This document shows positions 1 through 64,000 of a stretch of DNA of 64,000 bases, piece after piece; position 1 is the first letter of the stretch, and every line of letters begins with the position of its first letter. Source of the DNA: Lichina pygmaea (lineage: Eukaryota > Ascomycota > Lichinomycetes > Lichinales > Lichinaceae); assembly GCA_963422465.1 (NCBI GenBank), contig OY730171.1:682001-746000 (forward strand), written 5' to 3'. The translations under genes were made by a program, and so were the position numbers. Under the pieces are notes generated by a model. The model had not been told where the DNA came from. It saw only the letters and a program-made list of their open reading frames with translations, and searched no databases.

Positions 1-2153
1 ACACGGCATGCCATCCCAACGACGGCAACATCCTCCTGGCCGTTCTGGAGGAACCGACAGGTCGGTCAGCACTCAAGAGACCACAGAGCTGGGAGGGGAA
101 GTCACAAGCAGACACGCACCTTGTCCGGCTGGACCGGAGCGTCGAGAACGGTCGCCTTGGTGACTCGGGGAAAGTCCACCGGGACCACGTCATCGGCTAT
201 GACGATACGTCAGAAAGGGGGCTCGGCCCAAGCTATACCAGGGATGCTTGCCATTCAAAAAAGGGGCCATTCTCTCCGGTGGGGAGAGACACGCTTTCTA
301 GTATATCAATGTGCTCCGCGCCAGATGATAAAAGCTCATGTAGAGGTCGTAGCGGATGAGGACGAAGCACGAACGAGAAAGAGGGAGATGGGGAGATGGG
401 ACAGGCGGGATTCTCGATGCCTGGAACGAAAAGAACCGCTCGATGCTCTGGATATCCCTTCTTATGCCGTCGGACAGAATGCTTCTCGGTCCGGCACGGC
501 CGTCTTTATAGACCACAACCTGAACCGATCCTCGGCTCGTGGACGCAGCTTTCGGTCGAGAACGGCACTTGGACGAGACGCAGAGACGCAGACAGGAGCT
601 TGAGCCGAGGCCACCGACGGCCGTGATGACAGCAGGCGTCTAATCGCGGGGCCCATCCTAGTATTGCCGTGCTAAGTTCACGCTCGACTTCAGCTGAAGT
701 CCCGAACCGACGTTGGTTCCCCACCGACAAGGATCGCAGCGGAGCACTACCCTCCTGGATCTCGACCGTCGATTGCACCAGCTGCGACGACGAAGCCAAG
801 ACGTCGGCTATGCTGTTGTGGCGCCATCCCCCAAGCTCGGTTCCACGGTGGTCGTCGTCTTACGTGAAAGACGTCGACGCTCGAAGCATCTCGTCGGTGT
901 GCGCTCCGAACGAGATTCGCCATCCGGCCTCGGCGTTCCACTCGGCCGTCGTCGAGGCTCACTCTTTCGGTCTCGCGCGTTCTCTCCCCGGTCAGACACG
1001 TGGCAGAAGGTTTGAACCCCTTGATTAGCTATTCTTGGCAGAGGGTGGGAGGCGGGCTCGTCGTGAGGTAGACTCCCAGGAGGCCCGAGCCGCCTCGAGG
1101 CCTTGAGCGTCTTACGGCGTAAGCATCGAAGCCATGCATCCTGGCCCCGAGCGCGCGGGAGTCAATAGATGGTTTCCGTACGACAGGTGCCAAGGAACGC
1201 TCCTAGAGGATCATGAACAAAGCTGACGATATGGAGATGTCAGCGAATGGGCCAGCACATGTAAAACGTGCATGATGATATTGGTTCTGGCATCGCTACA
1301 CTTCATGACAAAGCCGCAAACGATCGGAGATCCCGAGCGTGCGTCGGTGTAAGATGCATGGAAGCAGAGGAGGAGAAACGAGCAGCAAGGCCAACGAGAC
1401 GAGCCTGCAGCTCACGTGTGACAGCAGACATGTGCTTCCGCACAGACGACCGTGGCGGCGCACAAAGATCTGACTCGAACCAGCACGATGGTCAGACAAG
1501 GTTCAAGGGTCTTGGAACAGCGCCACCGTCGTCTTCCCGCTACGGCTCCATACTGACGGGAGTCGAGGCCCCTGAATCGCGGCGGTCAGATTGTCGTACG
1601 GCAATCCACTGACTGGTAGGCCCTGTACGGAACGTTCTTCAGCACGCTGTCCACCACACCGAGCCCACGGTCCTGTGACGTGTCAAGATGAGAAGGCCGA
1701 GAGCACTCGGCCTTGACGTCCTTGGTAGACTTCGTACAAACGCACCATACCAGCAGTAGGAGTGGAAATCACAATGCCTAGTAGCTCTGGAGCTACTAGC
1801 ATCTACCAGCGAAGGAAACCGGCGGCGAACGACGACGGATGACGCCTCGACGCTCGGTGATGCCGACGCCGACGCTGATGCTGACGCCGAGGCTGATGCT
1901 CGCTGCGGCTGAAGCAGAGGTCTGAGCCGTTGTTTGATCATAAAGGTACAATGGTCGTCCGTAACGCCCGGAGGCTAGGCGATCGTGGCGCGGCCATGGC
2001 GTCGGTGGTACGGAGGTAATACGCACGGAAGTACTCCCGTAGGTCCGTCGGTCACTATAAGCAGGGTTGATTAGCGCTAGCGCCAAACAGCTATCTACGA
2101 GCTGTTCAGCTCCCCACGTCGGTCGGTCGGGTACGTAGCTACCTGTGCCAATA
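1..2153. other. gene-free stretch, nothing identifiable
   Basis: Several overlapping open frames occur on both strands, but they are arginine- and serine-rich, lack splice structure and resemble no family I know, so I treat them as chance frames in GC-rich DNA. A short hexamer-like tract of alternating GATGCC/GACGCC words lies at about 1860-1905 and gives an Ala-Ser run on the minus strand. It recalls, by composition only, the acidic repeat of the tyrosinase gene further on. Confidence 0.6.
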
Positions 2154-2920
2154 CCCCCCCCCCGTCCCTTCGGTACGCCCAGGACACCCCTCCGCCAGGA
2201 GGGGTGTCGGACAGTTCAATGACCCGGACAGCTCGATGATCGCTTTCTTGTCAGGATCAATTACAATGTCTATAACTCCACAACACAACAACTAAATAAA
2301 GATGTAAGTGGCTCATTTGATTCCTATACTTCTGTACTATCATCTCTGAAGTTATAGACCTCTCTAGATATTTGTGGTGTTGCTGAGAAATCATGATAGT
2401 GGTCACTCAACAAGAGATTTCCAGTAATATTATTTTTACAACACTCATAACTCCACAGCTAGATAGACAAGTAGCAGTTTTTATGCGTCCATCTGATTCT
2501 CCTACTCCTATACTGTAGTGCTATCCCTTAAATTGTAGACTCTCCCTGACTTTGCTGGTGTTGCTGAGTAGCTATTGTAGCCTGACTTGCCCAAGTAGTA
2601 GTCTTTCTCAATCCTCTCATGAGAGCTCACTTCTCTCACAATAGTAAGCTTTTTCTACTCTCAAAGTCGCTGTACAGAGTACTGAGACATCAAGTTCCCT
2701 GGCTAACTTTGGTACAGCGATAGCATTTTTACAGTCGGAGATGGAATCCACACCTTCTGTGATATGAGCCTCAGCTTCCTTGTAAGATTTGGCCATGTTT
2801 CCGTGGAGCGGTAGTGATTTGAAATTGGTGGTTATCAGCGGATTTACTAGCGATCATTGAACTGTCCGACACCCCTCCTGGCGGAGGGGTGTTCCGGACG
2901 TACCGAAGGGACGGGGGGGG
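2154..2920 (-). mobile_element. non-autonomous Tc1/mariner-pogo-like DNA element, copy 1
   Basis: A 767-bp element is bounded by TA dinucleotides (2152-2153 and 2921-2922). It carries terminal inverted repeats of about 75 bp that start with a C-run followed by GTCCCTTCGGTACG. Within each TIR lies a second small palindrome (ACACCCCTCC...GGAGGGGTGT). On the minus strand a start at 2796 opens with MAKSYKEAEAHITEGVDSI, which resembles the N-terminal helix-turn-helix region of fungal pogo/Fot-type transposases. The rest of a transposase is absent, so this is an internally deleted derivative. The interior also holds two diverged tandem copies of a segment of roughly 130 bp ending in a GTGGAGTTAT motif. 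A homologous second copy lies at 26261-27346. The family name is inference from TA flanks, TIRs and the N-terminal fragment. Confidence 0.72.
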
Positions 2921-3604
2921 TAATACCCCCCCCCCATGGCACGGGTACTGTGGGGACGTACCCTCTTACATCGTACCGCTGCACATTGGCGCTTGTCCCC
3001 CCGGGCTTCAGGGGCATTCCCTACAACGATGTAGTTGGTAATCAGGGCAACAGCCCACTGTGGCACGGGTATGAGTCAGGGCATGTTACGCACCCGTGGC
3101 ACCCTCCTTCGCCAAAGGCGTCGCTTACAGTAGCAGACCGTTCGGTTCTTGCCTCCAGTGGACGTCGCGGTGGTGCTGACAGATTCAGCTCCGCTTTCAC
3201 CGCCATGTGATGTCTTCTCACGCGGGCTACAGGTACGTACTGCACGTACGTACCGTGAAGGTTACAGCGTTCTTTTTTTGTACTTTCAGCGGCCACCCCA
3301 ATGCCTTTGGACTGCCGGTCGACCATCGTGGACGCCACCTGTCGACTTAGCCTCCAGGGCAGGATGACGGATCGATGTGTCCAGCACAGGTGCGATGGAT
3401 GTTATCAGGCCGATGTGGCCTTGAACAAGATGGAAGCCGACAGCCCCCCTTGGCCATCTCGTGCTCAGAGTTCTTGGACTCCCCCTCTCCCGTCTTCGCG
3501 CCGACTACTGCTTCGAAAGAGTCTCCGCTACCGTTTCTTGATATCAACTCTCCTGTATCGTTGGTCCAGCCTCTCGAGCAGACTTCAGTCAGAACGTTAC
3601 AGCA
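2921..3604. other. intergenic region upstream of the monooxygenase
   Basis: No gene is supported here. The first part continues with a C-run and GTACG-rich words beside the element end. The last 300 bases lead into the monooxygenase start codon at 3605 and presumably hold its promoter. No clear TATA box was seen. Confidence 0.5.
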
Positions 3605-5208
3605 ATGTCGCGCGTCTCTCCCCCCAAGAAGCCGTTCACCATCGCCGTCGTCGGCGGCGGCATTGGAGGACTGGCCTTGGCCATTGGCCTCCGCCACCGC
3701 GGTATCGACGTCCATGTCTACGAGGCGGCACCGGCCTTCGCCGAGATCGGCGCCGGCATCGCCTTCGGCCCCAACAGCGTTCAAGCAATGGCCCTGATCG
3801 AGCCGAGGATTCACGCCGCCTTCCACGACCTGGCCACCAAGATCAAGGAAGACGAGGACACCTGGATCACGTTCCGCAAGGGCCACGGCGAGCCCGATGT
3901 CATTGCCAAGGTGCAGACGCTCAACCCCGAGAAGACGGGGCTCAGCAGCGTGCATCGTGCACATTTCTTGCATGCCATGGCCAGCCTGCTGCCGGATGAG
4001 GTGGCCCACTTCGGAAAGCGCTTGGTGAGCCTCGAGCCTCGACAGTCCGGAACGGTGCGGCTGTTCTTCGACGACGGCACCACGGTCGATGCCGATGCCG
4101 CGGTCGGCTGCGACGGCGTCCGGAGCCGGGTCCGCTCCTGGGTCACCGACAAGACCGAGCCCCTCGACGACCTCACCTTCAGCGCCAAGTACGCCTACCG
4201 CGGATTGATTCCGATGGACGAGGCCAAGCGGGCGCTTGGCGATAACCTCGCCGACACCAGCAACATGTACCTCGGCCCGAGCGGCCACATCTTGACCTAC
4301 CCCATCGACCGTGGAACGACCTTGAACGTGGTCGCATTCCACGACAAGCCAGTGTGGGAGCACGAGCAGTGGATCCTTCGGAAGAAAGGCGCGGAGATGA
4401 GGCGGGACTTTGTCGGGTGGGGGAAACCGGTGCAGAGTATCATGCAGGTGAGCCGACACCCTCTATGGCATCAGGCCACTTTCTCTCCCTCTTCTTTTTT
4501 TTTTTTTCGTGGGGAGAGAGAGACAGAAGAATGTGGCATTTAGCTCTCCGCTTTCAATTTCTTTTTTTTTTCAATCGCTTGTCGTTTGCCCGTCTGGGCA
4601 AAGTCGAATGTCTTGGGCTCACCGTAGAATACCAATCGATACAGCTGCTCGAGGAACCTGATCTGTGGGCCTTGTTCGACTCCCGACCGGTGACGACTTA
4701 CTGCAAGGGGCAGGTGGCCATCCTGGGTGACGCCGCGCACGCATCGACGCCGCATCAGGGCGCCGGCGCCGGCCAAGCCCTGGAGGACGCTTTGATCCTC
4801 GCGAGCGTCTTGGCGGACGAGAGGGTCCGATCGCCGTCGGACATCGTCGCCGCCTTCCAGGCGTACGATGCCATACGCCGGCCGCGCTCCCAGAAGGTCG
4901 TCAGGACCAGTCGCGAGGCGGGCGACATGTACGCCTACCGCGGGCCCATGGGTGGCGACCTCGACGAGATCCGGGACAATCTGCTGACGCGGTGCCGATG
5001 GATCTGGGATGAGGACATGTTCGGCCACGTCGACCAGGCCCTGGCCGTCCTGACGCAGAAGCTCTCCGAGAACGGCATCGCCGTCGCCGCCGCCGCCGCC
5101 ACCGCCAACGGGAGCAAGAAGCGGGGCACGAGCGCCGCATACCGCAGCGCGGTCAACATGTTCCGAAACTGGAGCACCAAGTTGGTCCGGATCGTGCAAA
5201 AGGCCTGA
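3605..5208 (+). CDS. FAD-dependent monooxygenase, salicylate hydroxylase-like
   Basis: This is probably a flavin monooxygenase that hydroxylates an aromatic substrate with NAD(P)H and oxygen in the cytosol. Two exons, 3605-4447 and 4645-5208, give 468 residues, a usual length for the group. The Rossmann motif VVGGGIGGLALAIGLRHRG lies at about residues 15-33. A DG motif (GCDGVRSRVR) lies at about 178-187. The second FAD motif, GDAAHASTPHQGAGAG, spans the start of exon 2. The 197-nt intron begins GTGAGC and ends ACAG; splicing joins SIMQ to LLEEPDLWALFD in frame. The intron carries two long T-tracts, which is unusual here but harmless. An alanine run lies near the C terminus. The substrate cannot be told from sequence; related enzymes act on salicylate and other phenols. 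No pathway partners flank it. Confidence 0.88.
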
Positions 5209-6325
5209 TTGACGATCAGGTCCCAAGCTCGAGGTCTGACCTGAGAATCTGGTGTATGATTGTCGGAGTATTTCCGATCGCCTCCGACCTAGCGTCTGCG
5301 TCGCTGCACCACCCAATCCAGCCTTCGTCGCACGTACAATGGCGCATCCGATCATCGCCTTTTCGTTTCTTTTCCACGCGTCACCCATCTCTTTCTCTCC
5401 AATAATGGCAATAATCGTCCGGGGAAGATTGGCGAGGTTCCACAAGATGAGATGGAACATGGTTGTGCGACCTTACTCGTACTACCCGACCACGCTATCC
5501 TGTCCCTCTTCGGTTGACATGGACACCCCTATACCAAGCATCTCTCTGCTCCGATCATGCATCCACTTCTCCACTGCAACGCCACATGCCTGCCATCCAC
5601 CAGCGCCTAACACAAACGGTTGAACAAATAGATTGATGGACAGATGAACGGGAATCAATCTTGACCCTCATTTCGGATTTCGGCTTCATCTAATACGTAC
5701 ATATGCATTGATCGCACACCGAGATTGGATCACGATGAAGAGCAAGGCGTCAGGGGGGTCTCGCCGGATACGCCCGAAACAATCGAAGGTCACGGCGTAG
5801 CTTACCTAAGGTACAGTAATTCGCATCTAATTATTCGAAAAGCCAGGATGTGCGGCAATCAATGGGACTCTCATCGGGTCTGGTCAGGGCTAGGTCTAGG
5901 CCTATACCCCTTATGGGCGTACAGTACTACGTACAGTGTCACGACACAAGTCTGCGTACACCAGTACAAGCTGTCAGCTGCTATTTTCACAGGTAATAGG
6001 ACTACATCGAGGAGTTACCCCAGTAACAACAAGCTGCTATGTATTGACTTCTCAGAGTAGCCCAAGGTAGATTTTGTATGGAGGTGTACGCAGATTTTTG
6101 TCGTGCCACTGTACGCATGTACCGCGTACGCTCCGTAGCTAAGCGCTAAGTTTGGTGGTAGGCGCCACTGCGGCTGAGGGCATTCGATACCCTCGCGACC
6201 CCTCGTACGTTTGTACGGAGTACGGAGTACGTACTGTGTACGTAACTACCTCCGTACGAGTACGGAAGTACTCGGTACGGCATTACTCCGGCCGTTATCC
6301 GTGCCACTGAGGGGGTACTATTGTT
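5209..6325. other. gene-free stretch with GTAC-rich DNA
   Basis: No coding gene is supported. From about 5920 onward, and most densely at 6200-6290, the sequence is packed with GTAC-containing words (CGTACGGAGTACGGAGTACG and similar). These words recur in intergenic DNA across the window. Confidence 0.5.
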
Positions 6326-6869
6326 GGGTCCTGTTATCACGACACGGACAATTTGTTAGCACGACCTTACAGCTTATGTGTAGCACGATCACCATCTTAG
6401 CGCTCATGTAGCACTGTTAGCGACACACCTTGTACAGTACACCTGTACCGGCCGTGCCAACTTATATGGCAGTGGGTGGATACATCAATTTGCCCGGATT
6501 CTCCAGATAGAGCTAGGTATCTCTGGAGTTGAAGAGGCCATGGTTTCTTGAAGCAGCCACACACCACAGAATCCTCGGTCAAACTTTCTTATAAGCCATG
6601 TCTGGTAGCCAGCTTCATGGTCGCATATCATAGATCTAGTTTTGATGCTGTACATGATTCTTTCGGGGTGTAGAAACATCTGCCAGCTCTTTTAGGCTCC
6701 TCCGAGGTATCAGGACTATTTTTGTTTCCGGGCGATTCCACTGGGATATAAAGTATTCATGAGACTAGATAAGCGAAGAGGACGGCACAGCTGTACGAGG
6801 TGTGTCGCTAACAATGCTAGAAAGGCGCTAAAATGGTGATCGTGCCGTCGTGTCGTGATAACAGGACCC
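6326..6869. mobile_element. short DNA element (MITE-like) with perfect 20-bp inverted ends
   Basis: The 544-bp segment begins GGGTCCTGTTATCACGACAC and ends with its exact reverse complement. Further in, a second inverted pair of about 54 bp (6383-6436 and 6793-6846) contains GCACGATCACCAT and GTTAGCGACACACC. The left arm has about 35 extra bases between the two blocks. No transposase is present. Open frames of about 60 codons on the minus strand inside it have no recognised similarity. I could not define a convincing target duplication, so the superfamily is open. Confidence 0.65.
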
Positions 6870-8377
6870 CTTGATTATTTTGCTGGCGGGAGCAGCCGCT
6901 TAGGGCGCTTACTCGTAGCGGCCGCCCTACCTACAAGTAACTTTTCTGCCGAGGCTGCGTCCGTGCTTACTCGGACGGTTCGTCTCGTACGGCGACGGTT
7001 CGAGGTCAGCTCAGCAGGAGGCGGAGAAAGCGCCCGTCAGCGCGCGTGCCCGGACTGTCGTGAGGATCAGCTGCGATTCGCAGATTCGCCATCACGTACG
7101 GAAGTAAGACCGGAGAGCAGCTTACCGCACCGACGTCGAGAGCCGGCACCGGGAACAGCCTGACGTCGACGGCAATTGCGATGTCGATACCCGTCCGCGC
7201 TGAAGTACAATACGTTACGTAACGATACGCCTGTAGCGTCTGTCGGTGCTGGCTGCTTGCCTGCCAGCGATAACGATAGCGGTACCAGCCACGACTGAGA
7301 GACTCATCATCGGGTGCGGACGGCTCGGAGCATCTCGGACTGCTTGTGTTCGTTCGCTACTGCGTCTCCAGCTGCGCTTTCTGGGGCACCCGCCATCGTC
7401 AACAGCCGCGGTACGTATACTACGTGCCGTGCCTGCCAAGGCCGGTCGGAGGATCCTTGTCATGTTCGGCCGCGGATCCGGACATGCAGCGGATTCTGGC
7501 AAGGCGGGACCGAGACGAGAGGCTTGCTCGACGCAAGCCCGACAGCTGATCGCCAAGCAGGCGTGCAGCGTACATTCGGCAGGGAATTTGAGAGGTGTGG
7601 GCCGATACACGCCTTCGTTCCTGCAGGCAGAATCGTCACGTTCTTTTCTCGTGGGTAGCTGTATATTTACCTTTACGGTCAGCAGCTGACATGTCTTGGG
7701 GGCGGCCTTGCTAGCGTCCGAAAGGCTGCTATGCCGGCTGTGTTCACCCCAGCGAAGGCCGCGGCCTAAGAAACGTACAGTACGGTATCGCGCAGCATCA
7801 TCTACCCACCCGCCATGGTCAGATCTGCTCGGAGCCTATCAGCCTCGCCCGGTCGGCCCACGAAGGCTCCAGGGCTGGGCCGCAGCTCCCACGCCACGTC
7901 CGGCTGAGCGGTAGATCGCAGCCCTCCAAAATCCGGGGGAAGAGTGCTGAGGGCCAAGGTGCGACCCGGAATAGATCATCGCGAACCTTCCAGCGGAGCG
8001 ACCATCGGCCCATAGGACGACGAGATTGCGGAAGGGTGAGAGTGTCAACGGCTTCTCCGGCGAATGGCGTTTCTCACGGTGCGGCTGCCTGTCAGCAGTC
8101 CCCGGCGTCCGCTTCGGACAAGCTCTCTCCTCTGACTGACCTGAACCCTTTTCATTTTCTTCCTGCTCAGCCCATCGGCGAGTCATCAGGGTCAGCTGGC
8201 TCATCCGGACGCAAAGGTTTGGGAGGCTTATGGTCCATGAACAGACTACTGAGGTCAGATGGAGGATCAGCATCGATGCCTGTGGTGGATCGAAATAGTC
8301 CAGCCTCACGGTGGGATGGTGGCGAACGGACGGAGGGACGAAGACAAAGGCCGACGAGGAGATGGACACCAAACGTG
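6870..8377. other. gene-free stretch upstream of the tyrosinase
   Basis: Overlapping frames of 60-200 codons exist on both strands. They have arginine-rich, random-looking composition and no splice-supported continuation. I see no gene here. The final part is the tyrosinase promoter. Confidence 0.5.
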
Positions 8378-8386
8378 TATATAAAG
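8378..8386 (+). promoter_or_regulatory. TATA box of the tyrosinase gene
   Basis: TATATAAAG lies 111 bp before the tyrosinase start codon in otherwise GC-rich DNA. That spacing fits a short leader. This strong TATA box suggests regulated rather than constitutive expression (inference). Confidence 0.6.
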
Positions 8387-8496
8387 CCTGGGTCCGGCGC
8401 TCGGGACGTGTTCGATATCCAGCAAGCAGCAAGTGGCGGCAGCAATACCCACCGTCCTAGTCCGTCTCAACCTTCTTTCCATTCGTCGCGCGAAAG

Positions 8497-10456
8497 ATGA
8501 AGTTCCTCAGTGCGCTTGTCGCCGCCGCCGCGGTGTTGTCCTCTAATCTTGTATCCGCCGCTCCTCAGGAGACCGAGGCCACGGGCGCAGTCCAGACCCA
8601 GGGCCCCGAGGTCCCGGACGACGTCCAGATCGACGCCCCCGAGCTCGCGGACGACGCCGAGGTCGCGGACGACGCCGAGGTCGCGGACGACGCCGAGGTC
8701 GCGGACGACGCCGAGGTCGCGGACGACGCCGAAGCCGCGGACGACGCCGAAGTCGCGGACGACGCCGAAGCCGCGGACGACGCCGAACTCGCGGACGATG
8801 CCGAACTCGCGGACGATGCCGAACTCGCGGACAACGCCGAAATCCCGGCCGCCGAGCTCCAGGGCGATGATGCGGCCGACACCGCCGAGCTCCGGGCCTA
8901 CGAGTCCGAAGTCAAGGCCGACGGCTATTACGGGTCGAACCTCCGCCAGATGGAGCGACGGTACAGAAGATACGTCAGGAGAACGCTGCGGCGCCGGACC
9001 AGGAGGGGCAGGAGGGGCAGGAGGGGCGAGTGCAACCGGAGGAACGTGATTGTCAGAAAAGACTGGTGAGCCTTCGACGCCTTCTACCTTTCGATGCCGG
9101 CGCCGATGCGCGCCAGAGATGTGTCTCGACGCTGACGTACGTCGCACGACAGGGGGCGCATGCGGCGCAGGGAACGCAGGCGGTACCAGGAGGCCGTGCG
9201 ATGCCTGTACAAGAAGGGACCTCCGTTGAGCCCGCCGAGCATCGTGCCTGGCGCGCGCAACCGACTCGACGACTTTGTCGGCTCCCACCTGATTGAGGCC
9301 CAGAACATCCACTTCAACGGTTATCTGTTCGGCTGGCACCGTCACTTCGTGTATCTGTACGACCAGGCCCTACGCAACGAATGCGGCTACAGGGGTCCGA
9401 GCCCGTACTGGGACTTCACCCGCCACTGGCGGGACCCTCGCAGGTCGCCCGTCTTTAACGGCGGCCGCTTCTCCATGGGCGGTAACGGCAGGCCGTACCC
9501 GCACGGCGCTACGAGGCTCGACGTCCTTGGCCTGGAGCTCAACCTGACTGCCGGCACCGGTGGCGGCTGCGTCGAGGACGGTCCATTCACCGATCTTGTG
9601 GTGAGTCTTTGGCTCCTGATTGCATCTCACGTCCCTTCGCCCCCCTCTCCCGTGTTTCTGTCCTGTGACCACGCTTTCCCTCTCGTCCGATTTTGACCGA
9701 GCTTGCTGACCCTCCCGGCGCTCAGGTCAATCTCGGTCTCATGCCTACCATCCTCCCTCCCGAGGGCGAGACCTTTGAGGCGCCGATCCCGCGCAACGAT
9801 ACGGGCCGCAACGAGGGCGCGCTCGGGTACAATCCGCGCTGCCTGACGCGCGACATCAACCTGGGGTGGAGCAATTCGACGAAGCGCCTCGACGTCGAGT
9901 ACCTGATGCAGTGTTCCAACATTGAATGTCTCGAGAGGCGCGTCGACGGCTGGGAAGGCCCGCGCACCAATACGGAAAACGGCCGATACAACAGGCTAGG
10001 CATGCCGCAGGTCCACCCCGCCGGTCACTTCAGCATCGGTGGCCTGCAGAACGATCCCTTTGCGAGCCCCGGCGATCCCGTCTTCTTCCTCCTCCACGCG
10101 ATGGTCGATCGCATCTACACCATCTGGCAGGCGCAGAATCCTTCGGTCCGACTCAATGAGGTCGGTGGAACCAGGACACCGTTCAACAGTGAGTTGCTCC
10201 CCTTCAACAACTTCTTTTCTCCCTCCTTCCCTCTTTCTTTCCTCTCTCTCTCTCCCTCCATCTCTCTTTCCGGCCGCTCTATGACTCTTCAAGAATGTAC
10301 CGCTAACAAGTCATCTCTTCTTTCTCTCTCCTAGTGCCTCCTTCGGACCAAGTCAGCAGGAACGACGTTCTCAGTTTCCCAAACGTCGGCAGCGACATCA
10401 AGCTCAGCGACACGCTCTCGACCATCGATGGGCCGTACTGCTACAGATACGCCTAG
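8497..10456 (+). CDS. secreted tyrosinase with acidic-repeat N-terminal extension
   Basis: This is a type-3 copper enzyme that should oxidise phenols to quinones, with possible roles in melanin or cross-linking. Four exons, 8497-9065, 9153-9600, 9726-10188 and 10335-10456, give 533 residues. A signal peptide covers about residues 1-22 (MKFLSALVAAAAVLSSNLVSA). Eleven acidic six-residue repeats (ADDAEV and variants) fill residues 51-116. A strongly basic Arg-rich stretch follows at about 148-178. The CuA histidines are H235, H243 and H252 with canonical x7 and x8 spacing. The CuB histidines are H436, H440 and H463 (HPAGH and FFLLHAMVD). The model ends shortly after GPYCYRYA, so the usual C-terminal lid domain of long tyrosinases is missing, as in short secreted fungal forms. 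Intron phases all close. The start was chosen because the signal peptide begins there and a TATA box lies upstream. Confidence 0.9.
8647..8844 (+). repeat. 11 tandem copies of an 18-bp acidic coding repeat
   Basis: The unit GCGGACGACGCCGAGGTC encodes ADDAEV. The copies differ by single codons (V, A, L or I at the last place; one D to N). The near-identity of the first four units suggests recent slippage expansion. It lies wholly inside exon 1 of the tyrosinase. Confidence 0.92.
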
Positions 10457-11382
10457 TGGAATCGAAGAACGGGAGGAGGGAGATGACGAAAAGAAGAGAA
10501 GGAGAAGAAAGGAAGAAGAGAAGAGGAAGAGGAAGAGGATGACGCGCACGACCGAAATCTCGTTTGTCTGTTTGGTCGGACTGTTTAAAAGCATTTCTTG
10601 CATCTGTCTCTTCTTCTCCTTTTTTTCCTACTTCTGTCCGCTCTTCTTCCCGATTTTTCCCCGCTTCGTCTGCTCTCCTTCGTCTTCTTTTTCATCATCT
10701 GCTATTCTTCGTCCAGTCTTCTTCGCCTGCCCTGCATATGAAAAGCCACATCCATCATCATCATCATCATCATCATCATCGAGTGACATCACCACGGGTG
10801 TCTTCTCCCTCTTTCAAATCTCACCACTCTGTTTTGCACCACCCTTTATCTCCCCTACTCTTCCTCTGTCCAACCTTTTGCTTTCCTTCCCTTTTCCTTC
10901 TCTTTTCTCCAGTTCACACTCAAGTCTTGGACTTTGCATTCTTATTTTCACTGTGCCAGAGCGCGGGCATCACCAACTGTCGTCACTCCTTTTGTTCAAG
11001 GTCATTTGGTGTCCAAGGTTGTTCGGGTGTTTGGCCAAGGGTTGCATTGGGGTGTGCATGTTATGCCGTTGTTTCTGTACGACTCTACCTCGTACCTCCT
11101 TCTGTACAACAGAGTATCAATGTTTTGCTGCTCTCTCCATTGGTCTTCCGTCAGTCTTTCTTCGCTGGTCTTCGTATTCGATCTTCGGTCATCTTTTGGC
11201 CTTTGCTCTTCACTCTCTGCTTATCTCTCTCTATCCCTCTCTCTGCCACTAAAGTACTCAGTAAACCTTCTCCCCCTCCAACCCCCAACTTTCCCTCCCT
11301 TCTCCCAAAGAAGTAGAATGTAAAACAGCTCTACTTTCATATTTTGGTCGGACAATTACTACGGTAACCCCCTCTAAGCACG
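10457..11382. repeat. polypurine then polypyrimidine low-complexity tract
   Basis: Immediately after the tyrosinase stop, about 90 bp are almost pure purine (GAAGAGAAGGAGAAG-like). From about 10600 to 11300 the same strand becomes C/T-rich. A run of nine CAT triplets lies at 10753-10780. The two halves are partly complementary. No gene is supported. It is probably the 3' UTR and flank. Confidence 0.6.
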
Positions 11383-11384
11383 TA

Positions 11385-12195
11385 TCTTACTTCGGCGCCC
11401 CTCTTACTGTACTTCCATGCCCCCCCCTCGCTTAGTTCGGTACATACACTTTGCCGGGCCACTCTTGACTCCACCTCACCGGGAGAGATACCTCATTTTT
11501 GCGGTGTGTCATAACTCTTGACAGCACCACACAGCAAGTTGTTTTGGCCAGAATTTTTCTAAAGCTATCCAGTCCTTAAAATAAACAGTTTGCTATACAG
11601 CGGTATATTAACAGGTTCTGGATTCTAATCCTTTGAGTGACTTTTCTTGAGGTGTGGAGACTGCTGTGGCTGTCTGAGGCATGTTGCTTACCATGCCTCC
11701 CTCTTACTGTACTTCAATGCCCTCCTCGGCTAAGGGTACGTACATGGATACCTACGAGTACACTGCACCCAGCCGGGCCACCTAAGCCTAAGTACTTCTC
11801 AAAGTTGACCAGGATACAGGTGTCATGACTCTTGGAGGTATCACACAGCACACATTTCTCGGTCGCATCATTATTCTTGTCGCATCCAGTGCCTAGCTCT
11901 ACGTGACTTCAGTCAGACTTTGATTTTGATGTCGTTCATGGCATTTTTGGGGGTATGGAGACTCCATCAGCTGTGTGGAATCAGGGGCATGGGAGGCTGA
12001 CTTGCCAATAGTTCTGGAGTACGTAACGTACCCATAAGTACTTACTGTATGCTCCCTAAGGATCTTCGCTAATTTTGAGGTACCCTGGTACGTACCCTTA
12101 GCTGAGGGGGGCATTGAAGTACGGAAGTAAGGAGGGGGGCATGGTAAGCGAAAAGTTGCATAGAGGGGGCATCGCATTAATCATCCGAAGTAAGA
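11385..12195. mobile_element. TA-flanked short DNA element with internal tandem duplication
   Basis: Ends TCTTACTTCGG and CCGAAGTAAGA are inverted and flanked by TA (11383-11384 and 12196-12197), as in Tc1/mariner-type insertions. Inside, a segment of about 300 bp occurs twice in direct orientation (about 11397-11690 and 11690-12000). Its leading part, with CCCTCTTACTGTACTTC and ATGCCC, reappears inverted at about 12092-12157. There is no coding capacity. It may be one element with an internal duplication or two nested relatives. Confidence 0.5.
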
Positions 12196-12211
12196 TACAT
12201 GCATATACAAG

Positions 12212-12345
12212 TATGCTGGAGCTACGAGGCAATAGCCTGCTCTGAGAGGGGAGAAGATGACAATGATTGAGGCTATATAGGCCCCTATCTAGCTGACCAA
12301 CACAAATGACTAAGCCAGGCCAGCCCTGGCCCTGCGGCCGCAACA
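12212..12345 (+). repeat. dispersed repeat, copy 1
   Basis: The stretch beginning ATGCTGGAGCTACGAGGC and running to a GCCGCAAC end matches, with scattered changes, the stretch at 25873-26003. Shared blocks include AGCCTGCTC, GAGAGGGGAGA and GCCCTGGCCCTGC/GCCCTAGCCCTGC. It could be the end of an unrecognised element. Confidence 0.55.
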
Positions 12346-13612
12346 ATGTAGAGAGGGACCGTAGTAATTGTCCGTATTTTGTTTTTGTATATCACATCAT
12401 CCTACTCACTCCAACTTACCAAACAATCTCTATTTTTCTTCTTGTCTCTTTGAGACCACTGTTCACAATTAGATTATCATAGACAATTGGAAGTTTTGAT
12501 ATAGAAGTGGAGGGCAGTACCGGTAGAGCACAGCACAGTATATCCAGCGAGGTCAACAAGACTATCCTGTCAAAACACACTACATGTACAGTACGTAAAC
12601 AGAGTACAGGCAAACAGTGGCCATCTCCCGACCAGTGAGTGATTGCTGTACTTACATACAACAGAGTCCATGTGGTTCACTGGCCCTGCTCTGGTCCAGA
12701 CCTGTGGCCTTGCGCGCAGCATGTTCTCATGTGGCGAAAGATCCAGATCCAACACTTGTCAGGCTCCATACAGTACGGTATGTACCGTACGTAGAGGGAG
12801 GCCGAGAGACTTACGAGTAGGTCGCCGATGGAGCTACCGGTAGGCAGTACTTCGTAGCACTAGCCACTCGTGATAGTTGCCTGAAGGTGGAGTGGGGAGT
12901 TACAAAGTTACGGTACGAAGGATGTTGGAAGTACATACATACAGTACCCCTATCAAGCACATGTATACAGGTATGTAATTATGTACTCCGTACTTCCGTA
13001 CTCCGTACCGTACTGTGGAGGTATTATGATACGGTAATTAGTCATGTAGGATTTGCGTCCTGCAAAAGTCATGAGTACCAGCAGATGTTTGTTGGGATTT
13101 CAACACTGCCGAGGTCCAATCTCGGGAAGGACTACGGCGGGCTGCAGAGCAGGGACCGAACAGGTGTTGAATTCGTGTATATAGCGAGTTCTTCTTCCTA
13201 GAGAAATTGATAACGGCTCTTCCCTGCCTCCCAGCTCCAACAATGTTCATCGTAGCCCATCTACTCTCTGATCACGATGGGAAGGAGAAAGATACGGACT
13301 GATGTGTCTTGGTGTAGCTCGACCGCTGTGTCTCGAGTTCTCTCAACTTTAGTGGCAATAGCAATGGCACAAGCTCGTAGTTGGTATATCCCAATCTCTC
13401 ATCAAATGAACAGAGGAAGACATATAGAGCAGGAAATCGCTTTACGTGCCTCTCTTACGGCCCATCTCTTGGTTTCGTCACCGTCGTTTGTACGTACTAA
13501 GTGCACCACGTCGTCATCATGCTCTATATTAGCTGGTGAGCGGTATCTGATACCGGTAGAGCTAGTGCCGCATTCTTTGCGATAGGCAGGGAGCAAAGTA
13601 GCATTTCCACCA
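12346..13612. other. gene-free stretch downstream of phosphoglucomutase
   Basis: No gene is supported. Dense GTAC-type words occur at about 12770-12800 and 12960-13025. A TATATAG lies at about 13179, but no gene follows it. Confidence 0.45.
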
Positions 13613-16244
<2,632 letters not shown>

Positions 16245-16923
16245 TCATGACGTTCCGAAAAATTGTTCCTTGTAGTATCTGGCCTCTTCAATGCTTTCCA
16301 GGATATCTGTCTGGGCTTCGTGGACCTCACTTTTTTTCGGGGCGTCTTGGAGGATCGAATCTGAAGCCCATCTACGGGCCGCTTCTTTGAGCGTGCTGAC
16401 ATCGAAGATTCGGTAGTGGAGATGCTCGAGGATCTTGACAAAAGGCTCCCTTGACAGGAAGGCCCGGTCGGCGTGAATCGAGTTTCCAGACAACAGTGCG
16501 ATCCGAGGTGACGGCACATAAGTTTTGATGTACTCGAGGAGGCTCGCCGCTGCCTGCTCCGGTGTCGTTGTCGATTGCAGGGCCGCTTCGATCAGGCCTG
16601 TCGAGTTGTGGGTCCGGAGGCACCAGTCGCTCATCTTGTCCAGCGTCTCCTTCGAATGCCGGACCACGGCCGTCCAACCGCTGGGGTCCAGGATGTTCAG
16701 ATCATGGTCTGTCACGAAGCAGGCCAGCTGGATGATCGAGTCGACGTTGGGATCGAGTCCCGTCATCTGTCGTCACAACACGAAGCCGCGGTCTCAGTCA
16801 TCATGCTCGACCAGACCGGAGCCAAAGTCGGCCCGCACGTCTGAGATGATCCATTGACAGCTCCTGACGACCTACCTCACAATCTAGCCATACCAACGGA
16901 GCTGTCGACCGTGAGAGTGCCAT
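16245..16923 (-). CDS. oligoribonuclease (REX2/REXO2 type)
   Basis: This 3'-5' exonuclease degrades two- to five-nucleotide RNA remnants; eukaryotic homologues act mainly in mitochondria. Two exons on the minus strand (16923-16876 and 16766-16245) give 189 residues. The DEDDh signature is clear. Splicing joins VWLDCE to MTGLDP, making the first acidic motif. A later aspartate lies in the GNSIHADRAFL region, and the last motif HEAQTDILESIEEARYY gives H-x4-D. The 109-nt intron splits the first motif exactly. An in-frame upstream ATG at 17010 would add 29 residues rich in Arg and Lys (MFLVWQILRRKQPQRSGQR...), resembling a mitochondrial presequence. I annotate the shorter form, but the longer one may be the mitochondrial product. 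Confidence 0.93.
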
Positions 16924-17806
16924 CGAGGGCCACGCTCGAGCCAATTTAATAGCCCTTTGGCCTGAGCGCTGTGGCTGCTTCCTCCTTAGGATCTGCCAAA
17001 CCAAGAACAATCACGCGGCACTGACAAACTGGCCAATTTTCCCGTGTAATGGCGGTCGTCCTTCGCTTTCGCCCTCGGAGTGAAGCAACGGCGGAGGGCT
17101 TTTACCCTGGGATCTTGGAGATTTAACTCGTAAGTACGTTATGTGCTGTGGTGGGAGAGGGAATAGCATGGTAACTCTACGGTACAATTGAGCCTACTGC
17201 TAAGCGTACCATTACCACTACAGGAATGGCATCAACGCCATCATCCACTGCGGTTTTCCACCCGACCTTTTCCTTGGTGATTCTCCGCCTGATCGTACCT
17301 GTAACCGTAAGTACGGAGGTACAGACGGTGGGGCGACAGAGGTCTAGACCGCGGCTGCTCCCGACTAAAGCTTTACGGTAGTTGATATGTATTATTAATC
17401 AGATATCACCGGATGTCACATACCGCGGCAGTACGCAGGAACGAAGGTACTACGTACAGTATACTTCCGTACGTAGTACGAGTATGTAGTTACGTAGTTG
17501 TCCGTTGAAATATGTTGAGGTCACATGACTCAGTCGTTTTCTACAGCCCTCTGTCGTGAGTGCTACGAAACTTAAAAGTTATGACTTGATTTGTACTATG
17601 TCACTCCACCCCACTGTACTTCCGTACGGAGTACCGTATTGTGCTGTCATTCAAGCACGGGGTGGATATACCAGATCCCAAGAGAGTTCTCGTAAGTTGT
17701 GAGAATAGCACTTACGAACCCCCACTATATCGCCCTAGTCCAACTCGTACGAGTACGTCCACCTCTCACTTTGGCCACGCTCCCCACGACAAAAATCTCC
17801 CCAAGC
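16924..17806. other. divergent intergenic region
   Basis: This lies between the oligoribonuclease (minus) and the nuclease-like gene (plus) and should hold both promoters. GTAC-type words cluster at about 17440-17500 and 17620-17640. No further gene was found. Confidence 0.5.
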
Positions 17807-18979
17807 ATGGCACCACCGAAGGCTGATACCCTTCAAGACGCATATAAAATTCTTTCGCGGAAGACGAAGCAGAGATCACCAGAAATTTGCGAGTGGTTTG
17901 AGGAAGCGTGGCAAGATGTAATGGAAGGGGTGGATCCTCCACCTTCTGTACGATAGCTTCCTTGTCACCTATCATTAGATGAGGTCATCTGAGAGGATGG
18001 GCTAACGGTCTTGTGATTGGTACAGCTCGCAGCTGGGGATTTGACTGTGCCAGACGTCTGTAATATCTTCTCGTTGCGATTCACCGAAGATCCGCGTGTC
18101 TGGCGTCTGCGGGAGTCTGAGATGACTCCACTCCCCTCCTTGCTAGGTACGTCACCAGTCAAAGACTTGTAAAGTATTCAAAGTTGACGTATCTCTAGTG
18201 GAAATGATGAATGTCTTCTCGCGGCTCTCCGGCATCGATAACCACTACAACGAAGCGCTGGCTCGTGATCGGATCAACATGATCTTCATGATCCCGATGG
18301 ATCTAGAACTGCAAGCCATACGACCTGGGCTAACCGAGCCAGCATCCTCCCCCGCAGACCTCGCTCCACTTGCGACCACTTCGGAGCGTTCAAGCACGCC
18401 GGTTCGTCTGACTGTGCGATTCGAAACCTATCTTAAGCGTCGTGTCACCTATCAAGGAAAACAAAGACTCTTACAAGGTAGGGCTGATTACAGTCTGTGG
18501 TATGATCAAGACGACCCTATCGGAACAAACCTCGTACTGGTGGAGGCCAAGAAGAAGGGATGTCGGGTTCAGGCTGAAGGTCAGCTTGTTGCGTATATGG
18601 GTGAGTAGACATTGTGGTTTACAATCATCGTGTTTAGTATTGCTCTATCGACCTTTCTTAACACTTGTCTACCTTTAGGGATGGTACATAGTGCGAGACA
18701 GGAGCAGGGGAAAGATAACACTGTTGTGTATGGGATCACAACAGATAGCGATGAGTTCAGGTTTTTCCGGATCACCAACAACAGCGAGGTACAACTATCA
18801 TCTAAACATAGTGATCATAGGTACATCAGTCGATGATGGGCTGACACCTATTTTAGCTCACTCGGAGTCTTGTGTACACATGGGAGGACGGACAAGAGAG
18901 CGAGATTGTCAGCTATGTCCGTCTCATCGTGCGAGCTGCCATCATGTCCTCGCCATTCAACATCGCCTCTGAAATCTAG
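17807..18979 (+). CDS. PD-(D/E)XK nuclease-like fungal protein
   Basis: Five exons (17807-17947, 18026-18146, 18199-18600, 18679-18788, 18857-18979) close in frame and give 298 residues. No signal peptide or membrane segment is seen. The core resembles the PD-(D/E)XK restriction-like fold: D184 in GRADYSLWYD, then E203-x-K205 in LVLVEAKKKG, followed by a Gln-rich helix (VQAEGQLVAYMG) and strands VYGITTDSDEFRFFRITN. Related fungal proteins are known as uncharacterised families, some lineage-specific. Whether it cuts DNA is unknown. An alternative 67-nt splice near the end (18938-19004) could replace the last residues with an acidic, charged tail read from about 19005 and ending near 19270 after one more intron. 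It starts beside a repeat-rich flank, which fits an accessory gene. Confidence 0.68.
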
Positions 18980-20602
18980 TCCGGAGCGACAACAGGCTCT
19001 AGATACCTTCCGAGACATCGAACAGTCGAAGCGCTTTGATTTCGGCTTTGCATCCTCCAGCTGGATGACCAAGAGGAAGAACATGCAGGAGGATGGGGAC
19101 TCTGGAGAGAAAGATGACATCAATATCGAGGAGAATGAGAAAGAAGAAGAGACTGGTTTGACAGTGGTATGGGAACCTTTGCTCAACCTGCCATGCTTAT
19201 TTCCAGACACTAACATTATTCTAGGCAGATCTTGCTATAGGTGACACACCATCCCGGCCACCATGACCAATGTGATCAAGTATGATCTGTGTAGCGGAAG
19301 GCTATCTCGGGTACAGCCGAAGCATGTCTTTACAGAGGAGATAGATGATGGTGTACATACGTAGCTAAGAGCTAGCTGACAAGCTATATGAGTGGCTCAT
19401 AAGTCTTGTGGGACCTAGAGGTCTTGTGGTGACAGCTGGGTCATTTCAAGTCCTAGGGCTACAAAAAAACGCATTGCCTTAACAGCGAAAAACTGGCACA
19501 ATGGGCTTGCAGTATAGTAGCGATGTAGCTGGCACAGTGTAGGTAGAACCCTGGCGTAGCTGTAGCAATTCCGAGGGAAAGTGGAGTGATGATTGTGCAC
19601 AGTTGTGTTGTACGTAGCTGTTGCACCTTAGTTGTGCAACCTGACATGGCCTTCCTTGAGACTTTCTGTACGTACGAGTATGCACTCTGCAAGTCTGTAG
19701 AGGTAGGAGGACGGCAATGTCCCGAGAACTACGGTAATTCACATGGTCAGGTTGTGAGGAAGCCATCACACTTTGTATACTAGAGTTCTATTGCTTGATA
19801 TCTCTTCTATACGGTATGTGCTACTCTACGGACCGTACTCTGTACATACATTCAAGTTTGAGATGATTTCGACAGAGGTATTCAAATTTTTCTTTCCAGA
19901 CAATTCTTTGGGACCCTCCCTCCTAGGAACGCCACAGCGCATGCGCCACCTGCGCCACAAAAAGAAGGTTCCAGCCAGGCACCTTGAATTTGCCCTGTTA
20001 CTGTACGGAGTACTACACTTTAGTATAAGTATCTATTGAGAAGCCAGGAGCACGTACTGACGTGCGGGAGGTACGTACCAAGCCTTATGTAATGTCTTAC
20101 CGGTACTACCCCCTCATACCCCTGATCCTTGTACATCAGTTGCGAGAGGCGCGGTAGTCACTAACTAAGCGTACAAGCCGGGGCAGTCAGCGGGGGCAGT
20201 GAGTGATCGGTGGGGTTGCGGTTGTGGAGCAGTCAGATCAGCGGTCAGCGGCCAGCAGTGATGTGACTGGTTGGAACAGGGTACGGGGGTACAGGGGTGT
20301 ACTTGTCTTACAGTGAGAAGACAGGCCAAATTCTAAGTACACAGGTCCAGAGGGGTATATCCTAGGAAGGGGGGTAATTTCAGGGAAGTTTTTGCATAGT
20401 GGGGTACGTAAGTACATACGTACTCCGTATACCCGAGGATCTGTCGGTTTTCTGGAAGGAGTCGTTGCATGCTTAGTCGGATATCAACCGTCACGTGCTC
20501 TGATACAGTCAGCGTCCCCCTCTCATTTGCTGTCACGTCACTTATTTGGAGCAGAGTTTCTTCCCTGCCGATCTCTCCGTGCTCTTCCAACTCGTGCAAC
20601 TG
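18980..20602. other. gene-free stretch; first part may be an alternative 3' coding tail
   Basis: From 19005 to about 19150 an open, strongly charged frame (KKRNM..., then GEKDDINIEENEKEEE) continues. It can be joined through a GT-AG intron (about 19167-19225) to a short ending at about 19270. This suggests either an alternative C terminus of the preceding gene or an older one. The rest is AT-richer intergenic DNA with GTACGTA words and no gene. A CACGTG box lies at about 20492 and a CACGTCA at about 20535. Confidence 0.4.
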
Positions 20603-20609
20603 TATAAAT
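20603..20609 (+). promoter_or_regulatory. TATA-like box upstream of RCF2
   Basis: TATAAAT lies 168 bp before the start codon at 20771, downstream of a CACGTG box near 20492. This spacing is compatible with a leader of about 130 nt. It is a weak motif call. Confidence 0.35.
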
Positions 20610-20770
20610 GGCCAGTAACCAAGCTTGCCATCAATATCGAGCTCTCTTTACCAAGGTGATTTGTGGCTCATCCATGTTTTCAGCAAATTGAAGCAGTCTC
20701 AATTGCTGAGAGAGTATCTGATGTTTGATGCCCACCGTAGCGCTTTATAGAGTCAACCTAGTCACCAACC

Positions 20771-22171
20771 ATGAAGATCATCACGTACGTCTGTCCCATC
20801 AGTCTCATCTTCCTAAGGCTTGCTCTCCAAGCTGGGCCTGACCATCGTGATCTGACACTGACTGCCTCGTTAATGCAGTAAAGAAGAGTACGTCTGCCGC
20901 TACGTCGCTGGTGGATGTCAAGTCCATCCACATTCAGCCCAAAAGATACATCCCATCCAATGGCTTTCTAACTCTAGGTGATAGAGAAGAAGCGCATTAT
21001 GCTACTACTGTGCGCGGAGGATTGCTGGGCGGCTTCGGTGGTCTTGCGGCGGGCCTCGGAGCGACAGTCTACTCGCACAAGCGATTTCCAGGATTTCGAT
21101 CGATGGGAGTACCCTTCAAAGTGTTTTTAGGTAGAGCTAGCCCTCTTTTTGATATCAAAGCTCTAGAGGAGCTTGAGGAGGTTTCGGGAAGGGGATATTG
21201 CAGATATCAGGGCAAAGGAATCGAGATGCATTGCTAACCGATCTCAGTAACCTCCGCGACAACATTCGGGTGCGTCTCCCGCGGAGATGATGACGCTGTC
21301 TAGCGCTGTCGATACAGTCGATTGACTTGTGCCCACAGCGGAATAATATTCGCCGATAGAGCGTCGCGCAAGTTCGAAAAGGAACGGGATCCAAGTACGT
21401 CGCACTCCCTGATCACCCCCGCCCACGCTTTGTGGAATACTAACCGGAAATTTTCCATTCAGTGAATTCATACGTCGATCGAGCGCAGCGTGAAGCCCAA
21501 GACCAGAAGCAATCGGAAAGCATATTGACAAGACTGAAGGAACTGGGCCGCGAAAACCGCTACGGCATCATTGGAGGGTCATGGGTTCTGTCGATGGCCG
21601 TCTCCCTGGCTCTCGTTTCAAGGAATCGGTACTTAACCGGGCCTCAGAAGCTCGTACAGGCTCGTGTATACGCACAGGGGCTGACTCTCGCCGTCTTCCT
21701 TGCCACGGCCGGTCTGGAGTTCCAGGATGCGAACAATAAGCAAGGGCGGTGGGAGAAAGTTCAAGTGATTGATCCCAACGATCCCGAGCACAAGAGAAAG
21801 ATAGAGATCGAGAGGCGAGTGCATAACCAGCGATATAAAGGGGAGGATCTTTGGAAAGGTATGTCCTGATCAACTCATCGTACCAGTCGGTGCAACTTCT
21901 ATCCCCATTCATCCCTACAAAAAGCACCACCACACATCCCAGAGCACTCTACCCAGATCTATATCGAGTGCTCGGATTCTCACTGGAGCTCAAAGACATG
22001 GTCGAAGCGGAAGAGCGCCGAATCCAAGAAAGAGACCAGGTCGTGCACGAAGAAGAGGAACGGCACAGGAGAGAACATGCCCGCGACCACAAGAAGCACA
22101 ACGATAGTCATCGGCGGCCTGAGAAGCCACGTCAGCAGAAAGACAATGCAGAACAACAAGCTAAGAAATGA
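20771..22171 (+). CDS. RCF2: respiratory supercomplex factor 2 (HIG1 domain)
   Basis: Rcf2 is an inner mitochondrial membrane protein that helps cytochrome c oxidase and III-IV supercomplex assembly. Seven exons (20771-20784, 20879-20887, 20985-21130, 21248-21269, 21339-21394, 21463-21858, 21996-22171) give 272 residues. The N terminus becomes MKIITKEEEEAHYATTVRGG only if a 9-nt exon is used; that matches the conserved Rcf2 start. A Gly-rich transmembrane segment (GGLLGGFGGLAAGLGATVY) comes first. The HIG1 domain follows in exon 6 (YGIIGGSWVLSMAVSLALVS and a second helix QGLTLAVFLATAGL). The tail is a highly charged predicted helix rich in Glu, Arg and His. It converges on ADE1, whose stop lies 238 bp away. 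A very short fourth exon of 22 nt is also needed. Confidence 0.9.
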
Positions 22172-22409
22172 GAGTCCCGTTACTCCTTGATTTGATTGGT
22201 GTCGATTGGAGAAGAGTGGAAGTCGGTAGACTGCTGCGCAGGAGAAGGTGAGCATCCAAGCGCGTGTGGCGAGCGGGATGATGGAAGTGTGACGGGGTGA
22301 ATTTTCTTCCTACTACCAAACCATGCCGCGGTGTGGCGTCTACATTATTGCACCCATCCATCGATGATGGTAGATGTCCGGTCAAGTCAACAGAGGTTGA
22401 CGTCCCTAG

Positions 22410-23851
22410 CTACTGTCCAGGACTGGATAACTCTGCCGAGGCCCACTGCCGACCGACGAGTCTCTTGTACACCTCCTGGTATTTCTCCTGCGTCTTCCTG
22501 ACGACCTCATCAGGCAACTCGACACCGTCACGGCCCTTGAGGTCGTTTCTGGCCAACCAGTCTAGGCCAGGGTTCGATGGAGATACGGCAACTCAGCTTC
22601 AGGCCGTACCTCATACCAACAAAAAAAATAATTTGGGGGGTGGGGGGGGTGGGGGGTGAATGTTGCTTTCTGGTCCATTTCTGTCTTCTCACCTCGCAGG
22701 TATTGCTTGTCAAAGCTCTTGGGCGTTTGTCCTACGCGGTAGCTCGCAACGGGCCAGAAACGACTGCTGTCCGGTGTCAGAACCTCGTCTACTAGAATCA
22801 CTTCGTCAGTTGCCTCGTTGAGCCCGAATTCGAACTTCGTGTCGGCGATGATGATCCCCCGCGCTATAGCGTACGCTCTTGCCTGTGGCGGTGTCATATT
22901 GTCAGCTTCTCTGCGGGATAGGTACTCGGGGAGAACAGCATGTTCGTGTGTTTCATCTCGTGTTCGCGAGATTGTCATTTTCATGTTAACTCATGACAGT
23001 ATAAAAACCTGTGCGAATTTACCTGGGCGTAGAGCTGCAGGCTTAGCTGCTCGATCCGCTTGGCGTAGTCTGCCCCAAGAATCTCGATGGCTGTTGGAGT
23101 GAGCTGTCAGTCAACAAAAGCGCCTTGTAGTCGCGGCACAATTTCCTCTTGCCTTTGTCAGGGTGGATGTTCTCATCCTTGTCTCCAACCTGTGCTTTTG
23201 TGGCTTTTGTAACGTAAGTCGGCCATAGGAGTCTACCTCATACCGCTTGCAGTCGGCAGAGGACAGACTGTGACATACATGGCGTGTAGATTGGCTTCTC
23301 AAACTCTTCACTCTCCTGGAGTTTCCTTCCGTCCGGTCCTGAAACCAGCATGCCGTGCACGGTACCGTTCTGGCTATACTCCTTCCACGCGCTGCCGGTG
23401 ATGTAGCCTCGCACAATGGCCTCGATCGGGAACACTTTCAGGCGCCGGACCTGCATACTACGCCGTTGCAGCTTGCCGAGAAGCTCTGGTGGTAGATTGT
23501 CGTCCTGTAGTCTTGCCGGTAGGGCGAGAGAGACATAGTGCGTCCGCAGATCCGGTATCAGGGACTGCAGCGTCGTGAACCAGTGTACGGAGAGAGCGGT
23601 CAACAGAGCACCTTTCTCTGGTATGCCCTATCAGGGACTCTCGTTGTGATCAGAACAGGGTTCCTGAAAAGAACAGTGGCATCGTGGACGATTACATCTT
23701 TCATGACGACATCGTATGCCGATATTCGGTCCGTCGTGACAAAAAGCAACGTCGACTCGTCGATGGCATATATGTCCCGCACTTTCCCGCTGGCAATCTT
23801 TGGCAGATATCGAGATAGATCTGTTCGGACCAGCGCTGCGTTCTGATCCAT
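22410..23851 (-). CDS. ADE1: phosphoribosylaminoimidazole-succinocarboxamide synthase
   Basis: SAICAR synthetase joins CAIR with aspartate using ATP in purine biosynthesis. Six exons on the minus strand (23851-23696, 23627-23279, 23203-23153, 23090-23023, 22882-22693, 22561-22410) give 321 residues, close to the yeast length. The glycine-rich ATP loop SGKVRDIY lies near residue 24. [18 protein letters not shown] is joined across intron 1. [14 protein letters not shown] and the signature ADTKFEFG are intact. Intron 3 (23152-23091) has a GC donor (AAAG|GCAAGA) rather than GT; without it [12 protein letters not shown] cannot be joined. The last intron carries a C-rich and T-rich tract. It is a monofunctional enzyme, as is usual in fungi. 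Confidence 0.95.
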
Positions 23852-24209
23852 CTCAATCGGTTGAAGATGGCTTGACCTGAAGCGGAAGTCGGAGTCAAGG
23901 ATACGATTTTGAATATACGAGCACTGTGTATCATCGACACGCATCAGGTAGTGAGTCTTCGCCGTTTTCTTGACGAAACAACTGTCAGTGAAGCAGTTTT
24001 TGTAGACTTGTGCTTTCTATAGTGCCCTACTATGTTGGGCGTACGTAACATACATCCCTAATGTTATCGGAGGTACACTCCCCAATACCGTAGTTTGTGA
24101 CAGGCACACCCCCTGGACACACCTGATCGTACGCCTTTACGGTCGCTAGTTACTGTCATTTGAGAAGGCCACAAGGCAAATTCATAGAGTATTGTAATCT
24201 GTAGGCCCC

Positions 24210-24350
24210 ACGGCACTCCTGGCCCTGATTCTAGCACCCACAACACCTCCAGCCCTCACAATATCTCCGGTCCTTGAGATTTCTCTAACTCCTGCCACAA
24301 CATCTCTTACCCCTGCGGTATCTCTGGCTCTTGTGATGCCTCTGCTGGCT
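24210..24350. repeat. degenerate minisatellite of about 18-21 bp period
   Basis: Imperfect units of the type ATCTCTGGCTCTTGTGATG (for example ATCTCCGGTCCTTGAGAT and ATCTCTTACCCCTGCGGT) follow one another five or six times. The repeat has no coding role that I can see. Confidence 0.5.
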
Positions 24351-25872
24351 GATCATTTTCTGCTTAACCACGATGACGACCAGGGCATCGTGGAGTCTAG
24401 TGGCCATCGTACGATGGAGTACGCACGATATATTTGTTCGACTGTGAACGCTACAGCGAGCAGCGGGAGAAGAAGATGAGTGTCACGACTGATAGATTGA
24501 TTAGAGGGAACTAGCTAATCATCTATATGCAGACACGAAGCTGATGTTTGCCTTAGAGCGACAGAAGGCTCTAGAAGGCACGAGGCGGATCCAAGGCGGG
24601 TCCATGCAGGAGTCCGCGGCACCATGCGGCAGCATCGGGATCATCGGGATCATCGGTGGCACTATGCGGCAGTAGCAGGCAGTAGCAGGATCAACATCAA
24701 ACAATATTCAGGGGGGTGTACTCCGTACCTGCAACAGACCAAAGAAGGGTATACCTCTAATAACAGTAGAGGTTTATGTTGAAGATAGTAAGGCTTATAT
24801 ACAACACGTCTTTTTTCTTCTTCGATAATCTGGTGGGTCTTGCAGCCCGCATCAGACAGAATAGTGATAGTCCTTTGCCACACCTTGTTGAGAGTGGTGG
24901 AAGGTGCGACCGAGGTGCTTCACTTAAGGCCTCAGGCTGTCTGCAAAGCTGATGCTCAGACTGGAAAAAATTCTGTGAAAAGCTCGGCATGGTATCTTGC
25001 ACCAAGCCGGAGTTAGAGGAAGTTGTCGGGGTGTGATGTAGTAGTCCCAAGTGGACTGGACAAGGTTATCAAGCCTCCAGCAGTCCATCATACTTTGAAC
25101 ACACACTTGGTAGGGGTCGGCAATAACGTAGTTCATTGCTCCCTAGCAAGAACGGACTGGCGGAAGTTGTGTCAAATTATATAAGACTTTATCACAAGGG
25201 TATCCTTCAAATCGAGAGAGGCACCACAAGGATGTTGTTAGTCAAGGAAGACTGTAGTTTGTGTATGTTCACTGTGAAGTGTTGGGAAAAGCTGGGTTTG
25301 CGATCGTGAAGATGTAGCTGAGCACAGATTGCCTGTCAGCAATCGGAATGTTGCCAGCCCCAAGCGGCATGATCAATGCCACCACCTTCCGTGCAGGTGG
25401 TCAAGTATACCAGCTGCTGGTCACTGGTTTAGACAGACGGTCAGCAAAAGAACAGTCTCTCGGTAGTTCTCTGCCTATCTTGGTGGATTGTAAACAGTTC
25501 CCTTTTGGATATCCGTCAGAAGAAAGTAAAAATAAACTAACGATGGTGAAATATTAGGTCGCTCAGGGAAGAAAGCTTCCAATAGCTGCCCGACAAACTT
25601 GACCAGAGTGACTGGGATGCCATAATGGTTTGGTTGACGTCGCAGATTCCACAGCTGGCTCGGCCAACCGTAGAGAATGTTATTCCTGTCTTGCTGGAAA
25701 ATTGTCCGGTTGAGAATGTGGTGAAGAGCTGGAAATCGTCTCATCTAGACATTCTTGGTTGCTGGAGACATTGGTGGTTGCTGGAGACATTGACACGGTA
25801 AACCGGGATAGAATAAGCAGAATCTGACACACTGAAGAGGAGAAGTAAATCTGATCAAGTTGCAAGTGGGGC

Positions 25873-26003
25873 AGTGCTGGAGCTACAAGGCATCAGCCTG
25901 CTCAGAGAGGGGAGATGAAGCTGTCGATTGAAACCCTCTCGGACTGGGCCCCGCCAGCTGACTAAGCTAGGCCCAGCCCTAGCCCTGCCTGCCGTCGCAA
26001 CAG
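25873..26003 (+). repeat. dispersed repeat, copy 2
   Basis: This segment starts GTGCTGGAGCTACAAGGC and ends GCCGTCGCAAC. It matches the stretch at 12212-12345 in the same orientation with many substitutions. It lies about 260 bp before the second TA-flanked element. Confidence 0.55.
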
Positions 26004-26260
26004 GCAGCGCTCTGAGTGTGTCCAGGCTGGCCTCCTATGAGCACGTGGGGCACTATCCTGTCCCACTGATACTTCACCGCTCTGCCACTTACGCCAAAAG
26101 CAGTGCCACCAGTCCCCCATGGGCAGTGCTTTTTGTAGTGCTCAGATATATCGCTGACAATGCTACGTTGGGGTTTTCTAGGCCTCGTTTGGATGAAACA
26201 GCATTATAAATTTTGAAAAAATTTGACCGCCCAGACCGTTGTGTCACGGGGGGTAAATTA

Positions 26261-27346
26261 CCTCCCCCCCCCCCAACTCTCCCGTTCCTTCGGTACATCG
26301 GGGACATCTCTCGGTTGGGAGGGGTGTCGGACAATTCAATGACCTGGACAGTTCAATAATTGCTAGTAAATCTCAAACCACTACCGTTCCACCACAACAT
26401 GGTCAAATCTTACAAGGAAGGTGAGGCTCGCATCGCGGAAGCTATAGATTCCATCTCCGACCATACCAAAATTGGCCAGTGAATTTGGTGTCCCAGTACA
26501 GCAACTTTGAGAGTAGAAGAAGTGTACATACGTACTATTGCGACACAAGAGCTCTTGTGAGAAAGACTACTAGTTAGGCAAATTAGGGCTACAGTAGCTA
26601 CTCAGCGACACAGCATAACCAGGAGGAGCCTACAACCTCAGGCATAGTAGAAGAAGAGTAGGGGAATCAAATAGGCACATAAAAATGCTACTTGTCCATC
26701 TAGTTGTGGAGTCATTTTTTTTTGATTTGATTCTTACACTGATTCGGCTGTTAAGCCATGCAGAACTTCTTGAAGGAATTTTGTCTCTGGTAGACTTGAC
26801 TCAGGAACCTCACGTATTTACCGTACACACCGTGGGTTGTAGTGTACGTACTGTGGGAAAACCCCAAACCCCGTAGGGAAAATAGGAAAACCACAGTAAT
26901 GAGGGTTTGTGGATCTTGACGGATACTGGGTGAGCTATTTCTTGAGGGCTTTCATACATCTTGCGAGGAGTACATCTTAGACAAGTTCTATGGATCTCGG
27001 GGTTTTTTGTGGCAGAATGTGGGGTGGGTCAGATTCGAACTGACGACTAGTTTAGTCAGGTTCTCCAGGCCTGACACCACTAGTTCCGGGTCATGGGTGC
27101 CACGTAGTGGGAAACTCTCACCAGCTTCCTACTACACCATGCCGCCCCAGTTGTGGAGTCATAGAAGCCTACAATCTCAAGGATTGCAGTAGAGAAGTAG
27201 AGGAATCAAATGAGCCGCTTACATTCTCACTTAGTCACTGTGTTGTGGAGTTATAAGCATTGGAGTTGATTCTGTCAAGAGGGCGATCATAGAACTGTCC
27301 AGGTTATTGGACTGTCGGAGAGGTGTCCCGGGACAGGAGGGGCGGG
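26261..27346 (+). mobile_element. Tc1/mariner-pogo-like DNA element, copy 2, carrying a SINE
   Basis: This is homologous to the element at 2154-2920 but in the opposite orientation. TA dinucleotides flank it (26259-26260 and 27347-27348). The left end keeps a C-run, CCGTTCCTTCGGTAC and the inner GAGGGGTGTCGGACA block. The right end is more diverged. A start at 26399 opens MVKSYKEGEARIAEAIDSI, like the transposase N terminus of copy 1, then soon decays. Without the inserted 434-bp SINE and its duplicated target the element would be about 640 bp. It is a dead, non-autonomous copy. Confidence 0.7.
26715..27148 (-). mobile_element. tRNA-derived SINE with 13-bp target-site duplication
   Basis: A 434-bp insert is flanked by direct repeats AGTTGTGGAGTCA at 26702-26714 and 27149-27161. 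On the minus strand it starts GGGGCGG and ends in nine A residues (T-run 26715-26723). The head is tRNA-like. A perfect pol III A box TGGTGTAGTAGG lies at 27139-27128. A T-arm GTCAG-TTCGAAT-CTGAC (27044-27028) contains the B box. The first seven bases pair at six of seven positions with CCACCCC (27027-27021). Between the boxes lies a long hairpin (27047-27083). The other DNA element in the window has the matching site without the insert, near 2444-2460. Together these show a SINE retroposed into an older DNA transposon. Confidence 0.82.
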
Positions 27347-27386
27347 TATTGATACCCCTCATGGCAAGCCTTATGATCATATGCAG

Positions 27387-27398
27387 CACGTGACGTCA
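27387..27398. promoter_or_regulatory. overlapping E-box and CRE-like site
   Basis: CACGTG (27387-27392) overlaps the perfect CRE palindrome TGACGTCA (27391-27398). It lies about 146 bp before the start of the small gene at 27544. bHLH and bZIP (ATF/CREB) proteins bind such sites in fungi. Function here is inferred from sequence alone. Confidence 0.4.
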
Positions 27399-27543
27399 CC
27401 TCAACAACACCACCTCGTCTTTGTCAAAGTGGGCGAAAGTTGCCATGTCAGTAATTAAGTCAAGCATGATCCTCAAGTGTATCCGATGAAGACTCTAAGG
27501 TACGGTAGTCTCTACGAAGGAAAGCACTTCATACATCAGGAAG

Positions 27544-27992
27544 ATGGAGATGCCATCGCTGCCAAAATGGTCTGCCTGGTCAAGCGATCCTAAAGATATG
27601 GAACTTGGAACCTACTTCTCTGACGATCCAGGTATGCTTTGTTCTGGATGTTTTCTGAACTGATATTCATTGTTAACACCAAGACAGGAATACCGAGCGT
27701 GTCCAAAGCGTTCCGCATCCCACATCTACAAGCGCTTATGGTCAACGTGGACCCTGATGTAGGCGACGAGTATCTTCTCACCGACAACAGAGGCCGCTTT
27801 TATCTCTGGAACAGCTTGACCATGATGATATGGCGCTTCAAAAATCAAATGACACCGGCTGAGGTTGTAACCATGGTGTCCCAAGACACGTATGAGGAGA
27901 AATGGCTCACTCGGGACTTGAACAATGGCTCTACCGCCGACCTGCCCTCTCCAGCTCCGCCAACAAACTTGATGTACGAGGACGGAAGCTAA
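27544..27992 (+). CDS. small hypothetical protein, two exons
   Basis: I do not recognise this gene. Exons 27544-27631 and 27688-27992 join in frame across a 56-nt GT-AG intron (donor GTATGC, acceptor AGACAG) and give 130 residues. The protein starts MEMPSLPKWSAWSSDPKDME. It has a central block (RIPHLQALMVNVDPDVGDEYLL and FYLWNSLTMMIWRF) and ends with a Pro-rich tail. There is no signal peptide or clear membrane helix. The clean intron and the CRE-like site upstream favour a real gene. It stands just beyond the transposon cluster, so a remnant of a longer gene is also possible. Confidence 0.5.
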
Positions 27993-28593
27993 ACACAAAA
28001 GTCTTTCAGTGAACATTACCGGCGACAGGATGGATTCTCTCATCACTGTGCTATTGAGTGGCAAGACCACTACAAGCTCATGCTCGAGCAAAGTGACCAG
28101 GTACTAATTCCAAGTGCTTCCAAATCCTGCTCTTGTTTGTCGGATCATTTCGTGCCCCCTCCTAGGGCCAGCTCTAGGAGTACCGTAGCGGTAGAGCTTA
28201 GAGCTCCAGGGAGACGTGAACGATTGAATTAGGTAGCATCGTACCTACGTCGCCAGGCAGCAGCACTAGAAGCAGGCACGGCGAGAAGACCGGAGCATCA
28301 CTGGCGACTGGAGCTGCACTGGGACCGAGATGCGGCATGATCATAAGTCGGGGCCATTGCCCTTACCTCGAGTAGCTAGAGCCACTGAGCACCGCCAGTC
28401 TACGAGATTGAACGTCTTTCTCAACAACGTGTACGATACGTACGAGGTACCGCACGCAACGTTCAGCACGATCTTTTACGGGAGAATCTCCACAGCAGAA
28501 TCTGTGGATGCAGTTCTAAGTGGACTGTACACAGAGTGCAGCACAGCCTTTTCGCAGAGAAACTCCACAGCAGAATCTATGGATGTAATAAAG
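27993..28593. other. intergenic stretch with a 24-bp direct repeat
   Basis: CTCCACAGCAGAATCTGTGG at about 28490-28509 recurs as CTCCACAGCAGAATCTATGG at about 28564-28583, just before the oxidoreductase start. Each copy is itself nearly palindromic. A hairpin CTCCTAG...CTAGGAG lies near 28160-28182. The frame of the next gene is open back to 28330, but that part is not conserved-looking. Confidence 0.45.
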
Positions 28594-30337
28594 ATGGCCG
28601 ACGGATCCGGCGAAGCTACGGGCTCAGATCCAACGCCTCGTATCTTGATCATCGGGGCCGGCTCGCGAGGCAACGCTTACGCTAGGGCCATCTGCCAGAA
28701 TCCCTCGCTGGGCCGGGTCGTGGCGGTCGCCGAACCCGTCCAGACCAGACGGGCTCGATTTGGACGCAGGTACATATGGGGCGACGATGTGCCGTCCGAT
28801 GGCGATGCCTTCGCCGGATGGAGAGAGTATCTCAGCTGGGAGCGAGCACGGCGCGAGAAAGCGGCCAAGGGCGGCGAGGGCGTGCCCGACGGCGTGGACG
28901 GAGTCTTCGTCTGCACCCTGGACGAGACTCATCGCGAGGTCGTCACCGCCCTGGCCCCGTTATGCCTGCATGTCATGTGCGAGAAGCCGTTGGCGACGTC
29001 GTTGGCGGATTGCCTGACGATATATCGTTCGTTCGTTCCCCAGCGAGCCGAGGCCGGTAGGCCTGCCGTCGTCTTCGGCGTCGGCCACGTGCTCAGATAC
29101 AGCCCTCATAACAAGCTCCTGCGCAAGATCCTGTTGGAAGAGCGTGCGATTGGCGAGATTGTGTCGGTCGAGCACACCGAGCCGGTGGGATGGTGGCATT
29201 TTGCCCACAGCTACGTCCGGTGAGAACAGCTTCGGCTTCGTTGAAGTCGCTCCCTTGCCGTTCTCTTGCTGTGGGCGGAGGAACCTGAATGGATCGGACA
29301 GGGGCAACTGGCGAAGGGAGTCGACGAGTGCGCCTTCGCTCATGACCAAGTCCTGTCACGACATCGATTTCCTGCTTTGGCTGCTATGCGCTCCGGCTCC
29401 GGGCCTGAGGAGCACTCCGCACCAGCCGTCCGGTGTCTCGTCCAGCGGGTCCCTGGTCTACTTCAGACGGCGGTCTAAGCCGCCGAGCGCAGGGAGTGCG
29501 ACCAACTGTCTGTCGTGTGAAGCCGAACCCGACTGTATGTACTCGGCCAAAAAGATCTACCACGGCCAGCTGCTAGGAACAAACATCGACTGGCCGGTCA
29601 AGATCGTGCTCCCCGAGATCGAGGATTGCCTGGACCATGAGGGTCTGAAGGCAGCCGAGACGGCTCTGCTGGACCGCCTGGCCGAGGACTACGATGAAGA
29701 GACCCCCGAGGACGCTCGGCTACAGAGACCTTGGTACGGGCGGTGTGTCTACGAGGCGGGGAATGATGTCTGCGACGATCAGAGCGTCACGATGACCTGG
29801 GACGACGAGGAGGAGCCTGCAGGGCGGGCGACCATTGGCGTCGTCGCCGCGCATGATGCATACACCCCCACCGCTCCCCCTGAGCATCGAAACGCGAAAC
29901 GTGCCACCTTCCACATGGTGGCCTTCACCGAGAGAATCTGCGAGCGACAAACCCGTGTTTACGGCACCGAGGGAGAGATTGAGACCGACAGCAGGACAAT
30001 CCGCGTTCACCGCTTTGATACGGGCCAGACCCGCGTCCTGCGCGCTCCCAAGCCCGGCGTAGGCGGCCACGGGGGTGGGGACGAGGGCCTGGCTCGGCAG
30101 TTCCTACGAGCCGTCGATGCCGTAAAGAACGGTGGATGCACGGTCCAAGAGGCGCAGAGACTCCACATCGGCTGCACACTGGAGGAGATCGTTCAGAGTC
30201 ACGCCATGGTCTTCGCGGCCGAGGAGGCCAGACGAGGTAAACAGGTCATCGACTGGCCCGAGTGGTGGCGCGGCAAAGTCCGAGACCACGTCGGCATCGA
30301 TCGGCGTGCGGAGAACGGTGCAGCAGCGGGACAATAG
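28594..30337 (+). CDS. Gfo/Idh/MocA-family oxidoreductase
   Basis: This is probably an NAD(P)-dependent dehydrogenase acting on a sugar or cyclitol. Exons 28594-29219 and 29302-30337 give 553 residues, longer than the usual 330-400 of the family. The Rossmann motif is ILIIGAGSRGNAYARA (about residues 16-31). The conserved CEKPLA motif, with the family Glu-Lys-Pro, lies near residue 129. The substrate-side strand region [20 protein letters not shown] spans the intron, and the following SCHDIDFLLWL is the usual Lys/Asp-His active-site area. The extra length lies in an acidic central insert (LAEDYDEETPED). The start at 28594 has a good context (AAGATGG); an ATG at 28579 is in frame. Substrate unknown. 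Confidence 0.87.
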
Positions 30338-31810
30338 TGGACTGAGGAGTGCTCAGACAGACATTGCTGTGACGGAGGACGACGGAGCTCGCTGCATCGG
30401 CGGCTGCAGCTGCGCCTAACATGCACAGGGAAGCTTGGATACCCATTGCAGCCTAAAGCCATCGGTAGCCCGTAAGAGCTGGGGCTGGCCGGAACCGGGC
30501 ACTGCCGGGGTTCGGGCTTGAGCTAATGCATACACGTACGGTGCCACGGTGCCGACTTGAAAACAAATAGCAGCTGCAGAACGCGCCGCGCTGCACGGCC
30601 CCAAACAGGTACGTAAGTACGAAACACAGAGCACCGAGCACGGAGGTTTAGTGCTCTAGAAGCTACTGTATCCCGGTCTCGATGCGTCGAAACATGAAAC
30701 GGACGGCGAATCAGCGCTCCTGCATGGGATCTGTCCCAGACAGGAGAGGGAACAAAGTTCAAACACAGACCACGACCTTAAAGGCGTCGGCAACGACGAG
30801 CCAATGGCGCAACGATACATGTGATCGTGTACATCTGAGGGCGACATGGCGGGAAACGGATCTGGCGCGAATGGACCAATCAGAGACGCGTCTTCGTCGG
30901 TTGTCAGAAGAGCCTCAAACCCGATACCCCCCCTTCACGTACGCGCTTGTCGGAGATTCACGAAACTGCCGCGTCGAACGACTGCGCGACACACGCTACG
31001 CGACACACTGGCAGTCGTGGTACTGTACGTATGTACCTCCGTACCGGTCCGTCTCGGATCTGAAGACCAACATTGGCAAGGACCACGTTCTGGCCAGCGC
31101 GCGCTTTCTCAGGCAAAACAATCAATCAATCGTCGGTCGTCGCTGGGGAGCCTCGGCTGGCCAATCGCGACGGTTCGCGAGCATGTCTACTCTGCTGTGG
31201 ATGCGGTGGAGTCAGTCAACACCATCGCGAGAATGGCGCCCGATCGCGACCCGGCGCTTGTTTCTATTGTGTGGAGGATCGACCCCGTGGCCGCGTCAAA
31301 CGAATGCCGCCTCACCCGTCTGTCCACGCACTGGGAGGGTAGGTGTTTCGTGGGCAGGCAGAGAGGAGTCGTGGGTCGATGCCTTGCGTTCGTCCATCAG
31401 GACTGTTTCACCTGCTTGCCTGCAGCATTTCATCTTGCGACGGGGACGAGCTTCCTTGGCTGTCGGCGTCTCGTGGCCGGCCGAAGCATAAGAACGACGC
31501 CCCTCCTCGATCGAGGTCGAGGAAGGCTTGCTTTGCTCTCCTATCGTTTCGACCTCGTGCCTCTCTCACGAATCTCCTTTGTGCCTGTTTTCGTTTGTTT
31601 CTAGTGTTTGTTGTGCCTCGGTGCTGGACACCGCTTCTCAACACAATCGGCATTGTCTGTTGAGGAGAAGTCGTGCTTGGCCACCACTCCTGTTCCTGCT
31701 GTTTACTGCCGTCCCGCCATCCATTTAATCAGTTCGCGTCGTGAGTGTTGCCTCTGGTCCTGTCTCTCGGAAGCCGACTGACCATGGGTACGACGTAGCC
31801 TGGAGGCACT
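30338..31810. other. long leader/promoter region of the next gene
   Basis: Two overlapping plus-strand frames of about 250-270 codons exist (30682-31491 and 30846-31604) but look random. A likely 5' UTR intron spans 31741-31798: donor GTGAGT, branch CTGAC, acceptor GACGTAG. It ends 12 bp before the start codon at 31811. The long leader resembles those of regulated fungal genes. Confidence 0.45.
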
Positions 31811-33418
31811 ATGATGACCATGTCGTATCCGTCCTGGTTCGAGCAACCCGCTACGCCTCCCTACGATTCTCTGCCTCTAGAACACCTCGACACCCCCATT
31901 GGGTTGGACACCTCGGTCTCGGACATCGACGTGTCTCCGGACTATCTGCCGGTTTCCTTGCCCACGCCGGTCAAGTCCCCCATCCGGCAGCATGGCCCGC
32001 TGCTGCTCCCCAAGATCCGGTCTCAGGATCAGGACATCAACCCGGATCCGACGCCGTGCCCGAGGAGGCACCGAAAGGCGCTCTCCTGCACACACGACCC
32101 GCCCGTACCGCTCACCTATGCCGGAGATGTCGTGCGGCGCCGCTCGTTGAGCCCCCCGCGCGTCTGCGATACGATCTCGCCCGTGGCCGGTGGTCCGTCG
32201 GCGAGGGGGCATTCGTGCGGCAGCTCCCTGGCTTCGACGAGCGCTCCCCACTCTCGGCGTCCGTCGGGCTCGCACCTGGATCAGCAGGTGCTCGGGAAGT
32301 ACGGCTTTCCGACATACCGCCAGCTCCCGACCTACATCGCCCCACCCACCTTCGTCGCTTCGTGCATCCCTGGCACGTCGACCTTTGTGGCTCCGCCCGT
32401 GGTCCCTCCCCGGTACGAAGCACCGGCAGAGACGCTTCCCCTCGGCATCCCCTTCGATCCCACCATCCCGACCACGACGCTGCTGGCGAACCTGACCTCG
32501 CCGAACCCCTCCCCGGCCCTGGTGCGGCACCTCAACGTGACCCATGGCCGTGGCAGCGGGCAGACGCATTTCTGGTGGGACGTGCGCAACATCCGCGCCT
32601 GGAGCGACTTCAGCCTCGACAGCATCGACCGGATCCCGGGCCTCATGCGTCTCCTGACCGTCGAGCTGCCTCGGACGGCCCTGCCGGCGCCCGCGCTCGA
32701 TCGCTCGAAGCTGCAGCTCGAGACCGAGGCCAACCTGCACGAGCTCTGCCGCGACTTCTACGCCGCCAAGATCAACGCCGCCATGAAGGTCGCCCAGGGC
32801 CCGTCCCACATGGTGATGCGCTCCAACGCCAAAGGCCCGCACTTCGTCTCGAACTACCAGAACGACGCCGAGAAGACCATCTCCGGCGACGGCCGCGGCC
32901 GCGTCGTCGGGCTCGTCAAGTCGTTCGACCGCTGGAACACCGGCATGCGCGCCGAGGCGCCGCACCGCAAGGTCGAATACCTGCAGGGCCTCGCGCACCT
33001 GCACCGCCACATGCGCGAGCATGGGTGTCGCTACGGCTTCATCGTGACCGAGATCGAGCTCGTCTGCGTGCGCGCCGGAACCGAGTCGACGCCGTACTTC
33101 GGCCTCCTCGAGCTCGCCGCGCCGATCCGGCTCAACGCGACCGAAGGCCTGACCGCCTGCCTGGCGCTCTGGTACCTCCACATGCTCGCGAAGGAGGTGC
33201 CCTTGCCGGGACAGGCCCATTGGAGGATGGACGTCGGCGGCGCCGCCGCCTGCACGCGCCAGAAATGCCTCGACAAGGACGTCTGGATCCCGCAGCCGCA
33301 GCTGGCGGAGAAGAGGGAGGCCAAGCGTGTCAGGGGCTACGTCCTGTGCACCGATCCGCTGCACCGCAGGGAGCTGCCGAGGAGCGGAAGACGAGCATCG
33401 AAGCAAGGGACAACCTGA
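31811..33418 (+). CDS. conserved-looking fungal protein of unknown function
   Basis: A single uninterrupted frame encodes 535 residues. I do not recognise a named domain. The N-terminal ~200 residues are Pro/Ser-rich and probably disordered (LPTPVKSP, HSRRPSGSHL). The C-terminal ~330 residues look folded. They include THFWWDVRNIRAWSDFSLDSI, a helix with ELCRDFYAAKINAAMKVAQG, and KVEYLQGLAHLHRHMREHGC followed by strands YGFIVTEIELVCVRAG and YFGLLELAAPI. The alternation of a helix with the E-x-E-L strand recalls PD-(D/E)XK-like folds, but that is only a guess. There is no signal peptide. Codon use is GC-rich like the housekeeping genes. An alternative ATG at 31817 is in frame. Confidence 0.75.
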   Translation: MMTMSYPSWFEQPATPPYDSLPLEHLDTPIGLDTSVSDIDVSPDYLPVSLPTPVKSPIRQHGPLLLPKIRSQDQDINPDPTPCPRRHRKALSCTHDPPVPLTYAGDVVRRRSLSPPRVCDTISPVAGGPSARGHSCGSSLASTSAPHSRRPSGSHLDQQVLGKYGFPTYRQLPTYIAPPTFVASCIPGTSTFVAPPVVPPRYEAPAETLPLGIPFDPTIPTTTLLANLTSPNPSPALVRHLNVTHGRGSGQTHFWWDVRNIRAWSDFSLDSIDRIPGLMRLLTVELPRTALPAPALDRSKLQLETEANLHELCRDFYAAKINAAMKVAQGPSHMVMRSNAKGPHFVSNYQNDAEKTISGDGRGRVVGLVKSFDRWNTGMRAEAPHRKVEYLQGLAHLHRHMREHGCRYGFIVTEIELVCVRAGTESTPYFGLLELAAPIRLNATEGLTACLALWYLHMLAKEVPLPGQAHWRMDVGGAAACTRQKCLDKDVWIPQPQLAEKREAKRVRGYVLCTDPLHRRELPRSGRRASKQGTT

Positions 33419-34899
33419 ATCAGTCCCGTTCGTGTCTTCTCTTCCCACTCCACACATACCCATCAACGTCTCGTTCTTTTGTTCGCCCCTTCATCGCTAC
33501 AAGGGATGATCTGTTGTTCCTACGTCTTTCGTCTGCATCTGCTCTTTTGTCTCAGCCACCTAGCATCGACCATGGCATGGCGTGGCGCGGCACCTCATCC
33601 ACCTGGAGTCATCCCTATCTTCGTTGTTTGGTCTTTCCAGGTTCATCAGCATCGCGAGGCGCCTGGGGTCTTATTGGTCTAACCATCTGATTTTGGGTGG
33701 TATACATTTGCTTTTCCTATCTGTTGACCCGTCAGCGCTTTTTTCTGGAGTTGCGCTCTCGTTTCTTTCCTCTCAAACCCGGTCGTCGGGAGGTTGCCTT
33801 CCTCTGTGTAAGCCAGCGTCCTGCACCCGCCGGCGCTTCTCTCGTATCTGCCTATCTTGTCCGTTTGCTGCACCTAACTAGCGTTTGCTTGCTTGCCACG
33901 GCGTCGTTGCATCTCGCCATCCCTGTTTACTACTTGTTCTGCTTATTCTGGGGATGTCTGTTGGCAGCGTTTGCTTGTTCCCCTGCCATACTTTCGGATA
34001 CCTCGGCGGTACTGTTTTTGTGGGTTCATCGGCGTTGGTAGCGAACATGGGCATCTGTTGGTGTTGCTTCCATCTACCAGCGCTACGTCCAAGTGTGCAT
34101 AGATCCTAACTACGTTCTCATATACTCCATTTTCTGTTTTGATAGCTCGGTATCACTGCCTGCCGGCATCTCCTCAAAGCTGCGACTGATCATGATGGAA
34201 GTATGCCCAACTAGACATGCCAGATGTTGTGCCTAAGGCTATCAAAATCCAATTAGCACCGCGGAGCCGCAGCGACACTGACTTATCACTGCCTTGGACT
34301 CATTCGTCCTACGTGAGTTAAGAGACGGCCTTGAGCCTTACGACTAGGCCGTGGAACAAGGCGAGCCACGCTATCTACGTTGCATCGCTACGGGCAAGAA
34401 AATGACGGACTCGGAGGGTTGCACTGGGACTGATTGGGTCGCATCGTCGGCTCAAGACATGGCACTTCAGATCTCGATGTTGAGGAAGAATCCAAGTGAC
34501 AGACAACTGGAGCTAGGACGACAACCAATCTCATTAGAGTAGGTCCTACAGTAAGAGCAATGGTCCAAGACGATCAGTCAACACAAATGTAGCCAAATGA
34601 GAGCTAAAGTCAAACGGCATGCCCTCATCATCCTAATCTCCTCAACTGGCTCTACAGACCTACTAGAGCACGGCATCAATTCAGTGTCGTGGAGCAGACA
34701 TATTAGACTTTGAGAAATGATGAGTTTCGACGACGTGATCGTAGAAAATGAGATGGACATCGCCTCTTCCTGCCATCCTCCTCAGTTCGACTTACGTCAC
34801 TCCAAGCAGATTGGACCGTTCGTATCAGCTGCGGGGTCACATCAACCTACCAGCTAAAACGGTAGGGTCTGATTCTACTGAGGACACCAAGCCACAAGC
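33419..34899. other. gene-free stretch
   Basis: This is C/T-rich in its first half and AT-richer toward 34.2-34.8 kb. Short frames are present on both strands but none has splice or similarity support. The last part should hold the promoter of the amidase gene. Confidence 0.5.
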
Positions 34900-36014
34900 A
34901 TGTCCAAGCTATTGAAGCAACCCGTCAAGTTGGCTCTCATCCAGCTAGCCACCGGTACGTCTTGTCATGTCTAACCCCCTCCCATAGTCATCCTTCTTCA
35001 ATCTGCATTTCCAAGACCACAAGATTGATCAGCTCCCTTGCCGCAGGCCTGGACAAGTCCACCAACCTCTCGCGAGCCAAGAGCAAGATCTTGGAGGCGT
35101 CGAGTGCTGGCGCTTCGATCATCGTGCTGCCAGAGTTCTTTAACTCGCCCATTGGCCTTCAGCACCTTCCTAAAAATGCCGAGACCATATTTCCCGATGG
35201 CAGTGGGTTACTCTCACGCGGTAGTAGTGCCGGAGGAGCCGGGGTTGGAGCTGGAACAGGAGAACAGTTATCGAAAATGACGACGACATCGTCACAAGAA
35301 CAGAGTCAGGATCCTGGAGAATCACACCCGACCAGTCCCACATATGCCCTTCTCTCCCAGCTTGCCCGCACGACAAAGACATACCTGATCGGAGGAAGCA
35401 TACCGGAGTACGTGCCGTCGACGCAGAAATACCACAACACGTCGTTGACCTTCTCGCCGCGCGGCACGCTGGTGGCGGTGCATCGCAAGGTGCACATGTT
35501 CGACATCGACATCCCGGGCAAGGTCACGTTCCGGGAGTCGGACGGGCTCAGCGCCGGGGACCAGGTCACGGTCGTGGACGCGGACGAGTACGGCAAGATC
35601 GGCATAGGCATCTGCTACGACGTGCGCTTCCCGGAGCTGGCGACCTTGGTGGCGAGGCGCGGTGCCTTCCTGCTGGTCTACCCGGGCGCCTTCACGCTGA
35701 CGACGGGCCCGCTGCACTGGGAGCTGCTCGCCCGGGCCCGCGCCGTCGACCACCAGCTGTACGTGGCCGTGTGCTCGCCCGCCCGAGACATGGAGACGGC
35801 CGACGGCTATCGCGCCTGGGGGCACAGCATGCTGGTCGACCCGAACGGCCAGGTCGTCGTCGAGGCCCAGCACGGCCCCGACATTGTCTACGCCGACCTC
35901 AGCCCCGACCGCATCGACGACGTCAGAAGGAACATACCGTTGCAGACGCAGCGTCGCTGGGACGTCTACCCCGACATCAGCAAGTTGGTCCGAGACGGAC
36001 CGGACCGGACATGA
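34900..36014 (+). CDS. nitrilase-superfamily amidase (Nit2/omega-amidase type)
   Basis: The protein belongs to the carbon-nitrogen hydrolases of the Nit2/Nit3 branch, which deamidate alpha-ketoglutaramate or deaminated glutathione as metabolite repair. Exons 34900-34954 and 35047-36014 give 340 residues. The catalytic triad is visible: Glu in VLPEFFNSP, Lys in VHRKVHMFD and Cys in GIGICYDVRFPE. The start KLALIQLATGLDKSTNL is typical. Between the Glu and Lys motifs there is an extra Gly/Ser/Gln-rich insert of about 40 residues (SRGSSAGGAGVGAG...) where most relatives have a short loop. The C terminus is complete. The choice between omega-amidase and deaminated-glutathione amidase is not settled by what I can see. 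It converges on the F-box gene, 312 bp away. Confidence 0.9.
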
Positions 36015-36271
36015 CAGGGTATGGACCAAAAGCCAAGAAAAAAAAAAAAATTTGTAGCCCCTCCCCGTCTCACGAAAAGGAAGCAAATAATACGTATCGG
36101 CGCGCCTACGCTACACCTGGCACAAAGCTTCGAGACTTCAAGAACGTCTAGCCTTATCCTGACGCGCTTGTAACAGTGGGGGTAGAATCTTGGGGCGCAC
36201 GCGGCTGACATCGCAATGGACGTAACAAAAGCTTTGTTTTTGGATGCCACTGGGTCTGGCGACTAGCTTCT

Positions 36272-36303
<32 letters not shown>

Positions 36304-36312
36304 CAGCAGCAT
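36272..36312. repeat. AGC trinucleotide microsatellite
   Basis: About ten AGC units run from 36272 to 36300, followed by an interrupted CATCAGCAGCAT. It lies between the 3' ends of two convergent genes, so it is probably untranslated. Confidence 0.85.
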
Positions 36313-36326
36313 TTGACCACGCGACC

Positions 36327-38326
36327 CTAAATGACGTATACTCGACCGATTAGTTTCGTAGCGCAACGCTTCGGGTCCGGAAAGGAGAAGTCGACGTGGA
36401 CGCCCTTTGCTCTTGCGTACTCGACCGCGTCGGGGTTTAGGTACGAGCACCTGTCGAGGCTCAGCAACGTGATTTTCGAGTCGCGCCGGTCCAGGAGCGC
36501 TTTGATGCTGATGCCAGAGACGGCCGTGCTCGAGAGGTTGACGTGCTCCAGGTTCGGCGCGCCCTGGGCGATGGCGGCGACGCCGTCGTCGGTCATCGAC
36601 ACGCCCGCTAGCTCGAGCCTGGCTAGGTTTGTAAGGTATCCGTTGCGGCTGGCCTCGACGAGAGGCGTTTGAAAGTCGCCCGGGCTGAAGTTGAGCAAGA
36701 TTCGCCGCATCTTGGTCTTCGCGCTCGACAGCAGAAGCCCGAGCACGTCCGGACTGATGATCCACGTGCTGCACGCCTCGATCGATTCGAGATTCGGCAG
36801 GTCGAACTCGGCAGGCACATGCGGGACTGGCTCGTGCGGGTTGAAATCTAGTATGGATTGGAGGTACTTAACGCATTTGTTGACCCGGATCGAGCGCAGG
36901 GTCGCGGGCAACAAAGGGAGATGGCACAGGACACTGTCGTCTAGATCGACGTGCTCCAGGCTAGAGAAACGTTGTAGGAACGCCCCGCAAGTGGCATACG
37001 GCTCCCTGTATGAGACGAGGGTCAAATGGTGAAGATTGGGGGCGTCAATGTCCTGGGAGGAAAACGGGCCACAAAGTGAGTTGGAGGGAGCAACGGCGGC
37101 GGGGAAGTGATCTCACCATATAATGGCAGATTGACTTGCTCGAACGAAGCTCAAGATGATCGAGATTGGTCCGACTGACTCCGAGATGGAGCCCGTACCC
37201 GGGCGGTCCTCCACCTACATCCATGCACTGCAGTCGTCTGAGCGAACTGCTCCTCTCAAGAATGGGCGCGATATCGGCAATCGAAACAAGGCAGTTTTGG
37301 GATAGGATCAGGGTCTTGAGCTGCGCCATCTTGTCGAGCGCCGCACACAGCTGGCCTATCTGCACCGGATGTCGAATCTCGAGGTATTCCAAAGACGAGC
37401 ACATGGAGCCGATCAGGTCGATGCAAGCTGAGCCCTCACGGCTTGACATGTCCAGCGTTGCTCGTAACAGTCTCTTCTGCCCTCGCTGAATGTATAATTC
37501 CACTGACCGCCGCAGTGGCTTCTCTTTTCTCTGCGTGCAGATGACGAGCTCTCTCCAGAGACCCGCCATCGATGAGAGATATCCATGCCATGACCGTGAT
37601 ACACGCAGACATCTCCTGGTATTGGGGTTAGTGAACGCTGCTGGGTCATGTGCTTGAGAAAGACGTACGTTTTTTCAACGCTCGAGAGTGGCCCGAATAT
37701 CTCCTGAAGTAACTCGTAAGGAAAGCAGGCAACAGGATCCTGTCTGGTATCGATCTTGTTTATCCTTCTCTCCAAATCACAATATACCCTCTTTAAGAGC
37801 TGTGGGCTGATGGTTACTCCCAGCTCAGACCACGTGGTGATTCGGCCTGATACGTACTTCCAGGTTCGGATCACTTGCCACCGTATGTCGAAGCCCATAT
37901 TGATACACATCCAATGCCTTCGTTGGGTTTCCCATCGTAAGCAGTATTTTTCCTGCACGTAGATAGCCCTTCCCACCAGATCAGACTTGGCTGTTTTCCA
38001 CATTGTCGCAGGGTCGCACCTTTGCAACCATCTTGTCTTCTTTGATCATTGCCTTGGCGTCGCGCAATGCGGCCTTCCAGTCGACGAGTTTTTCATACGT
38101 AGCAGCTCGATTGTCCAGGATGTGGTATCTCTTCTCGGAGCTGATCTTCATTGCCTACGCATGAAACTGAGTCGTAGTTGACCAGACGGACGAGAGCCGG
38201 TCCACGAACCGCATTGAACGCTTCAAGCGCTGCCCGATAGTTCCTTTCTCTGTAGCGCTGGTGCCCATGACCTTGTATCTGGTCGAATGTCATACCATCG
38301 TATTTCATGTCTGCCAGTGAAGCCAT
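36327..38326 (-). CDS. TPR / F-box / leucine-rich-repeat protein, Dia2/Pof3-like
   Basis: This is probably the substrate receptor of an SCF ubiquitin ligase. Six exons on the minus strand (38326-38210, 38154-38020, 37968-37858, 37799-37669, 37615-37117, 37052-36327) close in frame and give 572 residues. TPR-like helices come first (GHGHQRYRERNYRAALEAFN, then KRYHILDNRAATYEKL and GYLRAGKILLTMGNPTKALD). The F-box is split by an intron (ACFPYELLQEIFGPLSS, then CLRVSRSWHGYLSSMAGLWR). Leucine-rich repeats follow to the end (NLARLELAGVSMTDDGVAAI, NLEHVNLSSTAVS). This order matches yeast Dia2 and fission yeast Pof3, which guard replication and genome stability; orthology is inferred from architecture. 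Introns are very short (51-64 nt). It shares a 386-bp divergent promoter with the CTNNBL1-like gene. Confidence 0.88.
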
Positions 38327-38712
38327 GGCATTTGGGTGCGGTTCGTCCTAGCCGTGCCTGGATTCGAGATGTTTGGTGCTTGGGTCCGCGGAATTCAACA
38401 TGACTAAGCATCTGCCGCTCTTGACTGCTCCCTTTCACCTACAGCCGCGTTACAATTAGAGAAGCCCCGTTGCTCCAGATCGGGGCTCCCCTCTGCTACA
38501 ACTGCTACAGCTCGATATCGGATTAGACGATGAGGCCTATAGCTGAATGATACACGCAGTCCTCCGCGGCGAAACTCTGGAACTTACCATACGGTACCTC
38601 GCATGGTACCTCTGGAGCTCCACCCAATGGCAAGGCAAAACAGACCAACGGCAGTGAGTGCATCCCCGGAATCTTGTTTGAAGGCGTAACTGACATGGTA
38701 TGAAAGGGCATA

Positions 38713-40837
38713 ATGGCTGGGTCGAAGCGGAAAATGGAGCTGGAGAACATTCCAAGTATGCGCTTCTGTCATTCAAAAAGGGCTGTACTAAAAGAAGTAG
38801 ATGAGGTCCATAAGCTTGCAAGGACCATGGCAAATGGCAACTTGAAGGGCAAACAGCGTGCGACTGAGGAAGGAGACGTTGACGCTCGGGCCGCCGGACC
38901 GTCTCTGCCAGACGGGGATGAGATGGACTATGATGTTGGTGATGAAGAGGGCCGTTTTTTCGGTGGCGGAGTTACCAAGGACACCGAAGAGATTCTCGAC
39001 TTTATGGATCAAACAGGAGACGATGATGTTACTGTGAGCTGTGCGACGGCTTCCGCGCCAGGAGATACTTGCTCATGGTGATCCAGCCTGAGAAGATTGA
39101 CCGAGCCTGGCTTCGCAAATTTGCGCTCGGTTTCGAACGGAGAATCTCCACCAACGCCGAATTACGCGCCAAGTTTGAGTCGGAACCAGAAAGGTAAGGA
39201 TACTGCTCGCGAAACCGATCACCGGTCGTATTGCTGACCGTGGCAAGGTTCATGACGTCCGAAGCCGACCTGGATGCGGAAATCAAGGGGCTCTCTATTC
39301 TCACGGAGCATCCGGATCTGTATCCCGAGTTTGTGAGGCTGGGCTGCGTCAACTCGCTCGTTGGCCTGGTGTCTCACGAAAATACAGACATAGCCATCGA
39401 CGCCATTCAGATCATAAGCGAGCTAACCGATGAAGACGTTCAGACAGAAGTTGAACAGTGGGATCAGCTCGCCAATGCCATGGTGAGCGTCACTGTCCGA
39501 ATGGCTCGAAGCCGGCTGATGAGAGTAAAGCTCGAGGCAGATGTCCTGCAACTGCTAGTGCAGAACTTTTCGCGACTTGACGAGAAGAATGAGACGGACA
39601 GGAGCGGCATATACCACTCTTTGAGTACGCCTTTCCTATCTGCATGCTGTCGGGGGCTCTAACCGTCTGAAGGTGTGTTGGAGAACTTTGCGTCCAAAAG
39701 CTCCATCGCTGAGAGGGTCGGGCACGAAACGTCGGTGCTCTCCTGGCTTTTGAAACGAATGCAACATCGCGAGACGCCGGTGGGCCAGAACAAGCAGTAC
39801 TCTGCCGAGGTGCTTGAGATCTTGCTGCAGTCTTCCGAGGGAAACCGACGACGACTTTCCGAACTAGATGGAATCGACGCCCTCCTGCAGATACTGAGCG
39901 CCTATCGGAAGAAAGATCCCGAAAGGGGATCGGACGAGCAGGAGTTTATGGAGAACACGTTTGGGTGTCTCATCTGCATGGTTCATGAGCCGGAGGGTAA
40001 ACAGAGCTTTGTGTCGTCCGAAGGAGTGGAGCTCTGCCTCATCATGCTCAAGGAAGGCAGGATGAGTAAGCCACGAGCCCTGAGGCTGCTGGATCATGCT
40101 CTTCAGGGACCGGAGAGCGGGACCGTCTGCGAGACCCTGGTTGAAGCAGCAGGACTCAAGACCATTTTTGGCATGCTAATGAAGAAGGTACCAAAGTCCG
40201 CCTCAAAGAACCGCGAGCTAAAGATGTGGCTGATGCATCCAAGCAAAGCAACCAAGTGGTCGAGCACATTCTCGGTATCCTCGCGGCTCTGCTGCAGTAC
40301 TTGCCCGCTGAATCTGCAGCAAGAATCCGAACGCTTGCAAAACTCGTGGAGAAGGAATATGAGAAAGTCAAGCGAATCTTGCAAATCAGGCAAGGATATG
40401 CAGCGAGACTCGGTGTCGTCGACGAGGAGATCAAAAGCGAGCGGGCCGCTGAAGACCCGGTCAACCACGTCGCAATGGAGGAAGATTGGTTATCGAGGCG
40501 GCTTGACGCAGGGTTGTTTAACGTACAGGTGAGCCGAGCCAGTACTCGACGCGATAGTAAAGGATCTGACCGTCCTGCCGGCAGACCATCGATCTGATTC
40601 TAGCATGGCTTATCGCCGAAGACGACGGCGCCAAGGCCGCGATTCGGTCACTTCTGCTTGAGCAGGGTAGTTCTCTGGCGACGATCAAGGCGTCTCTTCA
40701 AGGTATGCAGGTTCTGAGAAGGCATCTCCAGACCCTTCTGACAAACCCTGCCAGAACAAGCGGGCTCCGTTGCCGATAGCCACGACCAGCCGAGTGAGAT
40801 GAAGCAGATGCTGTACGCGCTCCTCCGGTTTCTCTAA
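38713..40837 (+). CDS. beta-catenin-like protein 1 (CTNNBL1) homologue
   Basis: CTNNBL1 is an armadillo-repeat protein associated with the Prp19/CDC5L spliceosome complex in the nucleus. Eight exons (38713-38755, 38801-39033, 39087-39193, 39248-39624, 39673-40187, 40244-40528, 40585-40702, 40755-40837) give 586 residues. The acidic, Lys-rich N terminus is followed by family motifs: RFMTSEADLDAEIKGLSIL, LVSHENTDIAIDAIQIISEL, LLVQNFSRLDE and WLSRRLDAGLFNVQ. The 56-nt intron 40188-40243 restores frame and joins LMKK to QSNQVVEHILGIL. Intron 1 is 45 nt, a multiple of three with no stop, so retention would simply add 15 residues. The C terminus (EMKQMLYALLRFL) matches the family end. Confidence 0.92.
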
Positions 40838-41665
40838 TCTAGCTTTACCAGCGTGCACCGGAGAGCATCGAGGTGTTTGTTCTCCAGGGTATCGGAGTCC
40901 GAACCCTGACATGGAGCGGCTAGGGGTCGGAGTGTGGTGGATCTGTGCTTATTGGCAAATTGCCGTGTTTGGTTGTCTATCGCAATTCAGAGGCTGGGAA
41001 GGCTTTGCTATGGGATTTCCATATGGGCGAACAGTCTGAGTATCGATGAGCTGCACAAATCAGAAAGCACTAAGGCATGCCCTACATAAATTGATCTTAA
41101 GCCTTGTGTCGCTAGCAAGCATCAACAGGCTGAGGGGTAGATACAAGACAGCGTTCGTGTCGACAGGGTCCGGCTGCAGCTCATTCTGCACCCGAGCAGC
41201 CGACCGACTGGGATTGTTTTGGTAGCACGTTACGGTACCGTACCGTACGGTACTACGGAAGTAGAGTGAAGGTATTTACCCGTACTACACTTGCAAGACT
41301 ATCTTGAGAGGAAGAGGGGGCAACAGGCAGTCCAGTGGCAGTTGACCCGTGCCCCGAAGATGCGATGACAAATCAAGTTGCCAACCCGTCACGTGACTCG
41401 GCCTGTTGTCCGAAGCTTGCATATGATATTTCCTACCAGCCCCCCCGAAGCCGTCGCGACTTCAACGGGGACGGCTCCATTCTAGGTCATACTCTATCGC
41501 CTTCCGCGGCGCCTCTTCGTCTGCCTCAACTTTCAGGCGATACCGAGGCACTTGAACGTCGACTCAGCGCCGTCTTCTCGCTCAGGTGGCGCGAAAGCTG
41601 GCCACTCTCCACGCTTTCGTCGGACGAAGGAGGCTTAGAGGTCCCTTCTCCGATAGTCGTCCACC
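40838..41665. other. promoter region of RPB2
   Basis: This contains a dense GTAC cluster (TTACGGTACCGTACCGTACG near 41230) and TCACGTGA at 41390-41397, about 270 bp before the RPB2 start. No further gene was found. Confidence 0.5.
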
Positions 41666-44600
41666 ATGTCGGACCATGAACAGGACTTCGATAGCTATCC
41701 CGAATATGACGAGTCCGTCATCACAGCCGAGGACTGCTGGACGGTCATCTCCTCGTTCTTCGAAGCCAAGGGCCTGGTCTCTCAGCAGCTCGACTCGTTC
41801 GACGAGTTTGTCTCGACGACGATGCAACAGCTGGTGGACGAGAACTCGACTTTGGTTCTAGACCAGCAGTCGCCGCCTTCAGACGAGGATGATCCCATCG
41901 TGCTGCGAAGATACGAGATCAAGTTCGGAACCATCCTGCTGTCGCGGCCAGCCATGACCGAAGGGGATGGCAGCACGAGCTTTATGCTTCCGCATGAGGC
42001 TCGCCTTCGGAATCTCACCTACGCGAGTCCCATGTACCTTGAGATGAGCAAGAAGGTCTCTGTGGCGCGTGAGCGACCGATCGAGGGCATGGACCCGGAC
42101 CGCGTCGAGGTCTACCAGGACGGTGACGGTACCACCTATCTTGAATGGGAGAATGAGACGTCCGAGCAGGATCAAGCGCCGGTCAATGTCTACATCGGAA
42201 AGCTGCCAATCATGCTCAAGTCGAAGTTCTGTATCCTCAAAGATCTTCGCGAAACCGAGCTGTATGCCTGGAACGAGTGCCCGTTCGACACGGGCGGATA
42301 CTTCATCATCAACGGCAGCGAAAAGGTCCTGATTGCCCAGGAGCGGAGCGCAGCGAACATCGTGCAGATCTTCAAAAAGGGTGCTCCCACGCCGACGCCC
42401 TTTATCGCCGAGATTCGGAGCGCCGTCGAGAAGGGGTCACGTCTGATCTCAAGCATGCAGATCAAGCTGTTCGCCAAGGGCGAAGGTCACAAAGGAGGCT
42501 TTGGCCAGACGATCCGCTGCACGCTGCCGTACGTCAAGGCCGACATCCCCATCGTCGTCGTCTTTAGAGCTCTCGGAATCGTCTCGGACGAAGACATTCT
42601 CAATCACATCTCCTACAACCGAAGGGACACCCTGTTGCTTGAGATGCTGAAGCCCTGCATCGAGGAGGCTTTCGTCATTCAGGATCGCGAGGTCGCGCTC
42701 GACTTCATCGGCAAGCGAGCCGCGAGCCAGACCATCACGAAAGAGAAGCGCGTCAAGCACGCGCGAGATATCCTGCAGAAGGAATTCTTGCCGCACATCT
42801 CGCAGAGCGAAGGTAGCGAGACGCGAAAGGCCTTCTTCCTCGGCTACATGGTCCAGCGGCTCTTACAATGCGCCCTCGGCAGACGCGAGCCTGACGATCG
42901 GGACCACTTCGGCCGCAAGAGGTTGGATCTGGCAGGGCCTCTGATGGCCAGTCTCTTCCGCAACCTCTACAGCAAGTTGACCAAGGACATCTACAAGTAC
43001 CTGCAGAAGTGTGTCGAGAACAATCGCGAGTTCAACCTGAACTTGGGCGTCAAGCAGTCGACCATGACCAACGGCCTCAAGTACTCCCTGGCGACCGGAA
43101 ACTGGGGCGAGCAGAAAAAGGCCGCGTCGTCGAAGGCCGGTGTATCCCAGGTGCTCAATCGCTACGCCTTTGCGTCTACTCTTTCGCATCTGCGCAGGAC
43201 GAACACACCGATCGGGCGTGATGGGAAGATCGCCAAACCCAGACAGCTGCACAACTCGCACTGGGGACTTGTCTGTCCCGCCGAGACTCCGGAAGGTCAG
43301 GCTTGCGGTCTCGTCAAGAATCTGGCTCTCATGTGCTACGTGACGGTGGGCTCGCCGAGCACCCCGATCATCGATTTCATGATCCAGCGTGGTATGGAGA
43401 TGCTCGAGGAATTCGAGCCTCACCAGTCGCCGAACGCGACCAAGGTCTTCGTCAACGGCGTATGGGTTGGGGTCCACCAAAGCCCTGCCCATCTCTTCTC
43501 TGATGTCGTGCACCTACGTCGAACGCACTACATTTCCCCCGAAGTCAGTCTGATCCGAGACATCCGAGATCGAGAGTTCAAGGTCTTTACGGATGCCGGG
43601 CGGATCTGTCGGCCGCTCTTCGTCATCGAGAGCAACCGGGACCACCCCAACTACGGAAGCCTCTCCATGAAGAAGGAGCACATCATCCGGCTTGAGAACG
43701 ACAAAGACATCCCGGTGGGTGACAGGGCGGCGAAGGGCTTTGGATGGCAAGGGCTGGTCGACAGCGGCACCATCGAGTACGTGGACGCGGAGGAAGAAGA
43801 GACCATCATGATCGTGATGTCGCCGGAGGATCTTGAGGTCTCGCGACAGGTGCACGCGGGATACGAATGGAAGGACGACAACCATGACCCCAACAAGCGG
43901 ATCAAAGCGCCTCCGAACCCCACCGCGCATACCTGGACGCACTGCGAGATTCATCCGAGCATGATCCTGGGCATCTGCGCCAGCATCATCCCCTTCCCTG
44001 ACCACAACCAATCACCCCGTAACACTTACCAGTCCGCCATGGGCAAGCAGGCCATGGGTATCTTCCTCACCAACTACGAGCAGCGTCTGGAGACGATGAC
44101 GAACATCCTCTACTACCCGCAGAAACCGCTGGCGACGACTCGATCGATGGAGTACCTCAAGTTCCGAGAGCTGCCGGCGGGACAGAACGCCATCGTCGCC
44201 ATCGCCGTGTACTCGGGCTACAACCAGGAAGACTCGGTGATCATGAACCAGAGCGCCATCGACCGTGGTCTCTTCCGGAGTCTCTTCTACCGCTCCTACA
44301 CGGACCAAGAGAAACGAATCGGCATGCAGCTGGTCGAGTCGTTCGAGAAGCCCACACGGGGCGACACGCTACGGATCAAACAGGGCACGTACGACAAGAT
44401 CGACGAAGACGGCATCATCGCCCCAGGAATTCGGGTGTCGGGCGAGGACATCATCATCGGCAAGACCGCGCCGATCGCGCCCGACTCGGAGGAGCTCGGC
44501 CAACGGACCAAATTCCACATCAAACGGGACGTCTCGACCCCGCTGCGGAGCACAGAGAGCGGCATCGTCGACAAGGTGCTGGTGACGACGAACGCCGAGG

Positions 44601-45482
44601 GGCTGCGTTTCGTCAAGGTCCGAATGAGGACGACCAAGGTGCCACAGATCGGGGACAAGTTCGCATCGCGACACGGGCAGAAGGGTACCATCGGTATCAC
44701 CTATCGACAGGAGGACATGCCGTTCACGCGCGAGGGCATCACGCCGGATCTGATCATCAATCCTCACGCCATCCCGTCTCGCATGACCATCGCGCATCTC
44801 ATCGAGTGTCAGCTGAGCAAAGTCTCGGCCTTGAAGGGGTACGAGGGCGATGCGACGCCTTTCACCGACGTCACGGTCAGTTCCGTATCAAAGCTCCTCC
44901 GAGACCAGGGCTATCAGTCTCGAGGCTTCGAGGTCATGTACAACGGACACACGGGCCGGAAGCTCGTCGCCCAGGTCTTCTTCGGGCCGACGTACTACCA
45001 GCGGCTCCGTCACATGGTCGACGACAAGCTGCATGCTCGAGCCAGGGGTCCCGTGCAGATCCTGACCAGGCAGCCGGTCGAGGGTCGCGCACGCGACGGC
45101 GGTCTTCGGTTCGGAGAGATGGAACGCGACTGTATGATCGCGCACGGCGCCAGCTCCTTCCTCAAGGAGCGGTTGTTCGAGGTCTCGGATCCGTTCCGGG
45201 TGCACGTATGCGACATTTGCGGGCTCATGACTCCTGTCGCGTGAGTTTCAAATGGGTTTTTTTTAAATACTCCTTTCTGCCTTCATCAAGACACTCCTCT
45301 GACAAGTAGCGACGAGCAGAAACCTCAAGAAGAACTCGTTCGAGTGTCGTCCGTGCAAGAACAAGACGAGGATCTCGCAGGTGCACATCCCCTATGCAGC
45401 CAAGCTCTTGTTCCAGGAGCTTGCGTCGATGAACATCGCCGCTCGGATGTTCACCAGACGGGCCGCCACCGTACGTCAGTAA
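41666..45482 (+). CDS. RPB2: RNA polymerase II second-largest subunit
   Basis: RPB2 forms half of the RNA polymerase II active-site cleft. Exon 1 (41666-45240) and exon 2 (45320-45482) give 1245 residues, normal for the family. The start [20 protein letters not shown] is RPB2-specific rather than Pol I or III. Core motifs are intact: [18 protein letters not shown], the [20 protein letters not shown] fork/link region, the hybrid-binding [20 protein letters not shown], and [20 protein letters not shown]. The C-terminal zinc ribbon is CDIC, split by the 79-nt intron, with CRPC in exon 2. The end ([10 protein letters not shown]) is slightly different from yeast; a GTACGT just before the stop might be a donor, but no further conserved exon is needed. 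One intron only, far fewer than in many fungi. Confidence 0.98.
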
Positions 45483-46226
45483 GGCTTCTATCGGATGCGA
45501 AGCCTCATCCCCCATTTTTCCTCGACCGACCTATAACACTCTTGCATCCCTCCCCTCCCCTTCCTGTGATTTGGTTTCCCAACTCGTGGCAGATGAGGCA
45601 ACTTTCGAGACTCGCCAGGCAGGTGCTACGATGCTACCAGGCGTTCGGCGGTCATGGTGAATAGCATTGCGGAGGCGTTTGTTGATATCACTGGCTTTAA
45701 TTCAAACCTTTTCCCTCTGAAATATCGTGGCAGGTGACATTCGGACAGAAGAGTGGAGAGAGGTGAGTTGCGCCAAGAAAAAAAGACCAGAAGTAAGTTC
45801 GGCAGCGTACGTAACGTACACCTTGTTCCATGAGAGGTGCTGTTGCTGTTGCTGGTGCTGGTGCTGCAACTCATTTACAGCGGTTAGAGCTCAAATATGC
45901 TGGAATAGACGACAAAACCCAACTCTGCCCCACCCGCTCGATAAGAGTATGTGCTTCCAAGGAACCTCGAATCCTGTAACAGTGGACTCCAAGACGCAAT
46001 GACAGGCGCCATCGACAGCTCTGCCTATATCGTACAGTACAGCACAACAGAGAGGAGGAGACCAAAGATCTATATTATCGCACTCGTGCCTTCCTCCGTC
46101 CGCATTTCGCAAGGGCTCTCAAATCCTGGAGACATCAGCGAGTCAGTGCATGCGGCTGCCACATCCGCGCCAGAAGACGAAATGATTCCAAACAGCTATC
46201 CGAGGCCGAGGAAACGCCGAGATGAC
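45483..46226. other. convergent intergenic region
   Basis: This lies between the 3' ends of RPB2 and TOM6. A short Cys-codon run GCTGTTGCTGTTGCTGGTGC lies at about 45839. No gene is supported. Confidence 0.5.
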
Positions 46227-46610
46227 TTACGGCGGCAACAGCACATCGCGCCAACTCGATTGTAGAAACGCGACGGCGACCTATAAGGTACGGCAGGACA
46301 TTGCAGCCCGGTCGTCAGCCATCGGAGCGTCCCCTTCCTATACGTAAGAGCTTAGACACAAGGTATCCAGCGCCACAGCCCCATCAGGGAGGATTGCGCG
46401 ACGGAGTACCCAGGAAGAGAGATGCTCTTTGGGCCAGCAGGGAGCGTTTGTGGAACGGAGTAGATAACTCACCCCGAACATCGCGATGGATCGAACCACG
46501 GAGGCGTTGTCCGGCGAGGTCAGCTGCTGGTATACGGCCTTGACGTAGCCCATGCTGGACCTCGATGCGGAAGATGACGAGGAGAGCGCGCGTTGGTTGG
46601 GAGCAGGCAT
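46227..46610 (-). CDS. TOM6: mitochondrial import receptor subunit Tom6
   Basis: Tom6 is a small tail-anchored subunit that stabilises the TOM complex in the outer mitochondrial membrane. Two exons on the minus strand (46610-46473 and 46280-46227) give 63 residues, the expected size. The serine-rich start MPAPNQRALSSSSSASRSS is followed by the conserved VYQQLTSPDNASVVRSIAMF. Exon 2 supplies the rest of the membrane helix and the typical ending VAVAFLQSSWRDVLLPP. The 192-nt intron splits the transmembrane helix. Without the second exon the frame runs into unrelated sequence. A TCACGTGA box lies about 110 bp upstream at 46720-46727. Confidence 0.88.
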
Positions 46611-46719
46611 CTTTGGTCGGAATGCTGATTGCTGCGTGGTGGATCGTTGCGTTGTCGTCGCGGGTGGCTCGTGCGGTTCGAATTCAACGGCCGGAAAATT
46701 CGGGGGTCTTTGATTGAAG

Positions 46720-46727
46720 TCACGTGA
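46720..46727. promoter_or_regulatory. TCACGTGA palindrome in the TOM6/ADH divergent promoter
   Basis: This perfect 8-bp palindrome is a bHLH (Cbf1/USF-type) site by sequence. The same word occurs upstream of phosphoglucomutase (15725) and RPB2 (41390). Immediately beyond it lies a GTAC-rich cluster (about 46738-46890). Confidence 0.45.
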
Positions 46728-47183
46728 ATAGCTCTACCGTACCGTAAGGCACGAAGGTACGAGTACTGTACCGGTACGGAGTACGTAGGTACGTAGCTCG
46801 ATTCCCGCTAGCTATGTTACATAAGCTCCCGGCCTGAACTTCCTTTTGCCGTTGACTTACATATGTACGTAAGGTACGTACGTACGTAAGATAACTACTG
46901 TATTGGCAAAAGATCCCTGATGCGGAGATGGAACGGCTGAAGATCGACGAGGGATTCCTCGTCCGTTGCGGGGGAGAAGATCTCAATAATGAGGTGCGGT
47001 ACGTATGTAGAGATGACTCTACAGAGTACTTACCGTACTGGCTCTTCCTCTTCCGCTTCTCAGTTGATCTCTCTTCAGCGACCAACTATCTCTTTGCAAC
47101 CCACCAGGCGTAGCTGAGCTACAACGATTGTTGTACTTGTCTCTACCATATATTCAACCCCTTAAAAAGGGCCTACCTTCGAT

Positions 47184-48402
47184 ATGGCAGCGCAGACTGG
47201 TTACAAGTTCCAGGGCTGGCTGGCACTCGACCAAGAGTCAGTCAATGGTAAGATGGGGTGGCAAACGTTCGAGCCGAAGACGTGGGAGGAGACCGACGTC
47301 GACATCAAGGTGACCCATTGTGGCATATGCGGCTCGGATATCCACACGCTGAGGAGTGGCTGGGTGAGGGGCCTTATATCGCCATTCCAGTTCCTAGCTG
47401 TCGTGCTTACTCTGTCAAAGGGACCGACTCTATACCCTTGCTGTGTGGGTCATGAAATTGTAGGGACGGCAGTCAAGGTTGGAAGCAAAGTGGAGAACGG
47501 CATCGAGTAAGTGCTACTCAAAGCTCTCTTCAGCGACCCAGGACAACTCTCTAAGAAATCGGCCTACGCTGGATAGGGTCGGTGATCGAGTCGGGGTTGG
47601 CGCGCAGGCGTCCTCGTGCCTTCGACCCGATTGCGAAGAGTGCTCAAACAATGACGAGTGTTACTGCCCGAGGTCGGTTGAAACATACAACGGCAAGTAT
47701 CCAGACGGAAGCAAGTCGTACGGGGGCTACAGCGATTATACCCGTGTCCCGAGCCATTTCGTCTTCAAAATCCCCGACGGTATTTCCAGCGCGGACGCCG
47801 CGCCCCTGCTCTGTGGTGGCGTCACGGTCTATTCACCACTCATCCGAAACGGGGCGGGTCCTGGCAAGAAGGTCGGAATCATTGGAATTGGTGGGCTTGG
47901 TCACTTCGGCCTCTTGTTTGCAAAGGCCTTGGGCAGCGACAAGGTTGTCGCCATCTCGCGGAATTCGCTCAAGAGAGATGATGCCACCAAGATGGGTGTC
48001 GATGGCTTTATCGCTACAGACGAGGACGAGAACTGGGCGGAGAAGAACGCGCGGGGCTTGGATCTTATTATCTGCACGGTTTCTTCGTCGAAGATGCCAA
48101 TGGAAGGATATCTGCAGCTGCTGCGCACCCACGGTGTGCTCATACAAGTTGGAGCGCCCGACGAAGCCATTCCAGCTTTCAATGCGTTCTCTTTGATTCT
48201 CAGGGGCGCCAAGCTTGGCGGCTCCGACATTGGCAGTCCAGCGGAGATCAGGGAGATGCTGGATCTCGTGGCCAAGCAGAACATCAAGCCGTGGGTCCAA
48301 ACAAGACCGCTGAAGAGTGCGAACGAGGCCATTAGGGACATGGACGCCAACAAGGCACGGTATCGCTTTGTGCTGGTCAACGAAGCACATGCCGAGCCAT
48401 GA
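47184..48402 (+). CDS. zinc-type NADP-dependent alcohol dehydrogenase (Adh6/cinnamyl type)
   Basis: This medium-chain dehydrogenase probably reduces aldehydes with NADPH in the cytosol. Exons 47184-47363, 47421-47506 and 47577-48402 give 363 residues. The catalytic zinc site shows CGICGSDIHT and GHEIVG, joined by removing a 57-nt intron that itself has no stop. The structural zinc cysteines are in CLRPDCEECSNNDECYCP. The nucleotide-binding motif is GIGGLGHFGLLFAKALG. The length and the CGICGSDIH motif fit the Adh6/Adh7 and cinnamyl alcohol dehydrogenase group; the exact substrate is unknown. It shares a 573-bp divergent promoter with TOM6. Confidence 0.93.
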
Positions 48403-48714
48403 TGAACCCTGCATGAGACCATGATGGCTAGCTTAGCGTGGATCTTCTACCGCATGTTCAGTAGATCTTGCTACGATACATCTGTCTTCTACCATAAGAA
48501 CAATCTACAAAGGTATCCCCAAATATCTACATGCACATAATTGTTTCTTGCTTCACACGGTAAATATAAATGAGCCAACCGTCAAAGTCTAGCGGTAGGT
48601 TTCCTTTTTAGTCCAACGGTCCTGGCAGTATCGAACAGTCAGCCCAGGGTCTGGATGCTGTGCGGAGTACAGAGGTACTCGTACATCAGTACTCGTAGCA
48701 CATTTTGGCTTCGC

Positions 48715-49600
48715 GATGTCCGACGGAGATTGCGATCAAAAGATTGGGTGATGTTTTTGTCGAACGTCCCATCAACACAGTCCAAGGGGTCTCAACAGCT
48801 AACCAAATCAGATGCCCAACAAAAATTCGGCACTGTTGATAAAAATTTGTCGGACATCGCTTTGGCGAAGGGACCAAAATTTGGGAGCGACATCTGACAA
48901 ATATTGGCAGAGATGGTCACAGTTGGTCGGACATCGTGCTGGCGAGGGCCATGATTCTCAGGCGATGCCTGACAAACATTGGTGGAGATGGTCACAGTCT
49001 GTCGGACATCTTTTGTTGGCAACCGGTCACCCCAGATGACTGACAAACATTGCAGACAGTCAAGATCTGTTGGACATCTTGTTGGCGAGAGGTCACAGAT
49101 ACAACAGATGTCCAACAAACATTGGCAGGGATGATCAAGATTTGTTGGACTTCTCTATTGACTAGGGGTCTACTGAAGTGCAGAGATGTTCAACAACATT
49201 GGCAGAGACAGTCATAGTTTGTCGGACATCTTATTGCCAAGGGTCTAGAATCTGGAAGCGATGTCCAACGCATTTGCAGAGATGGTCAAAACTTGTCAGA
49301 CATATCTCATTGGTGAGGGTCAGAAATTTCTAAGTCCTCGTCACGATGTCCAACAGACATTGGTGGGCGACAAAAAGTTATTGAATGTCTCACTGCCAGT
49401 GATGAAAGTTAGTTGAACATCTTATTGGCTAGGGATCAAAAACTTTGGAAGTCTCCAAGGCGATGTCTAACAAACATTCAAATTTCGTCAGACATCTCAA
49501 TGGCGAGGGGACCAAAATATTAAGCTCAGTCTGACGGAGAGGTGATCAAAATTCTTCGGGCATTTCTCATTCGCTAAAATTGACTTCACTCGATCGGAAT
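48715..49600. repeat. degenerate tandem repeat of about 74-bp period
   Basis: The core word GTCGGACATC (or a close variant) recurs at about 48849, 48926, 49000, 49070, 49143, 49220, 49294, 49379, 49411, 49486 and 49555. Spacing is mostly 69-85 bp. Each unit also carries ACAAACATTGGCAGAGATGG and GGCGAGGG(G)ACCAAAATTT-like words. About eleven units are visible and diverged. It fills the space between the alcohol dehydrogenase and the coiled-coil gene. No protein reading is consistent across units. Confidence 0.85.
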
Positions 49601-49729
49601 TGACCGTTGGAACTAAGCCTACTGTTTACATACTTCCCAAACGGGCTATTCCACACCCCAACATTGTCGTCGATGCGACCCACGCGACTCGAGGCCGCAG
49701 GTGCAACGTCACAAACAACCGAGGGCACG

Positions 49730-51703
49730 ATGGACCCAAAAAACATTCAAAAAGCGTCGCATTATATCAATGACCTTCTCCTCTCGCGAGGGCTGCTTCG
49801 CAATGGCACCGCCATCGATTTCGTCTTGTCGTCGACGGACCAGGCGTCCTCGGCCGACGCGTCGGCAAAGATCATCAACCTGGTTCACGACATGGTCTTG
49901 CAGAGAGATGTATCTGATACCGTGCATCCATCTTTTACGTTTTCAAAGACTGTCTGACTGATGCGCTGGCATTACGAGTAGCGAGAAGCTGAATCACGCG
50001 AACGATTAGTCGCTACCTTTCAAGAGCTACAAGCTGCGGCCAAGATGAAGGACGCCGAGATGGTAGGCCTCCTCGCGGAGTACAGCCCTGAGATTATCAA
50101 TGCTGACACTCAAGGTACGTCTTCTAGGAAAGGGTACATTCACGGCACGCAGATGTGCAGCGCCAGGTTGCCCTAGCGCAGGGCCAGGAAGAGACCCTCA
50201 AGGCAAGCGCTCGGGCAGCAGAGGGTGCAGCACGTGGTATGCGTGAAGAGATGCAGCGACTTCGCAGTACGCTGCAGCAAGTACGCACCAACTGCACGAT
50301 CGATCTGCGACAGCGCGACATGGAGATCAAGCGGCTCAAGTCACACCTCGACGCGAAACAGCGAGGATCGCGGCCGCCGGCGGTGGCGACATCAAGGCCC
50401 GGTGCTGAGCTCTCCGCAGAAGCCAAGTTCAATGATTCTGCGCTCTCGGCTACCAGTGACTCTCACAAGAAAGAAGCCTGCGTACCTTTGGATAGCCCGG
50501 ACTATCACCTGAACCAAGAATCGCCCGATTTCTTGGCCCAGCTGTGTCAGAGCCTCAGCGATGACAACGAATCTCTCGTCGCCTTGATTCGGTCTAGCCT
50601 CGTGAGATTGCGAGCGCTGCGGGGTGCACAAGTCACCGAGCCGGACGCACGTCATCACCAAGAGGACCGCAAAGACACAGGAGCAACGACGGAGTCCCCC
50701 GATATGCCGGCCTCGTACGGCGCTTTATGCTCAGAACTGAAGGAGGCGTTGGATCAGATTCAGACGATACTGACAAACCCTTCGTTCGTGCCCCTGGAAG
50801 AAGTCGAGATCCGAGAGGAGGAGATCGCGCGACTACGCCAAGGGTGGGGAAAAATGGAGGTTCGGTGGAAAGAGGCAATGGCCATCATGGACAGTTGGCG
50901 GCGCAGGATCGCCGACGACGGGACGCTCGTGGATGATGGAGACGCCATAAGCCCCGCCAGACCGTCGATCTCAGAAGCCGAACAGCCAGCGATGGAGGAA
51001 GATGCTGCGAATGTAGCGTCATTAGCCGAAGGCGCCGATGCGCTTGCTGGGGCTGAAGACGCGCATTTCGCCAAGCCAGATCCGATTCACTGCGAGACAG
51101 CAGAAGATGGCGTCGCCGGCAGCCACCGCTATCAGGAAAACAAACCCCTTCAAGAGCTCCGCGCAAACATCGATGCGTTGATCGTGGGCAAATCTACCCA
51201 GGAGGAAGCGGAGCAGAAATTGAAACAAGACAAATCGTTACAAGCTTCGCCCAACAAGAGATTAAGACGGCCTAGCACGGCGGTCTCGCCGGTCAAAAGA
51301 CCCACCTTGACAGCTCCCCCTATCAAGTCCACCCAGGTACGCCCCTTCCTTTTGCTGCGCTCCTTAACAGTATTTAATCCCTCGCTAATTGTCCCACGTC
51401 CTGCAGAGATCCAGCCGCAAGAGAGAGGCTTCCACTGAGCTCCCGCAGCCGAAGCCTAAGGTCACCAGAGCCACCATCGACCAGAAACTGCGAGAGGCGC
51501 GAGTGGAAGCGCAAGAAGCGAAGAGGAAACAGCAACAGCAATTACAGCAGCAGAGGCCGAAAGCAGCGGGCAGAAACGGTCCGCTGTCAAGAAGAGGACC
51601 AGCGGAAAAGGCTACGACCAACGGGAGAATCACGAGCAAGCCCAAGAAGAAACGGAGTACGCTGAGCCCGGAAGAGTTGGAGCGTCTTTTGGGTGCTGCA
51701 TGA
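49730..51703 (+). CDS. ADIP-like (afadin/alpha-actinin-binding) coiled-coil protein
   Basis: Four exons (49730-49909, 49982-50114, 50153-51336, 51407-51703) give 597 residues. The N terminus MDPKNIQKASHYINDLLLSR and KIINLVHDMVLQRDREAESRERL match the ADIP/SSX2IP family as I recall it. Members act at centrosomes, cell junctions or, in fungi, possibly spindle pole or septal structures. A long coiled coil follows (REEMQRLRSTLQQVRTN, RQRDMEIKRLKSHLDAK). The middle is acidic and the C terminus is basic with Gln runs and KPKKKR, a possible nuclear signal. An upstream in-frame ATG at 49673 would add 19 residues; I chose 49730 because conserved sequence begins there. The fungal role is uncertain. Confidence 0.78.
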
Positions 51704-52161
51704 TGTGTGAGAGTACTGCGATCTTGCCTGTTGGAGAGCACAAGGCGTTTCTGGTTTACTGCAACACGGATTACTCATTGCCATCATACTGGGTTTATGA
51801 GGCCTGGACGTACTGTACAGTACTACGCGTAGTTGTTCACTTGGTTTGCTTCGCAAACAGTTGCTCTATTACGAAGATCGGCTTCCACGAACGACGTATG
51901 TGTCATAAGTAAAAAGGCTACTTCTCCAGTATTTGGTAGGTAAATCTTGCCATGACTTTGAACTCCAAGAAATTGTAGCTGATCTAAGCATTATTTGTCG
52001 TCTAACCACTAAGTTTTACCGTGGCTACGTATTTACACCTCGGCAGTCGCGTCAACCTCACAACCAAGCAAAGACGAAGCTTGGATTTTAGTTCAGATTT
52101 GTCGTGGTAGCTCAACGACATCGACGGTTTTAGCCACTCTAGGCCTTACCTACAGCTCACT
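51704..52161. other. intergenic region before NUP85
   Basis: AT-richer DNA between two genes on the same strand, presumably 3' UTR and promoter. Nothing else was seen. Confidence 0.5.
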
Positions 52162-55100
52162 ATGCCGACCTTCGCAGCGGATTTCTCGTCCTCCAGTCTC
52201 CCGTCGACACCAGATGCTGGACAGAAGTCGCGGCGAGGCATAACCGGCGTCAGTCCAGGGTCCCAACCGTCTACAACACCCGCCGGCCCACCGCCGTCGG
52301 GTCCCTTCTTAGGATCGCTCACGCCTGCTGGCCCTCCGCCGGTGACGCCTTTTAGCAGCTCTATATTCACCTCGGGCGATGCAGCGCCAAAAAGCCTGCT
52401 CACATCGCCGGCGAACATTGCCAAGCAACCCACCAAACCATACTGGCTCGGAAGGACAAAGAATGGAACCCCAGCAAGACCGCTGAGAGCCCGTCTGTCC
52501 AGGACACCCGATTCAGAGATTGGAAGCGATGGAGACGACGAGGATGAAGAAGATGAGGACTCTGAGCAGCCAGCTGCAGCGGACTTGCAGTCGCCGCCGA
52601 GCTTGGGAGCGAGCAATATACTGGATTATGATTACCCCTATCGGCGCCAGACTGAACAGCTCTCCGCGACGGCATTCTTACAGTCACTTTCTGAGTCGCG
52701 AGGTGTCAAGAGACCACGCCCGGGCGGGGACATGGGGCAGCATCTGCAGGCGCTGCCCTCTATCGACCGGGATCCGTCTCCAGTCACTCTCATTGCTCGA
52801 GATAAGGCCAATAGAATGGGACCGGGCTCGCTGCTGGAAGAAGACGACATGATTCTCGGGACAGAAGACATAATAGAGCGGCTTGAGTCACACGAGCTGG
52901 GTTCGTCTGAGAGAGGAGCTGTCTCAAACGATCCGGCAGCTTCGGCATCCCGAGAGGTGCTGCAGCATTGGCAGGCATACTATGATCACGGCCGCCGGAA
53001 AGATCAGAGCGCCGGAATTGGACCCGACGAGGGGTCTTCACCCGTCACCAAAGCCATCTTCATAGCCGACTTCCTCTTATGCATCCATCATCCTCCACCT
53101 CTCCAGGCATCAAACGCACTTTCTCAGTCCCGCACAGGGCGATCACAGGGATATCTGCGGGCCATGACCTCCGCCATGGCCGGCAGATCGCTACCTCTGC
53201 CGAAAGTACTGCTGGACTGGCTAGACACCCATCACAACCCCTTACCCGGAGGAATCGAGGAGGTGCTCTTGCATAAGCCGAATCCATCCGATCATGCCTA
53301 CTTCTGGGAAGTAACTCTTTGTGCTGTTCTACGTGGGAAGCTCGAGGATGCAGTCCGACTTCTGAGAGAGGCCGATTTCAATCTTGAAGGCACTCATGAT
53401 TCCAGACAATCAAAGTTTACGGGACAGCGGCTTACCAACATGCGCGAAGTGGTCAAGAACGTCATTCAGACTCTGGAAGATTGTCCCGCGGTCAGGAAGG
53501 GCAACTGGTCGCTCGTTGACGACGATTGGACCGCCTTCCGTCTGAGGGCGTCTATGGCAAGCAGGAACCTGACACAGTTCGTCGAAGCGACGGATCCGGA
53601 CAAGTACATATCAACTGCGGCGCCATTCTCGGCCGAGCACTTTGGAATCTCAAGGGACCAGAGGTCATCGTACTACTCGAACGCAAGCAAGGAGGTTGGG
53701 AGCAGGATACCTTGGAAGCTCTATCGGCATCTGAAAGGGCTGTACGGAATTCTCGAAGGAAACCCTGCCGAGATCATGTCGTTGGCTCAAGACTGGATAG
53801 AGGCAACGTTCGGACTGACAGTCTGGTGGGATAGTCGGAGCGACAGGCTCCATGACAGCAGTTCCTCTCGGAGAGGCCAGATCGAGCGAGCTCCCAACGC
53901 AAGCCCGCATCACCTGGAGCAGCTAGCATGGTCGTACAGGTACGCGACGAGCGGCGAGACCGAGGGCTCGTTTCAAGTCAACACTATGAACCAGGTTGAG
54001 CTTGGCCTGGTGGCCGTTATCGACGGAGATATCGAGGGCGCCATCGGCACCGTTCGCACGTGGTCGATGGTCGTGGCGTCTGCCCTGATCCGGATCGGAC
54101 GACGCGGGGGTTGGCTTGATCCGTACAGCTCCGAAGAGATCATCAACGAGTTCGATCAGAGCGATCTCATGGTGCTCGACTACGCCCAGGGTGGCCCTCG
54201 ATCGTGGAAAGACGAGGTTCTGTTCAGCTACGCCGACGGCCTCCTCGGTCGAGGTTGCCTCCATCGTAGAAGCGGTTCTTGCGCCGGCACCAGAAACAGA
54301 GGCGAAGTGCAGCCGGTCGAGCGAGAAGGGTGGGAGCTTGCAATGCAGGTCCTCGCGCGTATGACCAACACGCAGCTGGCGACGAAAAAGATCTCGGAGC
54401 TCCTTGACCGGGTTCCGTTGCAGTCCGGGAGACAGGTGGACCGGGTCGTGAATATCTGTCGGGAAATCGGGCTCGACGGTCAGGCCGACAAGGTGGCAGA
54501 GGTACAACCCCCGACTTGAATCCTCGCTCGAGGCGTCTTTCCAGACTGACGATCTCTACAGAAGTACGCCGATCTTCTCGCCGAGGGGTCGTACCGCTAC
54601 GGCGAGACGCTCATCTATTATGCGCGCGCCCATCAACGCAGGAAGCTCAAGAACGTCGTCGACCTGCTCATTTCGTACAGTCTCGCCCAGTCGGCGGCGT
54701 ACCCGGCCGAGCCCGAGCTCGACGAGCAGTTGCGACTCCTAATCACCTCGCCGAAGCAGGCGCTCACCAGGATATCGCAAGGGGACGGTGAAGCTGCCGA
54801 GATGCTGCAGCATCATCTCAGCGGCTATGCCACCCTTCGCACGTTTTACGGCCTTCGAGACGAGCGCGTAACCGGGAAGCCTGGAGAGAACCCAAGGCTC
54901 GGGTTGTCCGCTCGCAAGAAACAAGCGCTTGCTGTTCTCCTCGCGATCATCACCAGTGCCGCAGATAGCATCCACGGTGGACTATACGATCAACGGCGGG
55001 GCTCGGTGATTTCGGTGGACACACTGCTCGTCCTCCTCGGCGAGACCATGGTCTTCATCGAGCGTACGTGCCACAATATTCCCTAACAACCTTTCATCTC

Positions 55101-55692
55101 CGCACCTCTGTCATCCAAACTCACGCGCAAGTCATCTAACGACATCTCGCAAGCAGAGCCCACGCGACTCGTCACCGTTCCGCAGATCTATGACATGCTC
55201 AAAGCGATTGAGGATCTCGAAACCGTGACGACCAAGGTCTTCTCGCGGTGCGAAGAGCTCTTCCGGGCAACGGTCTCATCGGCCCAGGGCACCACGGTCC
55301 CTTCGCCGAAGGCGACTCTCAAGCAGTCGCTGTCATTCATGACATCATCGACCGCGACCGCCTTCTCGATGATTGGCAGCTCGATGCTCATGAGCGCCCA
55401 CGAGAAAGACGATGCGTACAATCGCAACGACGGCGGCGACATGAACAAAAGTAGCCGCAAAGCCGTGCCGGGGGAGAAGAAGACGAAGCCCTTGAAAAGG
55501 GGCAGCCTTCGCGGCGCAGACGGACTGATGGATAACGCTGGGTTCCCGAGGATGAAGGAGAGCCAGCATATCCAACGAGGCTGGGATTGGCGCGCGGGCC
55601 TGTCGGCGAAGGTCGCCGGCACGGACCTCATTCAGATGCTGAGGTTGAGTCTGGGCAGAGAGCTGGCGAGGGCGTGGCTGGACGGGAAGTGA
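52162..55692 (+). CDS. NUP85: nucleoporin Nup85-like
   Basis: Nup85 is an alpha-solenoid scaffold component of the Nup84/Nup107 Y-complex of the nuclear pore. Three exons (52162-54501, 54562-55063, 55157-55692) give 1125 residues. The first ~190 residues are Pro/Ser/Thr-rich and disordered, with an acidic run (DGDDEDEEDEDSE). The helical region follows (LLDWLDTHHNPLPGGIEEVL, YFWEVTLCAVLRGKLEDAVR, IPWKLYRHLKGLYGILEGNP). Splicing joins DKVAE to KYADLLAEGSYRYGETLIYY and then VVDLLISYSLAQSAAYPAEP, the region I recognise best as Nup85. The N-terminal extension is longer than in yeast Nup85 (744 residues) but usual in filamentous fungi as far as I recall. Assignment rests on remembered family sequence; Nic96 is less likely because its N-terminal coiled coil is absent. 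Confidence 0.8.
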
Positions 55693-58600
55693 TCGCGATC
55701 GTGACCGCGACCGCGGCCATTCTTCTTTTCGGTCATGTCAGGGGGAGGATGAGGCTGATGTCTCGTCCAAAAAGCCTGCTCTGGTTTTTTGGCTTTAGAT
55801 ATCCCCACTTCTACTGTTCCGTTCCAAAATGCATTGTCCTATATTCTCTGTACTGTTCTGCACGGACCTCCCTGTACTACTGCAGCTTTCTAACACAGCA
55901 CCGATCAGCCGGTCTTTTCCTCGGCCTTTCGCTTGATCACGCTGCGCGATTGCCGAGAACGAGGCGGGGAAAGGGGACTTACCCCACCCGTCAAGAGTCA
56001 AGCCGGCCTGGATGCTCGTACGTGCAGGGCAGGGATCGAGGCTGCCGCCTCTCGTCCCCCTGATCACCTCCCTTCGACTTCCGAGAACGGGACAAGGGAA
56101 GGGCGTCCTCAACCCATCTCTCACGAGCCAAGCCGGCCCGAACACCCGAACATGCACGACTGGGGTTCAGGCTGCCACTGGATAATTCAGATCCCTTACT
56201 CAGTTGACGCCCGCAGGCAGACGTTCTCTCCCGAGACCGACTAGGGCACAGGGCTCTTCTTCGGAGCAGGATCCGAGCCGTTTGCCAGGATGATTGCTAG
56301 AAGAGAAGCAGCACCCTCTGTTTCTGTCGAGCAGGCGAGTGCAGAGGAAGTGAATGGGGCCCAGGAATGCTCCCGGGGACCGCCTGACCTGGTCTCATGG
56401 TGACACGGGCTTGGATCTTGAGCAGGACGATCTGGACAAGTCAAGCCACAGTCTGAGCGGTAACACCAGAAGGAGAACATGCGTCGCTGAAAGATCCCAA
56501 CATCTACCGGGTGTGAGGATACGGTACTTGGAAGCTCGCATGCATGCTGGGGGTTAGTGGATATCAGCAGGGCTGAGCAAGGAGCGTCCCCGGTGTCTCG
56601 GGTTCCGTACAGACGGTCGAGAGAACACGAGATTGGTCTGCTGGGGACCGGTTCCACTTTGGGAGGGGTGTGGGGGGGGCCGTGCAAGACATTGACATCA
56701 ACTTAATACTGCGTCAACATGAACGACGGCGACGAGGACGAGGACGACAACGACGCAAAAGACACCCCTCAGCCGCGCGGTTCCACGCCTTTCCCGATCT
56801 CTGGTTCTACTCAGACGGCAGCTTTCACAACATCACGATGGAACATTTGCAAGATAGGCCGGATTGGACACGAACCTGAGGAGCCATGGTGCCCCAGCAC
56901 GAGGCTTCCCAGTACGGTACTTCGTACCGTACTAGTACGGCGCCCCTCGGCACGTATTCCTTAGGCCGCCGGCATGTGCCTGGTGTACGTACGTAAGTAC
57001 GTACAGTATAGGTACTGTACAGCCTTCTACATACGTCGCTCTTCCGTCGTTGTGGGTTCGTCGACAACCAACCCACCTCCCGCTCCGGTCGAGCGTGTCA
57101 GACAATCCTCGTTCCTGACAGGTACCGGTGGAACGCGCCGTCAATGCAGATCCAAGGCTGAGACGATCGGCCGGGAAACATCTGGCGGGGCTGCAATTTT
57201 CATGGTCTCGTTGGCCGCCGTCTGGTTGATGGCCTGGCGCGCCCGGTTGGCTTCCACGGCTTCTTCAGCACGCTGGCTCGTTGAGGATCAAATGCTAGTC
57301 AGGGCAGCGGTCGTAATGTTACGTCTTGGCTTCCACTCTGCGCTGCTGACGATGATATCGAGACACCGATGGAGTCATCCTTCCGGACGTTGGGCACTGT
57401 GCACCTGAAGATCACACGCGGAGGAAGATATGTATGCAACGGTCGAGGCAAAGGCTCTTCAAGGATTCGGCCAGCTAGCCACGCGACTTCGTTGCGTGTT
57501 ACACAGCGCTAAGTTGCTTACCGTGGCGATGAACGGAAGTCACCGCTCGGCTTCGATCTGCGTCCGGATGTCGTTGCTTACCATCGTCTCGCAACGAGGA
57601 CGGATACGGCTGGCGGAGAGCCCCTGGGTATCGCGATCGAGCCACTTTCTTTCGCGGAACTCACCATCAAGATATGGAGATGCAACACTTGCGACGAGGC
57701 TGATCGTCGGCCTTACCTCGGCACTACTAGGCCCAAGGTGTGTCGCCGGCACAAGTAGCTCAAGTCACGGGATCTCGACGATTAACAGCTCTGACTTACG
57801 AGTAGACATTGCCGCCAATCGTCATTGGCCTCGTCGTCCTAGACCGGGTTCTATACGGGAAAGGCGCCCCCGTATTTCGGTATCACCATGGACCGTGTGG
57901 TACGGTACGTATGTACTTCCGTACATACGTACTGTTGTCAACTCTGTTTCTCGACAAGCGACGGTCGCCGTTGTACGTAACGTATTGCGGATGCGTTCGG
58001 ACGGACTTGCCGCCTACTCTGGGAAAGAGGATGCCATCATCGCAGGGCTGAACGCGCCGGCAGCTTTCGGTTTTCCTTACGGCGACTGCTCGTCTACCGT
58101 ACCGGTACCTGACATCGCGTCCTCATTCGTCAGCGCGTCAGCGCTGCCCGTCTCCTCCGATGCGCGCTCGGCGCCCGCTGACGGCACATGCCTCTCGACG
58201 CAACCGCAGCCGGAGATCTTCAGACGCGGGACGTTGACGTTGGGTCGGGTCCGTCCCGGGCGGCGGTGCCATTGCGCCAACAGACCAATGACCGGCCCGG
58301 ATAAGCCACCTCGTTTCTCGCCAGCCTTCGATCGGACTTTCCTTCCCCATCTCCCGGTGCCCGGGAACCAAGCGTCGGCCGTTTCACGTTCGGCTACGAG
58401 CACCATCAGACACCTCCGCCGTTCGTGCTGCGAAGCTCGCGAGATGAAGCGCATAAAAATAAAATATGACGTGGGGCAGCCCCCCAAGGCTGACGGTTGT
58501 CCACCAAAAAGAACGTTGGGTGGGCCGCCGAAGGTTCAACCAAGCCAACGCGCGACTCTTTGGCCAGGCCATTCAGTCATACCCAGTCACACTCGACACC

Positions 58601-58603
<3 letters not shown>
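55693..58603. other. gene-free stretch
   Basis: A plus-strand frame of 418 codons (57430-58686) exists. It is Ser/Arg-rich, runs through GTAC clusters and a CA repeat, and is not credible. GTAC-rich clusters lie at 56920-57010 and 57900-57985. Otherwise nothing was identified beyond the direct repeat listed separately. Confidence 0.5.
55951..56180 (+). repeat. diverged direct repeat, unit about 126 bp
   Basis: A block beginning CCGAGAACGAGGCGGGGAAA (55954) reappears as CCGAGAACGGGACAAGGGAA (56080). The shared words AAGCCGGCC and AGGCTGCC follow in the same order. It looks like an old tandem duplication downstream of NUP85. Confidence 0.5.

Positions 58604-58658
<55 letters not shown>
58604..58658. 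repeat. AC/CA dinucleotide microsatellite
   Basis: An uninterrupted AC run of 55 bp, about 27 units. It lies in intergenic DNA. Confidence 0.97.
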
Positions 58659-58660
<2 letters not shown>

Positions 58661-59005
58661 CCCGTTGCGCAGCGGTGACTAAATGATTACTCACAGACAC
58701 GCCACATACTCAGATACCCATGTCACGGTCGAATCGATCGTTCGCTCTCTTACTCTGTGTCTCGCTCTTCGATCTTTCGTTCCTGAACCCATGTTCTGCC
58801 TTATGGACCCTGCGGCCTGCCTTGCTGAACTGGGATATCAATGCGACCCGCAAATAGAGTCGCCGGACACCCTCGTGAGCATCGTTCTTGGTGCCTGGGC
58901 CAGGCCTCCATCGTTGCCTGGTACGCACGAGGAGGACCAGAGCGAAGGAGCCCCGTCGACTCACATGGAGCTCCCAACGGGGCTCCAGGCTACCGTCGGG
59001 AAGAA

Positions 59006-59012
59006 TATAAAG
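59006..59012 (+). promoter_or_regulatory. TATA-like box upstream of the small cysteine-rich gene
   Basis: TATAAAG lies 316 bp before the start at 59322, followed by an A/C-rich leader. This is compatible with a long 5' UTR. It is a motif-level call only. Confidence 0.35.
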
Positions 59013-59321
59013 TCAATTACCTTCCCGCTTCCATGCCTATCCTCTGCCTCATCATCGTCCAACATCTTCAGTCGCAATCATCCAACGTCCGTGTACTGGC
59101 TCACCACACACAAAGCAACAACAAGAGCAACACCAATCATAGCGACAACACCGACAAGACCAACAACAAAACTAGTGCTTTGGCGTACCGCCAAGGGGAA
59201 GACCAAGGCAACAGAACACATCCATCTCTCTGATATCGGCCTAGGCCGTGGAGACCCTCCGGGCACGCGCGAGTCTCTCCCTTCAACGGACAAGAAGGCA
59301 GGAAAGGCATCCGACGGCGCC

Positions 59322-59576
59322 ATGTGCTATCAAATCCTCGAACGCTACTCGGTCTGCCAGTGTGTCTACTACCAGCATAGCGTCGACCCGTGCAAGGCCT
59401 ACGGGCAGCGCGGCCACTTTGTGCAGGAGAAGGTCGTCTTGGTGGGATATGCTTGCAAGCGGCATTCGGTGCGACAGCACGAACCGCCACCGTCGGTGCG
59501 TCGAGGCGGTCACGCCGACTCTGGCTACTCGAGCTCGGCCGGGTACGGTCAATACAGTTCGTCGTACCGGCGCTGA
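59322..59576 (+). CDS. small conserved cysteine-rich fungal protein
   Basis: A single exon encodes 84 residues. The N-terminal ~50 residues have a fixed cysteine pattern: MCYQILERYSVCQCVYYQHS, then CKAYG and ACKRHS. This is the pattern of a short family I recall in filamentous ascomycetes, often starting MCY with CxC and a later C-x2-H. It may bind a metal (inference). The tail is Gly/Ser/Tyr-rich. There is no signal peptide. The frame is open upstream to 58683, but that part looks like leader sequence. Function unknown. Confidence 0.7.
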   Translation: MCYQILERYSVCQCVYYQHSVDPCKAYGQRGHFVQEKVVLVGYACKRHSVRQHEPPPSVRRGGHADSGYSSSAGYGQYSSSYRR

Positions 59577-60058
59577 CGCGCGGTGACTCTCTCCGCGGGT
59601 TTCGCCCATCGCTCAGTCGCGCCGCCACACGCCCTCGACCAGCATCGACGGCCGCATGCGGCCGCCGATCCGAGTTCGAGCGTCGACGATGTCGTCGTCG
59701 TCGTCGTCGTCCAGAGCGAGCGCCTACGTCCGACCCTGCCACAGTTGCTCTTGGATCATCTTGGGTTGTCTCTGCTGGGCCGCCTACCATCATCTCTCAC
59801 GGCGGCGCTACGACCACGACGAAGGTCACGACCACGACAATGGCAACAACAAGAACAATGATGATCACCGCGACGACGATGATGATGTTTGAAACGGGAA
59901 TCGCGACGCCTGATGATGGAAGCATCTTGGGTTTTTAATCTACTGAGGAGGAGAGCTGTTGTTTGAGGTCATGACAATGGCCAAGTCTTGGGTCTTCTTT
60001 CTCGTCCTGCAGCATGCGCTTCTTTTCTGTTCGTTTGCTCGTGTGCTTGACTTGAGCT

Positions 60059-60080
60059 GGGGGGGGGGGGGGGGGGGGGG
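60059..60080. repeat. homopolymer run of 22 G
   Basis: A pure G run in intergenic DNA. Its true length may be inexact because such runs are hard to sequence. Confidence 0.9.
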
Positions 60081-61966
60081 AGTCTTTTTCTTTTGGCATG
60101 AGCGCGGTATCTGGAATCTTGCGCTCGTCCTGCATTTCATCCTGTGCATCTCGGAGTGGCGAGGGAATCTCTTTTTCGTCGGGGTCTCATCGGGGCATCG
60201 GGTGTCATTCCAGCGTCTGCAGCGTCGTCATCGTCGTCATTTTCGTCTTCGCCATTCCCTTCCTCCTATGTTATCTTTCTTCCTTCGTCGTCGACTGTCC
60301 TCTATTCAAGCAACGGCGAGCAGGACTCGCTGTCTTGCCGAGCTCTGTCCTGTACCTTGAATACCTGTGATCTTTCCTTGGTCATTCGTTGCTCAGCAAG
60401 CAAGTAGCCTATCGTGAGTGAAGGTCAAGGCCGAATAATACGAGGACATCGATTGTGCTGTCAAGGTCACCAAAAGCACGACTGGTTCTAAAGCGCCGCG
60501 AGCCCTTTGCGCGCTATTCTGATGCCTTGGCCAGAGCAGGGCAGGGCACAGCAAGGGCGAACGTGCCCTAGCTCTACTTCGTACTGTTCAGGAGCCGGTG
60601 CAGTACGACGTCCGGCAGTGTCGCCATCGGCAACGCTCGAACGTGTGGTTCTCGTCTTACTCGCTTGAGACGGTGATGTCTCATTGCCAGTATGTAACTT
60701 TATGTTTTCAGGCTCTGGTTTTCTTTTTGGGGAGCTGGCCGTTCACATGCACGATGGGGTTGGGTGCAGACCCGTGAAACGAGACGCTTTCCAGTCCATC
60801 CCAAGTCCATACCTCGTATGTATCCTTCACTTGCTGGAGGACGCACTCAACAAATCTCGGGCTAACAGAGTGCGACTGCTTACCAACGGACAATGAGGCT
60901 TTCACTTGTGGAACGAGATTGCGCCGCTCGAATGGGTCGAAGGTGGGCTTGGTTGCGTCACCCAGTTGGTCAATGGGTCATTGAACTAGCTCCGATGCCG
61001 ATGTTAGGGCTGCTCTCCTCCTGCACTCCCTTCTTTCGCTGCGTCGGGAGTGGGACGCTGTCTGCCTGGCCCAGAATCCTCGACACCTGTCTGCACCAGA
61101 CAAACGACACTGCCATGGCCCATCTTACCTGCCCTCGGATATGACTCTGCACTCACCTGACACAGATGACTGAGTCTGACGACCAAGCCTCACCTTGGAT
61201 CCCTCTCGATCGCTCTCGCCTCATCCTCTGCGCACAATAGTTCGCTGGCCCCCACATCCAGCCAGGCAGATCCGGAGCCAGGCAGGCAGACAGGCGGGGC
61301 ATGCTCGGCCTGAGGAGATTAGGAAAGAAACGCCGAAGCAAGGCTACCATGGAGAGAGCGCTCTGGCCCATACTTTCGACATGCACTAAAAGGCTAATCG
61401 ATCGCTTGACGCAAGCGACCCTCCGAGGCGAATGACAGATGATTGAGTTCACCAATAAGGCTTTGGTTGGAACGTTGACGGTAAGGCTCCGAAGGTTTCG
61501 TCCCAAGAAAGCCACAATCTCCCCAGACAGCTGACGAAATACCAAGCTAAAGATGCTTGCTTACGAACATACTGGTACTGGTGAGGAAAGTCAACGCGGT
61601 CATGTGACACTACCTGTCAGACGGGGTCGAAATGGGCCGCAAGGTTGACGGGTGTGACGTCTGTCCAGTGTCTTCATGTGCGCCCCATACGGTACCCTGT
61701 CTCGCTCGTCCACCACCTGTGTCAGTGTTTCAAAGCTCCAGGCTCGCAGGGTAGCCTGAACAATCCACGACCAGTTGGGGGAGCCAACACCATGATGGAT
61801 CCCAGGTGCGTGGAAGGGCGTGCAGATGGCTTACTGTGCAGCAACCCTAAACGCTGCTGCCCGTATCGTATTTGCGTAGGGATTACCGCACAGCCTGGCA
61901 GCCTCTTCCGATCCAGATTGCCGGTTCTTCCAAAGTCTCGCCGCTCTCTACACACATTTGAGAGGA

Positions 61967-61989
61967 CCCCCCCCCCCCCCCCCCCCCCC
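61967..61989. repeat. homopolymer run of 23 C
   Basis: A pure C run in intergenic DNA. Length may be inexact for the same reason as the G run. Confidence 0.9.
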
Positions 61990-63383
61990 GACTCACAAAT
62001 CTGAGAGGAGAGTAATCACAATTGATTATGTGAGCTTCGACCATCACGGCAGGCTCTCATCCTCCACCCCAGTCTGCCTGGTCATTGAGTGATTCCACTG
62101 GCAACACCATCGGTACCGAACAGGGTGTTCTGGAGGTGGCCACCACGGAGGACATCAGCCCTGTCGCAATTGCGACGTGCGAGTCCCTTGGCGCACTCTT
62201 GCCGACTTGTGCTCAGACATGTTACGAGATCGAAGAGCTGGCTCGGTGAAGCCATGCAACCCATGCCCTGAAATTTATCCGAGTGCAGATCAGATACAGG
62301 AGAGAGGAATCAGTCAAGCAGATGTCCAGAACCGATGCTGGGATTCCGTTTCTGTGTCTCCCAGCCGCACTCTGCACTCTGTCAAGTTATGATGTGGCCC
62401 TACCGACTGGACTTGTTACTTCAGGTGACCGCCGGCAAGGACCAACTTCGGCCGACCCTCAGTCAGTTCCAGAGATTCATGGATGCCCTGAGCACGAGAG
62501 TTTCTTTTTCTGACTCCACCAACAGTGCTCCTGGCCGGGATATCTGATTTCGGAATTTATCTGTACATGCCCATGAGTGGTGATTTCCTACGTGGAAAAG
62601 GCTTGATATCTTTGAGCGCTTCTCTGCACACCCTGATACTCATACCTGACAAACTTGGTCAAGTTCGAGAGGAGTGTTTGATTGACATCTGAACTTCATG
62701 TCAATACACCCTCCGGATTGTTGTTTATCAATCACTGTCTTGGAAAGCCACCACTTCTGCCGACGCCTGTGTTCTGCAAGACAGAAAGCTTGAACTTGGA
62801 GCATCTTCGTGCCTTCGGAGAGATCATAGTGAACGGGACTGAAGTATGCATGCCAGGATGGGGTGGCCTAATGGATGTACAGACGTGGGTGGACTATCAG
62901 ATTACATTGCCTCTTGACAGTCACCCAACATGATAAACAAAGATTCAAAATCAGCCAAGTCTTGCATGCCGTTGTCAAAGATGCAAGAGCAAAAGTACTT
63001 CTTGCCGAGAACCTCAGGAAGGTGTTCTGTGGTCTCTTTGAACCTTTCATCATCAATCAATGGATATCGCTGGCATATCTTCAGGCTCGGACAGTTCTCT
63101 ATCATACGCTTAGCGTACATGAAGATGCTAGAGAATTGCTATATCACGATGCGGGACAAGAACAGACGTGGTATCATGGCAAGAACAAATAGCGTTTCTG
63201 TGTTTCTTTAAGAAAGGAATACATTCACAACTGTTTCTTGCAGCTCTGGACTTTTCCTGATCCCTTGGCCATGTATGGAATGCAATTCGGCGTCCATCAA
63301 CAACTCTTGGAACAGTCTGTGCAAGATATATGAACCTTCTGCTACTGAACAGAACTTTTTGTGTAACGCCGCAATAAGATGAG

Positions 63384-63977
63384 ATGGTGGTTGCCAATCG
63401 AAACGGGTCGCGCGGTGTCGGTGTTTATCAGGGAGGGGACCCCAGTTCAGACATCAACGAAGTCAAGGAGAGCGCTCGACAGAATGATGTCCATGCCAAG
63501 ATGACCGGAGAGGAGAGTGCTTTGAGGGAAGTCAGACGATGGGAGATGCAACAATCAAAGCTTAAGAAAACTACCCTTCTGGTACCGGTAAAGCTCAGAA
63601 CTCGATTGAGGTACTCAAAGTTAAGTCCATCGAGGTTTCACTTGTACGCACAGCTCACCCAGACCACCAACCACAGCATCTGGACACAACGCTTTATTTT
63701 GTCCCTGAGAGCCTCACAGCACCTCGTCTACCCGCTCAACTGGGCAGATATATGGAGTGGCAAGTTTCCACCGATCGAGATGCTGTTCGGTAGATTCAGC
63801 GTGGCGGGGCAAGGCAACGAAACGTCGGCCTGGGCCGTCGTCTCATGGCTCGAGAACATTGCCCGACAGGTCCGTGCGGACACGAGAGAAAGTCACCGGC
63901 CGGCCTCACAATTCCAGCTGGGCAACGACGACTACTTACCCCTTGGACCACCCATCCCCCGGAGGGCAGAAAGCTGA
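63384..63977 (+). other. open frame of 197 codons, doubtful gene
   Basis: An uninterrupted frame contains a stretch that could be folded (LVYPLNWADIWSGKFPPIEM, then WAVVSWLENIARQVRADTRE). It has no recognised family, no splice support and no promoter signal. It may be the edge of a gene that continues beyond the window, or chance. Confidence 0.2.
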
Positions 63978-64000
63978 TGTTTGTCAGCAGAGCCTTTGGA

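Follow-up and report, generated by a model that had tools for sequence, protein, structure and literature searches.

SINEs are established in several fungi: Mg-SINE, Foxy, the Blumeria elements and AfuSINE2 are named in a 2016 paper, which lists the few fungi known to have SINEs and adds an oomycete (PMC5063351). Mg-SINE of Magnaporthe, as described there, is 472 bp long and present in ca. 100 copies, with a tRNA-related head that is said to form a cloverleaf and a 3′ end that resembles the MGL LINE (PMC5063351). AfuSINE2 of Aspergillus fumigatus is a low-copy element of 140-493 bp with pol III boxes, duplications of 4-14 bp and a tRNA-unrelated region; according to the same paper, none of its 5′ regions can be folded as a cloverleaf, and its A and B boxes are degenerate, the A box more so (PMC5063351). 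Later work finds SINEs in rust fungi too, where they account for less than 0.2% of the genomes (PMC12210899). SINEs outside the ascomycetes are therefore not new in themselves. The fungi named in the 2016 list are ascomycetes.

The MINE/WEIRD chimeric retrogenes of Magnaporthe are a second point of comparison. These are LINE-made fusions, bipartite or tripartite, with duplications of 10-20 bp, one of them exactly 14 bp; their 5′ part is WEIRD RNA and not a tRNA-like head, and their 3′ parts are 5′-truncated LINE or SINE pieces (PMC2104539).

Here we describe an insert from a 64,000-nt stretch of Lichina pygmaea DNA (the window). Two proteins encoded in this DNA indicate a fungus: RPB2 has PDB chain 3h0g_B (Schizosaccharomyces) as its best match, and for Nup85 the one PDB match is chain 4ycz_B, from a filamentous ascomycete; the latter match is moderate (256 bits over 569 query residues), so that the two species are probably not closely related. 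At 434 bp against the 472 bp of Mg-SINE, and with its boxes, duplication and tail, the insert fits the known fungal SINEs; it is known from one copy and is likened to Mg-SINE by description. It shares with AfuSINE2 the size range, the pol III boxes, a duplication of suitable length and a tRNA-unrelated region, and differs from it in having a minimum free energy (MFE) fold that is a cloverleaf. The insert is, we think with good confidence, a full-length tRNA-headed SINE that entered a nonautonomous DNA transposon with TA flanks (the host) through target-primed reverse transcription of the LINE type. Taken as one copy, it is of an ordinary kind; as a candidate for a family it is possibly new.

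Table 1. Positions of the insert, its parts and the two host copies in the window
Feature	Position	Strand	Remarks
SINE-like insert, probably retroposed, 434 nt	26715..27148	minus (= sense)	between direct repeats identical over 14 bp; 5′ end tRNA-like, 3′ end A9
Target-site duplication at insert 5′ end, AGTTGTGGAGTCAT	27149..27162		14/14 identical to 26702-26715
Target-site duplication at insert 3′ end, AGTTGTGGAGTCAT	26702..26715		base 26715 ambiguous with A-run
3′ terminal A9 run	26715..26723	minus	
tRNA-like head	27021..27148	minus	MFE cloverleaf (predicted); sole placement of acceptor and T arm with A box on either window strand
Acceptor	27142-27148 with 27021-27027	minus	6/7 pairs, one C.A mismatch
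D-side hairpin	27092-27141 (sense 8-57)	minus	18 pairs
Middle (anticodon-side) hairpin	27046-27084 (sense 65-103)	minus	12 pairs, 9-nt loop
T arm	27028-27044	minus	perfect 5-bp stem, 7-nt loop, GTCAG-TTCGAAT-CTGAC
Discriminator position	27020	minus	
Pol III A box TGGTGTAGTAGG	27128..27139	minus	begins at sense nt 10
Pol III B box AGTTCGAATCT	27031..27041	minus	begins at sense nt 108
Body, without evident tRNA similarity	26724..27019	minus	296 nt; no long frame
Host copy interrupted by insert, nonautonomous TA-flanked DNA transposon	26261..27346	plus	TA at 26259-26260 and 27347-27348
Second host copy	2154..2920	minus	inverted arms 2156-2222 and 2854-2920 (67 nt, 96%); TA at 2152-2153 and 2921-2922
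Unfilled site of second host copy	2447-2460	minus	target motif 12/14 identical
83 bp without counterpart in interrupted copy	2364..2446	minus	adjoins target-site motif

Ends of the insert and their flanking repeat

Read on its sense strand, the insert opens with GGGGCGGCATGGTGTAGTAGG (GGGGCGG first) and closes with GAATCAAATCAAAAAAAAA (nine A's). The 5′ end falls exactly on base 1 of the acceptor and the 3′ end is the A9 run, which serves as the A-rich tail expected of a SINE. The direct repeat on either side is 14 bp long if a shared T (A in the sense strand) is counted with it and 13 bp if that T is assigned to the A-run. A first, sequence-only reading of this DNA had reported an exact duplication of 13 bp; the exactness stands, but the length is better given as 14 bp, the 14th base being inseparable from the A-run. 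What that reading said otherwise of the boundaries was borne out: the size of 434 bp between direct repeats, the defined ends and orientation (tRNA-like head at the 5′ end, A-run at the 3′ end, minus strand as sense) and the terminal run of A's, nine in number. The ends, the orientation and the duplication can all be seen directly in the DNA, in each case at the single copy. The insert also has the length (100-600 bp) and the lack of coding capacity usual in a SINE, with no stop-free stretch longer than 72 aa in sense or 76 aa in antisense.

A perfect 14-bp repeat is not very rare by itself. When the window was scanned for perfect 14-bp direct repeats at a spacing of 80-700 bp (words made up of only one or two kinds of letter were omitted), they were found at four places: the flanks of the insert, a tandem array at about 8.65 kb, and pairs at about 11.4/11.7 kb and about 47.1/47.5 kb. 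The repeat that flanks the insert is set apart by its exact placement at the ends of the tRNA-like head and the A-run. At 8645-8841 the window has an 18-bp tandem repeat, TCGCGGACGACGCCGAAG, in 10.9 copies, with open frames overlapping it on both strands.

Host transposon and insertion site

The sequence-only reading had placed the insert inside an older DNA transposon, and this was upheld: homology to the host runs on either side of it, and the host is an inverted-repeat element flanked by TA in both of its copies. When the two copies are aligned, 497 of 603 columns agree (82.4%; gaps, the insert and one duplicate excluded). The interrupted copy is degenerate, with the poorer pair of inverted arms (37 nt at 81%) and a shorter right end. 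The nesting, like the ends of the insert, is a direct observation. Both host elements end in C/G runs and contain two internal modules, which in the better copy lie about 175 bp from each other and which finish in TGTTGTGGAGTTAT-like motifs. TA flanks, long inverted repeats and the lack of any intact transposase in view are features the host has in common with nonautonomous elements of the Tc1/mariner type; its origin from a DDE/D transposase gene is putative, and the two remnant frames (59 and 27 aa) have no Pfam match at E <= 1. One short host frame, MAKSYKEAEAHITEGVDSISDCKNAIAVPKLARELDVS, resembles by eye a DNA-binding motif of the pogo/Psq type but has no match in Pfam.

The motifs that end the host modules raise the question of whether the flanks of the insert are the host's own internal repeat, with the middle either ancestral to the host or placed there by recombination and not by retroposition. 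Such a reading would draw on the similarity of the flanks to the TGTTGTGGAGTTAT motif, and on the second host copy, in which the downstream flank does not follow directly behind the motif. We nevertheless regard it as very improbable, on three grounds. First, the flanks agree with each other at all 14 positions, whereas the native motif copies in the hosts (27241-27254 on the plus strand; 2272-2285 and 2447-2460 on the minus strand) are each 2 of 14 positions off the flanks; two further sites in the window with up to 3 mismatches from the motif lie outside the hosts. Second, the native modules of the interrupted copy end at 26702 and at 27241, and both ends keep the register of the second host copy; the motif copy at 27149 is therefore extra. 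Third, the ends of the intervening DNA match a tRNA-like acceptor and an A-run.

Retroposition into the host is thus preferred, and the second host copy shows where it took place, with one reservation. The element at 2154-2920 had been described as keeping the uninterrupted site. Homology does continue through the motif (12/14), but beside the duplication there are 83 bp (2364-2446) without counterpart in the interrupted copy, and the downstream flank of the insert aligns 83 bp further on in the second copy; because of this offset the empty-site argument is weaker than it was made out to be. A separate deletion in the interrupted copy, either earlier or later than the insertion, is the simplest account of the 83-bp difference. 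The element at 2154-2920 locates the insertion but is no clean empty allele.

tRNA-like head, and body without evident tRNA similarity

The promoter-box matches are plain in the sequence and agree with the sequence-only reading, which had an A box and, within the T arm, a B box. The A box fits the consensus TRGYNNAGYNGG, unlike the degenerate A box of AfuSINE2. The cloverleaf is a prediction: an unconstrained MFE fold of the first 130 nt of the insert gave four arms at -52.5 kcal/mol, and the fold was better than those of shuffled sequences (z -2.86; 1 of 200 as good). The long hairpin noticed earlier between the boxes is present; of the predicted arms, two are long. Near-perfect pairing of the acceptor, also claimed from sequence, is found in this fold (6/7 pairs) but is not the register in which the Rfam model aligns the head (see below).

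Several controls bear on how easily such a shape arises. A descriptor (acceptor with at least 6/7 pairs, T stem of 5 bp without mismatch, TTCR loop, and an A box close to the 5′ end) had one match on the two strands of the window, which is the insert head, and one match in total across 30 Markov-randomised windows. With the A box left out, the two strands together had 9 matches, and the randomised windows had a mean of 5.67 per strand; in this form the descriptor is not enriched above chance. Of 2000 random 130-nt segments taken from the window, 4 had a terminal arm of 5 bp and 7 nt directly inside a terminal stem. A looser test for a three-branch cloverleaf was passed by 75 of 1500 random segments and was dropped as evidence. 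All three tests (descriptor, strict arm and three-branch) were devised after the sequence and its fold had been seen. Elsewhere in the window, at 27962-27915 on the minus strand, TGGCGGAGCTGG also matches the A box, and GTTCAAGTC comes 39 bases after it; the descriptor of acceptor, T arm and A box has no match at that place.

Programs built for tRNAs were less generous to the head. Whole-window Rfam scans (gathering threshold; E <= 10) found no tRNA, and none was called by ARAGORN, including in runs that permit introns. When a 1301-base stretch was searched, the only tRNA match was one of 17.0 bits to the Rfam model at 27020-27138 (E 2.4 over 4227 families; gathering score 29). It has the T arm and the discriminator at 27020 in common with the MFE fold; its acceptor 5′ strand starts at 27138, inside the A box, and makes 5/7 pairs as against 6/7 from 27148. 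Because the registers differ, Rfam gives no confirmation of the acceptor at 27148. A fold of the minus strand as a tRNA, suggested as a check by the sequence-only reading, has a divided outcome: a cloverleaf at minimum free energy, but an Rfam score below the gathering score and no ARAGORN call. The insert has the pol III-boxed, tRNA-related head of a SINE in the sense of a tRNA-like one, with a sub-gathering Rfam score in another register. It is tRNA-like and is not a tRNA. At 10469-10681 a purine/pyrimidine-rich stretch with inverted arms gave several weak, sub-cut-off matches to plant microRNA precursors, which are likely compositional.

The T arm, both boxes and (in the MFE fold) the acceptor are tRNA-like enough that one could think of a tRNA gene or pseudogene with a long insertion, not mobile at all. 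Introns of tRNAs lie 3′ of the anticodon, and here the extra sequence extends beyond that position; the intron-permitting ARAGORN runs made no call, and a tail of about 300 nt, an A-run and direct repeats are present, all of which makes an immobile gene hardly credible and agrees with the earlier remark that the insert is unlike a plain tRNA gene. What would be unusual in a SINE head, if the predicted fold is right, is the combination of an 18-bp D-side arm and a 12-bp anticodon-side arm with an intact acceptor and T arm. The fold would place the head at the well-preserved end of the range, as compared with AfuSINE2 (no cloverleaf) and Mg-SINE (cloverleaf).

The body, estimated at about 300 bp by the sequence-only reading and measured at 296 nt, contains three TTTT runs (sense nt 259, 267 and 288), and these could end pol III transcription early. 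Folded whole, the 434 nt are only slightly better than shuffled sequences (z -1.42; 9 of 100 shuffles as good), and the opposite strand gave a z of -1.03.

Search for relatives and a partner, and probable origin of the insert

No second copy of the insert was found in the 64,000-nt window (E <= 1, 7-base words). Five exact-match scans of viral contigs, four for parts of the insert and the fifth for part of the host, had 0 matches each, and blastn against 50,697 phage and 72,556 plasmid records had none. When bacterial and archaeal genomes were scanned once, the one match was of 21 bases and lay in an Armatimonadetes MAG; it had no extension and was judged to be chance. These collections (viral, plasmid and prokaryotic) are ill-suited to finding copies of a eukaryotic SINE. 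A partner LINE was looked for among 30 frames of the window, a minority of its frames, in Pfam (three sets of 10, with E limits of 0.001, 0.01 and 1; two of the 30 were the host remnants), and no reverse transcriptase was found among them. No account of the insert was met among the literature matches listed (titles and starts of abstracts), with subscription papers mostly outside that scope.

CpG depletion, which may mark silenced repeats, was considered as an indicator of repeats and set aside. The CpG value is 0.58 in the insert and 0.52-0.55 in the host pieces, against a median of 0.97 for 293 scanning windows; 25 of 87 such windows with GC < 0.52 are equally low, and TpG/CpA is not raised. 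Two other CpG-poor places were noted along the way. The stretch 24430-26000, beside the host element, is low in CpG at several places, includes a tandem repeat of 19 bp (25747-25792) and may be decayed transposon sequence, and a 77-bp tandem array at 49043-49247 (2.7 copies, 72% matches, CpG-poor) is possibly a decayed repeat element.

A single copy would also be expected of a one-off chimeric retrogene, in which a LINE reverse transcriptase jumped from an A-ended body RNA to a tRNA-like or SINE RNA that became the head, and the fusion integrated with a target-site duplication and founded no family. Head and body differ in G+C (0.566 vs 0.446), an A6 run stands at sense nt 141, just past the head, and the bipartite and tripartite retrogenes of Magnaporthe with their 10-20 bp repeats are a precedent (PMC2104539). 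SINEs, though, are themselves composites of head, body and A-tail, so the same facts fit a SINE; and the long-armed tRNA-like cloverleaf, to judge from the fold, is unlike the plain cellular tRNA that a random template would be expected to supply. A one-off fusion of this kind is accordingly unlikely in our estimate, and a SINE remains the preferred account.

On that account, the internal A and B boxes would have let TFIIIC and pol III transcribe the element, the start being at the first acceptor base, which is some 10 nt upstream of where the A box begins. The A-ended RNA would then have been captured by the reverse transcriptase/endonuclease of a LINE; the old DNA transposon would have received a staggered nick, this nick would have primed reverse transcription at the A-run, and repair would have left the 14-bp duplication. 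We infer all of these steps from established SINE biology; the DNA itself holds only the scars that they would leave.

A bolder proposal, which we offer as speculation and think rather unlikely to hold in full, is that the insert belongs to a young, lineage-specific family of fungal SINEs with an enlarged tRNA head that does not decay. The acceptor and T arm would have been kept while the D-side and anticodon-side arms grew to 18 and 12 pairs, and the shape might be under selection to hold TFIIIC and perhaps tRNA-binding factors; the long arms might also block cleavage between head and body by RNase P and RNase Z, a cleavage that would kill the element. Being a clean, full-length copy with defined ends, the insert can serve as a seed for finding a family, and should the enlarged cloverleaf recur in further copies, along with compensatory changes, they would provide a test of whether SINEs keep the tRNA shape for function.
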